Made by a program: the position numbers and the translations under genes
Notes under the pieces: generated by a model
Database searches by the model: none
Told to the model about the DNA's origin: nothing
What the model saw: only the letters and a program-made list of their open reading frames with translations
Origin: Thermoplasmata archaeon
GTDB lineage: Archaea; Thermoplasmatota; DTKX01; VGTL01
NCBI GenBank assembly: GCA_038851035.1
Contig: JAWCLH010000009.1
Location: 1-64,000, forward strand
DNA length: 64,000 nt
Direction: 5' to 3'
Shown: positions 1 through 64,000 of the stretch, one piece after another
Layout: the number at the start of each line of letters is the position of its first letter
Numbering within the stretch: position 1 is the first letter of the stretch

Positions 1-707
1 CCCACCATGAGAACCCCCGGATAGTGGATAAGTGCTCCTTGATGGATTCTGACCTCGGTACGGGCATCAGCCAGGTGAATCCCGCCTGAGTAAGCTCATC
101 GAGGAGAGAGGCACAGAAGAAGCCCCGGTCCATGAGAACGTTATTTATGGTGGCATAATGGCTCACTTTAAGGAGCAGTCCAAGGACGATTTTCGGACGG
201 TTGGCCAGGGCCGTTATGGGAAGGTTCGCCATGGTCAGCCGTATTCCAGGAACAACGACCTCAATAGATATCATCCGATATGCCGTCCCGGTCCCTTCAT
301 GCAGACCGCTCGGGCAGGTGAAGGGTGAGCTAGCCCTGCTCCAGGTCCTCCGCTCGTGGAGGTCGATTGCTATATCAACCCCCTTCTTCAGGAGCCGCGG
401 AGCTTCCTGCGGGCCAGCTGTTCCTCAGAGATGCGCTGAAACAGCGCAATGACCTCCATTTCGGAGAGCTCTCCAATACGGGCATGGACAACATCAGGGG
501 ATGGGGAGTGGAGGCCCATGGCCCTGAGTTTATGTGCTGCATTCTCGATGTCCATGTTCTCGACCGCCGCGAACGCGATAACCCGGATGATTTCCCGGTT
601 GTTGTACTCGGCATTCGGTCTTTAGGGAACCGGATTGTCCGGACCAGTTCATCGACAAGATTATGTACTACCCTGACCCTTGGGTAATTGCAGGGCTTTG
701 CGTTCAT
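1..707 (-). pseudogene. Frameshifted DDE transposase remnant, cut by window edge
   Basis: The reading frame changes at least twice on the minus strand. One frame gives the N-terminus starting MNAKPCNYPRVRVVHNLVDE. A second gives a helical HTH-like part containing EYNNREIIRVIAFAAVENMD. A third, open from about 405 to the window edge, gives VDIAIDLHERR, then GTAYRMISIEVV and later MDRGFFCASLLDELTQAGF. The IAIDLHE and DRGFF blocks resemble the first two acidic regions of IS4/ISH-type archaeal DDE transposases, and GTAYR resembles their 'GT-rAYry' strand. No single frame is intact, so I read it as a decayed insertion sequence whose end lies outside the window. The family name is recognition by eye. 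No terminal inverted repeats were found. Confidence 0.5.
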
Positions 708-779
708 GTTCTATCAACATCCGTAAGGCCCTGCCACGCGATTAACCTTTCTCTCGGTCGCCAGGGATTGGCCGACTAA

Positions 780-1730
780 ATGGCAGTATCATCTATCAAG
801 AGCCTGCATTGGAACTCCCTGTTAGTGGAATATGTTCATGCCGTCAAGCGCGATTTCATTATTTTCACGGTTCTGATAGTTACACCCTATCTTTTATTCC
901 TTTCAATTGCCGGGGCGCAGTCCCATGGGGTTCATGGGGAGCTCCATTCCGTCGCGGTATATGTGATCTACTTCAGGGCGGACGAATTTCCTCCCCTGGA
1001 GAATCCCGACTCAGGCACTGTTCGGGGCGATTTCGAGTTTCATGATGACCCTGAATTAACCGGCTGGCTTTTCTGCAACGGCAGGGTTCAGTTTCTCGGG
1101 CCGTATCGGTTGAAGGACGCGGAATTCCACTACTCGACAGAATACACGCATGACCTCCACGGCGGGAACTCGGGAGTAATAAGAATCGAGGGCACGGCGG
1201 GGAAGCTGGAGACGGGGCTCTCCATACCGGCGTTTGCGCTGCTCGGGGTGCCGCCGGGGCATGCCGTCTGGTTCGTCTGGGTGAGGGTCTGGAGGGGGCG
1301 CAGACTTTCACACGGGATTCCAATGGCCGGAATGATAATTTCGTGCGGTTTTATTTCGTCCATGATGGTGTTTAACGGGATATGTTGGCTTCCAGGGTTT
1401 GTTGCAGTCATAGTAATCCTTCTTCTTTTGTTACGTTCCACCATAAAATTCGAGAGAATTCTTTCCCGCTCGCAGGACCTGAGGCTGGCACTACCCTTCA
1501 CTCACGAATGCATCGTCTTCGGAATATTATCTCTGATATTTTTCATTTATTTTTTTGTCAGCCCCAATTATTATGACTACCGTGAGTACGAATTGAGCGC
1601 CGCCGTCAGTTCGGTTCTTTTTGGGTACCTGGGCATGGTCTCCGGCGCCCTCTGGACGTCCTGGGGCGTGGCCGCACGTCTCTTATTGAGAAATGCGGTG
1701 AAAGCCGATCAGGAGGCTCCGGAACCTTGA
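780..1730 (+). CDS. Hypothetical multi-pass membrane protein
   Basis: A 316-aa product of unknown function. A hydrophobic segment near residues 27-45 is followed by a mostly polar region of about 130 residues, with beta-rich character and the stretch HDLHGGNSG. Three or four further membrane segments then lie between about 175 and 300, and the C-terminus is short and charged. The layout suggests an extracytoplasmic sensor-like domain held by membrane helices, but no family was recognised. It is monocistronic in appearance: a T-rich run (about 1768-1776) follows the stop and the next gene has its own signals. The start is the first ATG after the decayed transposase. Confidence 0.6.
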   Translation: MAVSSIKSLHWNSLLVEYVHAVKRDFIIFTVLIVTPYLLFLSIAGAQSHGVHGELHSVAVYVIYFRADEFPPLENPDSGTVRGDFEFHDDPELTGWLFCNGRVQFLGPYRLKDAEFHYSTEYTHDLHGGNSGVIRIEGTAGKLETGLSIPAFALLGVPPGHAVWFVWVRVWRGRRLSHGIPMAGMIISCGFISSMMVFNGICWLPGFVAVIVILLLLLRSTIKFERILSRSQDLRLALPFTHECIVFGILSLIFFIYFFVSPNYYDYREYELSAAVSSVLFGYLGMVSGALWTSWGVAARLLLRNAVKADQEAPEP

Positions 1731-1809
1731 AGACTGGTTGAGTTGCTGGAGTGCTTCTGAGCAGATGGTTTTTTATTCCACCGCGCATTTAAGCATGATG
1801 GGTGGGTAG

Positions 1810-3045
1810 CTGAGGAAAAATTTCTGCCTTCTATGCCGGCATGAATCATTGCTCATATCGGATGCGCTGGGCCTCTGCGCTGACTGCATAAAGGGCAGGC
1901 CGGAGGAAGCCCTGCCCATCGCACTCGGGGCTCATGCGGAGAGCCGGAGGCGCTTCGGCCTCCCTCCCCACCCGCCCGGCCGCCCCCTCCCATTCACCCG
2001 CGCCCGACCCGCCGGCGGGCAGCCCGGGCCTCCCCCCGCCGCCCCCGGTCTCTCCGGTGTCTCCGGCGCTTCCGGCGTCCCCGGTGCCATGGAACCACCG
2101 TCCCATCCCGACCACGCGAGAAAAGTCCGCTGCACCCTGTGCGCCAATGAGTGCGCGATGGCGGGGGGCGAGAGGGGCTACTGCGGGCTCCGCGAGAACC
2201 GCGGCGGCCGGCTCCGCCACATCGCAGGAACCCCGATTAGGGGCATCGTGAGCGCCTATTACGACCCCCTCCCGACGAACTGCGTCGCCACCGACTTCTG
2301 CGCCGGCGGGTCTGGCGCCGGGTACCCGCGCTACGCTCACTATAATGGCCCGGAGAGGGGCTACAAAAATCTCGCCGTCTTCTACGGCGCCTGCTCCTTC
2401 GACTGCCTCTTCTGCCAGAACTGGCACTTCAGATATATGATAGAGAGGAGAGAGGCGATGAGCGCGGAGGAGCTCGCCGCGATGGTTGATGAAAAGACGT
2501 CGTGCATCTGTTATTTTGGCGGCGACCCGACGCCCCAGATGCCCCACGCCCTCGCGGCCTCCAGAATCGCTCTCGAGAGCGCAAGGGGAATTCTGCGCAT
2601 ATGCTGGGAGACCAACGGCTCGATGTCCCCCGCCCTACTCAAAAAGGCGGCAGAGCTCTCCCTGAGAACCGGCGGGACCATCAAGTTCGACCTGAAGGCA
2701 TGGGACGAGAACCTCCACATCGCTTTATGCGGCGTCTCGAATCGCAGAACGCTAGAGAACTTCAGGACTGTGGCCAGCATGGCTGTTGAGAGGCCCGAGC
2801 CGCCGCTTCTGACCGCGAGCACCCTCCTCGTTCCCGGTTACATTGGCGTGGAGGAGGTGGACGCCCTAGCGCGCTTCATCGCCTCACTCGACCCATCCAT
2901 ACCCTACTCCCTCCTCGCCTTCCACCCTGACTTTGAGATGTCGGACCTCCCGACCACCTCCCGAGATGAGGCGATGGGGTGTTTGGAAGCAGCCAAGAGC
3001 CACCTGAAGAGGGTACGGGTGGGCAACCTCCACCTCCTCTCCTGA
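1810..3045 (+). CDS. Radical SAM protein, PflA-activase-like (COG1180 type)
   Basis: Radical SAM enzyme of the pyruvate-formate-lyase-activase-like archaeal family; its substrate is not known from sequence. The cluster motif is CSFDCLFCQNW (C-x3-C-x2-C). A second cysteine block, CTLCANEC, lies before it, and GGDPTPQ and WETNGS fit the barrel. The first conventional in-frame start is TTG at 1849, but the codons before it encode FCLLCRHESLL, which supplies a CxxC pairing with the later CADC. The protein therefore probably begins upstream. The frame is open to CTG 1810, and an in-frame TAG at 1807 separates it from ATG codons at 1795 and 1798. A Pro/Gly-rich linker (about 1957-2118) separates the N-terminal zinc-like knuckle from the radical SAM part and looks like a late insertion. 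Confidence 0.8.
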   Translation: MRKNFCLLCRHESLLISDALGLCADCIKGRPEEALPIALGAHAESRRRFGLPPHPPGRPLPFTRARPAGGQPGPPPAAPGLSGVSGASGVPGAMEPPSHPDHARKVRCTLCANECAMAGGERGYCGLRENRGGRLRHIAGTPIRGIVSAYYDPLPTNCVATDFCAGGSGAGYPRYAHYNGPERGYKNLAVFYGACSFDCLFCQNWHFRYMIERREAMSAEELAAMVDEKTSCICYFGGDPTPQMPHALAASRIALESARGILRICWETNGSMSPALLKKAAELSLRTGGTIKFDLKAWDENLHIALCGVSNRRTLENFRTVASMAVERPEPPLLTASTLLVPGYIGVEEVDALARFIASLDPSIPYSLLAFHPDFEMSDLPTTSRDEAMGCLEAAKSHLKRVRVGNLHLLS

Positions 3046-3090
3046 GCCGCGGCGGGACAGGAGGGGGAAAATGGTACCTACCACACTATC

Positions 3091-3098
3091 CATATAAA
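3091..3098 (+). promoter_or_regulatory. TATA box of the exported-protein operon
   Basis: The sequence catataaa lies about 27 bases before the ATG at 3122, the spacing expected for a leaderless archaeal transcript starting at or next to the start codon. Confidence 0.55.
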
Positions 3099-3121
3099 CC
3101 CGGAGCCCCCAAGAGAGCATC

Positions 3122-3634
3122 ATGGGCCAGGTGGATAGGGAGCGGAGCGGAGGGAAGGGGTGCAGGCGCATCGCCCGCGACCGGCGGGCTTCGGAGGGCT
3201 TCTTCGAGGAGCTCCCGGCCTTTCTGGTCGTTGTGGTCGGGCTGGCGATATTCTTCGTATCCATATATAGGATAGGTTCTTCCCTCGGAGAGGATGTGGA
3301 GCTCGCGCGACTCGATGGGGATTGCGAGCGACTCTATGAGGCGTTCAGGAGCTGGGCGCCCGTGCTCGAGAGGAGCCCGATTTCGCGCGAGCCCCTGACC
3401 GCCCATATTGACACCGTAAGGCTCGGCTCCCTGAACGACACGAGCCTTCGCTCCGGCCTCCACCCCGCGCACAACTTCAACATCACCGTCACGGACCTCC
3501 ACACTGGACAGGTCTGGGGCTTCGGAAAGCCCGTTCCGGCAAACACAGGAGTGAGGGTCTCGGGTCCGGTGGTGGTCGTCGAGTCGAGTGGGGAGCACAA
3601 CCCGGGGGAGCTCACGGTGGTGATGTGGAAATGA
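3122..3634 (+). CDS. Membrane-anchored exported protein, first of trio
   Basis: 170 aa. A basic N-terminus of about 25 residues precedes a single hydrophobic helix (about residues 30-48, ELPAFLVVVVGLAIFFVS). The rest is a soluble, probably external domain containing HNFNITVTDL. This is the shape of TadE/pseudopilin-like or archaeal DUF728x pilus-accessory proteins, but the sequence alone does not prove membership. It starts the trio 3122-8173, overlapping the next gene by ATGA. The start is the first ATG, placed directly downstream of the TATA box. No pilus ATPase or membrane-platform gene is present in the window. Confidence 0.65.
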   Translation: MGQVDRERSGGKGCRRIARDRRASEGFFEELPAFLVVVVGLAIFFVSIYRIGSSLGEDVELARLDGDCERLYEAFRSWAPVLERSPISREPLTAHIDTVRLGSLNDTSLRSGLHPAHNFNITVTDLHTGQVWGFGKPVPANTGVRVSGPVVVVESSGEHNPGELTVVMWK

Positions 3635-4158
3635 GGAAAATAAGAGGAGATGGGAAAGCCGTTTCGGCGCTCTTCGACGCCATCATATTCTTCATAATCC
3701 TCCTCGTCGCCACAGGTGCGATTCATCTCTCCGCCTCTCTCTCACGGTCGCAGGAGGCCGCCGGGGCTTCTTCGTCCCGCTCCGCGCGCCTCGCTTCAGA
3801 GATTCAGACCTGCGCACTGGAGTGCACGGTCGGGCCCGTGAACTGGACCTCGGACGGTGAGACGCTCGTTTTCTCGGGGACCGTTTTCGAGGGCCTTCTC
3901 GCATTGAGCGACCGGGCCCTTTGGAACTCCAGCGGGGGCCCAGCCGGGCTGGAGCGCGCGGTCAGGGAGGTCTATGACATTCTCACGCCAGATGGTTATC
4001 ACTTCGCGGTCCAGCTTTTCTCTGGAGGCTCAGACATCCTTTTCATCTCCGACAGGGCGGCCTCGCCGTCCGAAGTTCCGCACCCGAGGAGCGCGTGCTC
4101 TGCGCCGCTGGAGCTGGAGGAGGAGGGGGTGTCGGTCACGCTCTACATCTGGAGGTGA
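3631..4158 (+). CDS. Membrane-anchored exported protein, second of trio
   Basis: 175 aa from ATG 3631, whose A, T and G overlap the TGA of the previous gene. A basic start (MRKIRGDGKAVSALFDAII) leads into one hydrophobic helix at about residues 14-36, followed by a soluble domain with a small Cys pair (CALEC). The arrangement matches haloarchaeal DUF7288-type proteins in general shape only. It ends five bases before the start of the large third gene and shares its transcript. Function unknown; probably part of one extracytoplasmic assembly with its two neighbours. Confidence 0.65.
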   Translation: MRKIRGDGKAVSALFDAIIFFIILLVATGAIHLSASLSRSQEAAGASSSRSARLASEIQTCALECTVGPVNWTSDGETLVFSGTVFEGLLALSDRALWNSSGGPAGLERAVREVYDILTPDGYHFAVQLFSGGSDILFISDRAASPSEVPHPRSACSAPLELEEEGVSVTLYIWR

Positions 4159-4162
4159 AAGA

Positions 4163-7100
4163 ATGAGTCTCTCGAGGGACCGCAAGGGAAGGGTGCCGTT
4201 CGCGCTGGTCGCGGTGGTGATACTGATATGCTCCGCAATCACGGCCGCATACATGCAGAGAGCAGCAATCGACGGCAGCGGGGGTGATGGGGAGGGGGAG
4301 GCATCCATCGAGACCTTTTTACCCTCGCTCAGGAGGGAGCTGAATCAGGGGTCGGAATGGGCGATTCAGCGCGCCCTCTGCGACCAGCTGGGCAATGCGT
4401 TGGGCGATGGATATCAATCAATATGGCGGGTGGAAGAGAGCTTCAGGAGATATTTCACCAATTCTATCCGTTCCGTGAACATCAAACAACATTTTGGGAG
4501 GGATGCGAAAGCAACAACGCTCGAGCTCGAGAGCGCCTCTGTGACGGCTACGCCCAGATCCATCAGGACCCTGAACCGGTTCGGAATGGAGGTCTGGATG
4601 AGCTGCCCCGCGGCGCTGAGGGCGAGCAGCGTGGTCAATGTCACATTCTGCAGAAGTGACGGGGTGCAGGTGAGCAAGAGACTGGACATCGTCACTGAGC
4701 TGGAATCATGGTACCCGTACGTCCTGTCGCAGGCGGCCAGGATGCGCAGGGAGTGTGCGCCCGAGGGCCTCGTCGAGCTCTTCATGCGCGAGATGTTCGG
4801 GGGGTATCTGGAGAGAGCTCTTCCGGACCTGAGGTTGAAGAGGTATCTACACCCTCGAGCCCTATTTCCCGATACTCTTGGCTATGAGATTGATGGAATG
4901 GAACTGCCCCGGGTCTTCATGGACGCACTCAATGACTCAATGTATCTCCTCGAGAGAATATTCCTCGCCACCGCCCCCGCAGGCTCTGTACAACTTCCGG
5001 ATAGCTCCAACCTCTCCGCTCTTCTGCCCTATGCCCCTCTGTATCCTGAGCTGCCTCGCTCGGCGCGGCCCGGATTGACTATCGAACTCGCCAGGTATGG
5101 TCGGGACGTCTATCCTTATCTGGCGGTCAAGGGGGCCAGGCCTCTGTCCAGCTTTCATCTTGTGTCAGAGTCCGGATGGATTCTGCACCCAGAGGTGGAG
5201 TTTAAACTGCTCCGTTTCGCGGGCGAAGAGCTCGGCGTTGATCCCATTGTTTTCGAGGTGTTTGTGAACGGCCTATACGAGCTGGCCGTTGGCCCGGCAA
5301 ACACCAGACAGTTCGTCCACATAGCGATACCTGTGCACCTCGATTTTCATGTGGTTCATGAAGAGAACGTGCGTGGAAAGACGAGTGAGTCGGCCGAGCA
5401 CCACTGCGCGATAGAGGACATTCATACTTTTAGGGAGGAGTACAGCTATCTCTACTCCGCACCCTCGACGGTGTACGTCGACGTGTCCTGCGAGTACAGC
5501 ACCCGGCTCGGCGCACTTCAGGAGGGCTTCTTGCTCGAGCTCAGCGTGGACGGCGAGCCCGCCGGTCTCTTCAGCCCGGAGGACCTGGGTCCCGAGGGCA
5601 TCGAGCTCACCCGCGTCCCCTCGGGCCCGCACCAGTTCGACGTGGTTCTTAGACTCGACGGCACCGAGCCCCTGCTCGGTAGCACGACGAAAGATGTCAG
5701 AGACGGAACGAAGGTCACGGTCCCGGCGGGCGCGTCGCTCGAGAACGCGGGGCTCTGGAGGCTGATTTTCGAGTACCTCCGGGACACGCCGCCCGAGTTT
5801 AGAATGGTCAGGCTCTTCGAGCTTTTCTCCAGGCTCAGCGGGTACCCCCTGCCCTGGAACTGGCAAGGCCTCGGCGGCAACAGCTCGGGCAGCGTGGGTG
5901 GGCTTCTGGCGTGGGGGGAGGGGCTGGACAGCCACCTCTCCACACCCTCGGGGGCGGCGGCGGCCTCAAACGCCATCGGAGCGAGCTCCGCGAAGGGGAT
6001 GCAGGCCTTCGTCAGAATATCGCTCGAGGTGATAAGGAGGGTTGAGCAGGCGATTGGCTCGTTAAAGCTTGACGAGGCAGGCAGGCTAGAGGCGTTCAAG
6101 GTCATGAGGGTGGGGGTGGAGTTCGGCTACGGTTCTTCTGGACAGATGGACAAGTTGACTATCAAAATTGAGGGGAATGTCTGGCAAAGGGAGCTTAGAT
6201 ACGAGAAAATCGGAGGGCGCTGGATTCTTGTGGATAGTAAGTCCTCGAAGGCCTGGGACGACCCGACACCTGCTGACTTGAAATCCACGGCCGTGGGAGC
6301 AATTGGCGACATTCTGGGAATCATAGTCATTGCCTTTTCATTATACACAAAATTTATCCAATATCACTCCGACAAGTGCCTGACCACCTATGAGACTCTT
6401 GACCTAGCAATGGACGCGGTGAAGCTGGGCCTGAGAATCGGCCAGCTAGTGGCGAGAATCGCCACCGCCGTGTTTAAGTCCGCCGGTTTGGTCACGGGCG
6501 CCAAGGTGGCGCTGGCCGTTATTGGAGAGATTGCGAGCGTTGTCATCGGCGCCCTCACGATAGCTCAGTGCATCCTGTCCGAGATGAACAAGTTCAGGGG
6601 CGACCCGGTCTGGCTCGAGGACCTGCTGGCCGACCCCGACCAGTCGTCCGTCTCTTTCTATCTGGCGGTCTTCACCTTCGCGGTTTCGCTCGCAAGTATG
6701 ATGGCCTCCATTCTGGGCATGGCAACCGTCGCTGCCATCCTTGGCCCGGTCGGCCTTTTCCTCATGGCACTGACAATCATTGTCCTGATCATATTCAACT
6801 GGGACGCCGTCTCGAGCATGGTCACGGGGAACCTCTCCAACGAAGCAAGGGAGCAGGCCCAGAAGTCGGTCGGACGCACCCTGCGCGACACACTGGGTAC
6901 CGTCGCGCTCCTGAACGGGATGCGTTCCGACGAGACGATGGCCGCCGCCAGGACAGCGCGCGGGGCCGCCCTTGCGCTCGACAGGCTCGCGGCCCTCTCC
7001 ACCGACGCAAACCTGACCTTCGAGCTCCAGAACCTCTCGACGCGCACGATGGACGACTCGTGGGCGAAGCAGCACCAGGCTGTGGCGGTCAGGTCCCTCA

Positions 7101-8173
7101 GGTACTTCATCATCACACTCTGGAGGCAGGTGGAGGATGGCCCGGGCGCGGAAATCAAGATCACCGATAATCAATGGTCGAACAACAGACTTCTTGAGAG
7201 CGATGTTCGGGACTACCTTGAGGGCATGACCGAGGAGAAAGCGGCGAACACGACCATCTCCTTCACAATCTCAGGAACCGTCAGGACCGACGACGTGGGT
7301 GCGTGGGCGAACTCGCTCGCCAGAATCGGCGACCAGATAACGAAATGGCAGAAGAAGCTCTCCAAAGCGCAGGCGATGAGCCGGTACATCAGCGAACAGG
7401 ACGGGGTCAACTACAGCAACGAGTGGGGCTACCTACAGCTCAGAATTCCCACATCTATCGTTGACGCACACTTCGTGACCAGGGCTTCGAACTACACTCT
7501 TTTCAGGTATCTGGATATGGGGGGGAAGGATGTATCCGTTTCGTCGGTCAAGACCAGCATGGCCGGAGGGCCTCCCCTGAGGGGCGTCTACGTCTCGCCC
7601 GGTAAATACATGGTCGAGTGCAAGTACACGGAGCCCGAGATAAAGCTCAAGAAACGCTCGTGGGAGCTGGAGGTCCGCTCCTTCTACTCATACGATTTCG
7701 CCGACATGAGCGTCGAGCTCCAGGTCAAGGGCGCCCCGATTTACTTAACAATAAAGAACCACTTCGTCGGGACATTCTGCCTGAGCATTCTCGTGAAAGA
7801 CAAGGATGGCGCGATAAAGGGCGCCCTTTACAATTATCAGCTGTTCAACGAGACCACCTGTCCCCTAGAGAGGATATACATGGACGAGAGCTGGATACCC
7901 GGCTTCGACTTTGACGACGGGGCCAGTTCCGGGGCCAAGGAGGTCCTGAAATGGTCCATCAACATCACCGTGGGCTTCGACCCCGACGGAGACGGAGAGT
8001 TCGGGGACTGGAGCTACAGGAATGTCAGCCTCGCCTGGATTCGGGAGGAGCACATAAAAGTAATGAAGAGGCAGGACAGAAAGAGCGACGACCAGCTCGG
8101 CTATGAACTAGAGATTCTCACCTCGAACGGCAGCGGGGGGGAGAGGCTGCTCTGGAGGAAGACTGCTCCATAG
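4163..8173 (+). CDS. Giant surface/membrane protein, DUF7286-like
   Basis: 1336 aa. I place the start at ATG 4163, which follows a strong Shine-Dalgarno (ggaggtga, 4151-4158) overlapping the previous stop. The frame itself is open further upstream. The N-terminus, DRKGRVPFALVAVVILICSA, closely resembles that of haloarchaeal DUF7286 proteins encoded beside type IV pilus genes. About 600 residues of external, beta-rich sequence follow, with many N-x-S/T sites. A cluster of long hydrophobic helices occupies about residues 705-885, and a C-terminal external region has beta-sandwich character and Ca-loop-like DPDGDGEFGD. It is much larger than a normal pilus component. The role is inferred as a membrane scaffold or secretion-associated surface protein. 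Confidence 0.7.
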   Translation: MSLSRDRKGRVPFALVAVVILICSAITAAYMQRAAIDGSGGDGEGEASIETFLPSLRRELNQGSEWAIQRALCDQLGNALGDGYQSIWRVEESFRRYFTNSIRSVNIKQHFGRDAKATTLELESASVTATPRSIRTLNRFGMEVWMSCPAALRASSVVNVTFCRSDGVQVSKRLDIVTELESWYPYVLSQAARMRRECAPEGLVELFMREMFGGYLERALPDLRLKRYLHPRALFPDTLGYEIDGMELPRVFMDALNDSMYLLERIFLATAPAGSVQLPDSSNLSALLPYAPLYPELPRSARPGLTIELARYGRDVYPYLAVKGARPLSSFHLVSESGWILHPEVEFKLLRFAGEELGVDPIVFEVFVNGLYELAVGPANTRQFVHIAIPVHLDFHVVHEENVRGKTSESAEHHCAIEDIHTFREEYSYLYSAPSTVYVDVSCEYSTRLGALQEGFLLELSVDGEPAGLFSPEDLGPEGIELTRVPSGPHQFDVVLRLDGTEPLLGSTTKDVRDGTKVTVPAGASLENAGLWRLIFEYLRDTPPEFRMVRLFELFSRLSGYPLPWNWQGLGGNSSGSVGGLLAWGEGLDSHLSTPSGAAAASNAIGASSAKGMQAFVRISLEVIRRVEQAIGSLKLDEAGRLEAFKVMRVGVEFGYGSSGQMDKLTIKIEGNVWQRELRYEKIGGRWILVDSKSSKAWDDPTPADLKSTAVGAIGDILGIIVIAFSLYTKFIQYHSDKCLTTYETLDLAMDAVKLGLRIGQLVARIATAVFKSAGLVTGAKVALAVIGEIASVVIGALTIAQCILSEMNKFRGDPVWLEDLLADPDQSSVSFYLAVFTFAVSLASMMASILGMATVAAILGPVGLFLMALTIIVLIIFNWDAVSSMVTGNLSNEAREQAQKSVGRTLRDTLGTVALLNGMRSDETMAAARTARGAALALDRLAALSTDANLTFELQNLSTRTMDDSWAKQHQAVAVRSLRYFIITLWRQVEDGPGAEIKITDNQWSNNRLLESDVRDYLEGMTEEKAANTTISFTISGTVRTDDVGAWANSLARIGDQITKWQKKLSKAQAMSRYISEQDGVNYSNEWGYLQLRIPTSIVDAHFVTRASNYTLFRYLDMGGKDVSVSSVKTSMAGGPPLRGVYVSPGKYMVECKYTEPEIKLKKRSWELEVRSFYSYDFADMSVELQVKGAPIYLTIKNHFVGTFCLSILVKDKDGAIKGALYNYQLFNETTCPLERIYMDESWIPGFDFDDGASSGAKEVLKWSINITVGFDPDGDGEFGDWSYRNVSLAWIREEHIKVMKRQDRKSDDQLGYELEILTSNGSGGERLLWRKTAP

Positions 8174-8289
8174 TCCGTCGTCCGTCGAGTCAAACAGCGA
8201 GGCGGACCCCGGGTGCCCCGGCAGCCCATTCGCACGGAGCCCCCGTTCGGCCCGGATATCTTCTGGGGGGCCGTCGGGAGGATGGCAGC

Positions 8290-9099
8290 TCAGGCCCCAA
8301 TCCAGACTGTGCCGACGATTTTCCGAATCGCGCTGACCGCGGAGAGCGCAGCCAGATAACTCGTCCGAGGGTTCTGGGGGGAGGGGACGTTCCGCACCTC
8401 AGTCTCGAGCACCCCGAACTCGCCCTTCAGCAGAATCTTGTGGATGTTTCTTGTTGCGGCCGGGTCGGCGATTATGCGCACCCTTGTTTTTTTGAAACCG
8501 ACCCCGGCGAGGCTGAGCGTAGCCGCTACGTTGATGTTCTGAGGGAAGTGCACCACCGCATCCTCGGCCGTGCCCTCGTATATCACCGTGGCCTTCTTAA
8601 TTCCATCTAGGTCAATTTTTCTATCGACTACGTACTGGTTGTTCCTGAACGCGTTGGGGTGCTTTATCGTGACGAGCGTCGCCCTCTCAACCCGGGCCGC
8701 TGAGCCTGCCGAGACCCCATCGATGCCCGCGACCGCTCCGGAGGGAATGTAGATCTTGCGGTGGCGGGCCTTCGCCAGCCTCTCGATTCTCCTCCTAAAT
8801 ACTGGGTCGACCAGCGCCCCAACGCTCATTATGACCACGCTCTTGCCCTTCTCGAGCGCCATTGGGACATACTCCTTGACCGCCTGCTGGGAGGCGGCCT
8901 CGATGACGAGGTCGGACCTCTCGATTATCTCCTCGATATCATTAAGCACCCTGCCCTTTTTCAAGCTGCGCGCGAGGTGGTTCTTGAGTCTGCGCGAGCG
9001 GTCATAGAGATATATCGCCTCGACCTCGGGGATATCTTCGACCCTCTGGGCGATTGTCGAGCCGATTGCGCCGCACCCGATGAGGGCGAGCCGGACCAT
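8290..9099 (-). CDS. nadX: L-aspartate dehydrogenase
   Basis: 269 aa. It oxidises L-aspartate to iminoaspartate with NAD(P)+, the first step of NAD biosynthesis in organisms that lack the oxidase NadB. Evidence: the N-terminal Rossmann motif GCGAIGSTIAQ, the conserved PSGAVAGIDGVSAG block, and the KHPNAFRNN segment typical of the family; the length is normal. It is divergent from birA, with about 190 bases between the two starts. Start ATG 9099 lies about 25 bases from a TATA-like element, so the message is probably leaderless. Other members of this superfamily, such as homoserine dehydrogenase, do not carry the SGA-GID block, so the call is firm. Confidence 0.88.
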   Translation of the reverse strand: MVRLALIGCGAIGSTIAQRVEDIPEVEAIYLYDRSRRLKNHLARSLKKGRVLNDIEEIIERSDLVIEAASQQAVKEYVPMALEKGKSVVIMSVGALVDPVFRRRIERLAKARHRKIYIPSGAVAGIDGVSAGSAARVERATLVTIKHPNAFRNNQYVVDRKIDLDGIKKATVIYEGTAEDAVVHFPQNINVAATLSLAGVGFKKTRVRIIADPAATRNIHKILLKGEFGVLETEVRNVPSPQNPRTSYLAALSAVSAIRKIVGTVWIGA

Positions 9100-9118
9100 G
9101 GTCGCGCTATCCCACTGG

Positions 9119-9129
9119 GAATATAAAAT
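9119..9129 (-). promoter_or_regulatory. TATA box of nadX
   Basis: On the minus strand the sequence reads cattttatatt, centred about 25 bases upstream of the ATG at 9099. This suits a leaderless nadX transcript. Confidence 0.5.
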
Positions 9130-9292
9130 GTTTGGCGCCTGCGGGAGGGGGTTTCGTAGGGCGGCGCGATCTCAGGGGGCCCCGGAGGTGGCCGGGGCAA
9201 TCGCACCTCTCGATAGCGGGGGGCGCCAGGGGCCACCGTACGCGGACACCGCGTATTTAATTATCCCCCCGCCCATCCCCCCACCTGCCGGG

Positions 9293-10042
9293 GTGAGCAG
9301 AGCGGAGCCAAGAACGAGAATTCTGAGGTTCGACTCCCTTGAGTCAACGAACAAGAAAGCGCGGGAACTCGCGGAGGCCGGGGAGCCCGAGGGCACCGTG
9401 GTGGTGGCGCGAACCCAGACCGGGGGCCGGGGACGCTTGGGGCGCGCCTGGGTCTCGCCGCCGGGGGGCCTATGGTTCTCTGTGGTTCTTAAACCACGGG
9501 TTCCCCCCGCTCAAGTCCCGGTGCTCGGCCTGCTGACAGGGGTCGCGGTCGCGAGGGCGCTTAAGGGGCTCTACAGGCTGGAGTCCCGCCTCAAATGGCC
9601 CAACGACGTTCTAATTCAAGGAAAGAAGGTCTGCGGGGTCCTGACCGAACTCTCCGTCCGCGGAGAGATATTGGATCATGTCATTGTCGGCGTCGGGATC
9701 AACGCCTCCTTCCCCTTAGCCCTCCTCCCCAGTGAGCTCTGGACCCGCGCAACAACGATTCAGGAGTTGCTCGGTCGAACTATCGAGCTCGAGCCCCTGC
9801 TATACAGGGTTGTTGAGGAGCTGGACAAAAGGTATCTGGAATTCGTAGGAGGGAAAACGGGAGGCATTCTGGAAGAGTGGCGCGCCCTCTCGGAGACTCT
9901 GGGTAGGAAGGTACGTGTCGATACGCTCGAAGAGGTAGTCGAGGGGCTGGCGGAGGAAATAGACGCGAGCGGCGCGCTCTTGATAAGGACGGCGAAGGGC
10001 CCAGTGAGGGTTATCGCTGGGGACTGCGTGCATCTTGAGTAA
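9293..10042 (+). CDS. birA: Biotin--protein ligase, no HTH domain
   Basis: 249 aa from GTG 9293. It activates biotin with ATP and attaches it to the carrier lysine of its target, here almost certainly PycB encoded nearby. Evidence: STNKKARELAEAG, the biotinyl-AMP loop GRGRLGRAWVSPPGG, KWPNDVLIQGKKVCG, and GVGINA. The length covers the catalytic and small C-terminal domains, with no DNA-binding domain, so it is a dedicated ligase. An ORF frame extends upstream to 9080, but that would overlap nadX. The GTG lies about 35 bases after a TATA-like gtatttaatta (9252-9262) and directly precedes the conserved start of the fold. Confidence 0.92.
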   Translation: MSRAEPRTRILRFDSLESTNKKARELAEAGEPEGTVVVARTQTGGRGRLGRAWVSPPGGLWFSVVLKPRVPPAQVPVLGLLTGVAVARALKGLYRLESRLKWPNDVLIQGKKVCGVLTELSVRGEILDHVIVGVGINASFPLALLPSELWTRATTIQELLGRTIELEPLLYRVVEELDKRYLEFVGGKTGGILEEWRALSETLGRKVRVDTLEEVVEGLAEEIDASGALLIRTAKGPVRVIAGDCVHLE

Positions 10043-10050
10043 GGTGGGAG

Positions 10051-10099
10051 CCCCAACAGCATCACTCCTCACCCCGGTCTCTGCCCCCGGTCGTTGGGG
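10051..10099. terminator. Hairpin between convergent birA and bioY
   Basis: Inverted repeat ccccaac (10051-10057) and gttgggg (10093-10099), with a second G/C stem between. It lies nine bases after the birA stop and before the bioY stop on the other strand. A transcription-ending role is inferred only. Confidence 0.3.
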
Positions 10100-10163
10100 A
10101 GTAGGTACTCACAGAGGCGATGTGGGGGACTGGTTGATGGGGCCGGTGAGGAAAATACCACCT

Positions 10164-10775
10164 TCAGCCAGAAGCTTTACCCACGCCCGGCAAAACAGCC
10201 CTTGACACCCCGGCGGCCGCGAGCGCCTTCGCGATGTCAACGCCGATGAATGGAGCAATCCCGAGCGCGAACGCCTGAGGGGGAGGCCAACCCAGAGCGA
10301 AGACCAGACTGAAGAAAGCGGTCAGATATATGAGCAAAACACCAGCGAGCATTGCAAGGAGTATTCCACTGCTACTCCTACCCCAGGCCGTTCCGTCCAC
10401 AATCCATCCAATCGCGAAGGCCGCCAGAACGAAGCCAATCAGGTAGCCGCCGGTGGCTCCGGCGATGACTTCCGCTCCGCCCCTCCAGCCTGCGAAAACC
10501 GGGAGTCCAAACGCTCCGAGAGCGAGATAGATCAACATGCTCACTCCGCCGTAGTATCTCCCCAGCAGCGCCCCTGCCATCAGGACCGTCATAACCTGAA
10601 GGGTGAAGGGCACCGGCGTGAGAGGGGTGTAGACCCTGACCTGCGCCGCGAGCGCGGTCAAGAGGGCGAAGCCGAGCGAGAGTAGGAGCCTGTGCTCCAC
10701 CCCGAGGGAGTTCCTCCACTCGAGCGCCTGAAGCCTCCTGCGCCTATACGCCTCCGCAAAGCCACATGCATCCAT
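10164..10775 (-). CDS. bioY: BioY biotin transporter (S component)
   Basis: 203 aa, about six membrane helices. It binds and imports biotin, either as the S component of an ECF transporter or alone. Evidence: the BioY signature around LTPVPFTLQVMTVLMAGALLG, then YLALGAFGLPVFAGWRGG and GATGGYLIGFVLAA. No ecfA or ecfT gene lies nearby, so it works alone or with a shared energising module encoded elsewhere. It sits downstream of pycB and pycA on the same strand (64 bases after pycA), which ties import to the only biotin enzyme seen here. There is a basic N-terminal extension of about 30 residues, so the true start may be internal. Confidence 0.9.
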   Translation of the reverse strand: MDACGFAEAYRRRRLQALEWRNSLGVEHRLLLSLGFALLTALAAQVRVYTPLTPVPFTLQVMTVLMAGALLGRYYGGVSMLIYLALGAFGLPVFAGWRGGAEVIAGATGGYLIGFVLAAFAIGWIVDGTAWGRSSSGILLAMLAGVLLIYLTAFFSLVFALGWPPPQAFALGIAPFIGVDIAKALAAAGVSRAVLPGVGKASG

Positions 10776-10839
10776 TTTTCCACCATCTCCATCTGAAATT
10801 CACACTGGCCCAGCATCAGCTCGCGCGGGTCTGACCTCC

Positions 10840-12336
10840 TCAGCCTCCTTTCTCCTCCCTGCTCTGGCCTTGCTGGGCTGTGATGCCAGCCATCACCGCA
10901 CTCATCGCGGCGGATATTGCCGCCACCTTCTGCTCCTGAGCTGCGCCTTTTCTAGTCCTCACGTACTCCTGAACCTGCGTCAGGATATTCTCTTTCTCGA
11001 TAAAGTTGGTGTTGTAGCAGCCGGCGAGGAAATTGGGGTTGTTCAGCACCACCTCATGGAAGGGTATATTCGTCTTAACACCGGTGATCTGGAACTCCCA
11101 GAGCGCACGCCTCATCCTCCGGATGCACTCCTCCCGGTTTCTGCCCCACGCACACAGCTTAGCGATCAGCGAGTCATAGAACGGGGGAATGGTGAAGCCG
11201 CTGTAGACCCCGCTGTCGACCCGTATTCCGATGCCGCCCGGCTCGGCGTACTTGAATATCTTCCCCGGCGCTGGAAGGAAGTTGTTCAGGGGGTCCTCGG
11301 CGTTGATTCTGCATTCCATCGCCGCCCCTCTTCCCACGACGTCCTCCTGTTTGTATTGGAGCTCCAGCCCCGATGCGACCCTTATCTGCTCCTTGACCAA
11401 ATCTATGCCCGTTATCAGCTCGGTTATCGGGTGCTCGACCTGAAGACGCGTGTTAACCTCTAGGAAATAGAAATTCCCCTTCGAGAACATGAACTCAACA
11501 GTGCCGGCGTTCGTGTAGTTCACCGCCCTCGCCGCCGTGACCGCGGCCTTGCCCATTTTCTCTCGAATCTCGGGCGTCACCGCGCATGATGGGGTCTCCT
11601 CAATTAGCTTCTGATGCCTCCTCTGGACAGAGCACTCGCGCTCGTTAACGTGGATCGTGTTCCCCTTCTTGTCCGCGATTATCTGGAACTCGATGTGCCT
11701 GGGTTCCTCTAGATACTTCTCCAAAAGCACCTTCGGGTTGCCGAAGGACGAGAGGGCGATTCTTTGCGTCGCTTCAATTGCTCCGGGGAGGTCTTCTTTT
11801 TTGTGCACGATTCTCATACCTATTCCGCCGCCCCCGGCCGAGGCCTTAAGAATCACGGGGAACCCGACGCTCTCCGCGATGTCCATCGCCGCTTTTATGT
11901 CGTCTATTCCATCGGGCGTGCCGGGGACCACCGGGACCCCCTTGGACCTCATCGTGTTCTTAGATATCGCCTTGTCGCCAAGGGCCAGAATCGCCTCTGC
12001 TGTCGGGCCTATGAACTCTATGCCGTTCTTTTTGCAGAGGGCTGAGAACTCAGGATTCTCAGCGAGGAAGCCGTAACCGGGATGTATCCCCTCGGCGCCG
12101 GTCTTGAGGGCGATATCAATTATTTTGTCCATCTTCAGATAGCTCTCGCGCGCGGGAGGGGGGCCGAGGAGGTGGGCTTCATCTGCATAGCGGACGAATA
12201 AGGCGGTCTGGTCGGCCTCAGAATAAACCGCCACCGTGGCGATGCCGAGCTCCTTGCATGCCCTCATCACACGTATCGCTATCTCGCCTCTGTTCGCGAC
12301 GAGAATCTTGTTCAGGAGACCGTCCTCCCTCGGCAA
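10840..12336 (-). CDS. pycA: Pyruvate carboxylase subunit A (biotin carboxylase)
   Basis: 498 aa. It carboxylates the biotin on PycB using ATP and bicarbonate. Evidence: the start [19 protein letters not shown], the ATP-grasp loop [25 protein letters not shown], and [14 protein letters not shown]. The length is typical of the stand-alone archaeal biotin carboxylase. The last 40 residues are a variable Ala/Gln-rich tail. It follows pycB by 53 bases and probably shares its transcript. Acetyl-CoA carboxylase subunit A is the main alternative on sequence alone; the adjacent PycB with its carboxyltransferase domain decides for pyruvate carboxylase. Confidence 0.92.
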
Positions 12337-12389
12337 GTCCTCACCACCCTCCCCTCGTCACACCCGGCCCTCCTCTTCTCCCAACGCCC

Positions 12390-14231
12390 TCACTCGGCCC
12401 TCATGATTACGTCGCCGACGGAGACCTGCTGGCCCTCTTTAACGTAAATCTCTTTGATTGTGCCCCCGACGTCGGCCTTAATCTCCTGCTCCATCTTCAT
12501 AGCTTCGATTATCCCGACAGTGTCGCCCTTGTTGACGCGGTCCCCGACCTTCACCTTGAGCTTAATTATCATTCCCTGGAGGCTCGTGGTTATTGCGCCG
12601 GGCGTGTTCTCCCGGGTCCTCTTCACCGGCCCGGCGGCGGCCGGCCCGCAACTGCCCGCAACAATGAAGCCGCCCTTGGGCGTGACCTTGACCTCAAAGG
12701 GCTCCCCGTCCACCTCGACCTCGAACTCCGTGGGCAGCGCTGGCTGGGCCGCCACCCTGCGCGCCTCGGGAGGCTCCAGCTCCAGCCAGAGCTTGTTCGG
12801 GTCCTTGATTTCAGGAAAGAATGACTTTACGAAGGTCCGGGTCAAGGGGTGGTTCCATGGCAGGGGCAGTTCCTTCGATGTGAACTCTGCCTTCGCCTCC
12901 CCCTTCAGGAACTTCAGCCCCACTTGGGGGTATATTGCGTAGGTCAGGACGTCCTCGTCCCTCCGGTAGAGGCCCATCTCCTTGAGCTCCGCCTTCCTCT
13001 TCTCAAACTCCGGGGGCAGCAGGTCCGCGGGCCTGCACTCCACGAGCTTGCTCTTCCAGTCCTTGCCCAGCACGAGCTCGTATATCTCCTTCTTGATTGG
13101 CGCCGGAGGCCTTCCATACATCCCCCTGACATACTCCACCGTCTCGTGAGGAATCTTTTTGTACCTTCCGAAAAGGACGTTGAAGACCGCCTGAACGCCC
13201 ACAATCTGCGAGGTGGGCGTCACCAGGGGCGGGTGGCCGAGCTCCTCCTTAACTCTCGGCACCTCCCTGAGGACTTCCTCATACTTATCCATCGCCTGCT
13301 GTTGCTCCAGCTGGGCGACTAGGTTGGAGAGCATCCCACCGGGAATCTGGTGCACCGTGACCGATGGGTCGATCCTGATCGCCTCGATTCTCTGGAGGTG
13401 CCTGTACTTCCTCCATATTTCCTTGAAGTATTCCCTTATCTCCATCAGTAGCTTCAGGTCATAGCCAGTGTCATAGGGGGTTCCCTTCAGGGCCGCCACG
13501 ATAGACTCCGCCGGCAGCTGGCCCGTGCCACCGCTGAGCGGGGATATGGCGACGTCGATTATCTCTGCTCCAGCCTGAATCGCTCGCATGGCTGCCATTG
13601 CGCCCATGCCCGATGTCATGTGGGTGTGAAGGTCCATCGGCCGCTTCCCGCCTGCGTCATAGTAGCCCTTGATGATTTTGTAGGCATCTTCAGGGAATAT
13701 CATGCCCGCCATGTCCTTGATGCAAAGTGTGTCGGCGCCCATTTTCTCAAGCTCGAGGAAGTCATTGACGAACTTCTCGACCGTGTGAACCGGTGAGATC
13801 GTGTAGCAGAGGCAGGCCTGGACATGGCCACCGGCCTCTTTAGCGGCCTTTATTGGCACCTTCATGTTGCGCAGGTCGTTGAGGGCGTCGAAGATGCGGA
13901 AGTAGTCCACGCCATTTTTCTTTGCAAGCTGGATGAACTTTATGACTATGTCGTCCGGGAAGTTGTGGTAGGCAACAACGTTCATCGCCCTCTCAAGCAT
14001 CTGAAGTGGCGTGTTCGGCATCGCCTCCTTGAGCGCTCTCAGCCTGTCCCAGGGGTCCTCGTTCAGGAACCTTATTGGGACGTCAAATGTCGCTCCTCCC
14101 CAAACCTCCATCGAGAACCAGCCGACCTGGTCCATCTTCGGGGCGATGGGCAGCATATCCTCCGTCCGCAAGCGTGTTGCCAGAATCGACTGGTGTGCGT
14201 CGCGGAACGTCTGGTCGTGAAGCTTCACCAC
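12390..14231 (-). CDS. pycB: Pyruvate carboxylase subunit B (carboxyltransferase + BCCP)
   Basis: 613 aa from GTG 14231. The N-terminal HMGL-like barrel (DQTFRDAHQSILATRLRTED) transfers carboxyl from biotin to pyruvate, giving oxaloacetate for gluconeogenesis and amino-acid synthesis. A PYC_OADA middle part follows. The C-terminal biotinyl domain carries the modified lysine in EAMKMEQEI. An Ala/Pro/Gly-rich linker precedes the biotinyl domain. An ATG at 14312 also opens the frame and lies just below A/T-rich promoter sequence, but the 25 extra residues are low-complexity. GTG 14231, with aggaagagg before it, matches where homologues begin. The same architecture occurs in the oxaloacetate decarboxylase alpha chain; no beta/gamma sodium-pump genes are present. 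Confidence 0.9.
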   Translation of the reverse strand: MVKLHDQTFRDAHQSILATRLRTEDMLPIAPKMDQVGWFSMEVWGGATFDVPIRFLNEDPWDRLRALKEAMPNTPLQMLERAMNVVAYHNFPDDIVIKFIQLAKKNGVDYFRIFDALNDLRNMKVPIKAAKEAGGHVQACLCYTISPVHTVEKFVNDFLELEKMGADTLCIKDMAGMIFPEDAYKIIKGYYDAGGKRPMDLHTHMTSGMGAMAAMRAIQAGAEIIDVAISPLSGGTGQLPAESIVAALKGTPYDTGYDLKLLMEIREYFKEIWRKYRHLQRIEAIRIDPSVTVHQIPGGMLSNLVAQLEQQQAMDKYEEVLREVPRVKEELGHPPLVTPTSQIVGVQAVFNVLFGRYKKIPHETVEYVRGMYGRPPAPIKKEIYELVLGKDWKSKLVECRPADLLPPEFEKRKAELKEMGLYRRDEDVLTYAIYPQVGLKFLKGEAKAEFTSKELPLPWNHPLTRTFVKSFFPEIKDPNKLWLELEPPEARRVAAQPALPTEFEVEVDGEPFEVKVTPKGGFIVAGSCGPAAAGPVKRTRENTPGAITTSLQGMIIKLKVKVGDRVNKGDTVGIIEAMKMEQEIKADVGGTIKEIYVKEGQQVSVGDVIMRAE

Positions 14232-14312
14232 GGAGACACCCTCTTCCTGGACCGGGGCCCCGCGCGCGCCGCAGCCACCGGTGCTCCGGGGTCCCTCCCG
14301 ACAGCCCTGCAT

Positions 14313-14365
14313 TATATATGCTCTATTTAATTATTTCATGTTATATGCTCACACATATCCTATAT
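14313..14365 (-). promoter_or_regulatory. A/T-rich promoter region of pycB-pycA-bioY
   Basis: An unusually A/T-rich patch in this G+C-rich segment (tatatatgctctatttaat) lies directly upstream of the pycB frame. It contains several overlapping TATA-like elements on the minus strand. It is the only clear promoter candidate for the pyc-bioY run. No biotin-operator palindrome was recognised. Confidence 0.45.
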
Positions 14366-14501
14366 AGTATCCGTATGCCCACCGTACGTTCCGCTCATCC
14401 CATCTCTCTTCCGAGCCTCTTCTCTCTACTCCATCCTTCGCTTCCGGCGAGCGGAACGAAAGCTTAAGTCCATCCACCTCCATCCACCACACGTGGTGGT
14501 G

Positions 14502-14750
14502 ATGTTCCGCGCCGAGGTTCGCGTCAGCTTGAAAAAGGGGGTGGCGGATCCGGAGGGCCAGAACACGAAGAAGGCCCTAGAGTTGCTCGGCTTCAGGGAG
14601 GTCGGCGAGGTCCGGACAGAAAAGCTGTTCGTCATTCTTCTCGAGGGGGAGGACGAGGCCGTGGCCCGTGCGAGGGTGGAAGATATGTGTCGCAAGCTCT
14701 TGGTCAACCCCGTGATTCACAACTTCCACATAAACATACTAAGAGAGTGA
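14502..14750 (+). CDS. purS: Phosphoribosylformylglycinamidine synthase, PurS subunit
   Basis: 82 aa. It is the small structural subunit that bridges PurL and PurQ in the FGAM synthase complex (fourth step of purine synthesis). Evidence: FRAEVRVSLKKGVADPEG and the following KALELLGFREVGEVRTEK are the PurS signature, and the length is normal. I chose ATG 14502 over GTG 14493 because the family starts a few residues before the first strand. It ends six bases before purL, and the two are certainly co-transcribed. PurQ is not in the window. Confidence 0.93.
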   Translation: MFRAEVRVSLKKGVADPEGQNTKKALELLGFREVGEVRTEKLFVILLEGEDEAVARARVEDMCRKLLVNPVIHNFHINILRE

Positions 14751-14756
14751 GAGCAC

Positions 14757-17105
14757 ATGCAAGGTGGTCCAGGCCGCCTTTTTAAAAAGAGAGATCTGCC
14801 GTTCCCCCTTTATGATATTGACCTCAGGAGCGCCACTGATGAAGAGCTCGAGGCCCTCAGCCGAGAGACCGGGGTCGGCCTGAGCCTCGAGGAGATGAGG
14901 CGGATTGCGGACTACTTTGTGGCGAAGGGCCGGAACCCCACAGACGTGGAACTCCAGTCGCTGGGGCAGGCCTGGTCCGAGCACTGCTGCTACAAGAGCT
15001 CCAAGCCCTTCCTGAGGAAGCACATTTTCCCTATCACCTCCGAAGCCGTGCTGGCTAGGGGCGACGCGGGCGTGGTAGCGCTGGACGACGAGTGGGCCTG
15101 CGCCCTGAGAATCGAGTCCCACAACCACCCATCGGCAGTCGAGCCCTACGGCGGCGCGGCAACAGGAATTGGGGGGATAGTGAGGGACGTGCTCTGCATG
15201 GGCGCCCAGCCCGTCGCCCTGATAGACCCCCTATTCTTCGGCAGGCTCGACATGCCCCATGAGAGCGTTCCCCCTGGTGTAAAGCATCCTAAGTACCTTC
15301 TTGCGGGGGTGGTAGCGGGCATCCGTGATTACGGCAACAGAATCGGTATTCCGACAGTGGCCGGGAGCGTGTTCTTCCACGAGGGGTACGCCGGGAACTG
15401 CCTCGTGAATGTCGGTTGTGTGGGCATCGTCAGGAGGGACCGAATTCTCAGGAACAGCGTCGGAGGGCCAGGTGACCTCTTCGTCCTCGTCGGTGGAAGG
15501 ACCGGACGTGACGGCATCCACGGCGTCACTTTCGCCTCGAAAATCATCACCGACAAGACCGACCAGGAATCCAGAGGAGCGGTTCAGCTCGGCGACCCGA
15601 TAATGAAGGAGCCGGTGATTCATGCCTGCCTCGAAATAAACGAGAGGGGGCTGCTGAGGGGGATGAAGGACCTCGGTGGCGGGGGGCTCTCGTGTGTCGT
15701 GGGAGAGATGGCTCTGAGCGGGGGCTGCGGCGCGGAGATTCAGCTCGACCGGGTACCACTGAAAGAGGAGGGGTTGGCCCCGTGGGAGATATGGGTCTCG
15801 GAATCGCAGGAGAGGATGATGCTCGCGGTCAGGCCGGAGGACGCGGACGAGGTCCTCCGCATCGCGAGGAAATGGGACGTACCGGCGACTGTCGTTGGGA
15901 GAGCCATTCCGGAGAAGGTGTGCAGACTTTTCTATCAGGGGGTGAAGGTCTTCGAGATGGACCTGGAGTTCCTGACCGCCGGGCCGGAGTATTGCAGGCC
16001 AGTCCGGAGGCCACGGAGGCCAGCGGGGAGCGCGGCTGAAAGGAGACCCTCTGGCTATAATAGCCCCGGCGAGGCCCTGCTCGCCCTCTTGTCCGAGCCA
16101 AATATCGCCTGCAAGGACTGGGTCATCCGCACATACGACCACGAAGTGAGGGGCAACACCATTCTCAAGCCGCTACAGGGAAAGGTGGGCAGCGAGGGCC
16201 ACGGCGACGCTTCGGTGATTAGGGTTGCAGAGGACAGCTATATGGGCATTGCGATTGCTGTCGCCTCGAACCCGCTCGCCTCGATTATTGACCCGTACCG
16301 GGGCGGAAAACTGATAATCGACGAGATGTGCCGGAACCTCGCGGCCGTGGGCGCTAGACCGCTCGCAATGACCAACTGCCTGAACTTCGGGAGCCCTGAG
16401 ATTCCGGAGAGGCTATGGGAGCTCGGGGAGGTGGTCAGGGGGATGGGCGAGGCCGCAGCCGGGGCCGGGGTGGCAATTCCCTCAGGCAACGTCAGTCTCT
16501 ACAACGAGACTACCCAGAGTTCAGTGCCCCCGACCGCCGTGGCTCTCGGAGTAGGAATCATCGGGGACTTTCGTAGATGCGTTACCTCTGACGCAAAACG
16601 CTCCGGGAACGCCGTTTATCTCCTCGGAAAAACGAAGCCGGAGATGGGTGGGAGCGCCCTTTACTACAGGTTCGGCGGGCAAAGCATCCGGGTCCCGGAC
16701 ACCGAACCTCGCCTGACCCGCAGGGCGGTCGGGGCGCTGGTATCCTGCATCGAAGAGGGCTTGCTTGAATCGTGCCACGACGTATCTGATGGAGGCATGG
16801 CGGTAGCGCTGGCCGAGATGTGCATCGGGGGTGAGCTGGGAGCGCAGGTTGATATATCGCGGCTGCCCTCGATGCCCCCAGAAGCCGCCCTTTTCTCGGA
16901 GAGCCCGACGCGCTGGCTCCTGGAGGTCAAGGAGAGCAACAGAAGGAGGGTAGAGCGGAGGCTGGAGCGGCTAGGGCTTCGCAGGCTGGGGAAATTCGGG
17001 GGTGGAGAGCTCGTTATCCGGAAGGGAGGGAAGGAGCTGCTCAGGCTTTCTCTGAGAGAGTTGAGCGAGGCGTGGCGCAGGCCTCTTTGGAGTCTCATGG
17101 GCTGA
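14757..17105 (+). CDS. purL: Phosphoribosylformylglycinamidine synthase, PurL subunit
   Basis: 782 aa, the size of the small PurL form that works with PurS and PurQ. It converts FGAR to FGAM with ATP and ammonia delivered by PurQ. Evidence: GQAWSEHCCYKSSKPFLR near residue 70, ESHNHPSAVEPYGGAATGIG, the mid-protein GGDIxx-type loops, and the repeat half starting DHEVRGNTILKPLQGK. Two AIR-synthase-like halves are visible, joined by a basic Arg/Pro-rich linker near 16000-16050. Start ATG 14757 is the first after purS. Confidence 0.95.
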   Translation: MQGGPGRLFKKRDLPFPLYDIDLRSATDEELEALSRETGVGLSLEEMRRIADYFVAKGRNPTDVELQSLGQAWSEHCCYKSSKPFLRKHIFPITSEAVLARGDAGVVALDDEWACALRIESHNHPSAVEPYGGAATGIGGIVRDVLCMGAQPVALIDPLFFGRLDMPHESVPPGVKHPKYLLAGVVAGIRDYGNRIGIPTVAGSVFFHEGYAGNCLVNVGCVGIVRRDRILRNSVGGPGDLFVLVGGRTGRDGIHGVTFASKIITDKTDQESRGAVQLGDPIMKEPVIHACLEINERGLLRGMKDLGGGGLSCVVGEMALSGGCGAEIQLDRVPLKEEGLAPWEIWVSESQERMMLAVRPEDADEVLRIARKWDVPATVVGRAIPEKVCRLFYQGVKVFEMDLEFLTAGPEYCRPVRRPRRPAGSAAERRPSGYNSPGEALLALLSEPNIACKDWVIRTYDHEVRGNTILKPLQGKVGSEGHGDASVIRVAEDSYMGIAIAVASNPLASIIDPYRGGKLIIDEMCRNLAAVGARPLAMTNCLNFGSPEIPERLWELGEVVRGMGEAAAGAGVAIPSGNVSLYNETTQSSVPPTAVALGVGIIGDFRRCVTSDAKRSGNAVYLLGKTKPEMGGSALYYRFGGQSIRVPDTEPRLTRRAVGALVSCIEEGLLESCHDVSDGGMAVALAEMCIGGELGAQVDISRLPSMPPEAALFSESPTRWLLEVKESNRRRVERRLERLGLRRLGKFGGGELVIRKGGKELLRLSLRELSEAWRRPLWSLMG

Positions 17106-17180
17106 TGGAAATCCCCTAGAGCGGAAGCAACCGACGGACGCCCGATAGTTAAATATTCCTCTAAAGTGATTGAGTCGACA

Positions 17181-17486
17181 ATGGATACCGCCACATGGGA
17201 TATGTTACTGCTCGCCACGGGCTGGGGCATTGTGGCCGCCGGCCTCGCCTGCATATTCTATATTGCATGGGCGGCGCACAGGAACAGCAGGCGTCTCCAG
17301 GAAGCCTGGGCCAGGCACAAGAAGCTCCTCCACCGCGAGTGGCTGGCGCGCATGCGCCACAGGGACTTCGAGGCCTTCTGCATCGAGGTGAATAATATAA
17401 GGGTTGAGAGGGGCCAGCAGCCGATACCGGAGGAGCTGCTGAGGAAGGTCCAGTACAACCTGATGTACTCGATAGACGAGGATTGA
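17181..17486 (+). CDS. Small single-pass membrane protein
   Basis: 101 aa from ATG 17181 (GTG 17166 is an alternative). There is one N-terminal membrane helix (about residues 6-28, LLLATGWGIVAAGLACIFYIA). A strongly basic amphipathic region follows (HRNSRRLQEAWARHKK), with an acidic end. No family recognised. It precedes another membrane protein by three bases, and both lead into the DegT aminotransferase gene. A TATA-like agttaaatattcc (17147-17159) lies upstream. Confidence 0.6.
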   Translation: MDTATWDMLLLATGWGIVAAGLACIFYIAWAAHRNSRRLQEAWARHKKLLHREWLARMRHRDFEAFCIEVNNIRVERGQQPIPEELLRKVQYNLMYSIDED

Positions 17487-17489
17487 GGG

Positions 17490-17900
17490 GTGAGCGGTGT
17501 GGACAGAATCGCTGGGGGTCTCGCCGTGGCGGGGGGGGCGATGCTCGTCATCGGCGGCTTCTCCGGCTGGAGACAGCTCGAGCGCGTCCGGGAGCTGGTA
17601 GAGACATACATGGCGGAGAGCGACATGAAGGAGACGGTGGTTACTGTCCTCAATATTCTGATATTCTTCGCCATGCTCGGTGGGGTCTCGGTGATTCTCG
17701 GCGGGGTGCTGGTTTACAAGGGCTTCAAAATTGTAGGGAGGGCTCTCATCGTGCTCGGGGCCGGCGTGGGCATCATGGGCCTTGTGATTAATGGGGTCGC
17801 CGCCTACGTTGCGGGCCGATGGGACGCGTTTGTCGCTTCAAATATGACCATGACGGGGGCTGGTCTGGTCCTGTCTGCGGTTGCGAGGTGGCTTGCTTGA
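17490..17900 (+). CDS. Small four-helix membrane protein
   Basis: 136 aa from GTG 17490. It has four hydrophobic segments: about 6-24, 51-77, 82-104 and 115-134. The first loop is charged. No recognised family. It is closely spaced to the gene before it and its TGA is overlapped by a possible TTG start of the DegT gene, so the three form an operon-like unit. Function unknown. Confidence 0.6.
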   Translation: MSGVDRIAGGLAVAGGAMLVIGGFSGWRQLERVRELVETYMAESDMKETVVTVLNILIFFAMLGGVSVILGGVLVYKGFKIVGRALIVLGAGVGIMGLVINGVAAYVAGRWDAFVASNMTMTGAGLVLSAVARWLA

Positions 17901-17974
17901 GCGCAACAGGAGAGAGAAAAGGGAGTGAAGCCCGGCGCACGGGGAAAGAGCGGAAGGGAGCGGAGAGCGCAAGC

Positions 17975-19057
17975 GTGATAAACATCGCTAAGCCCCTGCT
18001 CGGCGAGGAGGAGAAGAGGGCCGTGCTGGAGGTGATGGGCTCAGGGAAGCTCGCCCAGGGGGAGAGGGTGGAGCAGTTTGAGAAGGCCTTCGCGTCGTAT
18101 ATCGGGACAAAGCACGCTGTCGCCGTCGGCAATGGGACGATAGCGATTCATCTCGCTCTACTTGCGCACGGAATAGGAAACGGGGCTGAGGTGGTGACCA
18201 CCCCATTCACGTTCATAGGGACCGTCACCCCGATAACATTCTGCGGCGCTAGGCCGGTCTTCGCCGACATAGATCCTCGGACCTTCAATATCTTACCTAA
18301 TGATATCTCTAAAGCGCTGACGGATAGGACAAAGGCCATCCTACCCGTACATCTCTTCGGCCTCCCGGCCGATATGGATGAAATTCTCGAGCTGGCTGAG
18401 AGAAGAGGAATTCCGGTCATCGAAGACGCCTGCCAAGCCCATGGGGCCCTCTACAAAGGAAAAAGGGTCGGCTCGCTGGGCAGCTGCGCCTGCTTCAGCT
18501 TCTATCCGACAAAGAACATGACCACGGGCGAGGGGGGCATGGTGACCACCAACGACGATGAGCTTGCGTCGAAGATAAGGCTACTGAGGGACCACGGACA
18601 GAAGAGCCGCTACGAGCACGTCGTCATCGGCTACAATTTCAGGATGAACGACATCTCCGCCGCCATCGGCATCGAGCAGCTGAAGAAACTCGAGGGCTTC
18701 AACGCAAAGAGGAGGGCCAATGCCTCCGTGCTCGACCGGGGCCTCCAGGGCATCCAGGGCGTCGTTACCCCCCACGTCCCGGAAGGGCTGACCCATGTCT
18801 ACCACCAGTATACCATCCGGGCGCGGCTGAGGGACGCCCTCAAGGATTATCTTGAAAAAAATGGAATAAAGAGCGGGGTCTACTATCCGAGGCCGGTGAC
18901 CGACAACCCACCCCTCAGGCCCTTCGCCACCCGTCCCACCCCGAATGCCAAGCGCGCCTGCAGGGAGGTCCTGAGCCTTCCCGTCCATCCGGCGCTCGCC
19001 GAGGAGGATCTAGCGAGAATAGTGAATACCATCGCATCATTTTACATCGGAAAGTGA
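17975..19057 (+). CDS. DegT/DnrJ/EryC1 family PLP sugar aminotransferase
   Basis: 360 aa from GTG 17975. It is a PLP-dependent aminotransferase acting on nucleotide-linked keto sugars, as used for surface glycans. Evidence: INIAKPLLGEEE at the start, EDACQAHGALYKGKRVGS, the PLP lysine in SFYPTKNMTTGEGG, and HVYHQYTIR near the end. A TTG at 17897 overlapping the previous TGA (TTGA) is an alternative start that would add 26 basic residues; homologues usually start next to INIAKP. There are no sugar-nucleotide genes beside it, so the substrate is unknown. Confidence 0.87.
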   Translation: MINIAKPLLGEEEKRAVLEVMGSGKLAQGERVEQFEKAFASYIGTKHAVAVGNGTIAIHLALLAHGIGNGAEVVTTPFTFIGTVTPITFCGARPVFADIDPRTFNILPNDISKALTDRTKAILPVHLFGLPADMDEILELAERRGIPVIEDACQAHGALYKGKRVGSLGSCACFSFYPTKNMTTGEGGMVTTNDDELASKIRLLRDHGQKSRYEHVVIGYNFRMNDISAAIGIEQLKKLEGFNAKRRANASVLDRGLQGIQGVVTPHVPEGLTHVYHQYTIRARLRDALKDYLEKNGIKSGVYYPRPVTDNPPLRPFATRPTPNAKRACREVLSLPVHPALAEEDLARIVNTIASFYIGK

Positions 19058-19081
19058 TGGGCTGAGGGGGGCCTACCTGAG

Positions 19082-19894
19082 CTACTCCATGGCCCCAGAT
19101 CCCTTGAGAAGCTGGCGCAGCGAGCGAATTTTCATTCTGTGGAAGCCCTCGAATATCCCCAGCAGGAGGAGACTCTGGTATCCAATGACAGAGAAGACAG
19201 TGACAGCGGATTTCTCTAGCCTCAGGCAGAACATGCCCAGGACGCCGATGGCGAGACTCAGGGCCCACCCTGCCGCCGCGGCCGCACCCCACGAGGCCCC
19301 CTTCTCACGGCCCATGCCGAGGATATAGCCCGCTCCGGTGGTGAGGACAAAGCTGACCACCGCCAGAAAGTAAATCGCCGGGGACCCATGATAAAGAATT
19401 GCCTCCGCCAGTCCCCCGAGCGCAAGAAGGCCGCCGACCGCCGTGCAGAGGCAGATGTACATAGTTACCTCGAGACCGACGACCATCGCCATGTACATTC
19501 CCACGAAGCCGCTGAGCACGAGTCCTATGAGGATGCTACCAGGTAGGTCGATGGTCTGGCCGAGGAGAGCCATCAGCACCATAGGTACGAATATGACGAG
19601 CTCGTAGAGAAGAAGCTCGAACCCCGTGGGCGTTCTCAGCTCAAGCACTGAGGGTCCGAGCACAGGGCCCTCTGTTCCGTTTAGTGCCCTGACAATCATC
19701 TTAAGAAAGTACCAGTTGAGGACCATCGGGGCCGCAAAGGTGATGGCGAACAGGATGAACAGTATCAGTGTGAGGAGCTCGGTGCTGAGCGTGGGGGATC
19801 CCCGCGGACGGCATTGTCGGGCGATATAAAGGCTTTTTCCGGTCTCAACCAGACCGGCTATGGCCCCCGGGGTGCTTCGACCGCCTCCACACAA
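19082..19894 (-). CDS. Multi-pass membrane protein of unknown function
   Basis: 270 aa in the longest frame, with seven or more hydrophobic segments from about residue 40. It resembles no family I recognise. The first 35 residues are not membrane-like, and a TATA-like tttatat on this strand (19823-19830) lies inside that part, so the true start is probably downstream of it. The only codons there are CTG/CTC, so the start is uncertain. It is convergent with the DegT gene, 24 bases between stops. The decayed gene upstream also encodes membrane helices. Confidence 0.55.
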   Translation of the reverse strand: MCGGGRSTPGAIAGLVETGKSLYIARQCRPRGSPTLSTELLTLILFILFAITFAAPMVLNWYFLKMIVRALNGTEGPVLGPSVLELRTPTGFELLLYELVIFVPMVLMALLGQTIDLPGSILIGLVLSGFVGMYMAMVVGLEVTMYICLCTAVGGLLALGGLAEAILYHGSPAIYFLAVVSFVLTTGAGYILGMGREKGASWGAAAAAGWALSLAIGVLGMFCLRLEKSAVTVFSVIGYQSLLLLGIFEGFHRMKIRSLRQLLKGSGAME

Positions 19895-20899
19895 TCCAGA
19901 AGGACCCAGACGCCGAGACCGAAACTGCGGACATGCCCTTCAACTCGCCCGGCTTCATGGATGAACCCGAGAAATATGAAGAAAGCGAGCGAGCCAACTG
20001 CCAAAGCGCACCTATGGCGACCGGTCAGCGTCCCGGCGCGCCCCGGCGGGGAGCAGGGCCTAGAAGACCAGAAAGACCCCCATCGCCGCCAGAAAAGCGG
20101 CCGCGGGGACGAAATAGGGCCCGGCGTAGAGTAAAATAAAAGATGAGGCTCCAGAAGGCCCCGTATGCGAAAAGGCTATCCGGGAGGGGGCTGAATTTGT
20201 CCGTAATGGAGCTGCGGCTCTGGGCGGCGGACGCTGCTCTTGCCAAAGCTCCTCACCCGCATCAGATGGAAAACCCCGCAACAACGCATGACAGGGCGAT
20301 AAGAAGCAAGTCAGCGAGAAGAAACGGGACATAATTCGGCGCCGGTAGCCTGTAGGGTGGGAAGAGAGGAAAGCACATCCCCCCACGACCCCTCAACGAA
20401 GCTAATAATAAAGAACAGGAGGACCTGAGCCCTCCTCCTCATCCAGGTCTCCTGGACCCTCTTGGGGTAGAGAATCTTGACCAGCACGAGCCGCACGGTG
20501 ATGTTGAAAACTGAGTGATATGCCTTCAGCCCGATGGAATTAACATAGTTCATCCCGGCGGGCTATAGCTCCCTGGAACGCCGATGTCAATTCAGCGCGG
20601 GTGGAAGAGGCTCTCGTATGTGAGAGCCTCCTCGGTTATGCCTTAGGCTCAGCCGAGTAGGATGAGCGATGGGAGCCCCATTCCCCACCGGACAACGGCG
20701 TCTCGCCACAGGAGCGCGCCAGTTCTGTACATTCCAGCAAGAAGGAGGAAATAAAGGGGGTTAAAGAACTCGAGGTGGGAGAGATGCTGGAGAGGCATTT
20801 ACCGATGAACGTCGAGAGAAGGAGGAACGCCAGCACCGGCCTGTCTCGTGCCTCAAGGGCCATCGAAATGATGTGGTTGTTTATAATTTGGAGGGGCAA
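19858..20899 (-). pseudogene. Decayed multi-pass membrane protein gene(s)
   Basis: No frame is intact, but successive minus-strand pieces in different frames all look like membrane protein. They are ARDRPVLAFLLLSTFIGK; then HLEFFNPLYFLLLAGMYRTG with GALLWRDAVVRWGMG; then MNYVNSIGLKAYHSVFN with RRRAQVLLFFIISFVEG; then NYVPFLLADLLLIALS; then ASSFILLYAGPYFVPAAAF; and finally LAVGSLAFFIFLGFIHEAG, ending with a TAG at 19858. The switching frames point to several frameshifts, by decay or assembly error. It may be one gene or two tandem ones. Short plus-strand ORFs here look accidental. Confidence 0.5.
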
Positions 20900-20926
20900 G
20901 CGCCCCCTCGCTACGCTCGGGGGCGC
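20900..20926 (-). terminator. G/C hairpin just past the tRNA-Met 3' end
   Basis: Perfect 8-bp inverted repeat gcgccccc (20900-20907) and gggggcgc (20919-20926) with an 11-base loop. It lies about 12 bases beyond the tRNA 3' end in the direction of tRNA transcription. A processing or termination role is inferred. Confidence 0.35.
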
Positions 20927-20937
20927 ACTCTGGAATT

Positions 20938-21015
20938 TGGTAGCGGGGAGTAGATTTGAACTACTGATCTACGGGTTATGAGCCCGTCGGGATTTCCTGG
21001 CTACCCTACCCCGCT
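20938..21015 (-). tRNA. Initiator tRNA-Met (CAT)
   Basis: Read on the minus strand the gene begins AGCGGGGTAGGGTAGCC. Its anticodon arm is CGGGCTCATAACCCG, with three G:C pairs next to the loop, the hallmark of initiator tRNA. The T-arm contains AGTTCAAATCT. The acceptor pairs AGCGGGG with CCCCGCT, giving the A1:U72 pair of archaeal initiators. The discriminator A at 20941 is followed by an encoded CCA (20940-20938). No intron is seen. Confidence 0.93.
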
Positions 21016-21086
21016 ATTCAGACAGACCCTTATAACACGCTCCGGGATAAAAGGATTGCTGATGGACGGAGCCGGTGATTGAGTAG

Positions 21087-21106
21087 GGGTTATGAGCCCG
21101 TCGGGA
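21087..21106 (-). repeat. 20-bp copy of the tRNA-Met anticodon region
   Basis: The 20 bases gggttatgagcccgtcggga occur both inside the tRNA gene (20973-20992) and here, 114 bases away, on its 5' side. The copy lacks the acceptor and T arms, so it is not a second tRNA. It could be the trace of a partial duplication or of an integration event using the tRNA as target. Confidence 0.6.
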
Positions 21107-21168
21107 CATTGGTCTGATAGAAATTTAATAATAACCGTACGCCGTTCGAGGCTGGCGGAGGGAGCGAT

Positions 21169-22146
21169 GTGGCGAGCGGGATCGGGTATGGTAAAGTAAT
21201 TCTGTTCGGAGAGCACTTCGTAGTGTACGGCCTTCCGGCCATCGCTTCGGCGATATCCGACACCACAGTGGCCGAGGCCACGCTCGCGCGAGGAGCCGGC
21301 GGCCTCGAGGCGGGACCCGAGACCTTCGTTCTCGAGGGCGACGGCTGGACGCTCTACGACAACAGGCCCGAGACGCCTGGGTACAAAAAGGAGAAGGCGG
21401 CCGAGCAGAGGAGGGCGGTGGAGCTGATTCTCTCCCACCTCGGAATAGACACCAGAAAGAACCCCGTGAATCTCGCGCTCGGTGGAGCCCTAAAGGCCGC
21501 CAGCGGCGTTGGTGCTTCGGCCGCCGCCTGCGCAGCCATCGCGCGCGCCCTCTCCTCCCTTTTCGATCTAGGCCTCACCGATGAGGAAATCAACCGGGCG
21601 GCCCATGAGGGAGAGAAGGGCTTTCACGGCACGCCCTCCGGAATCGACGACACCGCTGCCACATACGGGGGCCTCTTCCTCTTTAAGAAGGAGCAACCGA
21701 CCAACCATATCGAAATGATTCGCCTCAGGAGGCCTCTTGAAATCGTGCTCGGGAACACGGGCATCACTTCGAGCACAAAGGCCGTGGTCGAGGAGGTCAG
21801 GAGGAGGCGAGAGGCCGCGCCGGAGAAATTCTCCAGAATATTCAGCGAGGCCGAGGCCCTCGCTCTCGAGGCAAAAGAGGCCCTAGAGAGAGGAGACGTC
21901 GGGAGGGTCGGGACGCTGATGACGCGCAACCACGAGCTCCTGAGGGAGCTCGGGGTTTCATGCGAGGAGCTAGAGAGGCTTGTGGAGCTTGCAATTCGGG
22001 CGGGCGCTCCGGGGGCCAAACTGACCGGAACCGGAAGGGGAGGCCTCATGGTCGCTCTCACGCCGGGCGTGGACCTGCAGGAGAGGGTGGCCAGAGCCAT
22101 CGAGAATGCCGGGTTCACGGCGCTCAGGACTAGAATCGGGTGCTGA
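21169..22146 (+). CDS. mvk: Mevalonate kinase (GHMP family)
   Basis: 325 aa. It phosphorylates mevalonate to 5-phosphomevalonate, the entry to the operon's pathway. Evidence: GKVILFGEHFVVYG at residues 8-21, the glycine-rich ATP loop as KAASGVGASAAACAA, HGTPSGIDDTAATYGGLF, and the C-terminal GAKLTGTGRGGLMVAL. The ATP loop lacks the PxGxGLGSS form common in methanogen enzymes and looks more like the GIGASA variant seen in protist and some bacterial kinases. Start GTG 21169; a TATA-like aaatttaataata (21121-21133) lies upstream. It ends 12 bases before the UbiD-family gene. Confidence 0.9.
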   Translation: MASGIGYGKVILFGEHFVVYGLPAIASAISDTTVAEATLARGAGGLEAGPETFVLEGDGWTLYDNRPETPGYKKEKAAEQRRAVELILSHLGIDTRKNPVNLALGGALKAASGVGASAAACAAIARALSSLFDLGLTDEEINRAAHEGEKGFHGTPSGIDDTAATYGGLFLFKKEQPTNHIEMIRLRRPLEIVLGNTGITSSTKAVVEEVRRRREAAPEKFSRIFSEAEALALEAKEALERGDVGRVGTLMTRNHELLRELGVSCEELERLVELAIRAGAPGAKLTGTGRGGLMVALTPGVDLQERVARAIENAGFTALRTRIGC

Positions 22147-22158
22147 GGAGGGTTGGAA

Positions 22159-23469
22159 ATGGAGCTGAGGGAGTTTCTGAAACTGCTCGAAAGTAAGGGA
22201 ATGCTTACGCGGATAAAGAGGGAGGTCGACACGGTCTACGAAGCCGCGACATTGATAAAAATGCTCGATGGAAGGCCGCTCTATTTCGAGAGAGTGAAAG
22301 GACACAAGATGCCAGTGGTCTCGAACATCTGCGCCACGAGAGAGCTGGTCTGTTTGGGGCTCGGGATCCGGCGCGAGGAGCTGATAACGCGGCTGGCGGA
22401 GGCGATAGACCATCCAAAGCCCCCCGCGGTCGAGAACACGACCGACTACACGGACATCGGGACAGACCTCACCCGCCTCCCGATTCTGACCTACTATCCT
22501 TTCGACGGCGGGCCCTACATCGCCTCTGGCATCGCGATTGCACGCGACCCGGAGTACGGCCTAAACGCATCCTACCATAGGGCAATGATGTTCAGGGAAA
22601 ACGGGGAGCTGGTAAAGGACAAACTCGTTCTGAGAATTCTGCAGAGGGATTTCGACGCCTATATTAAAAGGGGGCTGAGGGAGTTCGCCTTCTGCATAGG
22701 CAACTCCATTCCGGTGCTCGTGGGCGCAGCGATATCGGCGCCGATAAATGTCGACGAGATGGCGATCGCGAACGCCCTCTCCGAGACGAGGCTCTACCGC
22801 GTGGGCGGGCACACGGTCCCCGGCTCAGAGATAGTCATTATAATGGAGTTCACGGGCGAGATGCACGACGAGGGCCCGTTCGTTGACCTGACGGAGACCG
22901 TGGACATTGTCAGAAAACAGAGGGTCGCAAGAGTGAGGCACATATTCGTCAGGAAGGACCCCATATTCCATGCGCTCCTGCCCGGAGGGCTGGAGCACAA
23001 GGTGCTGATGGGAATGCCCAGGGAGCCGACGATCTACCGTGAGGTTGCGAAGGTCTGTGAGGTGAAGGACGTGCTCATCACGCCCGGTGGAGCTTCATGG
23101 CTCCATGGGGTTGTGTCTATTCACAAGAAGAATCCTGATGACGGAATGAAGGCAATAGACGCCGCGTTCAGGGGCCATAGGTCGATGAAGCACGTCTTCA
23201 TCGTGGATGACGATATCGACATCCACAACCCTCACGATGTCGAGTGGGCAATGGCGACGCGCTTCCAGGGCAAGAAGGGAATCAAGATGTTCGAGGATAA
23301 GGGCTCGTCCCTCGACCCATCCTCAGACATGGAGACCCAGATGACGACCAAGATAGGGTTTGACATGACGATACCGAGCGAGGACCCGTCGAAAAAGGGC
23401 CCGCGGAAGGAATTCAGAAGGCCCCCGCTGCCGATGAAGCTGAGGCTAGAGGACTATCTGGAGGGTTGA
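22159..23469 (+). CDS. UbiD-family decarboxylase, probable trans-anhydromevalonate 5-phosphate decarboxylase
   Basis: 436 aa from ATG 22159, preceded by gaggaggg. The UbiD family decarboxylates with prenylated FMN. Evidence: ELREFLKLLESKGML at the start, DIGTDLTRLPILTYYPFDGG, GNSIPVLVGAAISAP, the DEGPFVDLTETVD block, DVLITPGGASWLHG, and HVFIVDDDIDIHNPHDVEWA. The length matches the short archaeal forms rather than 490-aa UbiD. Because it lies between mevalonate kinase and both aconitase-X subunits, it is best assigned to the archaeal mevalonate pathway, making isopentenyl phosphate. The UbiX-like flavin prenyltransferase it needs is not in the window. Confidence 0.87.
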   Translation: MELREFLKLLESKGMLTRIKREVDTVYEAATLIKMLDGRPLYFERVKGHKMPVVSNICATRELVCLGLGIRREELITRLAEAIDHPKPPAVENTTDYTDIGTDLTRLPILTYYPFDGGPYIASGIAIARDPEYGLNASYHRAMMFRENGELVKDKLVLRILQRDFDAYIKRGLREFAFCIGNSIPVLVGAAISAPINVDEMAIANALSETRLYRVGGHTVPGSEIVIIMEFTGEMHDEGPFVDLTETVDIVRKQRVARVRHIFVRKDPIFHALLPGGLEHKVLMGMPREPTIYREVAKVCEVKDVLITPGGASWLHGVVSIHKKNPDDGMKAIDAAFRGHRSMKHVFIVDDDIDIHNPHDVEWAMATRFQGKKGIKMFEDKGSSLDPSSDMETQMTTKIGFDMTIPSEDPSKKGPRKEFRRPPLPMKLRLEDYLEG

Positions 23470-23497
23470 GGCGCGGGGGCGATAAGGAGGTGGGTGT

Positions 23498-24685
23498 GTG
23501 CAGCTTACCAAAGAAGAAGAGGCTGTTCTGAGGGGAGAGAGGGGCGAGGTCCCCCAGCGATGCCTGCGCCTGCTGGTCAGGCTCGGAGAGATATACGGAG
23601 CCGAGAGAATGATTCCTGTCGGGTCCGTTCAAGTCGCTGGGGTGTCCTACAAGTCTATTGGAGACCCTGGGAGGGACTTCCTCGAGGACTACGCGAGGCT
23701 GGGGGCGAGGGTCGTGGTGCCCACTTTCCTCAACCCGGCGGGAATGGACATTGAGCAGTGGCGGGAGCTGGGTTTCCCGCCCGCGTTCGCCGAGCAGCAG
23801 CTCAGAATCATGCGGGCATTCGAGTCAATGGGTATCGTGACGAGCGCTTCCTGCACGCCCTACCTCATCGGCATGCTCCCTCGGTTCGGCGAGCACATCG
23901 CCTGGTCGGAGTCATCGGCGGTTTCGTTCGCCAACTCCGTGATCGGCGCCCGGACCAATCGCGAGGGGGGACCCTCGGCCCTCGCGGCGGCGATATGTGG
24001 GGTCACGCCGGACTACGGCCTCCACCGCGAGGAGAACCGACAACCGCACTACCATGTGAGGGTCAGCGCGGAGCTGAGAACAGGCTCGGACTTTGGGGCG
24101 CTGGGCTGCTATGTCGGTAAAATCGTTAAGGACAGAATTCCATTCTTCACGGGGATTAAGTGGGCCGGCGTGGACGAGCTAAAGGCGCTCGGAGCTGCCA
24201 TGGCGGCATCAGGCGCTGTGGCGCTCTACCATGTCGAGGGGATGACGCCAGAGGCCGGTGCGGTGAGGAGGGAGGGCTTGGAGGCCATCGACTTCGGCGA
24301 GAGAGAGCTCAGGGATACCTATGCGAAACTCGGCCCCTCGAAAGAGCCCGACCTTGTGGTCGTGGGCTGCCCCCACGCCTCGCTCAAAGAAATCGCTGAG
24401 GTCGCCCGGCTCGTCAGCGGAAGGCGTCTCAAGAAGCCGCTCTGGGTCTGCACTTCCCGGCTGATGAGGAGTGCCGCCGAGAGAATTGGCTATGTCTCGA
24501 CCATCGAGAAGGCTGGGGGAAAGGTCGTCGCTGACACTTGCATGGTCGTGGCGCCCATTGAGGAGATGGGCTTCAGAGTGACTGGGGTCTGCTCCGGAAA
24601 GGCTGCGACCTATCTCCCCGGCCACTGCAAGCAGGCCGTGATGTTCGGGACGCTGGAAGAGCTCGTCGAGGCGGCGATGAAGTGA
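23498..24685 (+). CDS. Aconitase-X large subunit, probable phosphomevalonate dehydratase
   Basis: 395 aa from GTG 23498 with ggaggtg before it. The AcnX catalytic subunit (DUF521) in archaeal mevalonate operons dehydrates 5-phosphomevalonate to trans-anhydromevalonate 5-phosphate using an Fe-S cluster. Evidence: MIPVGSVQVAGVSYKSIGD, SASCTPYLIGMLP, WSESSAVSFANSVIGARTNR, and EGMTPEA. Cys119, Cys348 (DTCMVVAP) and Cys365 (GVCSGK) are candidate cluster ligands. The small DUF126 subunit is two genes downstream, so the usually adjacent pair is split here by a HAD gene. The TGA is overlapped by the HAD start as GTGA. Confidence 0.9.
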   Translation: MQLTKEEEAVLRGERGEVPQRCLRLLVRLGEIYGAERMIPVGSVQVAGVSYKSIGDPGRDFLEDYARLGARVVVPTFLNPAGMDIEQWRELGFPPAFAEQQLRIMRAFESMGIVTSASCTPYLIGMLPRFGEHIAWSESSAVSFANSVIGARTNREGGPSALAAAICGVTPDYGLHREENRQPHYHVRVSAELRTGSDFGALGCYVGKIVKDRIPFFTGIKWAGVDELKALGAAMAASGAVALYHVEGMTPEAGAVRREGLEAIDFGERELRDTYAKLGPSKEPDLVVVGCPHASLKEIAEVARLVSGRRLKKPLWVCTSRLMRSAAERIGYVSTIEKAGGKVVADTCMVVAPIEEMGFRVTGVCSGKAATYLPGHCKQAVMFGTLEELVEAAMK

Positions 24686-25452
24686 TTCCAGACTGCAGCC
24701 GCGCGGGGAGGGCCGCCGCATTCTTTGACCTGGACGGCACGCTCATCAGGGGCCACATGATTCTCGACTTCCCCGACCATCTCCTCTCCGCCGGGCTTTT
24801 CGACCCGGAGATTCACAGGAAAATTAGGGAGATGAGGGAAGACCACCGCACGGGCAGGCTCCTGTACAGAAAGGTTGCGGAAGCGCTCCCCAGCCTCTAC
24901 GCGGAGGGGCTGAGGGGCCGGAGAGTGAGCGACGTGAAGCTAGTAGCAGAGAGCTTCGTGGCTGGGCGAATGAAGGAGGTGTACGACTACTCCATGCCCC
25001 TCGTTGCCCTGATGGCGGATAGCGGGAGGCCGGGAGTGGCCCTCAGCGGCTCGCCGGTGGAGACCGTCCTTCCGATGGCGCGCAGACTAGGCATGGAGGC
25101 GGCCTTCGGGACGGAGCTGGAGGTCGGGGGTGGCCGCTACACGGGCAGGGTCCTGAGGAACATGATTCTGGGCGAGACGAAGCGCCCCGTTTATGAACAA
25201 ATCGTTGAGCTGGACGGAATTGATGAGGCGAACTCCTTCGGGTTCGGGGACACTGAAGAGGATATCTCATTTCTCGAAAGGGTCGGGTGGCCCGTGGCCC
25301 TCAACCCCGCTCCCGGCCTCAGGGCGACAGCCTTAAGAAATGGCTGGACGATTCTCGCCCATGGAGAGGAGGTGGTGGCGAGGGTTGGAGAGCTCTTAAA
25401 GAGAGTAGAGGAGGGGCGCGAGGGAGCCGGGCTGAGCGGGGGAAGACTGTAG
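24682..25452 (+). CDS. HAD-superfamily (SerB-like, HAD-IB) phosphatase
   Basis: 256 aa. Motif I is FFDLDGTLIRGHM (nucleophile Asp16, acid Asp18), motif II is VALSGSPVETVLPMA, a lysine follows in ETKRPVYEQIVE, and motif IV is FGFGDTEEDISFL. The alpha-helical cap between motifs I and II has the HAD-IB size. It resembles phosphoserine phosphatase-type enzymes but the substrate cannot be read from sequence. It starts inside the stop of the large aconitase-X gene (GTGA) and lies 53 bases before the small subunit, so it is translated with the mevalonate enzymes. A role on a pathway phosphate ester is inference. Confidence 0.82.
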   Translation: MIPDCSRAGRAAAFFDLDGTLIRGHMILDFPDHLLSAGLFDPEIHRKIREMREDHRTGRLLYRKVAEALPSLYAEGLRGRRVSDVKLVAESFVAGRMKEVYDYSMPLVALMADSGRPGVALSGSPVETVLPMARRLGMEAAFGTELEVGGGRYTGRVLRNMILGETKRPVYEQIVELDGIDEANSFGFGDTEEDISFLERVGWPVALNPAPGLRATALRNGWTILAHGEEVVARVGELLKRVEEGREGAGLSGGRL

Positions 25453-25505
25453 CCGTCAACAATGGAGGTGGAGCTGTTACAGAAATAGAGCAAGGGGTGA
25501 GGGCA

Positions 25506-25898
25506 GTGGCGCGCTTTCAGGGGAGGACGATAAGTCCGGGAAAGGCCGAGGGGGAGGCACTAGTTTCGAAGGAGCCCATCGGCTTCTATGGGGGAGTGGA
25601 CCCGAAGACGGGGGTATTCATTGAGAAGGGGCACGAGCTCGAGGGGAAGAGCGTCAAAGGAAAAATTCTGGTATTCCCGAAGGGCAAGGGATCCACGGTT
25701 GGCTCATATGTCATCTATGGCCTGGCCGCCAACGGGGTCGCCCCCGCCGCAATTATTAACGCCGAGACGGAGACGATAGTAGCGACGGGCGTGATACTCG
25801 CGGGTCTGCCATGTGTCGACAGAGTACCGGTGGAGAACATAAGAACCGGTGACAGGGTCAGGGTAGACGCCGACACCGGAACGGTGGAGATTCTCTGA
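25506..25898 (+). CDS. Aconitase-X small subunit (DUF126), phosphomevalonate dehydratase
   Basis: 130 aa from GTG 25506 (GTG 25497 is also possible). It is the swivelling small subunit that completes the phosphomevalonate dehydratase active site with the large subunit. Evidence: FQGRTISPGKAEGEALVSK, PKTGVFIEKGHELEGKSVKG, FPKGKGSTVGSYVIYGLAAN, AETETIVATGVILAGLP and the C-terminal GDRVRVDADTGTVEI. All are typical and the length is normal. The open frame extends upstream into the HAD gene, but that part is low-complexity overlap and not part of the fold. It ends the operon. Confidence 0.92.
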   Translation: MARFQGRTISPGKAEGEALVSKEPIGFYGGVDPKTGVFIEKGHELEGKSVKGKILVFPKGKGSTVGSYVIYGLAANGVAPAAIINAETETIVATGVILAGLPCVDRVPVENIRTGDRVRVDADTGTVEIL

Positions 25899-25968
25899 GG
25901 CTCCACCGGCCATGTCTCCACAAAGGGTCGCCCCAACACCCGCCGGGTTTTTGTCGCTCCATCCGGAC

Positions 25969-26014
25969 CGCTCAAAAACGCGCTCAAAAAGGTAAATCGC
26001 TCAAAAAGGTAAAT
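25969..26014. repeat. Tandem 17-bp repeats before the Kelch/PKD gene
   Basis: The unit cgctcaaaaaggtaaat occurs twice in tandem (25981-25997, 25998-26014). It is preceded by a partial third copy, cgctcaaaaa at 25969. The array runs into aaatatatcg, a TATA-like end just before the first possible start (26020). It may be a regulatory array or simple slippage. Confidence 0.6.
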
Positions 26015-26019
26015 ATATC

Positions 26020-29000
26020 GTGTTAGCGAATGAGCATCTGTCTGGAGGGAGGACGTTGACGAGGCCCCTGTGGTTTGTGGCTCTTATTCTGCTCACCACC
26101 CCCATTCCCATGCCCACATTGATAGGAGAGGGGGAAGGCGCATGCTCCGGAGGTAAGGTGGAGCCCTCTATGCCACCTGCGTCCAGCCTCGAGGGTGGCG
26201 CCATGGAGAGGGCGGACCCTGAGGTCTCGGGCGAGGGCCCCCACTCCCGAAGCGTAGCCTGGGAGATGCTCGCTCCCTCCTCCTACACGATAGACAGGGT
26301 GGTAATATCGGCGGGTAGGGCGAATCTCTCTCAGGTTCTTGAGAGCGTGGGCGAGAGTTGGAGCCAGCGAGCCCGCCTCGGCGACGGGGCGGAGAGGGAG
26401 GACTTCTCCGCCGCCTGGGACGATGCCAACAACCAGATGATCATCCACGGAGGCTACTACTTCGTCTCGGGCATGCAGGACGCAAGCTGGTTCCAGCCAC
26501 TTTATACTTATTCTCCGGTGAGCAACACCTGGACTAATCGTGGGAATGCCAAACTCCCGGCGGGCAACGTCGGTGTCTGGGACGGCGCGGACGGCTGCTT
26601 CATCACCCACGGCGGGTACTACCTGAGCATGTGGGGCAATGCCTACTACAACCAAACCTGGGCCTGGTACCCGTCAATACAGGGGTGGAGCCGGCTCGCG
26701 GACGGGCCCACTCGCTTTCACCACTCCGCGGTCTGGGACCCCGTGGACGGCGTGATGATTATTTTCGGGGGTTTGGAGACGATAAGCGGCGCCCCCTACG
26801 GGGACCTCTGGGCGTTCAATATGAGCACCAATTCCTGGGCCCAGCTGAACCCCGGTGGGGTAACTCCTTCGGCACGCGCTTACCACACCGCGGTCTGGGA
26901 CACCAACGGCAGTCGGATGCTGGTTTTCGGCGGCTACAACAACGGCCCCCTCTCTGACCTTTGGGCCTTCAACTATACGCAGATGCGCTGGACGCAGCTA
27001 GCGAGCGCGTCCTCGGCGCGCTACGGCCACTCCGCCTGCTGGAATTCCGACTTAGGTGTAATGACGGTCATTGGTGGCAAGGTTGGGGCGCAGGGCACAA
27101 ACTCTAACGAGACACTGACCTACGACCCTTCTGCAAACGCGTGGGCCTCGAACGCAAACCTCCCAGCCGCGGGCCGATTCCGGCACGCCTGCGTGTACGA
27201 CACTGCCAACCATCAGGTTATTCTGTATGGGGGCGGCACTGGCAGCGGGCAGGACGAGTTCTCAGACACATGGGCCTTTAGATACGGTCATCTGGAGCTC
27301 AGGTACGTCCCCCAGGGAACCATCCAGAGCCTTCCGTTCGACACCGGCCCCGATTTCCACAGCCTCAATAGAATTACATGGTACGGAGAGATTCCTCTGG
27401 GGACGAGCATAACTCTCCGGTTCCGGTCGAGTCAAACGAATGTGAACAGCTCATCCTTCACGGACATTGGAAACGGGAGCCGGCCGGTCCACCAAGGGCG
27501 CTTCGTCCAGTGGAATGCCACCCTCCACGCCTCCTCCGACAGGACAAAGACGCCTGAGCTGGGGGCAGTGGTTCTGGAGTATACGGTAAACAGTAAGCCA
27601 AGGGCGTTCCCGGGCGAGGACAGGCAGGCCTATAAAAGGACAGAGGTTGTTCTCAATGGGAGCGCGGTGGATCTCGATGGAGACCCGGTGACATATAAAT
27701 GGAGTAGGGTCTCGGGGCCCGCGACGGCCCTCAACAATCCAGAAAGCCAGAGGGCCTCCTTCATCCCCACCAAGTCTGGAGCCTATGTGTTCTCTCTGGT
27801 CGTGAGCGACGGCTTCGCCGAAAGCCAACCCGCGACCGTAACGATAACCGTCCCGAACAGGCCGCCGAGGTGCGACGCCGGACCCAACCAAACGGGCTTC
27901 AAGAGGCAGCTCGTAACCTTCACAGCGACCGCCTCCGACGAGGACGGAGACCCCCTGAGCTACCTATGGACTCAGTCCTCGGGTCCACCCGCCATGCCCG
28001 CGGTCACCGACCAGCCCTTCCTCTCCTTCGTGCCGTTCACTATCGGCTGCTACACCTTCAGGCTGGAGGTGAGCGATGGAGAGGAGACGAGCGAACCCTC
28101 CTACGTGACGGCGGTCATCTCAGGAAAGACCCCCACCGCCCATCTGGAGGCCAGACCATCTCAGACCGGCCTGAACTCCGAAGTACTGTTCTCGGCGTCT
28201 AGGTCGAGGGACGAGGATGGCGACATCGTCGCGTGGCTCTTTGACTTCGGCGACGGAAACTCATCCGGGTGGATAAAGCATTCCTCCGTCAACCATACCT
28301 ACACCGCGCCCGGCGAGTACAACGCCACGGTCAGGGTCCGGGACGACGATGGAATGGAATCAGGGTGCGCCACAGCCTGCGTGCGCGTGGAGAACAGGCC
28401 GCCCGTCGTTGACGCACAGGTCTACCCGCTCACCGGGAACACCTCGACCGTTTTCAGGTTCTCCGTGCCCGCCGGAACCACAATTGACCCTGACGGGACG
28501 ATAGTGGCTTATGAGTGGGACTTCGGTGACGGAACAACCGCGAGCGGGAGCGCCCAGACCCATACTTATAGAAAGAAGGGAAACTACACCGTCGTCTTTA
28601 CCGTGACCGACAACTTCGGCGCAAAGGCATCAGTCGAGCTTGAGGTCAGGGTCCTGAATAGGCCCCCTGTGGTTGTATCGTACTCGCCGGCGGAGAGGAC
28701 TGTGTGCTACACAGGCGTCGGCCAGCTGTTCTCCGTAGCGATGTCGGATCCTGATGGGGACAGGCTTTTCTACGAGTGGTTCGTAAACGACGTCCCCCAG
28801 AGAGACAACGACAGCTCGATGGCCTTCACGCCCGAGAAAAAGGGGGTATACAAAATCCTTGTCAGGGTCAGCGACGGCGAAGCTGAGGCTCTCTACGGCT
28901 GGACGCTCGAGGTCAGGTCCAGACCCGCAATTGGGCAGGAGGGCAAGGTGGAACTGTTCTGGCCCGCGATTATTATCGTCCTCATCATCGCCGCGACCAT

Positions 29001-29250
29001 TACGATATTTTTCCTGCGCAGGGGCAGGGAGGGTGAGACGGAGGCGATTCTCGAGGCCGAGCCGATCGAGTCCTACGAGGGCCCCCCGCCGCCCGAGGCC
29101 GAGCCAGCCGCACCTGCTGGGGGAGAGGTAGAGGGATACGAGAGCGGCGGGGCCGGGCTGACGCCGCCCCCAGCGCTTCCTGAAGAGAGGCTGAGCTACG
29201 CCCCCGACCCATACCAGCAGAAGGTCTGGAGCAGGCGCGGCCCCGAGTAG
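26020..29250 (+). CDS. Membrane-anchored Kelch/PKD surface protein
   Basis: 1076 aa. The start is GTG 26020, or TTG 26056 behind ggaggga, which would begin directly at the signal peptide (LWFVALILLTTPIPMP). Residues of about 120-430 hold Kelch-type blades such as AVWDPVDGVMIIFGG and LWAFNMSTNSWAQL, predicting a beta-propeller. From about 525 to 970 there are five PKD-like domains with linkers NRPP and blocks such as WDFGDGTTASGSAQTHTY. A membrane helix at about 980-1003 ends in FFLRRGR, and the tail is Pro/Glu-rich and faces the cytoplasm. The role is probably surface adhesion or carbohydrate binding. It has no catalytic motif that I can see. Confidence 0.85.
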   Translation: MLANEHLSGGRTLTRPLWFVALILLTTPIPMPTLIGEGEGACSGGKVEPSMPPASSLEGGAMERADPEVSGEGPHSRSVAWEMLAPSSYTIDRVVISAGRANLSQVLESVGESWSQRARLGDGAEREDFSAAWDDANNQMIIHGGYYFVSGMQDASWFQPLYTYSPVSNTWTNRGNAKLPAGNVGVWDGADGCFITHGGYYLSMWGNAYYNQTWAWYPSIQGWSRLADGPTRFHHSAVWDPVDGVMIIFGGLETISGAPYGDLWAFNMSTNSWAQLNPGGVTPSARAYHTAVWDTNGSRMLVFGGYNNGPLSDLWAFNYTQMRWTQLASASSARYGHSACWNSDLGVMTVIGGKVGAQGTNSNETLTYDPSANAWASNANLPAAGRFRHACVYDTANHQVILYGGGTGSGQDEFSDTWAFRYGHLELRYVPQGTIQSLPFDTGPDFHSLNRITWYGEIPLGTSITLRFRSSQTNVNSSSFTDIGNGSRPVHQGRFVQWNATLHASSDRTKTPELGAVVLEYTVNSKPRAFPGEDRQAYKRTEVVLNGSAVDLDGDPVTYKWSRVSGPATALNNPESQRASFIPTKSGAYVFSLVVSDGFAESQPATVTITVPNRPPRCDAGPNQTGFKRQLVTFTATASDEDGDPLSYLWTQSSGPPAMPAVTDQPFLSFVPFTIGCYTFRLEVSDGEETSEPSYVTAVISGKTPTAHLEARPSQTGLNSEVLFSASRSRDEDGDIVAWLFDFGDGNSSGWIKHSSVNHTYTAPGEYNATVRVRDDDGMESGCATACVRVENRPPVVDAQVYPLTGNTSTVFRFSVPAGTTIDPDGTIVAYEWDFGDGTTASGSAQTHTYRKKGNYTVVFTVTDNFGAKASVELEVRVLNRPPVVVSYSPAERTVCYTGVGQLFSVAMSDPDGDRLFYEWFVNDVPQRDNDSSMAFTPEKKGVYKILVRVSDGEAEALYGWTLEVRSRPAIGQEGKVELFWPAIIIVLIIAATITIFFLRRGREGETEAILEAEPIESYEGPPPPEAEPAAPAGGEVEGYESGGAGLTPPPALPEERLSYAPDPYQQKVWSRRGPE

Positions 29251-29295
29251 AGGGAACTGCACAATCTTTTTATCAACCGGAGCCATCATTGGACC

Positions 29296-32200
29296 ATGAG
29301 CCCTGCGATGGTCAGGACACGGCGCAGGCAGGCAGCTCCGCGGGTAAGGACCGTGATGAGCATGGTGGTCCTCCTCGCAGGCACCATCGCGTGGTCTCCA
29401 ATGCTCCAGGCAATTACTTTTAAACCCGCTCTTAACCCCGCCCGCAGCCCCTTGTCTGGCGCCCGCGATGACAACCCACCGGATGAGGTCAAAGTGATGG
29501 AGAGAGGCAGCGCTCGGACATGTCGCGCGATCCCGCTCCGGCTTCGCGCCGGCGAGTTCGACCCTCTGAAGGATGAGACGTTCATTCCCGGGAACCTGAA
29601 ATCGAGCGGTGAGGACGGGTGCTTTATCGTCCAATTTGACGGACCTGTAAGGCAGGACTGGGTTGCCTGGCTTGAGGGGCGGTGTGGGGTGCTGGCTTAT
29701 CTTCCCGATTTTGCGTTCGTGGTGCGCGCTCCGCCCTCCGTCGCGGACGGGCTGAGAACGCACCCGCATATCAGGTTCGTGGGACCGTTTCATCCCGCCT
29801 ACAGGCTCCATCCGGAGCTGGCTCCGGACGGAAGGCTCCGGACCCTGAGCGTGCTTGCCTTTTCAGACTCGCTCCCCGGCCGGCTCGCACGCGAGCTCGA
29901 GTCGCTGGGAGCGGAGGTGGTGGGCGTGGAGGGCCCCGCGGTTTTCATACGCGCTCCAGATATCCTCTCCATTCAAATTGCGCGGTTACCAGACGTTCAG
30001 TGGGTCGAGGAGCTCCGGCCGGACGCTCCACATAACTATAAAACGTCGCTGATAACCTCCATTCGTTCCCCTACTGACGGCCCATACAACTTCAGTAGCG
30101 ACTCGTGCCTGTGGAGCTACAACTCCTCATACGGAGGCTTCGAGGGCTACACGGGCGGCAACATGACGGTCGCCGTCTGCGACACGGGCGTCGACGGAAC
30201 CCACCCCGCGTTCGAGGGAAGGAAGAAGCTCTTCTTCAGCTACACCGGTTCGGAGAACTGGACCGACACTGGCTGGCACGGAACGCACGTCTCCGGCACA
30301 GTGCTCGGGAGCGGGGCCTACAGGCCGGGCCACTCGGGGACTGCTGGCTACTACGGAGGAATGGCGCCGGGAGCGCAGCTCGTGGGTCAGGCCCGCTCCT
30401 TCTCAGGCGCCGGAGCCTACGCGACCTACTGCAGGGACGCATCACGCGGCAGCGCGCTTGTGCAGAGCAACAGCTGGGGTTCCTCGGGCGCTGACCACGG
30501 CGATTACGATAGCCGGGACGTAATCTACGACAGGAGTGTGAGGGATTCCGACCCCGACCGCGAGGGGAATCAGTCCCTTTGCATAGTTTTCTCCGCCGGA
30601 AACGACGGCCCCGGCAACGGGACCGTCCAGCCGCCCGCGACCGCTAAAAACGTCATCGCGGTCGGCGCAACGGACAAGGTCAACGGCACGACGGTGGCGT
30701 CCTTCAGCGCAAGGGGGCACTGCGACGACGGAAGAATCAAACCGGACCTCGTCGCGCCCGGAGTTTCTGTCGTCTCTACCAGTTCCAACGCTTCGTCGTC
30801 CTACATAACGGCCTCCGGGACGAGCATGGCCTGCCCGGTGGTCGCGGGCGCTGCCGTCGTTGTTTGCGAGCATTTCTGTGTCACCCGCGGTCTCCTCCCG
30901 AGCCCTGCGATGGTCAAAGCGGTTCTGATAAACGGCGCCGAGCCACTCGCAGACTACTCCTGGCCGGGCCCGGAGCAGGGCTGGGGGAGGCTCAACCTCT
31001 CCCGCGCCCTCCTCAATACCACAGCCCGCAAAATCTGGGTGGAGGACCAGCAGCACAAGCTCGCCACGGGCGAGAGCAGGGACTACCAGTTCAGGGTGGT
31101 TGGCGGGAGCGAACTCAGGGTAACGCTTGTTTGGAGCGACGTCCCGGGGACCGTTAACGCGAATTTTGCACTCGTCAACGATTTAAATTTGATTGTCTCC
31201 GCGCCCGATGGAACCACCTACATGGGCAATTCTTTCGCAGGCGGCTTCTCCGTCCCGGGCAACGGGAGCGATAACGTGAACAACATCGAGCAGGTAAGAA
31301 TCGCGTCCCCTGCGGAGGGCTGGTGGGGAGTCAGGGTCAGCGGGGCGAACGTGCCATCCGGCGCCCAGGACTACGCTCTCGTGATTTCGGGCAAATTCGT
31401 TCACGTCTTCCCCGAGACGACGGACCTCTCGGTCCTGAACCTCTCCGCCTCTCCCGCGGAGCCGGAGGAGGGGGAAACGATACTGCTCAGCGCCGAGCTC
31501 TTCAACGCCGGCCCAGTGGCCCTTCCGGGGCTCAGGTATCGCTTCACGGTCGGGGGCGCGGGGGGACCAGAGGCGGCCACCATCGATGGAGGGCTTGGAG
31601 GGCTCAGGCCCGGCGAGACGGCCCCCGTCAGCGCCAGCTGGACCGCAACGAGAGGTCTGTGGATTGTCGCCATCGAGGCCGACCCCTTCGATGACATTCC
31701 CGAGCGCTCGGAGGACAACAACAGCCTCTCGGTGGAGCTCTTCGTCAGGGGCTATGGAGTGCGCCTTGAGACGGGCGCAGAGAGAATCGCTGTCGACCCT
31801 GGGGAAGAGGCGCTTTTAGAAGTGGGTGTCGTCAACACCGGCAACACTGCCGACACCTATTCCATATCGCTGGAGGGTCAGGTCCTTAATGGCTGGACAG
31901 CGAAGCTAAGCGATACCAGCGTGGTTGTTCCTCGATGCGAGACCCGCCAGGTGTGGCTGACCGTTGCACCCCCCACCTGGGCCGGGGCACTCGAGAGCTG
32001 CTCCCTGTGGGTTCGCTGCACCTCCACTGGCAACTCGAGCCACACGGCCTCGGTCCAGATCACGGTCGTGGTCAACCATCTCTTCGGCCTCAATCTGACG
32101 GCGGAGCGCTGGGAGGGCTTAGTAGACCCCGGAGCCTCCACGCTATATATCCTGCGTCTGGAGAACACCGGCAACGGACCTGACCAGTTCAACCTTTTCG

Positions 32201-33249
32201 CATCGGGCCCTACAAGGGGCTGGAGGGCCTCCCTCTTCCCCCGCTCCGCAGAGCTCGAGGCTGGCGGGTGGACCGACATCGCCCTGACAGTCTCCTCGCC
32301 GCCTTGGAGCCTAGCGGGGCAATGCTGCACGGTCGAGGTATCGGCGGTTGACGCGGCGGGCATTCGCTCGTCCCTCACCATAACAACGATGGTCCGGCCC
32401 CGGGCGGGACTAGAAGTCGAAGTGGTCAAGGGAATCGTGAGCGTCCGCGCGGGCGAGGTCGCCACGCTCGCCGCGAGGCTGAGCAACACCGGTAACTTTG
32501 AGGAGGAGTTCGATACCGATGCCCTCGCACCTCCCGGTCTGTCCGCACGCACGGAGCCTCCCATCGCCCGCCTTCGGCCCGGCGGGAGCGCGATCGTGCT
32601 CGTCAGGGTCAGTCTGACGGCATCCCATCCGCCGGGGGAGGTGGGAATCGCTGTGCGGGTCGCGCCACGCTCGGATGCCTCCATGGCGCGCTCGGTGAAT
32701 ATTACCCTCGCCATCCTCCAGCGCTACTGTGTCTGGTGCGATGCTGTGGAAAGGGAGAGGACGGTTGAGAGCGGGAGTGGAGTGGATTTCGTCCTGATAG
32801 TGACCAACACGGGCACCGGCCCCGACCTGATACGCCTCTCGCTGCCCGGGGCCCTTCCGGAGGGCTGGAAAGCCTCGCTGAGCCCTGCAGAGCTCGAGCT
32901 CCAGCCTGGCGAGAGCGCGGATGTTATTCTGTCGATGACCACTCCCGCCAGCCGGGGGAGCTCGCTCATCGCGATTCCAGTCCGGGCAATCTCCTCGGGA
33001 GACGGGCGTATCGCGTGCGAAACCGTCGTTCTGCTCCATGCCACTCCCATCACCGCGCCCGGGGCCCCGAAGCCGCCCTCGCCGCTGCCGCCCTCACCGG
33101 AGCCGCCCGCTCCTACGCCGGAACCCACGATTTCAACGGAGCGCTCGTCAATTGGCCTCGTGGCCGCTCTGGCTCTTGCTGCATTATTCTCCCTGCTTGT
33201 GTGCTCGGCGGCGCTATTCATGCGGCTGCGGAGAAGAAGGTGGGATTGA
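29296..33249 (+). CDS. Membrane-anchored subtilisin-like (S8) protease with CARDB-type repeats
   Basis: 1317 aa. A basic start with hydrophobic helix (MSMVVLLAGTIAWSPM) is the export signal, and a prodomain of about 230 residues follows. The S8 catalytic domain has Asp296 in VAVCDTGVDGTHP, His331 in WHGTHVSGTV, the oxyanion Asn in FSAGNDGPGNG and Ser510 in SGTSMACPVVAG. A beta-sandwich pro-protein-convertase-like region follows, then four or more CARDB/NEW3-type repeats (TNTGTGPDLIRLSLPG and similar). A Pro-rich stretch leads to a membrane helix near residues 1283-1306 ending in RLRRRRWD. It is a cell-surface protease for feeding or processing surface proteins. It follows the Kelch protein by 45 bases, with its own TATA-like tctttttatc. 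Confidence 0.93.
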   Translation: MSPAMVRTRRRQAAPRVRTVMSMVVLLAGTIAWSPMLQAITFKPALNPARSPLSGARDDNPPDEVKVMERGSARTCRAIPLRLRAGEFDPLKDETFIPGNLKSSGEDGCFIVQFDGPVRQDWVAWLEGRCGVLAYLPDFAFVVRAPPSVADGLRTHPHIRFVGPFHPAYRLHPELAPDGRLRTLSVLAFSDSLPGRLARELESLGAEVVGVEGPAVFIRAPDILSIQIARLPDVQWVEELRPDAPHNYKTSLITSIRSPTDGPYNFSSDSCLWSYNSSYGGFEGYTGGNMTVAVCDTGVDGTHPAFEGRKKLFFSYTGSENWTDTGWHGTHVSGTVLGSGAYRPGHSGTAGYYGGMAPGAQLVGQARSFSGAGAYATYCRDASRGSALVQSNSWGSSGADHGDYDSRDVIYDRSVRDSDPDREGNQSLCIVFSAGNDGPGNGTVQPPATAKNVIAVGATDKVNGTTVASFSARGHCDDGRIKPDLVAPGVSVVSTSSNASSSYITASGTSMACPVVAGAAVVVCEHFCVTRGLLPSPAMVKAVLINGAEPLADYSWPGPEQGWGRLNLSRALLNTTARKIWVEDQQHKLATGESRDYQFRVVGGSELRVTLVWSDVPGTVNANFALVNDLNLIVSAPDGTTYMGNSFAGGFSVPGNGSDNVNNIEQVRIASPAEGWWGVRVSGANVPSGAQDYALVISGKFVHVFPETTDLSVLNLSASPAEPEEGETILLSAELFNAGPVALPGLRYRFTVGGAGGPEAATIDGGLGGLRPGETAPVSASWTATRGLWIVAIEADPFDDIPERSEDNNSLSVELFVRGYGVRLETGAERIAVDPGEEALLEVGVVNTGNTADTYSISLEGQVLNGWTAKLSDTSVVVPRCETRQVWLTVAPPTWAGALESCSLWVRCTSTGNSSHTASVQITVVVNHLFGLNLTAERWEGLVDPGASTLYILRLENTGNGPDQFNLFASGPTRGWRASLFPRSAELEAGGWTDIALTVSSPPWSLAGQCCTVEVSAVDAAGIRSSLTITTMVRPRAGLEVEVVKGIVSVRAGEVATLAARLSNTGNFEEEFDTDALAPPGLSARTEPPIARLRPGGSAIVLVRVSLTASHPPGEVGIAVRVAPRSDASMARSVNITLAILQRYCVWCDAVERERTVESGSGVDFVLIVTNTGTGPDLIRLSLPGALPEGWKASLSPAELELQPGESADVILSMTTPASRGSSLIAIPVRAISSGDGRIACETVVLLHATPITAPGAPKPPSPLPPSPEPPAPTPEPTISTERSSIGLVAALALAALFSLLVCSAALFMRLRRRRWD

Positions 33250-33295
33250 TGGATGGCCCAGCGGAGCGGTGCGCGGGGCCGTAAATCGGGAGCGC

Positions 33296-34237
33296 TCAGT
33301 CGCGAATTCCGTCCCTGGTGACCGATATAACAGCCTCTCCCTCGGGCAGATTGGGGCTGTCCACTAGACGCGCGATGCGCTTGTCGCCCTTGCTTTTACG
33401 CATATAGATTCTGAAAGTGGCGGTGTGGCCGACGATGTGGCCCCCGATCGGCCTCGTCGGGTCGCCAAAGAATGTGTCGGGCTTGGCCTGGACCTGGTTC
33501 GTGACGAGCACGACCGCGTTGCTCATATCCGCGATTCTGAGCAGATTGTGCATGTGCGTGTTGAGCTTCTGCTGCCTGTCTGCGAGCGCGCCGCGGCCGA
33601 CGTATTCGGCCCTGAAGTGCGCGGTCAGGGAGTCGACAACAATCAGCCTTATCGGGATGTCCTTGACGAGCTCCGCTATTTTCTCGACCAACAGCATCTG
33701 GTGGTGGGAGTTGAAGGCGCGGGCGACCCTGATGTTCTGGAGCGTCTCCTTCGGGTCCATGTCGTAGGCCTCGGCCATCTGGATAATCCTCTCGGGCCTG
33801 AAGGTGTTCTCGGTGTCTATCATTATCGCCTGCCCCTCGAGACCGCCATCTTTTTTAGGCCTCTGGACGTTGACGGCGAGCTGGTGCGCGATTTGAGTCT
33901 TGCCGCTCCCGAACTCGCCGTAGACCTCGCTGATTGCCTGCGTCTCGAACCCGCCCCCGAGCAAATCGTCCAGCGACTTGGCTCCGCTGGTCAACTTGCC
34001 GACGCCCTTTCTGCGCTCCAGAATAACATCGCCGGTCTCGAAACCGCCGATATCCGCCTCCTTTCGCGCGGCGTTGATGATTTTTATTGCCGTGGCCTCC
34101 CCTATCTCCGCCACTTCGACCAATTCTGCGGGCGAGGCTACTGCCAGCGCCATTAAGTCCCTGTAGCCCGCCTCCCTGAGCTTCTCGGCCGTCGTGGGGC
34201 CCACGCCGGGCAGGTCCTCTATGCTCTTCTCAGCCAT
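33296..34237 (-). CDS. radA: DNA repair and recombination protein RadA
   Basis: 313 aa, the archaeal RecA/Rad51 strand-exchange ATPase. Evidence: an N-terminal helix-hairpin-helix domain ([20 protein letters not shown]), the polymerisation linker, Walker [10 protein letters not shown], Walker B LIVVDS, loop region [13 protein letters not shown], and [20 protein letters not shown] start at ATG 34237: the frame is open upstream to 34354, but those 39 residues are not conserved. A TATA-like atttatatgg on this strand (34268-34277) lies about 35 bases before this ATG. Confidence 0.97.
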
Positions 34238-34592
34238 CGCCGATCCCGTTCCAAAACCTGACTCGTACCATATAAATCTTGGCTGGTGGTGACCGAAAGT
34301 GGGGGCGTGTCGTGCCCCGCCCGGCCTGCAGCCAATCCCCGGGGCCCCAGACACGCCCTGCCGTTTTCACCATTACGTCCCCAAGAGACACCCGGGTCCG
34401 CGATCACAGAAAGGGCAGGGGGAACTATCGGGGCAGGGGCATGGGGAGAGCGCTTCTCGGCGCGGCTGAGGAGGACGCCCGCGCGCTGGGTGCGAGGGAC
34501 ATGGCTGCCCGGGGCATCTCGCTCCCACTTCCACACGCAGACCCCCCAAAATTTTAATTAAACCGCCCTCCATCGAGCCACCGGTGGTTCCG
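34238..34592. promoter_or_regulatory. Divergent intergenic region between radA and aldo/keto reductase
   Basis: This 355-base region holds the radA TATA element near 34268-34277 (minus strand). It also holds a strong plus-strand ttttaattaaa (34552-34562), about 35 bases before the reductase ATG. The G/C-rich middle (34290-34540) has short overlapping ORFs on both strands, none convincing. Confidence 0.5.
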
Positions 34593-35558
34593 ATGGAGGG
34601 GCAGAGGCTCAGGCTCGGGAGCACGGAGCTCATGGTCTCCGCGGTCTGCATCGGGACCTGGTCCTGGGGCTCGAGAATCGTCTGGGGATATGGGAGAGGC
34701 TATGGAGAGAGGGACATTTCCGAGGTCTACTCCGAGTGCCTGCGCAGCGGTCTCAACTTCTTCGACACCGCCGAGCTCTACGGTCTGGGCGCCTCGGAGA
34801 GGCTACTGGGCGAGTGCATCAGGAGGGAGGGGGGCGAGCCCGTCATCGCCACAAAATTCTCGCCCCTGTACCGGAGGAGGAAAAGCTCCGTCAGGAGGGC
34901 CCTCGTGGGGAGTCTCGGGAGGCTCGGGTTGAAGAGGGTCGGCCTCTACCAGGTCCACCAGTTCGACAGCCTGAGCCGGGTGCCCCGATGGATGGAGGCC
35001 CTCGCGGAGCTGAAGCGCGAGGGCCTTGTGAGCGGTGTCGGAGTCTCAAACTACTTCTCCGCAGAGATGGGCGTGGCGCTTGACGCGCTCGCGACACTCG
35101 GCGCGAGGCTCGACTCGAACCAGCTGCACTACAGCCTTCTCTACAGAAAGCACGAGCGGGGTGGTCTGCTGAAAATGTGCAGGGAGCGAGGGGTGACCGT
35201 GCTCGCCTACATGCCCCTGTGCTGGGGCGTTCTTGCCGGGAAGTACGGCCCGGACAGACTCCCCCGCAACCCTATTCGAAGGCTGGTGGTCAGCCGGAAG
35301 CTTCTGGAGCGCGCGGCCCCCCTGCTTGACGCCATGAAGAGAATGGCGGAGGGGAGGGGGGCAACGATGGCCCAGCTCGCCATAAACTGGGTCAGGGCGA
35401 AGGGAGCGATACCGATTGTGGGTGTCAAGAACCTGCGCCAGCTAGTGGACGTGAAGGGCGCCCTGCAGTGGAATCTGACGAGGAGCGAGCTCGACGAGCT
35501 GGATGAGGCCTCGGACGCGCTGGGCGAGGAGCCTCTCAGGACATTCTGGAGGTCCTGA
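34593..35558 (+). CDS. Aldo/keto reductase
   Basis: 321 aa from ATG 34593. It is an NAD(P)H-dependent oxidoreductase of the TIM-barrel AKR family; the substrate is not predictable. Evidence: RLGSTELMVSAVCIGTWSWG, the catalytic Asp-Tyr pair in FFDTAELYGLGASERLLG, the Lys in VIATKFSPLY, the catalytic His in YQVHQFDS, QLHYSLLYR, and VRAKGAIPIVGVKNLRQL. The length is normal. It carries a basic, Arg-rich middle, as do several proteins here. The following ferredoxin gene begins 13 bases on. Confidence 0.92.
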   Translation: MEGQRLRLGSTELMVSAVCIGTWSWGSRIVWGYGRGYGERDISEVYSECLRSGLNFFDTAELYGLGASERLLGECIRREGGEPVIATKFSPLYRRRKSSVRRALVGSLGRLGLKRVGLYQVHQFDSLSRVPRWMEALAELKREGLVSGVGVSNYFSAEMGVALDALATLGARLDSNQLHYSLLYRKHERGGLLKMCRERGVTVLAYMPLCWGVLAGKYGPDRLPRNPIRRLVVSRKLLERAAPLLDAMKRMAEGRGATMAQLAINWVRAKGAIPIVGVKNLRQLVDVKGALQWNLTRSELDELDEASDALGEEPLRTFWRS

Positions 35559-35571
35559 CGGCTCCTTCGCA

Positions 35572-35979
35572 ATGTTCTTATCCTGGCCGCCTGATGCGTC
35601 CTACGTGAGGTTTAGAAATGGCGCGGGCCCGAGGCAGCGGTGGAGAGAGCGGTCAGTGCGTTGGCGCCGCGAGACCTGCTTCCTGTGTGGCTCCTGCGAA
35701 GCACTCTGCGCGCTAGGGGCGCTGACTGTGCACGAGACTTTTCTCGAGGTGGACACTGGTAGATGCACGGGCTGCGGCATTTGCGTCCGTGGCTGCCCAT
35801 CGGGCGCACTCGTGATTGTGGAGAGAGAGGCGGAGAGAAGGCCGTGCCCTCCCGGGACTGCCCAGAAAAGCGTGGCGGCGGCATCGGGCCCGAGTCAGGT
35901 GCGGTCTCCTGAGGGGGCATTCGCCTCCAAGCTCTCAGGGAGGGGCCGGCCCGGTCCTGCCGGGGGGGATTTGCATTGA
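35572..35979 (+). CDS. Small two-cluster ferredoxin-like protein
   Basis: 135 aa from ATG 35572 (GTG 35605 is an alternative). Two motifs, CFLCGSCEALCALGAL and CTGCGICVRGCPSGAL, each have the CxxCxxCxxxC spacing that binds a 4Fe-4S cluster. The N-terminus is Arg-rich, and the last 45 residues are low-complexity. Its TGA is overlapped by the TTG start of thiL (TTGA), so the two are translated together. The partner is unknown; the aldo/keto reductase upstream and thiL downstream do not normally use ferredoxin. Confidence 0.82.
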   Translation: MFLSWPPDASYVRFRNGAGPRQRWRERSVRWRRETCFLCGSCEALCALGALTVHETFLEVDTGRCTGCGICVRGCPSGALVIVEREAERRPCPPGTAQKSVAAASGPSQVRSPEGAFASKLSGRGRPGPAGGDLH

Positions 35980-37265
35980 AGCTCTCGGAGCTGGGCGAGA
36001 GGAGGGTGGTCAGGGACATACTCCGCCTCCTCGGTGTGGGTCCCACCGGGGAGGGTCGAGGCCACCGCCGGAGCCACGCGCGGCCCAGTGGGGTCGTCTT
36101 CGGAGCGCCCGGCGACGACTGCGCATTTATCGAGTGGGGAGGAGCCTTCCTGCTCGCGACGTCGGACGTCGTCTCCCCCCGCACCCACGTGCCCATGGAG
36201 GCTCCGTGGATATGGGGCTGGCACGCGGCGGCAGTCAACCTGAGCGACATCGCGGCCAAGGGCGGCGAGCCGCTAGGCGTTCTCATGTCCCTCCTCTTGC
36301 CTCCTGGGACGAAGGAGAACGTGGCCCTCGAAATAATGAGGGGAGCGAGGGATTGCTGCGCGCGGTTCGGCACCGTCATTCTCGGCGGTGACACGAAAGA
36401 GGGCGCTGAGGTCGCGATATCGGGGACAGCCATCGGGAGAGTCCCCCGGGGAATGCTTATGCCGAGGGGCGGGGCAAGGCCCGGCGACCTGCTCGCGGTG
36501 ACCGGGGTTCTCGGGGAGGCCGCGGTGGGGTATCTTTTTCTGAGGGGAGATACAGGGCGGGGAGTCCCAGCAAAGGATTTGGCGGGTGGAGGGGACGTAG
36601 GGGCGCGGGGAGCGGAATCGACCGGAGATGTGGTTGCGACGGGAGGGGCGAAAGAAATTCGGAGGATACTCGGCTCGAGATTCGGCTCTGGTTGGCTCAA
36701 GCGTTTGCGGCTTTCCCGGGCCTCTCGTGGTCCTTCCTCGCTTAAGGAGCAGGCACTCCTCCGCTTTCTCGCTCCCGTTCCGAGGCTCGAGGAGGGCAGG
36801 GCCGCGGCCCGGACTAGGAAGGTCCATGCCTGCACCGATATCTCCGACGGCCTTTCAGCGTCAGTGCACCAGCTCTGCGAGGCGAGCGGCACGGGCGCGG
36901 TTATCGAGCTGGAGCGCCTGCCGGTCGCTCCCGTGCTCTATAAAATCTGCTTGGGGCGTGCTTCCGGCTGTCATTCCGGGAAATCCGCCGGCTCCCGCGC
37001 GCGACAGACGACCCGGAGGCTGCGATTCTCCCTGACGATGTCTCCGGAGGAGCTCGCCCTCAACTTTGGCGGCGACTACGAGCTCTTAATGGCGCTCCCG
37101 CCCGGGGAATGGGAGCGTGTCCGGAGAGCCATCCTCCGGACCGGCACCCAGATAACCATGGTCGGAAAAGTCACCGGCGGCCGGAGGGTTCTACTCCTCG
37201 ACCGGGGCCGCGTCAGGCCCATGGGGTACGGCGGATGGGAGCACTTCGTGACGCGGGTGGAATGA
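35976..37265 (+). CDS. thiL: Thiamine-monophosphate kinase with insertions
   Basis: 429 aa, about 100 longer than a usual ThiL. It makes thiamine diphosphate from the monophosphate with ATP. Evidence: GAPGDDCAF (Mg2+ Asp residues), NLSDIAAKGGEPLG, ILGGDTKEGAEVAISGTA, VTGVLGEAAVG, CTDISDGLSASVHQL and NFGGDYELLMALPP. Two segments do not belong to the fold: residues about 193-255 (Gly/Arg-rich) and about 326-350 (basic). Both fall between secondary-structure blocks, so the enzyme may still be active. The TTG start overlaps the ferredoxin stop. Confidence 0.9.
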   Translation: MKLSELGERRVVRDILRLLGVGPTGEGRGHRRSHARPSGVVFGAPGDDCAFIEWGGAFLLATSDVVSPRTHVPMEAPWIWGWHAAAVNLSDIAAKGGEPLGVLMSLLLPPGTKENVALEIMRGARDCCARFGTVILGGDTKEGAEVAISGTAIGRVPRGMLMPRGGARPGDLLAVTGVLGEAAVGYLFLRGDTGRGVPAKDLAGGGDVGARGAESTGDVVATGGAKEIRRILGSRFGSGWLKRLRLSRASRGPSSLKEQALLRFLAPVPRLEEGRAAARTRKVHACTDISDGLSASVHQLCEASGTGAVIELERLPVAPVLYKICLGRASGCHSGKSAGSRARQTTRRLRFSLTMSPEELALNFGGDYELLMALPPGEWERVRRAILRTGTQITMVGKVTGGRRVLLLDRGRVRPMGYGGWEHFVTRVE

Positions 37266-37393
37266 GGGATTAGGAGTGGGTGTGGAGACGCGGGTGGGAA
37301 GGGCCAAGTGATGGAGGTAAGGCACGGCAAGGGACATCCGAGGACGAATCTGAGCCGGGGCTGTCAAATCTGGACTGAAGTGAGGTTACGGAC

Positions 37394-38254
37394 ATGAAAT
37401 CAGGAGATACAGGGTCAGGGCCCGGAAGAAAGCGCGGGAGAAAGCGAGCGGTCGTTCTCCTGTCGGGCGGTATGGACTCGGCGACCGCTATGGCCGTTGC
37501 GAGGGCAAGGAACTACGAGCTCTTTGCGCTCACCGTGGACTATGGCCAGAGGCACGGGAGGGAGCTCCAAGCCGCGGCGAGCCTCGCCCGCTTCTTTAGG
37601 GCGAGGGAGCATAGGGTGATATCGTCAGGAATCGGAGGTCTCGGTGGCTCCGCCCTCACAGACATGAAACTCAGGGTGCCGGAGGGGAGAACGAGGCGGC
37701 AGGGGGAGATTCCTTCGACATATGTGCCCGCGCGCAACCTTGTCCTCCTGGCCTATGCGGTAGCATATGCTGAGAGGGTTGGGGCGGACGCGATATTTAT
37801 CGGAGCGAACGTCGTGGACTACTCTGGCTATCCCGACTGCAGGCCTGAATTCCTTTCAGCCTTCGAGAGGGCGGCGCGCGCGGGAACAAAGATGGGGGCG
37901 AGGGGACGAAGAATTCGTGTTGTGGCCCCGCTGCTCCGGATGTCCAAGGGGGATATCGTCAGAAAAGGAAATGAGCTGGGTGTTCCGTTTGAGTTGACCT
38001 GGAGTTGCTACAAAGGTGGGAGGAGGCCCTGTGGCCGTTGCGACGCGTGTCTTCTTCGAGCGAGAGGCTTCAGGGAAGCCGGAGTGATGGACCCGCTCTC
38101 GAGCCCCTCCGGCTCCGATGCGGATGGGGGGGCAGGGCAGCGCCGGGCTGGGCGCCGGATAAAAATTGGAGGGGGACGTGAGAGAAAGACGCGGGATGGA
38201 TATCTGGACCGAACTCGAGAACGCGGGAGAGGGGTGAGGGGGGCGCATCGATGA
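37394..38254 (+). CDS. queC: 7-cyano-7-deazaguanine synthase
   Basis: 286 aa. It converts 7-carboxy-7-deazaguanine to preQ0 with ATP and ammonia, feeding archaeosine (or queuosine) in tRNA. Evidence: the PP-loop VVLLSGGMDSATAMAVA, TVDYGQRHGRELQAA, ADAIFIGANVVDYSGYPDCR, and the zinc motif CYKGGRRPCGRCDACLLR. The last 50 residues are a low-complexity basic tail beyond the fold. It overlaps queE as ATGA. The start is the first ATG with upstream purine-rich sequence. Confidence 0.95.
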   Translation: MKSGDTGSGPGRKRGRKRAVVLLSGGMDSATAMAVARARNYELFALTVDYGQRHGRELQAAASLARFFRAREHRVISSGIGGLGGSALTDMKLRVPEGRTRRQGEIPSTYVPARNLVLLAYAVAYAERVGADAIFIGANVVDYSGYPDCRPEFLSAFERAARAGTKMGARGRRIRVVAPLLRMSKGDIVRKGNELGVPFELTWSCYKGGRRPCGRCDACLLRARGFREAGVMDPLSSPSGSDADGGAGQRRAGRRIKIGGGRERKTRDGYLDRTRERGRGVRGAHR

Positions 38255-38892
38255 GAATCTGCGAAATCTTTCACTCAATTCAGGGAGAAGGTGTGGACGC
38301 GGGGCTCCCGACCGTTTTTGTCCGGACTGTGGGCTGCAATCTTCGCTGTAGCTGGTGCGACACGAAGTATGCTTTTGACGGCGGGAGCGAGTGGGAACTT
38401 GACAGGATAATCCGACGCGTCGAAGCATTCAGATGCAATAGAGTGTGCCTGACAGGGGGCGAGCCGCTCCTCCAGCCGGACTCAAAGGAACTCGTTGCGC
38501 GCCTGCTGAGCTCTGGGCGGGAGGTGTCCGTAGAGACCAACGGCTCCCTCCCCGTGGGAGCTCTCCTCTCCCTGAGGGGCGCACCAGCTCTGAGAGTCTC
38601 GATGGACGTGAAGTGCCCGTCGTCGAGGATGCACAGGCGGATGAGGCTCGAGAACCTCGGCGAGCTTAGGGCCCGGGACCAAATAAAGTTCGTCGTGAGA
38701 GATAGGAGGGACTACCTCCATGCGCGCAGGGTGCTGAGGCAGCACCGGACGGAGGCGGCCGTGGTTTTCCAGCCCGTCTGGAGCTCAAGGCCCTCTAGGT
38801 TGGTCGGCTGGGTTCTCTCTGACGGGCTGGATGCTCGAGTGATGCCCCAGCTCCACAAGATCATCTGGGGCGGGGGGGCGAGGGGGAGGTAG
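38251..38892 (+). CDS. queE: 7-carboxy-7-deazaguanine synthase
   Basis: 213 aa. It is a radical SAM enzyme that contracts 6-carboxytetrahydropterin to 7-carboxy-7-deazaguanine. Evidence: EIFHSIQGEGVDAGLPTVFV, the cluster motif CNLRCSWCDTKYAF (C-x3-C-x2-C), VCLTGGEPLLQ, SVETNGSLPV and DVKCPSS. The length is normal. It follows queC with an ATGA overlap; queD, which supplies the substrate, is not seen in the window. Confidence 0.95.
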   Translation: MRICEIFHSIQGEGVDAGLPTVFVRTVGCNLRCSWCDTKYAFDGGSEWELDRIIRRVEAFRCNRVCLTGGEPLLQPDSKELVARLLSSGREVSVETNGSLPVGALLSLRGAPALRVSMDVKCPSSRMHRRMRLENLGELRARDQIKFVVRDRRDYLHARRVLRQHRTEAAVVFQPVWSSRPSRLVGWVLSDGLDARVMPQLHKIIWGGGARGR

Positions 38893-39006
38893 GAGACGGC
38901 CGGTGATGCCTTTCAGTCACCCCAGGGGCACATTTGGGAGACGGTCGAGATGGGCAATGCATGTATATCCCCCCGTCCATAACCCCGCGTGTGGGGAGGT
39001 AGGGGC

Positions 39007-40008
39007 GTGAAGGAGAGAAAGATGGTTCTCGGGGCCAGGAATGCCCTGGAGGCTGTTCTCGAGGTAGGAAAGGGGTCCACCGTTCTGGTTGTGACGGACA
39101 GACCCAAGCTTTCGATCGGAAGGGCCTTTGAAGAGGGGGCGAGGGGACTCGGCGCGGAGGTCCAGAGGTACCTTCTCCCCGAGAAGAGGCCGATGGTCGA
39201 GCTGCCCGCTGAGCTCGGGGAGCTCGTGGATTCCTATAAAGGAAGGGCGGAGAGGCATGTTTTCATCAATGCTTTCTCCGGTATCGCGGAGGAGACTCCC
39301 GTCAGGATAGCGCTCATCAAGAGGGAAATCGCGACGGGAGCTAGAGTGGGTCACGCGCCCGGAATCACAGAGGAAATGATGACTGAGGGCCCGATGAGCG
39401 TGGACTACAGGGCAATAGCAAACCAGGCATTCGCCCTGATAGAGCGCTTCAGAGGGGCGGAGGAGGTCCGCATCACCGCTCCGTCCGGCACGGACATCGC
39501 CCTGCGCATCGAGGGCCGGCCATTCGAGACGGACCTGCTTATTAAGAACGGCGCGATGGGGAACCTCCCCGCGGGCGAGATATGGTGCGCACCCATCGAG
39601 GAATCCGGAGAGGGTGTCGTCGTGTGCGACGGCTCGATAGGGGACCTTGGACCAGTCCCCAAGCCCCTCAGAATCTCGGTCAGGAGGGGCAGGATTGAGG
39701 AGGTCGAGGGCGGGTCGGGGAAGCTTCTCGACAGGCTCAGGGAGCTGCTAAACGTCGACGTGATGGCCGGTGTCGTCGGGGAGCTGGGAATCGGCCTCAA
39801 CCCAGGGGCGAGAATCACGGGCAACCTCCTCGAGGACGAGAAGGCCGGTGGCACGGCCCACATTGCTTTCGGCAACAACACGGAGATGCCGGGCGGGAGA
39901 AACAACTCGAAGACGCACCGGGACTTCCTATTCCACAGGCCGACTATTGAAGTTGTGTTCGGTGGCGGGACCAGAAGGACGTTGTTGAATGACGGGAGAC
40001 TCACTTGA
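39007..40008 (+). CDS. M29-type aminopeptidase (leucyl aminopeptidase family)
   Basis: 333 aa from GTG 39007, preceded by ggggaggt. It is a metal-dependent aminopeptidase of the AmpS/T group (COG2309), releasing N-terminal residues from peptides. Evidence: GKGSTVLVVTDRPKLSIG, an Rx-rich substrate-domain block (RITAPSGTDIALRIEGR), LPAGEIWCAPIEESGEG, VVGELGIGLNPGARITGN with KAGGTAHIAFGNN, and the metal-site SKTHRDF. The length is slightly short of bacterial members. It fits the peptide-fermenting picture given by iorAB and aor. Confidence 0.85.
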   Translation: MKERKMVLGARNALEAVLEVGKGSTVLVVTDRPKLSIGRAFEEGARGLGAEVQRYLLPEKRPMVELPAELGELVDSYKGRAERHVFINAFSGIAEETPVRIALIKREIATGARVGHAPGITEEMMTEGPMSVDYRAIANQAFALIERFRGAEEVRITAPSGTDIALRIEGRPFETDLLIKNGAMGNLPAGEIWCAPIEESGEGVVVCDGSIGDLGPVPKPLRISVRRGRIEEVEGGSGKLLDRLRELLNVDVMAGVVGELGIGLNPGARITGNLLEDEKAGGTAHIAFGNNTEMPGGRNNSKTHRDFLFHRPTIEVVFGGGTRRTLLNDGRLT

Positions 40009-40666
40009 GCGGTCATGGCGCGCCTCGCCACAATGATGGATGCATTTAATGTTGTTGTTATGAACCGCAAAAACAACATGAGTCCGTGGAAAGGGAATGT
40101 GAGGACCTGGACTAGAGGTAATAGTCAGGGTCGTGACAGGCGCACGTCGCAGAGTCCGGAGGAAGCCCGCTCTGGCGGTTGCGTGTAAATGCCCGGGGTT
40201 ATTGCGAACAGCATTGAGGAGACGGGCTCCGAGAGGGTATTAGACGATATCGTAGACCCGCTCCCGGGCGAAGAGGCAGGGGACGGGGATGAATCTCTGT
40301 AGCTTCTCCGGCGCGGTTTTTCTTGGGCTTCCGCGGGCTCCCCACCAATGCGTGTCAATGGGCGGTATGAACCCTCCCCTGCGTGCATTTCCCTCAAGCT
40401 CATGCTTAGTAGGATAAATGCAGACGCGTCTCCACCGGGGCGGTCGAGACGCACCGGTGCTGGCGCGGGCGCGGAGGAGGCTGTGAGAAACTGGACGATT
40501 GCAATGATTCTGTGGGGGAGGATGGGGGGCCGGGTTCCCCTGTTTTCAAGTCGGGGCATTTTCAAAATACTTTTCCCATGAAATAATTTCTGGTCCCCTC
40601 GGGCGGACTGAGTGTGCCGAAAAATTTTTCTATAGGAACTAGCATATAAACCAAAGGTTAACATCC
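40009..40666. other. Gene-poor intergenic region with hairpin
   Basis: 658 bases without a convincing gene. An A/T-richer first part holds an inverted repeat (atgttgtt at 40049-40056, aacaacat at 40072-40079), placed to end aminopeptidase transcripts. A 179-aa minus-strand frame (40125-40664) lacks recognisable motifs. The last 50 bases carry TATA-like elements (ctatagg near 40630, atataaa at 40644-40650) for the following regulator. Confidence 0.4.
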
Positions 40667-41374
40667 ATGCCCCGCGTTGCGAAGCAGAGGGAGCTGACCA
40701 TCGACGAGCTGCTGGCGGTGCTCGGGAACCCCCTGCGCCGGGAGATTCTGGCCCGCCTCACGCAGGAGACCCACTACCCACTCCAGCTATCTAGGGAGCT
40801 CAGGGTGAGCCAGCAGGCGATAATGAAGCACCTGAGCGTGCTCAGGAAGTACAGGCTGGTCAGGTGCGCGGAGAGGAGGAGTTCACGGCTAGGTCCCCCG
40901 CGAAAGTGCTATGTCTCCACGGGGAGCTTCTCGATTCGAATTGACCTCGGTCCAGGAGCGTTCGAGGCCAGGCTGATTCCACTGGAAGCCGGCGAGGGCC
41001 AGGGCCGGGGGTCTGGAGTGGCGGGAGGGTCAGGGCACGCGCCAATCGCGGAGTTAAAAGAGGAGAGGGGCGAGACCCGCGAGCCAGCCGCAAGGCTGAG
41101 GGAACTAATCGGCGTTCTCTCGAAAATCAACCGTGAGATCGCGGAGCTCGAGAGCCGCAGAGCCTCCCTCGCCTCGGCCAAGCAGGAGATTCTGAGAGAG
41201 GCATGCGGAATCATAGCCGGGATGACAGACAGCTATAAAGAAAGGAGGGTGCTATATCTTCTCGCGGAGGACCCGGAGACGCCCCTCGATGAACTCGCCC
41301 AGGAGCTTAGGGTGCGGCGGGAAGAGCTGGAGCGCCTCTATAAAATGGTCGGGCTGGACGGGGGGCTCATCTGA
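40667..41374 (+). CDS. ArsR-type winged-helix regulator with coiled-coil
   Basis: 235 aa. It is a DNA-binding transcriptional regulator. Residues about 12-70 form a winged helix: LAVLGNPLRREILARLTQE, then the recognition helix in LRVSQQAIMKHLSVL and the wing near RLGPPRKCY. A beta segment (YVSTGSFSIRIDLGPGAFEA) is followed by a Gly/Glu-rich insertion (about 40985-41090). A helical coil (LIGVLSKINREIAELESRRASLAS) and a second small helix-turn-helix-like end (LDELAQELRVRREEL) complete it. The architecture resembles archaeal ArsR-like proteins with C-terminal dimerisation coils. The effector is unknown. Its own promoter lies just upstream. Confidence 0.8.
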   Translation: MPRVAKQRELTIDELLAVLGNPLRREILARLTQETHYPLQLSRELRVSQQAIMKHLSVLRKYRLVRCAERRSSRLGPPRKCYVSTGSFSIRIDLGPGAFEARLIPLEAGEGQGRGSGVAGGSGHAPIAELKEERGETREPAARLRELIGVLSKINREIAELESRRASLASAKQEILREACGIIAGMTDSYKERRVLYLLAEDPETPLDELAQELRVRREELERLYKMVGLDGGLI

Positions 41375-41432
41375 GGCCCGGAGGGAGGAGACGCCCCGCG
41401 CCGCTGCCCTTTCTAGTTAGGGAGGGGAGGAG

Positions 41433-44400
41433 TCATCCCAGGCGCCTCAGCAGCTCCTCCACCCTTTTCACCCCGGGATCTCCGCGCCCGCCCTCTCGGC
41501 TATGCGGCGCCTCCTCCTCCCAGCTCAGCTCCTCGGGCTTCTCCATCCTCGGCATCGGCGGCACAGGCTCCATATGGGGAGCACTCTCCGCTGCTGGAAC
41601 CGACGGAATCCACTCTTCGGATTCCAGCGTTTCGGAATGAGGCGGGAAGGGTGGTGTGGTGGGCTGCGCGGGCGCGGGAACCTCCTGCTCCAGAACCTCC
41701 TCCCCTACTGCCTCGACGTTGTACCTCCCTATCGATGGCTCAAGAGGTGCCACAGCCTCCTCCCTCCTCCTTCGCCGCATGGCGGCTAAATAGCCGGCCA
41801 CGGCCCCGGCGACGAGACCCGTCCCGAGACCGACGAAGAGGAGTGGCGTCTCCTCTTTTGAAAGGGAAAGGGGGCCCGTTCGGGTGATTCTCAGGACCTT
41901 GGTCGTTGGGTTGCCCGCTCTATCCACGGCAGTGAGTACGAGCGAGTTCTCGCCCTCCTGAAGCGATATCTCGCAGGCGAACCTTCCCGAAGAGTCAATC
42001 TGTGCTAGGATGCCGTTGACAGTGACCGAGCTCCCGGGGTCCGTGTAGCCCCGGACCATTACCGTGTCCTGTGAGGTTCGGAAACCGCTCTGCGGGCTCG
42101 AGATGACCAGAGGCGGGGGCACCTGGTCGAGCTCAACGGTGGTGTTGACGAAAGCGGCGTTGGTGGCCCCGTCGACTGCTCTCACGGTGAGCGTATTCAG
42201 GCCCGGCGAGAGCCTGATGGGGACGCTGAGGCTCCCACCCGTGTTTGTCGCGGGAAGGCCGTTGACAGTGACCTCGGCCCCCGGCTCGGTGACGATGCTG
42301 ACCGTCAGGGCCGCGTTGTTGGTCACGAAGCCCGGCCTTGGGTGGACGAGCTGGACGAAGGGGGGGATGGTGTCCAGTGTCACTGTGATATGGGTCTGGT
42401 TGGCGTTGCCCGCGGCGTCGAGAGCTCTCAGCGTGATATGGTTCGGTCCCTCCTCGAGCTGGAGCTGGAGAGAGAAGCGGCCCTCCACGGGCGATGTCCT
42501 CGTCGCGCCGGCGGTGACCTCAACGCCATCGCTCTCTCCCGACACTGTCAGGAGGGGACGGTTGGTCAGACTCCCGTCGGACGGGTGGAGGATGACGAGG
42601 GAGGGGGGAACGGTATCCAGAACCACAAGCAGGGTTGTGGAGTTGAGGTTTCCGGCAGCGTCCGCCGCCGTTACCTGAATTGCGTTGTTGCCCTCGCGCA
42701 GAGGCACCTGCGCGGAGAACACTCCATCAGGCCCCACAATTGCGGGTAATCCACCCGCCGTAACAAAGGCGCCTTGCTCGGTCTGGCCATTAATGGTCAC
42801 TACCCTAGACGCGGTCACGTGGCCTTGGGCGGGCGAGAGAATCATCAGCGCGGGCTCGACCGTGTCCACAGTGACGTTCCTCGTCTCTACCGCCGTATTC
42901 CCGGCCTCGTCCACTGCAACGACTGTCAGGGTCTGGGGGCCCTCCCCTAGCTCCACGAGGGCCTCGAAATTGCCCTCGGGGTCGAGCTCCGCCGGAAGGC
43001 CGTTGACGGTGACGCAGCACATGGGCTCCGCCACCCCTGAGACCCTGACGGGGCTCTTGTTCACGAGCGCACCCTCCTCAGGCGTTTCCACCCGTAGCTG
43101 GAGCTCGGTATCGACGAGTATGGAGGCGGCGGCCACGCTCGACATTCCGGCGCGGTCGAACGCGCGGACCTTGAGCAAGTGGCGGCCATCGAGGAGGTCC
43201 AAGTCGAAGCTCCATCTGTCGAGACCATCCGCGCGGCTCCAGTTGCCATCGTCTACCGCGTACTCGACTCTGTTAAGACCGGAGGCGTAGTCCTCGGCTG
43301 TTCCCTCGGCTCGGATATGACCAGTGGTCGAGCGAAGCCCATCCCTCGGATGAGTTATGCACAGGAGGGGGGGGTCGGGGTCCGCGAGTGTCAGGCGAAT
43401 CACCGTATTTGTCGTCAGAGATTTCCTCTCGGACCTCCTGACCCCGCCGGCCAGGGCGGATATCTCGTGCGGGGTAAAGTTCTGCCAGGTGAGTTGGCTT
43501 CTCGAGTACTGTCTCACCGGAACAGTGGGGCACTCACCTCTTTCCCCTGTCTCGGTCTCAAAGACGAGGCGCGCGCTCGAATCAGTGACCCTGACTCTAG
43601 CACCGGGCGCTGGAGCGGCGTTCTGCCACTGGACGGCTGCGGTCAGGAACCAGGAGAGGTGAAGGACGCTCGTCGGCTCCGTGAATGTGACCTTCGACTG
43701 GTCGAAAAATGTGTTGGTGAGGTCGAGCTCGTTGCGTGGCCCGCCGACGTAGATGCAGGCGACGCCGGGGGCGCTCGAGGTTATTGTGGAGTTCACAGCT
43801 GTCAGGCGACTGTCACCCGCTGTGTAGATGGCGTTGCTTCGAATCGAATAGACCGAGGAGTTATGGAGAGTGGCCAGGGACCCGCTGAGGTAGAGGCCGA
43901 TGCTGCTGCGGCCACCGAGCGTGGTCCTGTTGAGCACGGCCTCCGAGCCGTAGTAGAGCACATACATTCCGAGCTGGTCCCCGTATATCGTGCAGTTATC
44001 GGCGGAAATGAAGGAGGTGTAGTATAGAATCGCTCCCGAGCCCGCGGTTGATGTCAGGTTCGTTCTGTTGAGGCTGCACTGAGCCGTGTAGAGGTAGATG
44101 CCGTAGGAGCGCGCGGTAACCTCGCAGTTGCTCAGGGCCACATAGGAGTAGTGCTCTGCATAAATGGCGTAGCTGTCTCCTGTGCTAATAGCGCTCTCTA
44201 CAATCTCCACGGCACCGTAGGATGTCACCGAGATTGCGGGTCGGGACTTGGTCGATATTTCGCACTGGTCGACAACCGGGCGGCAACCGTCGGTCAGCTG
44301 AATTCCGTAGCCCAGGTCTGGGGTCGTGACCTTGTTTCTGCGGAACCCCCCACTCGTCATCTGGCCGTAGTATGCGGCACCACCGTAGGAGGAACTTAGG

Positions 44401-45227
44401 AGTCCGTTGCGGACGAATGTGCAGTCCTCGATGTCTGGCGAGGTGTAGTAGGCGCAGTAGATTCCGAAGTATCCCGACCCCTGGAAAGTGCAGTTGTGGA
44501 CCTTGGGCCTCGAGTGGCCGTACATGTAGACGCCGTATCGGCAATCCGTGAAGCTCGAGCTTGAGACGGTTGGCGACGAAAAGTAGCTGTAGACGCCGTA
44601 GTAGCATCTGGTGAACTCGCAGCCGTTGACCACCGGGCTGGCCCCGTAAGCCATGATGCCGGCGGAGGCGATGTCGAAGAATCCGCAGGAAGTCACGGAG
44701 GGCGAGACACCGTCGAGATAGACTCCGTGGGTCGAGTTGATGAAGGTGCAGGAGTCGATGGTCACATTTTCAGAAGCTACGTAAACGCCGTTGTTCTCCG
44801 AGGGGCTGTTCGTGTAGGTGTAGCCCACGTCGCTCAAGGTGCTGCCCGAGAGCGTCACCGACGCACCCGGCCGAATTCTGAACAGGTACCTGTTCGAGGC
44901 ATTTGTGGAGGATATGGTCGAGCCGTTCCTGACGACCAGCTTTCCCCCGGACTGGACCTCGATGCCGAACTGGCCGCTGGTGTCCAGTCTGAGGCGGAGC
45001 GAGACGTGGTCTAGTGTGAGGCTGCCACCGGACGCCACGGTCAGGTTGCCGTGGTCAAGAAGAATGCTCACGCCCGTGTATGTCCGGGCGTCCGTAACGG
45101 TCCAGTTTCCCGTGACCGTGCCGCCCGAGGGCGGGGGGTCGTTGGAGGCGGGAACAGAAGGCATGAGAAGGGAGAGGGCAAGAGCGGTGAGCACCAGCCC
45201 CGCCTTTCCATTATTCTTCATAGGCAA
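41433..45227 (-). CDS. Membrane-anchored beta-helix / Ig-like surface protein
   Basis: 1264 aa. A signal peptide (AGLVLTALALSLLMPSVPAS) is followed by about 500 residues of right-handed parallel beta-helix repeats, for example GVYSYFSSPTVSSSSFTDC and GIYLYTAQCSLNRTNL. From about 650 to 1090 there are Ig-like repeats of one type, with blocks such as VTVNGLPA, EGPQTLTVVAVDEAGN and VDTVEPALMILSPAQG. A membrane helix lies near 1128-1148, before MRRRRREE, and a Pro/Glu-rich cytoplasmic tail ends in VEELLRRLG. It is probably a polysaccharide-binding or adhesive protein. The beta-helix carries no clear lyase site. It is convergent with the regulator gene. Confidence 0.85.
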   Translation of the reverse strand: MPMKNNGKAGLVLTALALSLLMPSVPASNDPPPSGGTVTGNWTVTDARTYTGVSILLDHGNLTVASGGSLTLDHVSLRLRLDTSGQFGIEVQSGGKLVVRNGSTISSTNASNRYLFRIRPGASVTLSGSTLSDVGYTYTNSPSENNGVYVASENVTIDSCTFINSTHGVYLDGVSPSVTSCGFFDIASAGIMAYGASPVVNGCEFTRCYYGVYSYFSSPTVSSSSFTDCRYGVYMYGHSRPKVHNCTFQGSGYFGIYCAYYTSPDIEDCTFVRNGLLSSSYGGAAYYGQMTSGGFRRNKVTTPDLGYGIQLTDGCRPVVDQCEISTKSRPAISVTSYGAVEIVESAISTGDSYAIYAEHYSYVALSNCEVTARSYGIYLYTAQCSLNRTNLTSTAGSGAILYYTSFISADNCTIYGDQLGMYVLYYGSEAVLNRTTLGGRSSIGLYLSGSLATLHNSSVYSIRSNAIYTAGDSRLTAVNSTITSSAPGVACIYVGGPRNELDLTNTFFDQSKVTFTEPTSVLHLSWFLTAAVQWQNAAPAPGARVRVTDSSARLVFETETGERGECPTVPVRQYSRSQLTWQNFTPHEISALAGGVRRSERKSLTTNTVIRLTLADPDPPLLCITHPRDGLRSTTGHIRAEGTAEDYASGLNRVEYAVDDGNWSRADGLDRWSFDLDLLDGRHLLKVRAFDRAGMSSVAAASILVDTELQLRVETPEEGALVNKSPVRVSGVAEPMCCVTVNGLPAELDPEGNFEALVELGEGPQTLTVVAVDEAGNTAVETRNVTVDTVEPALMILSPAQGHVTASRVVTINGQTEQGAFVTAGGLPAIVGPDGVFSAQVPLREGNNAIQVTAADAAGNLNSTTLLVVLDTVPPSLVILHPSDGSLTNRPLLTVSGESDGVEVTAGATRTSPVEGRFSLQLQLEEGPNHITLRALDAAGNANQTHITVTLDTIPPFVQLVHPRPGFVTNNAALTVSIVTEPGAEVTVNGLPATNTGGSLSVPIRLSPGLNTLTVRAVDGATNAAFVNTTVELDQVPPPLVISSPQSGFRTSQDTVMVRGYTDPGSSVTVNGILAQIDSSGRFACEISLQEGENSLVLTAVDRAGNPTTKVLRITRTGPLSLSKEETPLLFVGLGTGLVAGAVAGYLAAMRRRRREEAVAPLEPSIGRYNVEAVGEEVLEQEVPAPAQPTTPPFPPHSETLESEEWIPSVPAAESAPHMEPVPPMPRMEKPEELSWEEEAPHSREGGRGDPGVKRVEELLRRLG

Positions 45228-45315
45228 TTCCCTCCTGTTTTCAGGAGTCGTTTGAGAATTCGGGTCCCTGAATTTAAGGCCTTTGGTGGATTTGCGTCAA
45301 CAGCCACAAGGTGTG

Positions 45316-45326
45316 ATTTAATAAAT
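45316..45326 (+). promoter_or_regulatory. TATA box of hflX
   Basis: The sequence atttaataaat is centred about 26 bases before GTG 45347. It is only a few bases from the alternative GTG at 45329, which favours 45347 as a leaderless start. Confidence 0.55.
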
Positions 45327-45346
45327 CTGTGGTTCATTCCGGCTTT

Positions 45347-46765
45347 GTGCACTCGACAGCGGCTGGGGGAGCTGGCCACGCCGTTATCCTCTCCACGGAG
45401 GAGGACACCGCCGAGATTCTGGAGCTAGCGAGGTCCGCTGGGTATGAGGTCCTCCGAACTTTCGTACAGAAGAGAGAGAGCCCGGACGCTGAGCTATACA
45501 TCGGGAAGGGAAAGGTCCGCGAGGTGGCGGATTTCCTGAGGCAGCTGGAGGACTCCGGGGAGCGGTGGGGTGGCCGGGGAGGGAGGGAGTGTGTGGCGAT
45601 ATTCAACGGCTCCCTCAAGCCGGGGCAGGTGTTCCACCTCGAAAAAGAGCTCGGGACCCGCGTGCTGGACAGGGTGGGCCTGATTCTGGAGATATTCAGC
45701 AGACGCGCCGGGAGCAGGGAGGCAAGGCTGCAGGTCGAGTTGGCGAGGCTCCGCTACGAGGTTCCTCTGGTGCGCGAGTACATTCACAGGACGAGAACGG
45801 GGGAGCACCCTGGCCTATTCTTCTCGGGAGGGGAGTACCAAGTCGACGACTACTACAGAATGATTCGGGCCAGGATGGCCGCTATAAGAAAGGAGCTCGA
45901 GACCATCGGAAAGGAGAGGGCCCAGAGGCGCAAGACGAGGAGGAGGGGGGGAAGGGCGCTTGTCGCCCTCGCGGGCTACACCAACGCGGGTAAGAGCGCC
46001 CTATTTCGCGCCCTGACTTCAGAGGACAGCCCCGTCGGCCCAGAGCTGTTCACCACCCTCTCGACAACCACGAGGCGGCTGGCGGAGGCTGAGGGCGGGG
46101 GAGGCCACACGGGGAGAGGAGACGGCACGCCCCTTGCGAGGGCGGGGGGTACCGCCGCGGCGCTAACGGGGGGCAGCTGGGGGGTGCAGGGCTCCCGAAT
46201 TCTGCTGACCGACACCGTCGGCTTCATCCGCGACCTACCCCCCTGGCTCATCGAAGCGTTCAGGTCAACGCTCGAGGAGGTATTCCTCTCCGACGTCGTT
46301 GTTGTGGTCGTGGACGTATCGGACCCCCTAGAAGAGATTCAAGTCAAGACCGCGACGACGCTCGGAGTGCTCAGAAAGGGCGGCGCAACTGTGCCAGTTG
46401 TCGCGGCATTCAACAAAATGGATCTAGTGGGCAGAGAGGAAGGCATGCGCAGGGCTTCTGCAATCGCGCTCCGGCACGGGCTTCAAAAGTACTGTCTTAC
46501 CTCTGCCCTCGACGGCACGGGCCTCCCCGAGCTCACCCGGCTGGTCATCGAATCTCTCGATGACTTCTTCTACGGCACAATAAAGGGACCAGCGGATGAG
46601 GTCGGGAGACTGGCGAGGGAGGAGGGGCTGAGGGTCTCGGCCGTCGCCGGCGGAATGGCCGAGGTGAAGGGGGCTCTGCTGCGCAACTGGAGGGTGCGGA
46701 GTCTCTTGACCCGGTACCCCCGGGTCTCGTTCGAGAGGGGGGCGGCACCGCGAGAGAGACCGTAG
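45347..46765 (+). CDS. hflX: GTPase HflX with insertion
   Basis: 472 aa from GTG 45347. It is a ribosome-associated GTPase that splits or rescues stalled ribosomes. The N-terminal part has the nucleotide-binding-like HflX domain with YIGKGKVREVADFL and the helical REARLQVELARLRYE. The G domain has G1 AGYTNAGKSALFRALT, G2 TLSTTTR, G3 DTVGFIRDLPPWLIEAF and G4 NKMD. Between G2 and G3 about 35 Gly/Thr-rich residues (46090-46190) are inserted, absent in typical HflX. A C-terminal extension of about 65 residues follows. Confidence 0.93.
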   Translation: MHSTAAGGAGHAVILSTEEDTAEILELARSAGYEVLRTFVQKRESPDAELYIGKGKVREVADFLRQLEDSGERWGGRGGRECVAIFNGSLKPGQVFHLEKELGTRVLDRVGLILEIFSRRAGSREARLQVELARLRYEVPLVREYIHRTRTGEHPGLFFSGGEYQVDDYYRMIRARMAAIRKELETIGKERAQRRKTRRRGGRALVALAGYTNAGKSALFRALTSEDSPVGPELFTTLSTTTRRLAEAEGGGGHTGRGDGTPLARAGGTAAALTGGSWGVQGSRILLTDTVGFIRDLPPWLIEAFRSTLEEVFLSDVVVVVVDVSDPLEEIQVKTATTLGVLRKGGATVPVVAAFNKMDLVGREEGMRRASAIALRHGLQKYCLTSALDGTGLPELTRLVIESLDDFFYGTIKGPADEVGRLAREEGLRVSAVAGGMAEVKGALLRNWRVRSLLTRYPRVSFERGAAPRERP

Positions 46766-46898
46766 CAAAGGGATGAGAGGAAAAACAGACTGGGACCGAG
46801 AGCACACCGAAGCCAGCAACAGGGAGGAGCTCGGAGCCGCCCACAGGGCTGGACCGGGAATTCGGAGAAATCGAGCAGAATAACCGGGGGTCCCCCAC

Positions 46899-47669
46899 TC
46901 ATCTATACATTGACAACGAGGGCGGCTCCACCGAGAGGGGGCTCTGGTGGCCCGCGAGGGTCTTCTGGACGCTCTTCAAGGCCTTTTTTATCTCGGCCTC
47001 CATTCTCTCCGCCTCCTCATATAGGGGGGTTGTGTCCAGCTCGATCTGGGGGAGGAGGGCGTCTATGGCCTCGACGAGCTTCGCGGCGGACCGGGCGTCC
47101 GGGTAGCTTTCGTGCGCATCCGCGATAAGGCACAGAACGTCCCTGTCGAGTCTGGCGCCCTCGTTCAGTAGGACCCCCGAGATTCCTGTGATGATCCCCT
47201 CGCTGAGCTCAGGTATCGCGTTCTTCTTGAGGAGCTCACGCATCCTTGGGGTGCTCCCCACCCCATATGTGTTGATCTTCTCCGGCTGGTATCCCTCGGC
47301 GATGGGGAGGCCTTCCGCTGAGATTATGATGCCGCAGCCGGCCTCAGAGGTCCAGTCCAGAATAGCGTCGACAAGGGGGTCGACGAGCTCGGCGGGTGGC
47401 CTGAACTCGGAGAGAAAAACCACCAGCCTCTTGTCACCGTATATCCTCACTGGGTGGTTTGGATCGCCTCCCTTAATTATAGAGGTGACAGGGAGGTATC
47501 TGGAGTGGATGCAGCCGATTTTGGGCAGCTTGAGCTGCTCCACAAGGTAGTTCGCGGCGAGGGTGCTGACCAGCCCAACGCTCGGGAAGCCCTCGACCAC
47601 CGCAGCTCCCTTCAGCTCGCTCTTCTCCTTGATGTATATCTCTAGCTCTCTCTCGGCTCCTCCCGCCAT
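46899..47669 (-). CDS. PAC2-family protein (proteasome assembly chaperone-like)
   Basis: 256 aa from ATG 47669 (GTG 47675 possible). It belongs to the PAC2/COG2047 family, related to eukaryotic proteasome assembly chaperones; the archaeal role is not settled. Evidence: AVVEGFPSVGLVSTLAANYLV, the IHSRYLPVTSIIKGG and LVVFLSEFRPP strands, GIIISAEGLPIAEG and GISGVLLNEGARL. The last 45 residues are a helical, coiled-coil-like end. It is divergent from the CBS gene and convergent with hflX (133 bases between stops). Confidence 0.88.
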   Translation of the reverse strand: MAGGAERELEIYIKEKSELKGAAVVEGFPSVGLVSTLAANYLVEQLKLPKIGCIHSRYLPVTSIIKGGDPNHPVRIYGDKRLVVFLSEFRPPAELVDPLVDAILDWTSEAGCGIIISAEGLPIAEGYQPEKINTYGVGSTPRMRELLKKNAIPELSEGIITGISGVLLNEGARLDRDVLCLIADAHESYPDARSAAKLVEAIDALLPQIELDTTPLYEEAERMEAEIKKALKSVQKTLAGHQSPLSVEPPSLSMYR

Positions 47670-47757
47670 CCGCACTTCCCCCTGCGCGTGGCCCGTACCT
47701 CACTCGACAATATTGTACTTTTCCCAGCCCGCCCCTACCCGAAGACCACACAGGACC

Positions 47758-47767
47758 TAAATATTTA
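47758..47767 (+). promoter_or_regulatory. TATA box of the CBS-domain gene
   Basis: The sequence taaatattta lies about 39 bases before ATG 47802. A Shine-Dalgarno-like gtggagg sits between them. Confidence 0.5.
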
Positions 47768-47801
47768 TCATCGGCGGAGAGGATGCGGGTTGGGTGGAGG
47801 A

Positions 47802-48269
47802 ATGAGGGTCTCTGAGATAATGAACCGAGAGGTCAAAACCGTCAGACCTGAGCAGAGCCTAGCGGACGTCGCCCGCCTCTTCGTCGAGAACCACATCCAC
47901 GGCGCGCCCGTCGTGGACGCGGAGAACCGCCTCGTCGGCATCGTCACCGAGTCCGACATACTGAACGCGACCAAAGCGAAGTACATCAGGTACAATCTGG
48001 TCTATCCGTCGATTCATCAATTCGGGCTCGACTTCAAAGAGAATTACTCCGAAATCGCGAGGGCCTTCGAGGAGGTCAAGAGCGTGCCCGTCTCGGAAAT
48101 CATGACCAGAAAGGTCGTCGCTGTGGCCCCCGGCGACAGCGTTGAGGAGGTTGCGTCGATGATGGTTAGCAAGAAAATCAATCGCGTCCCCGTGGTCGAG
48201 AGAGGGAAGGTCGTCGGTATCCTTACGCGCGGGGACATCCTTCGGGGTCTGTTCAGGAAGAGGGAGTAG
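47802..48269 (+). CDS. Two-CBS-domain protein
   Basis: 155 aa from ATG 47802. It is a paired CBS (Bateman) module that binds adenosine nucleotides and commonly acts as an energy sensor. Evidence: VSEIMNREVKTVRPEQSLAD with GAPVVDAENRLVGIVTESDI, and VSEIMTRKVVAVAPGDSVEE with NRVPVVERGKVVGILTRGDI. A spacer of about 35 residues with two aromatic positions joins the CBS copies. There is no effector domain, so it works through another protein. The longer upstream frame is not conserved. Confidence 0.93.
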   Translation: MRVSEIMNREVKTVRPEQSLADVARLFVENHIHGAPVVDAENRLVGIVTESDILNATKAKYIRYNLVYPSIHQFGLDFKENYSEIARAFEEVKSVPVSEIMTRKVVAVAPGDSVEEVASMMVSKKINRVPVVERGKVVGILTRGDILRGLFRKRE

Positions 48270-48325
48270 CTCGCCACCCTTATTTCAAGGCGAGCGCACG
48301 ACCATAAGGGAGTGGTGGGGCCCGC

Positions 48326-48562
48326 TCAGGGAATCTTGGTTCTCTCGAGCTCGTTCGCCTTGTTCTCCAGCTCCACGGACTCGAGCTCCAGCTTCTTGAC
48401 CTTCTCCATGGTCTGGGCGGCGAGCTTGCGCTTCTTGGCCGCCTTCTGCCGGAGAATGGAGACCTCGTGGTCGATTTCCGCGTTCCTCTTGAGCTTCCTC
48501 GCGGCCTCCAGCTCCTCCTCCTCCTTGCTTCGTTCTTTCTTTACGCTCGGGAGGTCAAGCAT
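48326..48562 (-). CDS. Small coiled-coil protein
   Basis: 78 aa, almost wholly charged helix. The N-terminal half is rich in Lys/Glu (VKKERSKEEEELEAARKLKR), and a heptad-like stretch in the second half (MEKVKKLELESVELENKAN) predicts a coiled coil. No cysteines and no membrane segment. Function unknown. It is convergent with the CBS gene, and its start is near the divergent hisS promoter. Plus-strand ORFs here are its shadow. Confidence 0.65.
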   Translation of the reverse strand: MLDLPSVKKERSKEEEELEAARKLKRNAEIDHEVSILRQKAAKKRKLAAQTMEKVKKLELESVELENKANELERTKIP

Positions 48563-48710
48563 GCACTTCCCCCACCATCCCCAACCGCCTGGAGGGAATT
48601 AAAAGTTACTGAGTGGCCCGGGTCCTTTGCTCTCGCGGCTTGCGGCTCGGACACCGCGCCGGGGCTCGAACGCCTGCAAGCTCTCGCGACCCGTCGGCCT
48701 TTCTGATGGG

Positions 48711-48719
48711 TATTTATAT
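48711..48719 (+). promoter_or_regulatory. TATA box of hisS
   Basis: The sequence tatttatat lies about 28 bases before GTG 48743, fitting a leaderless hisS transcript. Confidence 0.55.
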
Positions 48720-48742
48720 CCATCCAGCCCATTCATGGGTCC

Positions 48743-49981
48743 GTGCCCGAGCTCCGGAGGCCGAGGGGTACGAGGGATTTCCTGCCGCGCGAGATGGAGC
48801 GCCGGCGCTGGCTGGAGGAGCGTCTCAGGAAGACAGCCTCGCTCTTCGGCTTCAGGGAAGTCGCCACACCAACTTTCGAGCATGCAGAGCTCTTTACAGC
48901 GAGGTCCGGCCCTGGAATTGTTGAGTCCATGTATGTTTTCAAGGACAAAGGAGGACGAGAGCTCGCGCTCAGGCCAGAGCTGACCGCACCCACGATGAGG
49001 CTCTTTGTCGAGGGCCTGAGGGCAGAGCCTCGGCCCCTCAAGCTCTTCTACCATGGCCCCTGTTTCAGGTACGAGGAGCCTCAGAGGGGGCGCTACAGGG
49101 AGTTCTGGCAGTTCGGGGCAGAGGTCATCGGTGCAAAAAGGGCGGAGGGAGAGGTTGAGGTCCTCTCGCTGGCCCATGAGTGCCTCCGGGCTTCGGGCCT
49201 GAGGGGCTTCAGGCTTAGGATAGGCCACGTCGGGGTCCTGAGGAGCGCTCTCGAGAGCGCGGGCGTGCGGAGGGAGGCGCAGGCACCCCTGATGCACCTG
49301 ATCGACAAGCGGGACATGGATGGCCTCAGGGCCGCAATCGAGAGGCTCGGGGCCGACCCCAAGCCGCTCCTCGCGCTCCTCGAGGCGTCCGGGGGCAGGG
49401 AGGTACTTGAGAGAGCGCCGGAATCTGGCCTCGAGGAAGTTCTCGAAGGACTCGAGGCCTGCGGCATAACGGACTACAGAATCGAGCCCGGCATCGCTCG
49501 CGGCCTCGACTACTACACAGGACTCGTATTCGAGATAGACGCGCCCGAGCTTGGGGCGGAGAAGCAGGTCTGTGGGGGCGGGACCTACGCCCTAGCGGAG
49601 CTGTTTGGCGCGGAGCCCGTCGAGAGCACCGGCTTCGCCCTCGGGTTCGACAGAATTCTCGTCGCTTTGGAGGCGCAGGGTCTCGAACTCCCGGAGAGGG
49701 GGCCGGAGTTCTATGTGATTTCGGTGGGGCCGGCCGCGAGGCGCGAGGCCCTCAGGCTCGCGAGCGAGCTACGCAGGGCGGGCCTCAGCGCGGACATTGA
49801 CCTATCGGGAAGGAGCCTAGCCAAGGCCCTGAGGCACGCGGACGCCATCGGGGCCCAGAAGGCCGTCATCATTGGGGAGGAGGAGTTGAGTAAAGGGGTT
49901 CTGTCGCTCCGGGAGCTCTCCACAGGCGACCAGACCCAGACCACGGTGCAGGCCCTGCTCGAAGGAGCTCGCCGGACCTAA
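48743..49981 (+). CDS. hisS: Histidine--tRNA ligase
   Basis: 412 aa, a class II synthetase charging tRNA-His. Evidence: RRPRGTRDFLPREMERRRWL at the start, motif 1 region ELALRPELTAPTMRLF, motif 2 FYHGPCFRYEEPQRGRYREF with QFGAEVIG, the histidine loops GIARGLDYYTGLVFEI and KQVCGGGTYA, motif 3 STGFALGFDRI, and an anticodon-binding C-terminus. The length is normal. GTG 48743 directly follows the TATA box spacing. Confidence 0.95.
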   Translation: MPELRRPRGTRDFLPREMERRRWLEERLRKTASLFGFREVATPTFEHAELFTARSGPGIVESMYVFKDKGGRELALRPELTAPTMRLFVEGLRAEPRPLKLFYHGPCFRYEEPQRGRYREFWQFGAEVIGAKRAEGEVEVLSLAHECLRASGLRGFRLRIGHVGVLRSALESAGVRREAQAPLMHLIDKRDMDGLRAAIERLGADPKPLLALLEASGGREVLERAPESGLEEVLEGLEACGITDYRIEPGIARGLDYYTGLVFEIDAPELGAEKQVCGGGTYALAELFGAEPVESTGFALGFDRILVALEAQGLELPERGPEFYVISVGPAARREALRLASELRRAGLSADIDLSGRSLAKALRHADAIGAQKAVIIGEEELSKGVLSLRELSTGDQTQTTVQALLEGARRT

Positions 49982-50051
49982 CTGGATAGCCCGAGGAGCC
50001 TTTCGCCTCCAGGGTGGCGAGGGAAGCGGCCCGGTGGCCCTCGTATAATGC

Positions 50052-51131
50052 TCACGCAACCCCGGCCGGCGCGGCCCCTGCGGCGATTTCCTTGGCCAGC
50101 CTCCTCCTCTTTCGTCGTCTGAGGGCGATGAACCCGCCTGCGATGGCTACTCCGGCCACGATAACGACGAAGATGGCGGTGATGAAAAGATTGTTGCCGG
50201 CCGTCGGGTTCGTAAAGAAGCCCTGGGCGACCTCCTTCTCGAAGCGGAGGGTGAAACGACTCGAGTTGGTGTAGTAGTTCTGGCCATCGTAGGAGGCCCC
50301 GACCGTAAAGGTGTAGTCACCGGACTGGGCTTTGCTCTTCTTAATGTCCCAGACCCATGAGACCGTGGTTCCGTTGTCGCTCGAGGAGATCGTGGGGGGG
50401 CTGATGTGGTCCGGGGAGACACTCGCCGGGCCAGTGACTGTGAGCCTGTAGAAGAGGGTGGCCGTGTCCATTCCCAAGCTCTCATTGACCGACGCGACGA
50501 GTCTGATGGAGCTCTTCTCCTTCTCCGGCTCGAGAAGGGACACGGAAAGTGGGGGCGCGCTGAGGGTGAGGACGATGAAAGAGTCGTGGTCCGCGCTTCC
50601 GTACAGGAAGTCGCCGCCGCTCGAGGGCCCAATGAAATAGTTCGGGTCGCTTAGCCAGACGAGGCCCACGCCGACGGTTCTCCCCCCGGGAATCGACAGG
50701 GTGGTGCTGTCCGTTATCGTGAATTTAACCGGGCTGCTGACGTCCTGCCTCGAAGTGAAGAAGTAATCGACCAGCTGATCGCCGATGAATATGTTGAGCC
50801 TGAAGCCCGCGTTCTTTGCGCCCTCGCTACTCCTGGCCCAGAGCTCCGCCTTGAAGGAGCCCTGAATGACGAAGTCCTGGCGCGACACGAAGGACCACGT
50901 GCCTATCTCCGTTCCGTACCTGCGCGCTCCGAAGAGTCTCCCGGGAGCGCTGGCGTACTCCTCGGTGGTGTTACCGGGGCTGGGCGGGACGGTCGTGAAC
51001 CCCTGTCCCTTGAAGTGCAGCGTGACCTGCAAGCCCTCGTCCTGCGCGGGCCCCGCGCCCGCGGTTGGAATCAGAAGCTCAACAGCTAAAACAGCTCCCA
51101 CGAGCAGAGTGGCCAGCGCCCTATTCCGCAT
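50052..51131 (-). CDS. Membrane-anchored extracellular protein
   Basis: 359 aa from ATG 51131 (ATG 51164 also opens the frame). A TATA-like tttttaag on this strand near 51175-51184 favours the inner start. A signal peptide (ALATLLVGAVLAVELLIPTAG) leads to a beta-rich domain of about 270 residues with no recognised family. It contains a jelly-roll-like run (GSFKAELWARSSEGAKNAGF), then an Ig-like part. A membrane helix (ITAIFVVIVAGVAIAGGFIA) ends in LRRRKRRR. It shares the anchor design of the three larger surface proteins. It is convergent with hisS. Confidence 0.7.
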   Translation of the reverse strand: MRNRALATLLVGAVLAVELLIPTAGAGPAQDEGLQVTLHFKGQGFTTVPPSPGNTTEEYASAPGRLFGARRYGTEIGTWSFVSRQDFVIQGSFKAELWARSSEGAKNAGFRLNIFIGDQLVDYFFTSRQDVSSPVKFTITDSTTLSIPGGRTVGVGLVWLSDPNYFIGPSSGGDFLYGSADHDSFIVLTLSAPPLSVSLLEPEKEKSSIRLVASVNESLGMDTATLFYRLTVTGPASVSPDHISPPTISSSDNGTTVSWVWDIKKSKAQSGDYTFTVGASYDGQNYYTNSSRFTLRFEKEVAQGFFTNPTAGNNLFITAIFVVIVAGVAIAGGFIALRRRKRRRLAKEIAAGAAPAGVA

Positions 51132-51340
51132 ACCGGGGCCTCCCGTGTTCCATGTTCTTTCCATACATACACGTTCTACTTAAAAACTGTTGTTATGGGG
51201 TGTTCCTTTGTGGCTCGAATTTCATTGATTCTCGGACTGGGTTTCCGCTGGGGCAATAGGTACCGGGGCCTTCAGCCGGCGTGGGGGCGCATGAACCGCA
51301 CAAAAAGGATATATCAGAAGAATATCTTCGGTCGGGGGAG

Positions 51341-53383
51341 GTGGACGGCTCGCGAGCTGAGAATTCCTATCTCGAGGCCCCCGGCGGGAGGGCCCTCCTG
51401 CTAGGCAACGAGGCGATCGCAAGGGGACTTCTCGAGGCCGGCGTGGACGCCTGCACCGGCTACCCCGGGACCCCCTCCACCGAGATACTCGAGATGCTCA
51501 TAAAGGCGAGGCATCTGGGGCACTATGTCGAGTGGAGCACAAATGAGAAGGTCGCAGCGGAGGTGGCGATATCGGCCTCCCTGTGCGGCCTGCGCGCCAG
51601 CGTGTCCATGAAGGGCGTGGGGGTGAATGTCGCCTCGGAGCCCATCCAGGCGTTCACCTACATCGGCGCACCGGGGGGCTTCGTCCTCATAACCGCTGAC
51701 GACCCCTCAATGAACAGTTCCCATAACGAGCAGGACAACCGCATCTTCGCCCGACAGGCCTATCTCCCCGTCATCGAGCCCTGTGGCGTGGCCGAGGCCA
51801 AGGAGGCGGCGCGTCTCGCCCTGCTTCTTTCCGAGCGCTGGCACCAGCCAGTGATGCTCCGCTCGACCACCGCCATTAGTCACTCGAGTGCGCCGGTCAA
51901 GCTCGGCCCTCTGCCACAGAGACCCCGGAGGGGCACCTTCACAAGGGCTCCGGAGCGCTGGACCAACCTGCCGCAGAACGCACGCAGGATGCGTTGGGAG
52001 CTGCTCGAGAGGATGGCCAGAATCTCGCTCGATGTCGAAAACATTGAGCTGAACAGCCTATCTGGCCGAGGGGAGCTGGGATTCATCGCGTCTGGCGCGG
52101 CCCATCCAGTGCTCCTCGAGGCGCTCGAGGAGCTCGAGCTCGCTCGTGATGTGAGGGTCCTGAAGCTCTCCACGCCGTATCCCCTCCCGGAGAGGATGGT
52201 CTCCTCCCTTCTCGACAGCTGCGAGAGGGTGCTCGTGGTGGAGGAGCTAGAGCCATTCGTCGAGGAGCAGGTGGGCGCGATCGCCCACAGGATGGGCTCG
52301 GAGACGCGTGTCGAGGGAAAGAGGGCGGCTCCGGAGCCTCGGCACCGGGCTCGTCCCGGCGCGGGCGGCAGGGCTCCACTGAGGGGACACGGGGCGGTAC
52401 TCGCAAGCCACCTACCCATTCAGGGCGAGCTCACGGTCACACAGGTGGTCCGCGGAATCAGGAGCTTCCTTGGAATGGAGGCGCCTGCCCGTCCAGCGCC
52501 ATGCGCGGGCGCTGTGGAGGTTCCCTCTGGCCGGTCAGGAATAGAAGGAACACCACGCGGTCCCGCGAGCGCTCCCTCGATTCCACCGAGGCCCCCTGTG
52601 CTGTGCGCCGGCTGCCTCCACAGGAACGCCTTCTTCGCCCTCAACATAGTTGAGCGGAGACTAGGGAGGGGAAAAAGGCTACTCAGGCCCTCCGACATTG
52701 GCTGCTACACATTGGGGTACCAGCCGCCCCTGAACGCTGTGGACTCGAACTTCTGCATGGGCGCGGGCGTGGGCCTCGGCTCGGGCCTGGGCCGCTTCAG
52801 CGGGGAGAGCGTGGTCGCCCAGGTCGGCGACTCGACCTTCTTCCACTCGGGCATCCCGGCGATTATCAATTCGGTGATGAACGGCTCGGACCTCGTGGTC
52901 CTTCTGCTCGACAACGGAACGACCGCTATGACGGGCCACCAGCCCCACCCCGGCACGGGCAGGAGGGCGGGCGGGGAGGCCACGCGGGCGGTGAGCATCG
53001 AGCGGGTGCTGAGGGCCTGCGGGGTCGCGGGGGTCTCGGTCGTCCCCGGCTGGAGCATCAGCAGGATCGCGCGGAGCGTTGAAAGAGCTGTGATGGATGG
53101 GGGAGTCAGGGCGGTAGTTGTCCGAGAGCCATGCGCCCTGCTCGTCCAGAGGGAGAGGAGGAAAAAGGGGAGGAGGGCGCCGGTCTGCAGGGTGGACCCG
53201 GAGAGGTGCAAGGGCTGCCTCCTGTGCATCACGCGCTTTGGATGCCCGGCGATGAAACCCTCCCAAACCGGCAAAAAAATGGAGATAGACCCAGGAATAT
53301 GCTCCGGCTGCGGTGCCTGCCTGGACAAGAGCGTGTGCCCCCACGGGGCGATTCAAGGGGTAAGGGGGGGTGTGGCGCTTTGA
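51341..53383 (+). CDS. iorA: Indolepyruvate:ferredoxin oxidoreductase, alpha subunit
   Basis: 680 aa from GTG 51341, with a TATA-like gatatatc about 30 bases before. With IorB it oxidises aryl pyruvates from aromatic amino acids to aryl-acetyl-CoA, reducing ferredoxin. Evidence: GYPGTPSTEILEML and the pyrimidine-side ADDPSMNSSHNEQDNR, the thiamine-diphosphate binding region GAGVGLGSGLGRF with QVGDSTFFHSGIPAI and DNGTTAMTGHQPHPGTG, and C-terminal ferredoxin motifs CKGCLLCITRFGCP and CSGCGACLDKSVCP. Low-complexity insertions lie at about 52310-52420 and 52480-52600. The TGA is overlapped by iorB (TTGA). Confidence 0.93.
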   Translation: MDGSRAENSYLEAPGGRALLLGNEAIARGLLEAGVDACTGYPGTPSTEILEMLIKARHLGHYVEWSTNEKVAAEVAISASLCGLRASVSMKGVGVNVASEPIQAFTYIGAPGGFVLITADDPSMNSSHNEQDNRIFARQAYLPVIEPCGVAEAKEAARLALLLSERWHQPVMLRSTTAISHSSAPVKLGPLPQRPRRGTFTRAPERWTNLPQNARRMRWELLERMARISLDVENIELNSLSGRGELGFIASGAAHPVLLEALEELELARDVRVLKLSTPYPLPERMVSSLLDSCERVLVVEELEPFVEEQVGAIAHRMGSETRVEGKRAAPEPRHRARPGAGGRAPLRGHGAVLASHLPIQGELTVTQVVRGIRSFLGMEAPARPAPCAGAVEVPSGRSGIEGTPRGPASAPSIPPRPPVLCAGCLHRNAFFALNIVERRLGRGKRLLRPSDIGCYTLGYQPPLNAVDSNFCMGAGVGLGSGLGRFSGESVVAQVGDSTFFHSGIPAIINSVMNGSDLVVLLLDNGTTAMTGHQPHPGTGRRAGGEATRAVSIERVLRACGVAGVSVVPGWSISRIARSVERAVMDGGVRAVVVREPCALLVQRERRKKGRRAPVCRVDPERCKGCLLCITRFGCPAMKPSQTGKKMEIDPGICSGCGACLDKSVCPHGAIQGVRGGVAL

Positions 53384-54090
53384 AAGACGGAACGCCGCCA
53401 CGGGGAGCTCGTATTGGCACGGCCAAATTGAGGCAGTTCCGGGAGTCCGTCGCCCGACGCACCTACAACATCGTCCTCACTGGCGTGGGGGGACAGGGCG
53501 TCGTCACTGCGGCCCGGGTGCTCGCGGAGGCAGCGCTGGCCTCCGGCCTCGACCTCAGAATGTTCGGCTCCTACGGGATGGCCCAGAGAGGTGGAGCCGT
53601 TTCGGTCCACCTGAGACTCGGGGGAAGGGTGCTGAACGCGCGTGTGGAGGAGGGGACGGCAAGCCTCATCGTCGGGCTCGAGCTGCTCGAGACGGTGCGC
53701 AGCCTACCCCTGCTCGCGCCTGACGGTATCGTCATCGCCACCAAAAGGCTGATTCCCCCGGCTGGTACGGTGATGAGAGGAGGAGCGGATGGGCTTCTCA
53801 AGCTCCTCTGCGACCTGCCAGGCTCCCTTATACTGGACGCAGAGGCCCTCGCCGGCGCGGCGGGCACGCGTGGCGTAAGCGCTGTGCTTCTGGGAGCAGC
53901 GTCTCGAGTGCCCGGGTTCCCCGTCCGTGAGGAGGCGCTCGAGAGCTTGGTTGCGGTGGACGCGGGCGCCGAGAGGGAGGAGGCCCTCCGCGCTTTCAGG
54001 AGGGGGAGGAGGGAGGCTGTGGAGTACTTCAAAACCCAGGTCGCTCGGAGGGAGCTGGAGGGGGGAGGGTCATGGGTGGATGGGGAGTGA
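53380..54090 (+). CDS. iorB: Indolepyruvate:ferredoxin oxidoreductase, beta subunit
   Basis: 236 aa from TTG 53380, overlapping the iorA stop. It is the gamma-type domain of 2-oxoacid oxidoreductases that completes the IorA active site. Evidence: VLTGVGGQGVVTAARVLAEAA, MFGSYGMAQRGGAVSVHLRLG, EGTASLIVGLELLETVR, and the following NxIxx-type strand. The length is slightly above the usual 190-210, from an N-terminal extension of about 30 residues and an Arg/Glu-rich end. Co-translation with iorA fits a 1:1 complex. Confidence 0.92.
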   Translation: MKDGTPPRGARIGTAKLRQFRESVARRTYNIVLTGVGGQGVVTAARVLAEAALASGLDLRMFGSYGMAQRGGAVSVHLRLGGRVLNARVEEGTASLIVGLELLETVRSLPLLAPDGIVIATKRLIPPAGTVMRGGADGLLKLLCDLPGSLILDAEALAGAAGTRGVSAVLLGAASRVPGFPVREEALESLVAVDAGAEREEALRAFRRGRREAVEYFKTQVARRELEGGGSWVDGE

Positions 54091-54166
54091 GTGGACGGGC
54101 ACATTCGCGGTTGGGAAACGGAGGGCGGGGAGGTGGGGAGCGGGGGATAGAAGGAGGTCTTAATAG

Positions 54167-54856
54167 ATGAGAAAGCTCTTCTTCACCGCCTCTCTTTGCA
54201 CGGGCTGCAGGGCCTGCGAGGTCGCTTGCTCTTTTAAAAAGGAGGGCATCTTCTCGCCCGCGCTCTCCCGCATAAGGGTCGTCAGGCTCGACGAGGAGGG
54301 ACTAGACATCCCGACGGGCTGCGAGCACTGTGAAGACGCGCCTTGCATCAGAATATGCCCCGTGAGGGCCCTCAAGAGGAGGCCGGAGACGGGAGCGGTG
54401 GTGGTCGACGGCGACAGGTGCATCGGCTGCAAACAGTGCATGGTTGTCTGCCCATTCGGTGCAGTGCACTTCAGCCACGCCTCGGGCAGAATCTTCAAGT
54501 GCGATTTGTGCAACGGAGACCCAGAGTGCGTGAAGTGGTGCTTCACCGGCGCGGTCAGCTTCTGCGAGGAGGCGGGTGTGCCACGGGCGAAGAGACACAG
54601 ATTCGCGCACAAGCACATGGCCCTGACGAAGGACTTATGGTCTCCCGCGGCTCCACAGGCCAATGAAACCAGAGGTATTGGCAAGACGGTGGATAGAGAG
54701 GGCTCCCGGAGAGGATACGGGGAGGGGGGGAGTGGGGAGGCGCTGGGGGGCGGGAGCGGAGGGGCAGGGCCCAGCGGTGAAAGGCGGGTCAGTAAAACTA
54801 GCGGAGAGGGCCCCGATGAAGGGACGGGTGGCCCGGGAGGGGGTGGCGGGGCTTGA
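54167..54856 (+). CDS. Multi-cluster 4Fe-4S ferredoxin, AOR partner
   Basis: 229 aa from ATG 54167 with a strong aaggaggt. It is an HycB/DMSO-reductase-B-like iron-sulphur protein. Cysteine groups CTGCRACEVAC, CEHCEDAPCIRICP, CIGCKQCMVVCP and CDLCNGDPECVKWC supply four clusters in the usual interleaved pattern. It directly precedes, and overlaps by TTGA, the aldehyde oxidoreductase gene. This matches electron-transfer partners of tungsten oxidoreductases such as the WOR5-type pair. The last 65 residues are Gly/Arg-rich low complexity. Confidence 0.9.
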   Translation: MRKLFFTASLCTGCRACEVACSFKKEGIFSPALSRIRVVRLDEEGLDIPTGCEHCEDAPCIRICPVRALKRRPETGAVVVDGDRCIGCKQCMVVCPFGAVHFSHASGRIFKCDLCNGDPECVKWCFTGAVSFCEEAGVPRAKRHRFAHKHMALTKDLWSPAAPQANETRGIGKTVDREGSRRGYGEGGSGEALGGGSGGAGPSGERRVSKTSGEGPDEGTGGPGGGGGA

Positions 54857-56925
54857 GCTTCAAGTACGGCGCCTTCGCGGGCTCGCTCCTCTTCGTCGAC
54901 CTTGGAAAGGGGACGGCGAAGAGGGTGCCGCTCGAGAGGCACTGGTGCGAGCTCTATCTGGGGGGGAGGGGGAGGGACGCTAGAGTTCTGTTCGAGAAGC
55001 AGGACCCGTCGACCGGCCCTCTCGACCCCGCGAGCCTCGTCCTCATCTCCACTGGCCCCCTGACGGGCCTACTAGGTCCAACGACGGGCAGGCTGAACGT
55101 GGCCGGCCGCTCGCCTCTGACGGGTATCTACGGGAACTCCAACGCCGGCACGAATTTCGGTCCGGAGCTGAAATTCGCCGGCTACGACGGCATCGTCCTC
55201 ACTGGCCGCTCGCCCCGGCCCGTCAGGCTGAGCATCCAGGATGACGATGTCAGGCTGAAGGACGCCAGCGAGCTATGGGGCGAGGGCGTTTTCGAGACCA
55301 CCGCTCGAATTCTCGAGGAGGAGGGTCCGGAGGCGAGGGTCGCCGCAATCGGTCCCGCCGCGGAGAACGGCGTTCTCTTCGGCTCAGTCATTTTCGATTT
55401 CTGGGACGCCGCGGCCCGGACTGGGCTCGGGACGGTGCTCGCCTCCAAGAACCTAAAGGCCGTGTCCGTCCAGGGCACGGGAGCGATTCGCGTTGCTGAC
55501 CCGAAGGCCTATTATGAGGCTGCGCGCGAGGGCTGGCTCGCGGTTCTCGAGGACCCGGGCTTTAGAACGGGCGAGCATTCGGCGCTTGGGACGAGCATAT
55601 GCGTGAACTGGGGGAACGCGCAGGGCTGGCTCCCAACGCGCAACTTCCGTGAGAGCTGGTTCGAGGGCGCGGATAGAATCAGCGGCGAGGAGTTCAGGGA
55701 CGTCTTCTCGACTCGCGAGGCGCCCCTTCCGGCGGGAAGGGCGTGCTTCTCCTGCCCAAACCGGTGCAAGAGGTACGGTAGAATCGACGAGGGTAAATAC
55801 GCCGGCACGAGGGGGAACATCGAGTTCGAGGGCGTCGCGGCCTTCGGCTCGAAGTGCGGCGTGGATGATTTGGGCGCGGTTTTCCACGCCTACATGCTTG
55901 CCAACGACTACGGCATGGACTGCATAACCTGCGGCAACACGATCGCGCTCTTCATGGAGTGCATCGAGAGGGGTCTGCTCGAGGATGAGGGTCTGGGGCT
56001 TAGGTTTGGCTGCGCGGACGCCATGGTCGAGATGGTCCACAGAATCGCGAACCGCGAGGGGAGGCTCGGGGAGCTTGGCTCGCAAGGGAGCGAGAGGGCA
56101 GCAGCGGCAATAGGGAAAGGGGCAGAGGCGCTCCTTAACACGATTAAGGGGCTTGAGACCATCGCCTGCGACCCGAGGGCCGCCAAGGCATTCGGCTTCG
56201 GCTTCGCGGTTGCGAGCAGGGGCTCGGACCACCTGAGGGCCCATCCTGTCTTCGAGATGCTCAGGAAGCCTCCTGAGGTCGGAAGGGAACTTTTCGGCTC
56301 GCCCGAGGCTGTCGAGCTGAGGAAGTACGGCGGGAAGGTCAGGCTCGTGGCTTGGCACGAGAATCTCGCCGCTGTCACGGACTCCGCAGGTAGCTGCCGC
56401 TTCATGCATGCCTCCTACTACGCCCAGTATCCCATTCCCGAGCTAATGAACAAGTATGCTAAGAGGAAGAGGGCCGTGGTTCACTCAATCAAGTACCACA
56501 AATGGATAGAGGCCGCGACGGGAATTCCGATGAGCTATGAAGGACTGATGGAGTTCGGGGACAGGATAATCAACCTCGAGAGGGCCCTGAACCTGCGGTG
56601 GGGCCTCAGGAGGGAACAGGACACCCTGCCCCGTCGCTTCCTTACAGAAAGGATACCAAAAGGGCCGGCGAAGGGCGAGCTCTTCGAGCCACGAATTCTC
56701 GAAGAGATGCTGGTGGAATACTATAAAATCCGAGGCTGGGACCCCCGCACGGGCTACCCGTACGAGGAGAGGCTCGCCTCGCTCGGAATGGAGGACGTGG
56801 CCGCGGCTCTGAAGGAGAGGGGACTCCTCTCGCCCGGCGGCGCGCCAGAGCAAGCTCAGCCCTTCAGAGACCCACTCGCCCATCGCCCGGAGCCGGGCCC
56901 CGGTGAGAACGCCTCGAGGGGATAG
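54853..56925 (+). CDS. aor: Aldehyde:ferredoxin oxidoreductase (tungsten type)
   Basis: 690 aa from TTG 54853. It oxidises aldehydes to acids with a tungsten (or molybdenum) bis-pterin site, passing electrons to ferredoxin. Evidence: VDLGKGTAKRVPL, STGPLTGLLGPTTGRLNVAG, the pterin-binding NSNAGTNFGPELKFAGYDGI, cluster ligands Cys298, Cys301 and Cys305 in ACFSCPNRCKRYG, and a fourth candidate, Cys515, in TDSAGSCRFMH. The length is somewhat over the usual 600-620 because of the C-terminal Pro-rich tail. It is co-translated with its ferredoxin and follows iorAB, where it would remove aldehydes made by 2-oxoacid decarboxylation. Confidence 0.93.
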   Translation: MSFKYGAFAGSLLFVDLGKGTAKRVPLERHWCELYLGGRGRDARVLFEKQDPSTGPLDPASLVLISTGPLTGLLGPTTGRLNVAGRSPLTGIYGNSNAGTNFGPELKFAGYDGIVLTGRSPRPVRLSIQDDDVRLKDASELWGEGVFETTARILEEEGPEARVAAIGPAAENGVLFGSVIFDFWDAAARTGLGTVLASKNLKAVSVQGTGAIRVADPKAYYEAAREGWLAVLEDPGFRTGEHSALGTSICVNWGNAQGWLPTRNFRESWFEGADRISGEEFRDVFSTREAPLPAGRACFSCPNRCKRYGRIDEGKYAGTRGNIEFEGVAAFGSKCGVDDLGAVFHAYMLANDYGMDCITCGNTIALFMECIERGLLEDEGLGLRFGCADAMVEMVHRIANREGRLGELGSQGSERAAAAIGKGAEALLNTIKGLETIACDPRAAKAFGFGFAVASRGSDHLRAHPVFEMLRKPPEVGRELFGSPEAVELRKYGGKVRLVAWHENLAAVTDSAGSCRFMHASYYAQYPIPELMNKYAKRKRAVVHSIKYHKWIEAATGIPMSYEGLMEFGDRIINLERALNLRWGLRREQDTLPRRFLTERIPKGPAKGELFEPRILEEMLVEYYKIRGWDPRTGYPYEERLASLGMEDVAAALKERGLLSPGGAPEQAQPFRDPLAHRPEPGPGENASRG

Positions 56926-56926
56926 A

Positions 56927-57151
56927 GTGCCGGTGTGCAAATTATGCGGGCAGCGCATTGATCTCTCCAGAACGGGCATCAGGGCGCGCAGGTGCGGCTC
57001 CTGCGGGGCAGTGGTCTGCGACGAGCACTACAGCTGCGAGCGGGGCCTCTGCTCCCCCTGTGCCGGCCTGCCGGTGAGGATAAAAAGGCGCTCGTTCATC
57101 AGGAAGCGCCGAGTGGAGCTTCGAGGGGGACATGGGGAGGGAGGAGGATAG
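56927..57151 (+). CDS. Small treble-clef zinc protein (RING/AN1-like)
   Basis: 74 aa from GTG 56927, one base after the AOR stop. Metal ligands Cys4, Cys7, Cys23, Cys26, Cys31, His34, Cys42 and Cys45, with Cys37 extra, are arranged as CxxC-x15-CxxC-x4-CxxH-x7-CxxC, enough for two zinc ions in a cross-brace fold. The second half is strongly basic (RIKRRSFIRKRRVEL) and Gly-rich at the end. No family name could be assigned. Its place between aor and a beta-grasp protein suggests either a maturation factor or a modifier-related protein; this is inference. Confidence 0.7.
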   Translation: MPVCKLCGQRIDLSRTGIRARRCGSCGAVVCDEHYSCERGLCSPCAGLPVRIKRRSFIRKRRVELRGGHGEGGG

Positions 57152-57207
57152 AGGCCTTCCCTGAGCCGGGCTGGGGCCCGCGCGGGGCGCACCGGGAGGT
57201 CTGAAAG

Positions 57208-57480
57208 GTGAATAAAATAACTGTGACCGTGCGCTATCTTGGGACCTTCTCCCAGCTCACGGGAAAGAGGGAGGAGACACTTGGGCTGGAGGAGGGCGCG
57301 ACGGTCGGGGAGCTCGCAAGGCTACTAGGGCTCAAATACGGCAGGGAGCTCAGAAGGAGGCTGGAGGATGGGGAGTCCCGTCCAGTGTTATTCATCGTGG
57401 ACGGGAGCCCCGCTCCATCCGAGCGGCGGCTTGGCAACGGGGAGCTCGTTCTTGTCACCTACCCTGCGGGAGGTGGATGA
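57208..57480 (+). CDS. MoaD/ThiS-like beta-grasp protein
   Basis: 90 aa from GTG 57208. It is a ubiquitin-like sulphur carrier or modifier. Evidence: KITVTVRYLGTFSQLTGKRE, EEGATVGELARLL and PVLFIVDGSPAPSERRLG. It ends in YPAGGG, so the terminal Gly-Gly needed for adenylation is present and exposed. It most likely supplies sulphur for the pterin cofactor of the neighbouring aldehyde oxidoreductase. Because archaeal beta-grasp proteins of this size (SAMPs) can also be conjugated to proteins, a second role is possible. Confidence 0.87.
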   Translation: MNKITVTVRYLGTFSQLTGKREETLGLEEGATVGELARLLGLKYGRELRRRLEDGESRPVLFIVDGSPAPSERRLGNGELVLVTYPAGGG

Positions 57481-57623
57481 GGCGGCTGGAGGGTTGGGCG
57501 ATGGGCGGGCTGGATTCTATTGGATACTCACTGGAGCGGGGGTCTGGAGCGAGATTCTAGAGGGGGGTTTGGCACGCTGCCCTTCATTTTTACCCCTCCA
57601 TTTTGATGCTCTCATGCCGGCTT

Positions 57624-57749
57624 TTATTTAAAATATAGAAAGTACCCCCACCACAATAGCTTAAACCCTGAAAAACGATACCCCCAGCTAGTCTGGGACT
57701 GCTATCCAGCGGAAAAATCGACCCCGACGCCACTGGGGTCTGGGGTGGC
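57624..57749 (+). promoter_or_regulatory. Promoter and leader of the THEP1 gene
   Basis: A strong ttatttaaaatat element (57625-57637) lies over 100 bases before the THEP1 ATG at 57750, leaving a leader of roughly 80-90 bases, long for this segment. It contains G/C inverted pieces (accccgac and gccactggggtctggggt, 57721-57747) that could pair. No known riboswitch or box C/D motif was recognised. Confidence 0.4.
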
Positions 57750-58307
57750 ATGGTGAGACAGTTAGGTAAGGGAATTAAAATAGGCATCACGGGCCTTCCT
57801 GGCGCGGGCAAGACCCAGGCCCTCATCAAAGTAATCGAGATTCTGGAGGGCGAGGGGGAGGTTGTCGGTGGGATGATAACTAAGCCCATCATGGAGAAGA
57901 ACAGGCGCACGGGCTTCACTGTCATGAACTGGTTGACCAAGGAGGAGGCGGTGCTCGCCCACATCAACATCCAGTCTAAAGTGATGGTCGGCAAGTACGG
58001 GGTCGACCTAGACGCACTTGAGAGAATCGGCGTGAAAGCGATTGACGACGCTGCGGAGAAGGCAGACGTCATCATCGTCGATGAGGTCGGCAAGATGGAG
58101 GTTGAGAGCGACAAGTTCGTGGCGGCTGTCAAGAACGCGCTCGAGACCTCCAAGCCATTCATCCTGACCCTGCACAAGAAGTCCCGGAACCCACTGTTGC
58201 AGGACATCCGCAGGCGCGACGACATCCGCATTCTGGAGGTCACGCCCATAAACCGGAACCTCCTGCCCTACAAAATCATCAAGCTCCTCAAGGGGGAGCT
58301 GCTCTGA
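57750..58307 (+). CDS. Nucleoside-triphosphatase THEP1
   Basis: 185 aa, archaeal THEP1 P-loop NTPase, hydrolysing several NTPs; the cellular role is not settled. Evidence: Walker A ITGLPGAGKTQALIK, Walker B DVIIVDEVGKMEVES, and a family-typical TLHKKSRNPLLQDI near the end. The length is normal. It ends one base before trm1, so the two share a message. Confidence 0.9.
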   Translation: MVRQLGKGIKIGITGLPGAGKTQALIKVIEILEGEGEVVGGMITKPIMEKNRRTGFTVMNWLTKEEAVLAHINIQSKVMVGKYGVDLDALERIGVKAIDDAAEKADVIIVDEVGKMEVESDKFVAAVKNALETSKPFILTLHKKSRNPLLQDIRRRDDIRILEVTPINRNLLPYKIIKLLKGELL

Positions 58308-58308
58308 G

Positions 58309-59553
58309 ATGCACGAGCTGGTCGAGGGCGCAGCGAGGCTGCTCGTGCCCCGTGTGGGCCCGGCCCGCGGGCCGGCGTCGTCGAGGACGCCCGTGTTCCA
58401 CAACCCCGCGATGGCGCCCGCGAGGGACCTCTGCACGCTTTTCGTCGCGGCAGCGGGCGGGGCGCTGGGCCGGCGGCTCAGGGCGGTGGACGGTCTCGCC
58501 GGAACGGGCGTCAGGGCCATCCGTCTGGCCCTCGAGACCGGTCTGGACTTTGAGGCCCTCGTCGCCAACGACAGGAGCCGCGAGGCCCACGAGCTGATTC
58601 TCAGGAACATCGCCCTGAACGGCCTGGGGGGGCTGGTGAGCGCGTCGCGGAGCGACCTGCGCGCCCTCCTCTATCAGGAGCGCTTCGACTACATTGACAT
58701 CGACCCGTTCGGCTCCCCGGCGCCATTCCTCCAGCCGGCCGCGGCGTCCGTCAGGCACGGGGGCCTCATCGGCCTGACCGCCACCGACACCGGCCCGCTC
58801 TGCGGCACCAATCCGCGGACCTGCCTGCGCCGCTATCAGGCCCTGTCCGCCCGCTCCGAATACATGCACGAGACGGCCGCTCGAATTCTCATCGGCTTCT
58901 GCGTCCGGAGCGCAGCCGGAATCGACATCGCCCTCAGACCCGTTCTTGTCCACTCGGGAGACCACTACATTCGCGTCTACCTCAAGGCCCTGAGGAGTCC
59001 CGCGAGGGCCGCGGAGGTGCTCGGGGAGCTTGGCTACGTGGGTCCGGGCAGGGAGATGACCCCTTATATTCCGGAACCCGGACGATTCGCAGCTCCTTTC
59101 CATGTCCCCGGCGGTCCCGGCGCCGGGGCGGGAGGAGGCCATGGGGGAGAGAGAGGGACCGAATTCGCCGGCCCCCTCTGGCTCGGGGAACTCTTCGATC
59201 GCGGGCTACTGGACGGGGTGCTCGAGGCCTTCAGAAAAAGATCCCGCGGGGGGCCGCCGCTCGCCCGCGAGCAGCAGCTCGCAAAGACCCTCTCGGCGAT
59301 GGACGAAGAGGCAGGGATGCCGCCCTTCTTCTACGAACTGGACGCGGTTGTGAGGGGCAGCCGCACCGGACCGCCCGGCCTGTCCGCGATGCTCGAGGCC
59401 CTGCGCGCCGCGGGCTTCAGGGCGTCGAGAACGCACTTCTGCCCCACGGGCTTTCGGACGGACGCCCCGCCTGAGGAGGTCAGGAGGCTGGCGGTCGAAG
59501 CAGCCCTGAGGCGGCGAGGGGACATGGGGCGTGGAGTGCTGCGAGGGCATTGA
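58309..59553 (+). CDS. trm1: tRNA (guanine(26)-N(2))-dimethyltransferase
   Basis: 414 aa. It methylates G26 of tRNA twice using SAM. Evidence: SSRTPVFHNPAMAPARDL, a SAM-binding AVDGLAGTGVRAIRLALE, VANDRSREAHELILRN, and the hallmark DYIDIDPFGSPAPFL. GLTATDTGPLCG and the C-terminal FYELDAVVRG follow, with the archaeal helper domain. A Gly-rich insertion (about 59110-59165) interrupts the second half. It starts one base after THEP1. Its stop is overlapped by a TTG that opens the next frame. Confidence 0.94.
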   Translation: MHELVEGAARLLVPRVGPARGPASSRTPVFHNPAMAPARDLCTLFVAAAGGALGRRLRAVDGLAGTGVRAIRLALETGLDFEALVANDRSREAHELILRNIALNGLGGLVSASRSDLRALLYQERFDYIDIDPFGSPAPFLQPAAASVRHGGLIGLTATDTGPLCGTNPRTCLRRYQALSARSEYMHETAARILIGFCVRSAAGIDIALRPVLVHSGDHYIRVYLKALRSPARAAEVLGELGYVGPGREMTPYIPEPGRFAAPFHVPGGPGAGAGGGHGGERGTEFAGPLWLGELFDRGLLDGVLEAFRKRSRGGPPLAREQQLAKTLSAMDEEAGMPPFFYELDAVVRGSRTGPPGLSAMLEALRAAGFRASRTHFCPTGFRTDAPPEEVRRLAVEAALRRRGDMGRGVLRGH

Positions 59554-59678
59554 TGGCACTGAGCGGGGCGTTGGTCTCGCAAACCGCTGCCGGGGCCAGG
59601 TTGATTTGCCTCCGCCCGACATGTCCGACAGTATCGGTCAAACAGTATTTATCAATGGAGCTCGATTATCATTCCGTG

Positions 59679-60581
59679 ATGTTCGAAAGGCTGGTGGGGT
59701 GGGCTCGCGGGTTCCTGAGCAACCTCAGAGACATCCTCGCCTCCCCGAGGGGGCTCGTCCTGAACATCCTCTGGCTATGCGCGCTCCTTTACACCTTCAC
59801 AGACCAGAAGCTCCAGATTTTCGTTCCAGTGCTCCTCGCCCTCTGGGTCATCGGCTACATGATTTACTTGGACAAGAGAGAAGGCTACAAACCCCAACTC
59901 TTGAGGAGGCTCGGGGTCGTGGTCTTCTGCTCCCTCGCCATCAGCACCTCGTTCTACGGCTACTTCTACATGAAGGTCAACGACATCCAGACAGCCTCGT
60001 TCCCCACGGATGTTCTGAACAAGACGGGCTACGTCAGGGACAGGTCGCTTGACTCCTCCCAGCTCCTCATGTACGGACTGCTGCGCGTTGAGACGCGAGC
60101 ATTCAGGTACGACGACAGGGACCTCGCGAGCCCTCCCTACCCGGGAGTGGTTTTCCTAGTGACGCTCAAGACCGTCATCATACCGCCTCAGGATATGATT
60201 CGAGACGAGGTGATGAAGAGAATCGAGGGACTCAAGATGGACGGGCTCACGATTCAAAAGGAGACGCGCAAGGAGGGCACGGGCGTCATCAGGAGTGGCC
60301 ACGAGACGAACTGGGTGGAGTACGACGCCCTCCTGCAGGTGCCCGGCTCTGGCTCCCTCATCGACTTCCCCGTCGGCGCCAGGATAAAGGTGAGGGCTGA
60401 GTGGTGGCCCTGCCCAGAGCGCGGGACCGTGGTAATCGTCGCCGGTGCGGCCATGTACGGGACCTCTCCCTCCGGAAACAGAATTCGGGACATCGTCCTC
60501 CCGCCCGGGCCGGACGACATGGCCACCTATGATTCGATCGTAAGGCTGATATACAACACAAAGTGCACTGGAGGGAGCTGA
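59679..60581 (+). CDS. Membrane-anchored protein of unknown function
   Basis: 300 aa from ATG 59679. Three hydrophobic segments in the first 110 residues (about 24-40, 46-64 and 82-104) are followed by a soluble beta-rich domain of about 190 residues containing VVFLVTLKTVIIPPQDM and KIRLIDF-like strands. No family recognised. A TATA-like agtatttat (59644-59652) about 30 bases upstream supports this ATG; ATG 59655 and an overlap with trm1 at 59550 are alternatives with unconserved extra residues. Confidence 0.6.
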   Translation: MFERLVGWARGFLSNLRDILASPRGLVLNILWLCALLYTFTDQKLQIFVPVLLALWVIGYMIYLDKREGYKPQLLRRLGVVVFCSLAISTSFYGYFYMKVNDIQTASFPTDVLNKTGYVRDRSLDSSQLLMYGLLRVETRAFRYDDRDLASPPYPGVVFLVTLKTVIIPPQDMIRDEVMKRIEGLKMDGLTIQKETRKEGTGVIRSGHETNWVEYDALLQVPGSGSLIDFPVGARIKVRAEWWPCPERGTVVIVAGAAMYGTSPSGNRIRDIVLPPGPDDMATYDSIVRLIYNTKCTGGS

Positions 60582-60644
60582 GTGGAACTCGCCTTCCCCT
60601 GCCACTCCTTTGACTTAATTTGGAGCTTTGGATATTTCTAGGAG

Positions 60645-61553
60645 ATGCTTGAGGGCCCGAAGGATTCCGACGTAGAGGCTTTGCTCAGGAAGAGGGTAGA
60701 CCAGAGCGGGAAGATAAGGCTCATTGCCACCACCCTCAAGAACGAGCTCTTCCCGAGGGCCGAATCGATGTTCGTCGCAGAGTTCAGGTCCTACAACCCG
60801 CTCGAGGACGACCCGGAGAAAGCTGGCGGAGGCGATAGAGGCTCTCATCCATCCGGAGACGGGCGTCACGAGAATCATGGTAGAGAAAGCTGCCATGATA
60901 TATTCCGATGGAATTCTCAGAGACCTCCCGGGCCTGATATCCAGAAAACAGCTGGAGTTCAAGAGAAATTTTCTACTAGATTCGAGCCTTGACGAATTAT
61001 TTTTTTGGAGCTCGCGCGGAACTACAGGGACACCTTCCCGAAAAAAGGCACATCGGGACTAGGCTGGCCACCGACGAGCAGAGCGCCTTCCTCGCCCGCG
61101 GCCTCGCGGGTGCGGCCGCTCTCCGCTCCCTCAAGCTCTGGCCCGCCTGGTAGCTCCGCAACGCGCGCCTCTCGGTTCTCTATGAGATGGAAGAAATCCA
61201 GAGGCTCTGGGAGCTTTGCCGCCCTCTTGTGTCGGAGATGCATTGGGTCTAGAAGATAATTCCTGACATCGAGCGCCGCACCTTGGAATACATTGAAGAG
61301 AACTACCCAGCCGGCGTCTAGAAAGCGTAGAGAGCTCCGGCGAATGTTGGACCGAATCGAGATTTTCTAGTCTCGAACGAAGGCGAATAGGGGAGGGGGT
61401 CGGAGCGCTCCAGCTCTACCGCGGAGCCTCCGACGAACTAACAAAGGTTTTGATGGAGCTCTCGTGCCACTCCCTAAGACACGGTTTAGGAATTCTGGAG
61501 GCCACGGACGTCGTCCTGAGCATGATGATGAGGGTTACGCACTCGGCCTGAGC
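60645..61553 (+). pseudogene. Decayed helical protein gene with frameshifts and TAG stops
   Basis: Pieces of one helix-rich protein run across changing frames. ALLRKRVDQSGKIRLIATTL with NELFPRAESMFVAEFRSY comes first. After a shift near 60820, KLAEAIEALIHPETGVTRI and GLISRKQLEFKRNFLLDSS follow. After another near 61010, LARNYRDTFPKK follows, then TRLATDEQSAFLARGLAGAA interrupted by TAG at 61151, 61250, 61319 and 61328. It ends in ELSCHSLRHGLGILEATDV. No known family was recognised. It may be real decay or poor assembly, but the recurrent frame changes argue against a working gene. Confidence 0.5.
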
Positions 61554-61628
61554 CCCCCGCCAGACCGCTCCATTTCCAGCTCTGAAAAGGGTCCCCTCTC
61601 CCGGACCCATTGGCCCACTCGCCAGACC

Positions 61629-62357
61629 TCACCTTGAGCCGGCGAGGGCGCTCGGGATACCGATGATGAGCGGGAAAATAGAGACTATTAGCGCAACCCC
61701 AACCGCCTCGGCCAGGGCTGAGCCTATGAAGTCCATCACTGGCGTTCCCTCGACGCCGAGGACAGAGAGCGGCTTGAGCAGGACAGAGAGCGCTCCGAGC
61801 AGCGCCAGAACCACACTCCCTGTAGCGGCGTGCCCGAGGTCCTGCCTGCTGGGAGCGAGGCAGGCCGCGACAGACCATACGAAGTATAGGAAGATGAGAA
61901 AGAGAAATGTCACGGCGCTCAAGGCAGTTATATTCATCCAGAAAGTCAGCGCGGCCGATTTGAGGAGCGTAAATATTGACTCGAGAGGCCTCTCGAGCTC
62001 CAGCCCTCCGGGCTCGAAGAGAACCCCTAGCGCCCTGAACAGATGGACCAGAAACACGAGGAAAAGCGAGCAACCGGCAATGGGCGCGAGCGCGATGAGC
62101 GCCATCACAACCGGCCCACGCCTCTCGTGCCTCACATAGCCCCCATCCCTCTCGAACATCCTGACTTCGAAAACCTTCGTCCCGGTCAGGATGCAAGCGA
62201 GCCAATGGCTCGCCTCGTGCACCACGACTCCGAGCCATATGAAGACCCTGTGCCTGCCGCTCGTGAATATGCGCGAGAGGAGCCTGTCGTTGAGGGCGCT
62301 CAGAGTCACGAGCGCAAACATCCAGAGCAGGAGCGCGAGGTAGCCCGATGGTGTCAT
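61629..62357 (-). CDS. M50-like membrane metalloprotease
   Basis: 242 aa from ATG 62357, with a TATA-like cgattaatat on this strand at about 62381-62391. It is a multi-pass membrane protein with the zinc motif HEASH inside a helix (VVVHEASHWLACILTG), as in site-2-type intramembrane proteases. A short loop (MFERDGGYVRHERRG) and four or more further helices follow. The third zinc ligand, usually an Asp in an NxxPxxxLDG-type motif, is not clearly visible, so activity is not proven. Neighbour genes give no substrate clue. Confidence 0.65.
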   Translation of the reverse strand: MTPSGYLALLLWMFALVTLSALNDRLLSRIFTSGRHRVFIWLGVVVHEASHWLACILTGTKVFEVRMFERDGGYVRHERRGPVVMALIALAPIAGCSLFLVFLVHLFRALGVLFEPGGLELERPLESIFTLLKSAALTFWMNITALSAVTFLFLIFLYFVWSVAACLAPSRQDLGHAATGSVVLALLGALSVLLKPLSVLGVEGTPVMDFIGSALAEAVGVALIVSIFPLIIGIPSALAGSR

Positions 62358-62462
62358 TGGACATAGAACATACTGCGCCATATTAATCGTTGCCAGTCGC
62401 CGCCACGCCAGGTCGGGAAATCATCAGATACCGTTAAATCCGCAGCGGCCGTTACGAGGCTT

Positions 62463-63395
62463 GTGGACCCCCTGTCTCTCCTCGCGGCGCTCGGCATAGG
62501 CGCGGCCGCGGGCCTGCTATCAGGAATGTTTGGCATAGGCGGAGGGATTGTGATGGTCCCCGGGCTCCTCTTCGCCGGGCTCGTGGGCAGTTTCAGCGAG
62601 GCCACGGCCTGCTCCCTCTTCGCCATCATATTCGTCTCGCCGATGGGCTCATACGTACATATGAAAGCGAGGCATCTAAACCTCCGCTACGCTCTCGCGC
62701 TCGGGGCCTCCGGCGTTCTCGGGGGCGTCGCAGGCTCTTACATCAGCAGCCCGGCCCCGCAGAACTGGCTCGAGCTCGCGTTCGGCATTTTCGCACTAGT
62801 GATGGGAGTTGAGCTATTCCTGAACTCCGGGAGGGGAGGAGGAACGGGGGTCAATAATGCGGTGGGGGCTCGTGAGGGCGGGGCCGGCGGAACAGGCGGA
62901 GCGAAGCTGCCATGCGGTCGCGATGCCCGGCGGCGGGGAAGCGCTGCAGAGGTTGCGAAGTTTGTGGAGGGAGAGGAGCGGCAGCCCGCGGGGCCAGGTG
63001 TTCGGGAGCCAACCGAGTGCGGGCTCCGGAACCCTTACCCTGTGCTAGTCCTCCTCGGCCTCGCCGCCGGCCTTTTAGCGGGCTTCCTTGGCGTCGGCGG
63101 CGGGCTGGTCATGGTCCCAGTGATGGTTCTTCTCGGCGTCGGGGTCCATGTGGCCATCGGCACCTCCCTTCTCGCGATTCTCTTCACCGCCTGCGCCTCG
63201 GTTGCGGCCAAGGCCTCCCTGAGCCACTTCGACATCGGTGTCGCGGTCCCGCTTGCGATCGGGGGCTGCGTCGCGGCCTGGGCCGGCGCCGCCGCGGCCG
63301 AGAGGACCGGCTCTAGGCAGCTCTCGAGATACGTGTCCGTGCTGCAGTTCGTGATAGGCGGATACATGCTGGCGAAGGGACTGGGCTTGCTGTGA
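62463..63395 (+). CDS. TauE/SafE family permease
   Basis: 310 aa from GTG 62463, about 28 bases after a TATA-like ccgttaaatc. It is a sulphite/sulphonate or organic-anion permease with the duplicated TauE fold. Evidence: each half starts with the family glycine motif, GLLSGMFGIGGGIVMVPGL and GLLAGFLGVGGGLVMVPVM, followed by ATACSLFAIIFVS or GTSLLAILFTA. Between the halves a charged, Gly-rich insertion of about 70 residues (62830-63030) replaces the usual short loop. Substrate unknown. Confidence 0.9.
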   Translation: MDPLSLLAALGIGAAAGLLSGMFGIGGGIVMVPGLLFAGLVGSFSEATACSLFAIIFVSPMGSYVHMKARHLNLRYALALGASGVLGGVAGSYISSPAPQNWLELAFGIFALVMGVELFLNSGRGGGTGVNNAVGAREGGAGGTGGAKLPCGRDARRRGSAAEVAKFVEGEERQPAGPGVREPTECGLRNPYPVLVLLGLAAGLLAGFLGVGGGLVMVPVMVLLGVGVHVAIGTSLLAILFTACASVAAKASLSHFDIGVAVPLAIGGCVAAWAGAAAAERTGSRQLSRYVSVLQFVIGGYMLAKGLGLL

Positions 63396-63540
63396 CCTCA
63401 TCCGCTACTCTTGGCCGAACACGCCCCTCCCATGGCTAGAGCCCCGCCTGGCGGGCCAGAACATGCGGCACTCCGGCGCAAGGGCTGGAGCGAAACAGCC
63501 CCGCCCCCCTGGGGCCGAGACCCGCGTGCTTCCCCCAGCC

Positions 63541-63927
63541 CTACCTGACCCCCAGAACCTCCCTCGCCTCGTCCAATTTATCTACCGCGAGCGCAATCTC
63601 GGTCTTTCCGTCGCTCTTGCCGAAGATGTATATCGAGTTCACGTTTATCGCCTTTCTCGCGAGCCTGCGCGCGATCTTGGCCAGCTCGCCAGGTCTGTCT
63701 AGGAGCTTCACGACCAGAATCTCCTCCTCCGTGAACTCCCGCCCCGCCCTCTCCAGGGCCTTCCGGGTCGAGGCCTGGTCCTCGGTCACTATCCTTATCA
63801 CTGGCCGCTTGGAGCCCGCGCCCTCGCTGGATATAGCGATGATGTTGATTCCGTGGTTCGCCATTATCTCGGTCACCCTGGCCAGCTCCCCCACCCTGTC
63901 CCTCACCTGAATGCTGAACTGCTTCAA
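63541..63927 (-). CDS. Two-ACT-domain protein
   Basis: 128 aa from TTG 63927. The tandem ACT repeats start with FSIQVRDRVGELARVTEIMA and VVKLLDRPGELAKIARRLA. They bind small ligands, usually amino acids, and regulate a partner enzyme. There is no catalytic domain. The TTG follows the stop of the upstream partial gene by four bases, so the two are co-transcribed and the upstream product is the likely partner. Confidence 0.88.
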   Translation of the reverse strand: MKQFSIQVRDRVGELARVTEIMANHGINIIAISSEGAGSKRPVIRIVTEDQASTRKALERAGREFTEEEILVVKLLDRPGELAKIARRLARKAINVNSIYIFGKSDGKTEIALAVDKLDEAREVLGVR

Positions 63928-63931
63928 GCGA

Positions 63932-64000
63932 TCACCTCAGCTTCTCCCACTTGTACAGCTCCATCACTTTGGATAGCGTGCTCCCCCTCTTGATTTCCTC
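63932..64000 (-). CDS. C-terminal end of an unidentified gene (partial)
   Basis: Only the last 22 codons and the TGA lie in the window, reading EEIKRGSTLSKVMELYKWEK and ending in Leu-Arg. This is too short to identify. It lies just upstream of the ACT-domain gene on the same strand and probably heads that operon. Confidence 0.6.
   Translation of the reverse strand, partial: EEIKRGSTLSKVMELYKWEKLR

Follow-up and report, generated by a model that had tools for sequence, protein, structure and literature searches.

The question raised by this locus is whether a mevalonate kinase gene closely followed by genes for a UbiD-family decarboxylase and both AcnX subunits serves the archaeal mevalonate pathway, and what the gene lying between the two AcnX subunit genes does there. 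The analyzed stretch of 64,000 nucleotides (hereafter, the window) belongs to a genome of 2.69 Mb (G000; 50 contigs, 99.0% complete). From its sequence, the run at positions 21169–25898 is very probably an ordinary cluster for the modified, archaeal-type mevalonate pathway in a Thermoplasmatota-like archaeon, with the inserted HAD-IB phosphatase gene as a probable passenger.

Five genes lie on the plus strand in the order mevalonate kinase, UbiD, AcnX large subunit, HAD-IB phosphatase, and AcnX small subunit, in keeping with the original prediction of a tight run of the kinase, UbiD, and AcnX genes. The mevalonate kinase gene (MVK; 21169–22146, GTG start, 325 aa) is followed by the genes for UbiD (22153–23469, TTG start, 438 aa), the AcnX large subunit (23498–24685, 395 aa), the HAD-IB phosphatase (24682–25452, GTG start), and the AcnX small (swivel) subunit (25506–25898, 130 aa when counted from the inferred GTG at 25506). 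Among the first four genes there are gaps of 6–28 nt and one overlap of 4 nt, between the HAD GTG start and the AcnX large subunit stop; the likely start of the AcnX small subunit gene follows 53 nt after the HAD stop. An A+T-rich, TATA-box-like stretch, AAATTTAATAATAA, was recognized by eye upstream of the first gene at 21121–21134 on the plus strand; as the sole obvious archaeal promoter candidate, it may be the single promoter of the run. A scan with promoter and terminator models of the bacterial type was uninformative. The upstream neighbor of the cluster, outside the pathway, is a tRNA-Met (CAT) gene found by ARAGORN at 20938–21015 on the minus strand. A 23-nt piece of its anticodon region (20970–20992) is repeated with 96% identity 114 nt away, at 21084–21106, between the tRNA and the mevalonate kinase gene, and could be an old integration scar.

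The kinase matched TIGR00549 at 235 bits (cut-off 163). Its best PDB match, over the full length, was the mevalonate kinase 2hfs (E 7.5e-75), a protist enzyme; the mevalonate kinases ranking after it, 8teb (E 3e-34) and 6mde (E 1e-33), matched far more weakly. The UbiD-family protein contained PF20695, PF01977, and PF20696 and matched TIGR00148, a subfamily model that names no substrate, at 301 bits (cut-off 245). The depositors' name of its best PDB match, 6h6x (E 1.2e-68), likewise fixes no substrate. Since its PDB matches did not include an anhydromevalonate-phosphate decarboxylase, the assignment of this protein rests on gene context and family conservation; together with the presence of UbiX, these lead to its prediction as a trans-anhydromevalonate 5-phosphate decarboxylase. 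All of the 20 clustered UbiD sequences carried the motif EGPF(V/L)D with its conserved Asp (EGPFVD in the window), where many aromatic UbiDs have Glu.

The AcnX large subunit (PF04412, E 9e-158) was closest among solved structures to AcnX of Thermococcus kodakarensis (7cnr_A, E 1.9e-107), and its match to bacterial cis-3-hydroxyproline dehydratase was far weaker (E 4e-58). The small subunit, encoded by a separate gene, matched PF01989 and PRK03955 (184 bits, cut-off 163), and its 130-aa version aligned without gaps to 7cnr_B (E 4.9e-43) from residue 3 of the T. kodakarensis small subunit. Substrate-site and cluster residues were mapped from the list in PMC8184944. The cluster cysteines 110, 283, and 342 of T. 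kodakarensis correspond to Cys119, Cys291, and Cys348 of the large subunit in the window, where Glu138 and Lys368 are also conserved. Identical residues of the T. kodakarensis large subunit are A47, G48, V49, S50, N79, C110, E129, S130, S131, C283, C342, K361, and Y365, among them the phosphate-binding G48-V49-S50 (PMC8184944). The three cysteines and the glutamate were invariant in all 58 aligned large-subunit sequences. At two substrate contacts the T. kodakarensis residue is replaced, large-subunit Asn53 by Ser and small-subunit Leu27 by Tyr (alignment chain numbering of the small subunit is the paper numbering plus 1), and both new residues are the commonest ones among the relatives at these positions. 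The extra type I cysteine of the hydroxyproline enzyme (site C) was missing, with no Cys two residues after Cys348. Judged by these residues, and with the three conserved cysteines by which type IIb is defined (PMC10040528, PMC8184944), the AcnX pair is of type IIb, the phosphomevalonate-dehydratase kind. The comparison with characterized homologs thus favored the archaeal enzyme over hydroxyproline dehydratase, both in similarity and in the cysteine set.

Three enzymatic steps of the pathway are encoded in the run, and the earlier description of a nearly complete pathway in one cluster holds to this extent; it was overstated, since the genes for IPK, type 2 IDI, UbiX, and HMGR are located on other contigs. 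A genome-wide search found IPK (NF040647, 183 bits, cut-off 120) directly upstream of type 2 IDI (TIGR02151) on contig 36, UbiX (TIGR00421, 225 bits, cut-off 109) on contig 29, and HMGR on contig 7 (508 bits to the "degradative" class-II model TIGR00532). The remaining AA-kinase matches were carbamate kinase and UMP kinase. In a relative's locus, L058, a UbiX-like flavoprotein gene (8947–9588) follows the AcnX small subunit gene, and the cofactor enzyme seemingly belongs to the cluster there.

An alternative lower mevalonate pathway was also sought in the whole 99%-complete genome, but no diphosphomevalonate, phosphomevalonate, or mevalonate-3-kinase-type genes were found above cut-off, so that the reading as the archaeal route stands. 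The only GHMP kinases were MVK, pantoate kinase, and a heptose-kinase-like protein. Matches to PF22700 (MVD-like) were limited to MVK and the pantoate-kinase-like gene, both below cut-off, and the latter gene adjoins a CoaBC-like flavoprotein match. Two models for HMG-CoA synthase recovered no canonical enzyme from this 99%-complete assembly. The simplest reading is an assembly gap, which is likely because the sister genome G001 contains a canonical HMG-CoA synthase (530 bits) in addition to the same remote homolog as the genome of the window. This remote homolog, an HMG-CoA-synthase-like protein on contig C33 (L124), was rejected as canonical HMG-CoA synthase, since it scored 131 bits (cut-off 353) and is fused to a BbsA-like domain; its gene neighbors, named by eye, are FabG-like and MaoC-like.

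The arrangement was compared at 58 AcnX loci, comprising 46 from genomes of the window's phylum, 11 named loci, and the window itself. The order kinase-UbiD-AcnX on one strand was observed in 19 of the 58 loci, including one in a Bathyarchaeota MAG. Several of the named loci nearest to the window belong to Thermoplasmatota MAGs. A contig labeled Deltaproteobacteria (L099) carries an adjacent archaeal-type AcnX pair with 59% identity to that of the window and is probably misbinned. Mevalonate genes are usually clustered, and the route via AcnX and AMPD has been reported as dominant in archaea (PMC11052028). With the gene order recurring and the pathway so widespread, the cluster is not special. 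The use of the archaeal mevalonate route by this lineage is well supported and in itself unsurprising, and its only lineage-specific part is the gene between the AcnX subunits.

A different chemistry could be considered, in which UbiD and AcnX act in aromatic decarboxylation or hydroxyproline catabolism and cluster with MVK by accident. The substrate-neutral UbiD model would permit it, but the AcnX lacks the third type I cysteine and has the type IIb set, the same three kinds of genes are clustered in 19 of the 58 loci compared, and the cluster gene encodes the sole UbiD above cut-off in a genome where another lower pathway was not found; such an explanation is highly improbable. The proposed assignment of the kinase, phosphomevalonate dehydratase, and anhydromevalonate phosphate decarboxylase is therefore supported, the closest solved AcnX structure being that of the archaeal enzyme. 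In the archaeal mevalonate route, mevalonate kinase would convert mevalonate to mevalonate 5-phosphate, and the AcnX heterodimer, with an iron-sulfur cluster held by Cys119, Cys291, and Cys348 of the large subunit, would dehydrate it to trans-anhydromevalonate 5-phosphate. UbiD, using prenylated FMN made by the UbiX encoded outside the cluster, could then decarboxylate this compound to isopentenyl phosphate, and IPK and type 2 IDI would catalyze the remaining steps to IPP and DMAPP.

In most cases, the two genes for AcnX lie in tandem or near each other (PMC10040528), and the separation noted in the original prediction was borne out, the intervening gene being the HAD-IB phosphatase. Both AcnX parts were present in 51 of the 58 loci: they were adjacent in 46, fused in 3, and parted by a HAD gene in 2; as the loci are related, these counts are not independent. 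Taken up to where the conserved core begins, the gap in the 46 adjacent pairs was −7 to 114 nt, versus about 0.8–0.9 kb in the two HAD-parted pairs, those of the window and G001. The small subunit was not found in 7 of the 58 loci, one of which stops at a contig edge. The available flanks of L076, L077, L080, L082, L083, and L102 contained an AcnX large subunit without a recognizable small one. In L078, L079, and L085, a single frame encodes both parts, with the large one before the small one, the reverse of the bacterial hydroxyproline enzyme.

G001 is the only other examined genome of the window's family, and it has the HAD insertion too. The order DegT aminotransferase, MVK, UbiD, AcnX, HAD, AcnX is identical in both, and in G001 the HAD and AcnX small subunit frames overlap. 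The insertion was observed in no further genome among the 12 loci with the AcnX large subunit from the named scan. The split is genuine, lineage-specific, and minor, and its persistence indicates that AcnX subunit genes need not adjoin for the arrangement to last. In a quick tree of AcnX large subunits, which has some long branches, including that of the same-class sequence L041, the window and G001 fell among other families of the phylum, apart from the three genomes that share their class; a tree constrained to unite all five was rejected (AU p 0.0013). This suggests transfer or hidden paralogy of AcnX within the phylum.

The HAD protein matched TIGR01490, a model that names no substrate, at 109 bits (cut-off 98). 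The motifs DLDGT (the DxD nucleophile), SGS, K, and GDxxxD are intact in the window and in G001. A search of 116 relatives revealed a clear ortholog only in G001 (54% identity), other matches being weak. The single-sequence predicted structure was too poor for use (mean pLDDT 39.8). Most likely, this gene is a passenger, inserted between the AcnX subunit genes in the window's family and probably co-transcribed with them; the subunits would nonetheless be expected to be made together and to form the heterodimer.

It could instead encode a housekeeping phosphatase for phosphoserine or histidinol phosphate and have ended up in this operon. Matches to histidinol-phosphatase models (62 and 57 bits) and to the SerB model (38 bits), as well as SerB-like PDB matches, point that way, but the model scores fall well short of the curated cut-offs, and contig C47 encodes a better SerB-like candidate (94 bits, also below cut-off), which leaves this origin rather doubtful. 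A role in the mevalonate pathway is possible. The enzyme might dephosphorylate mevalonate 5-phosphate, anhydromevalonate phosphate, or isopentenyl phosphate and thereby set pool sizes, its position coupling its synthesis to that of the small subunit. Such a function would fit the retention of the insertion in two genera with all catalytic motifs preserved at 54% identity, and the frame overlap in G001. It is unlikely, however, as HAD-IB enzymes are widespread and act on many substrates, no homolog occurs near AcnX genes outside the window's family, operon neighbors are often functionally unrelated, and nothing fixes the substrate.

A phosphohydrolase of a different fold, Nudix (PF00293), is fused to the C-terminus of the AcnX small subunit in other families of the phylum (f18, f30, and f35). 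Six loci, L070, L071, L072, L073, L074, and L075, have this fusion, called by Pfam on two of them and by NCBIfam on the other four. Because HAD-IB occurs here and Nudix fusions occur in three other families, a phosphohydrolase has become associated with AcnX at least twice, which also speaks for a pathway role of the HAD protein. A search of the available literature turned up no report connecting AcnX with Nudix. That this pairing with phosphomevalonate dehydratase reflects an undescribed dephosphorylation or pyrophosphohydrolase step, regulating or proofreading the pool of phosphorylated mevalonate intermediates, is quite unlikely. The possible link is a small, testable lead.

Compared with the type IIb AcnX of T. 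kodakarensis (PDB 7CNR/7CNS), the predicted dehydratase has the same two subunits, three cysteines, Glu, Lys, and nearly all mevalonate-phosphate contacts, and it differs in the Ser and Tyr replacements described above and in the HAD gene parting the subunit genes. The MVK-UbiD-AcnX clusters of other Thermoplasmatota and of the Bathyarchaeota MAG (L052, L094, L095, L101, and others) have the same one-strand order as the window, but in L052, L094, L095, L101, and similar clusters the AcnX subunit genes are adjacent, usually overlapping, and without HAD. The Aeropyrum pernix-type modified mevalonate pathway (PMDh plus AMPD) likewise comprises MVK, the large and small AcnX subunits, UbiD with its UbiX partner, IPK, and IDI2, and in both cases a homolog of the decarboxylating kinase is absent. 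No difference in chemistry from that pathway is expected, and the window has the kinase, UbiD, and AcnX genes in one run.
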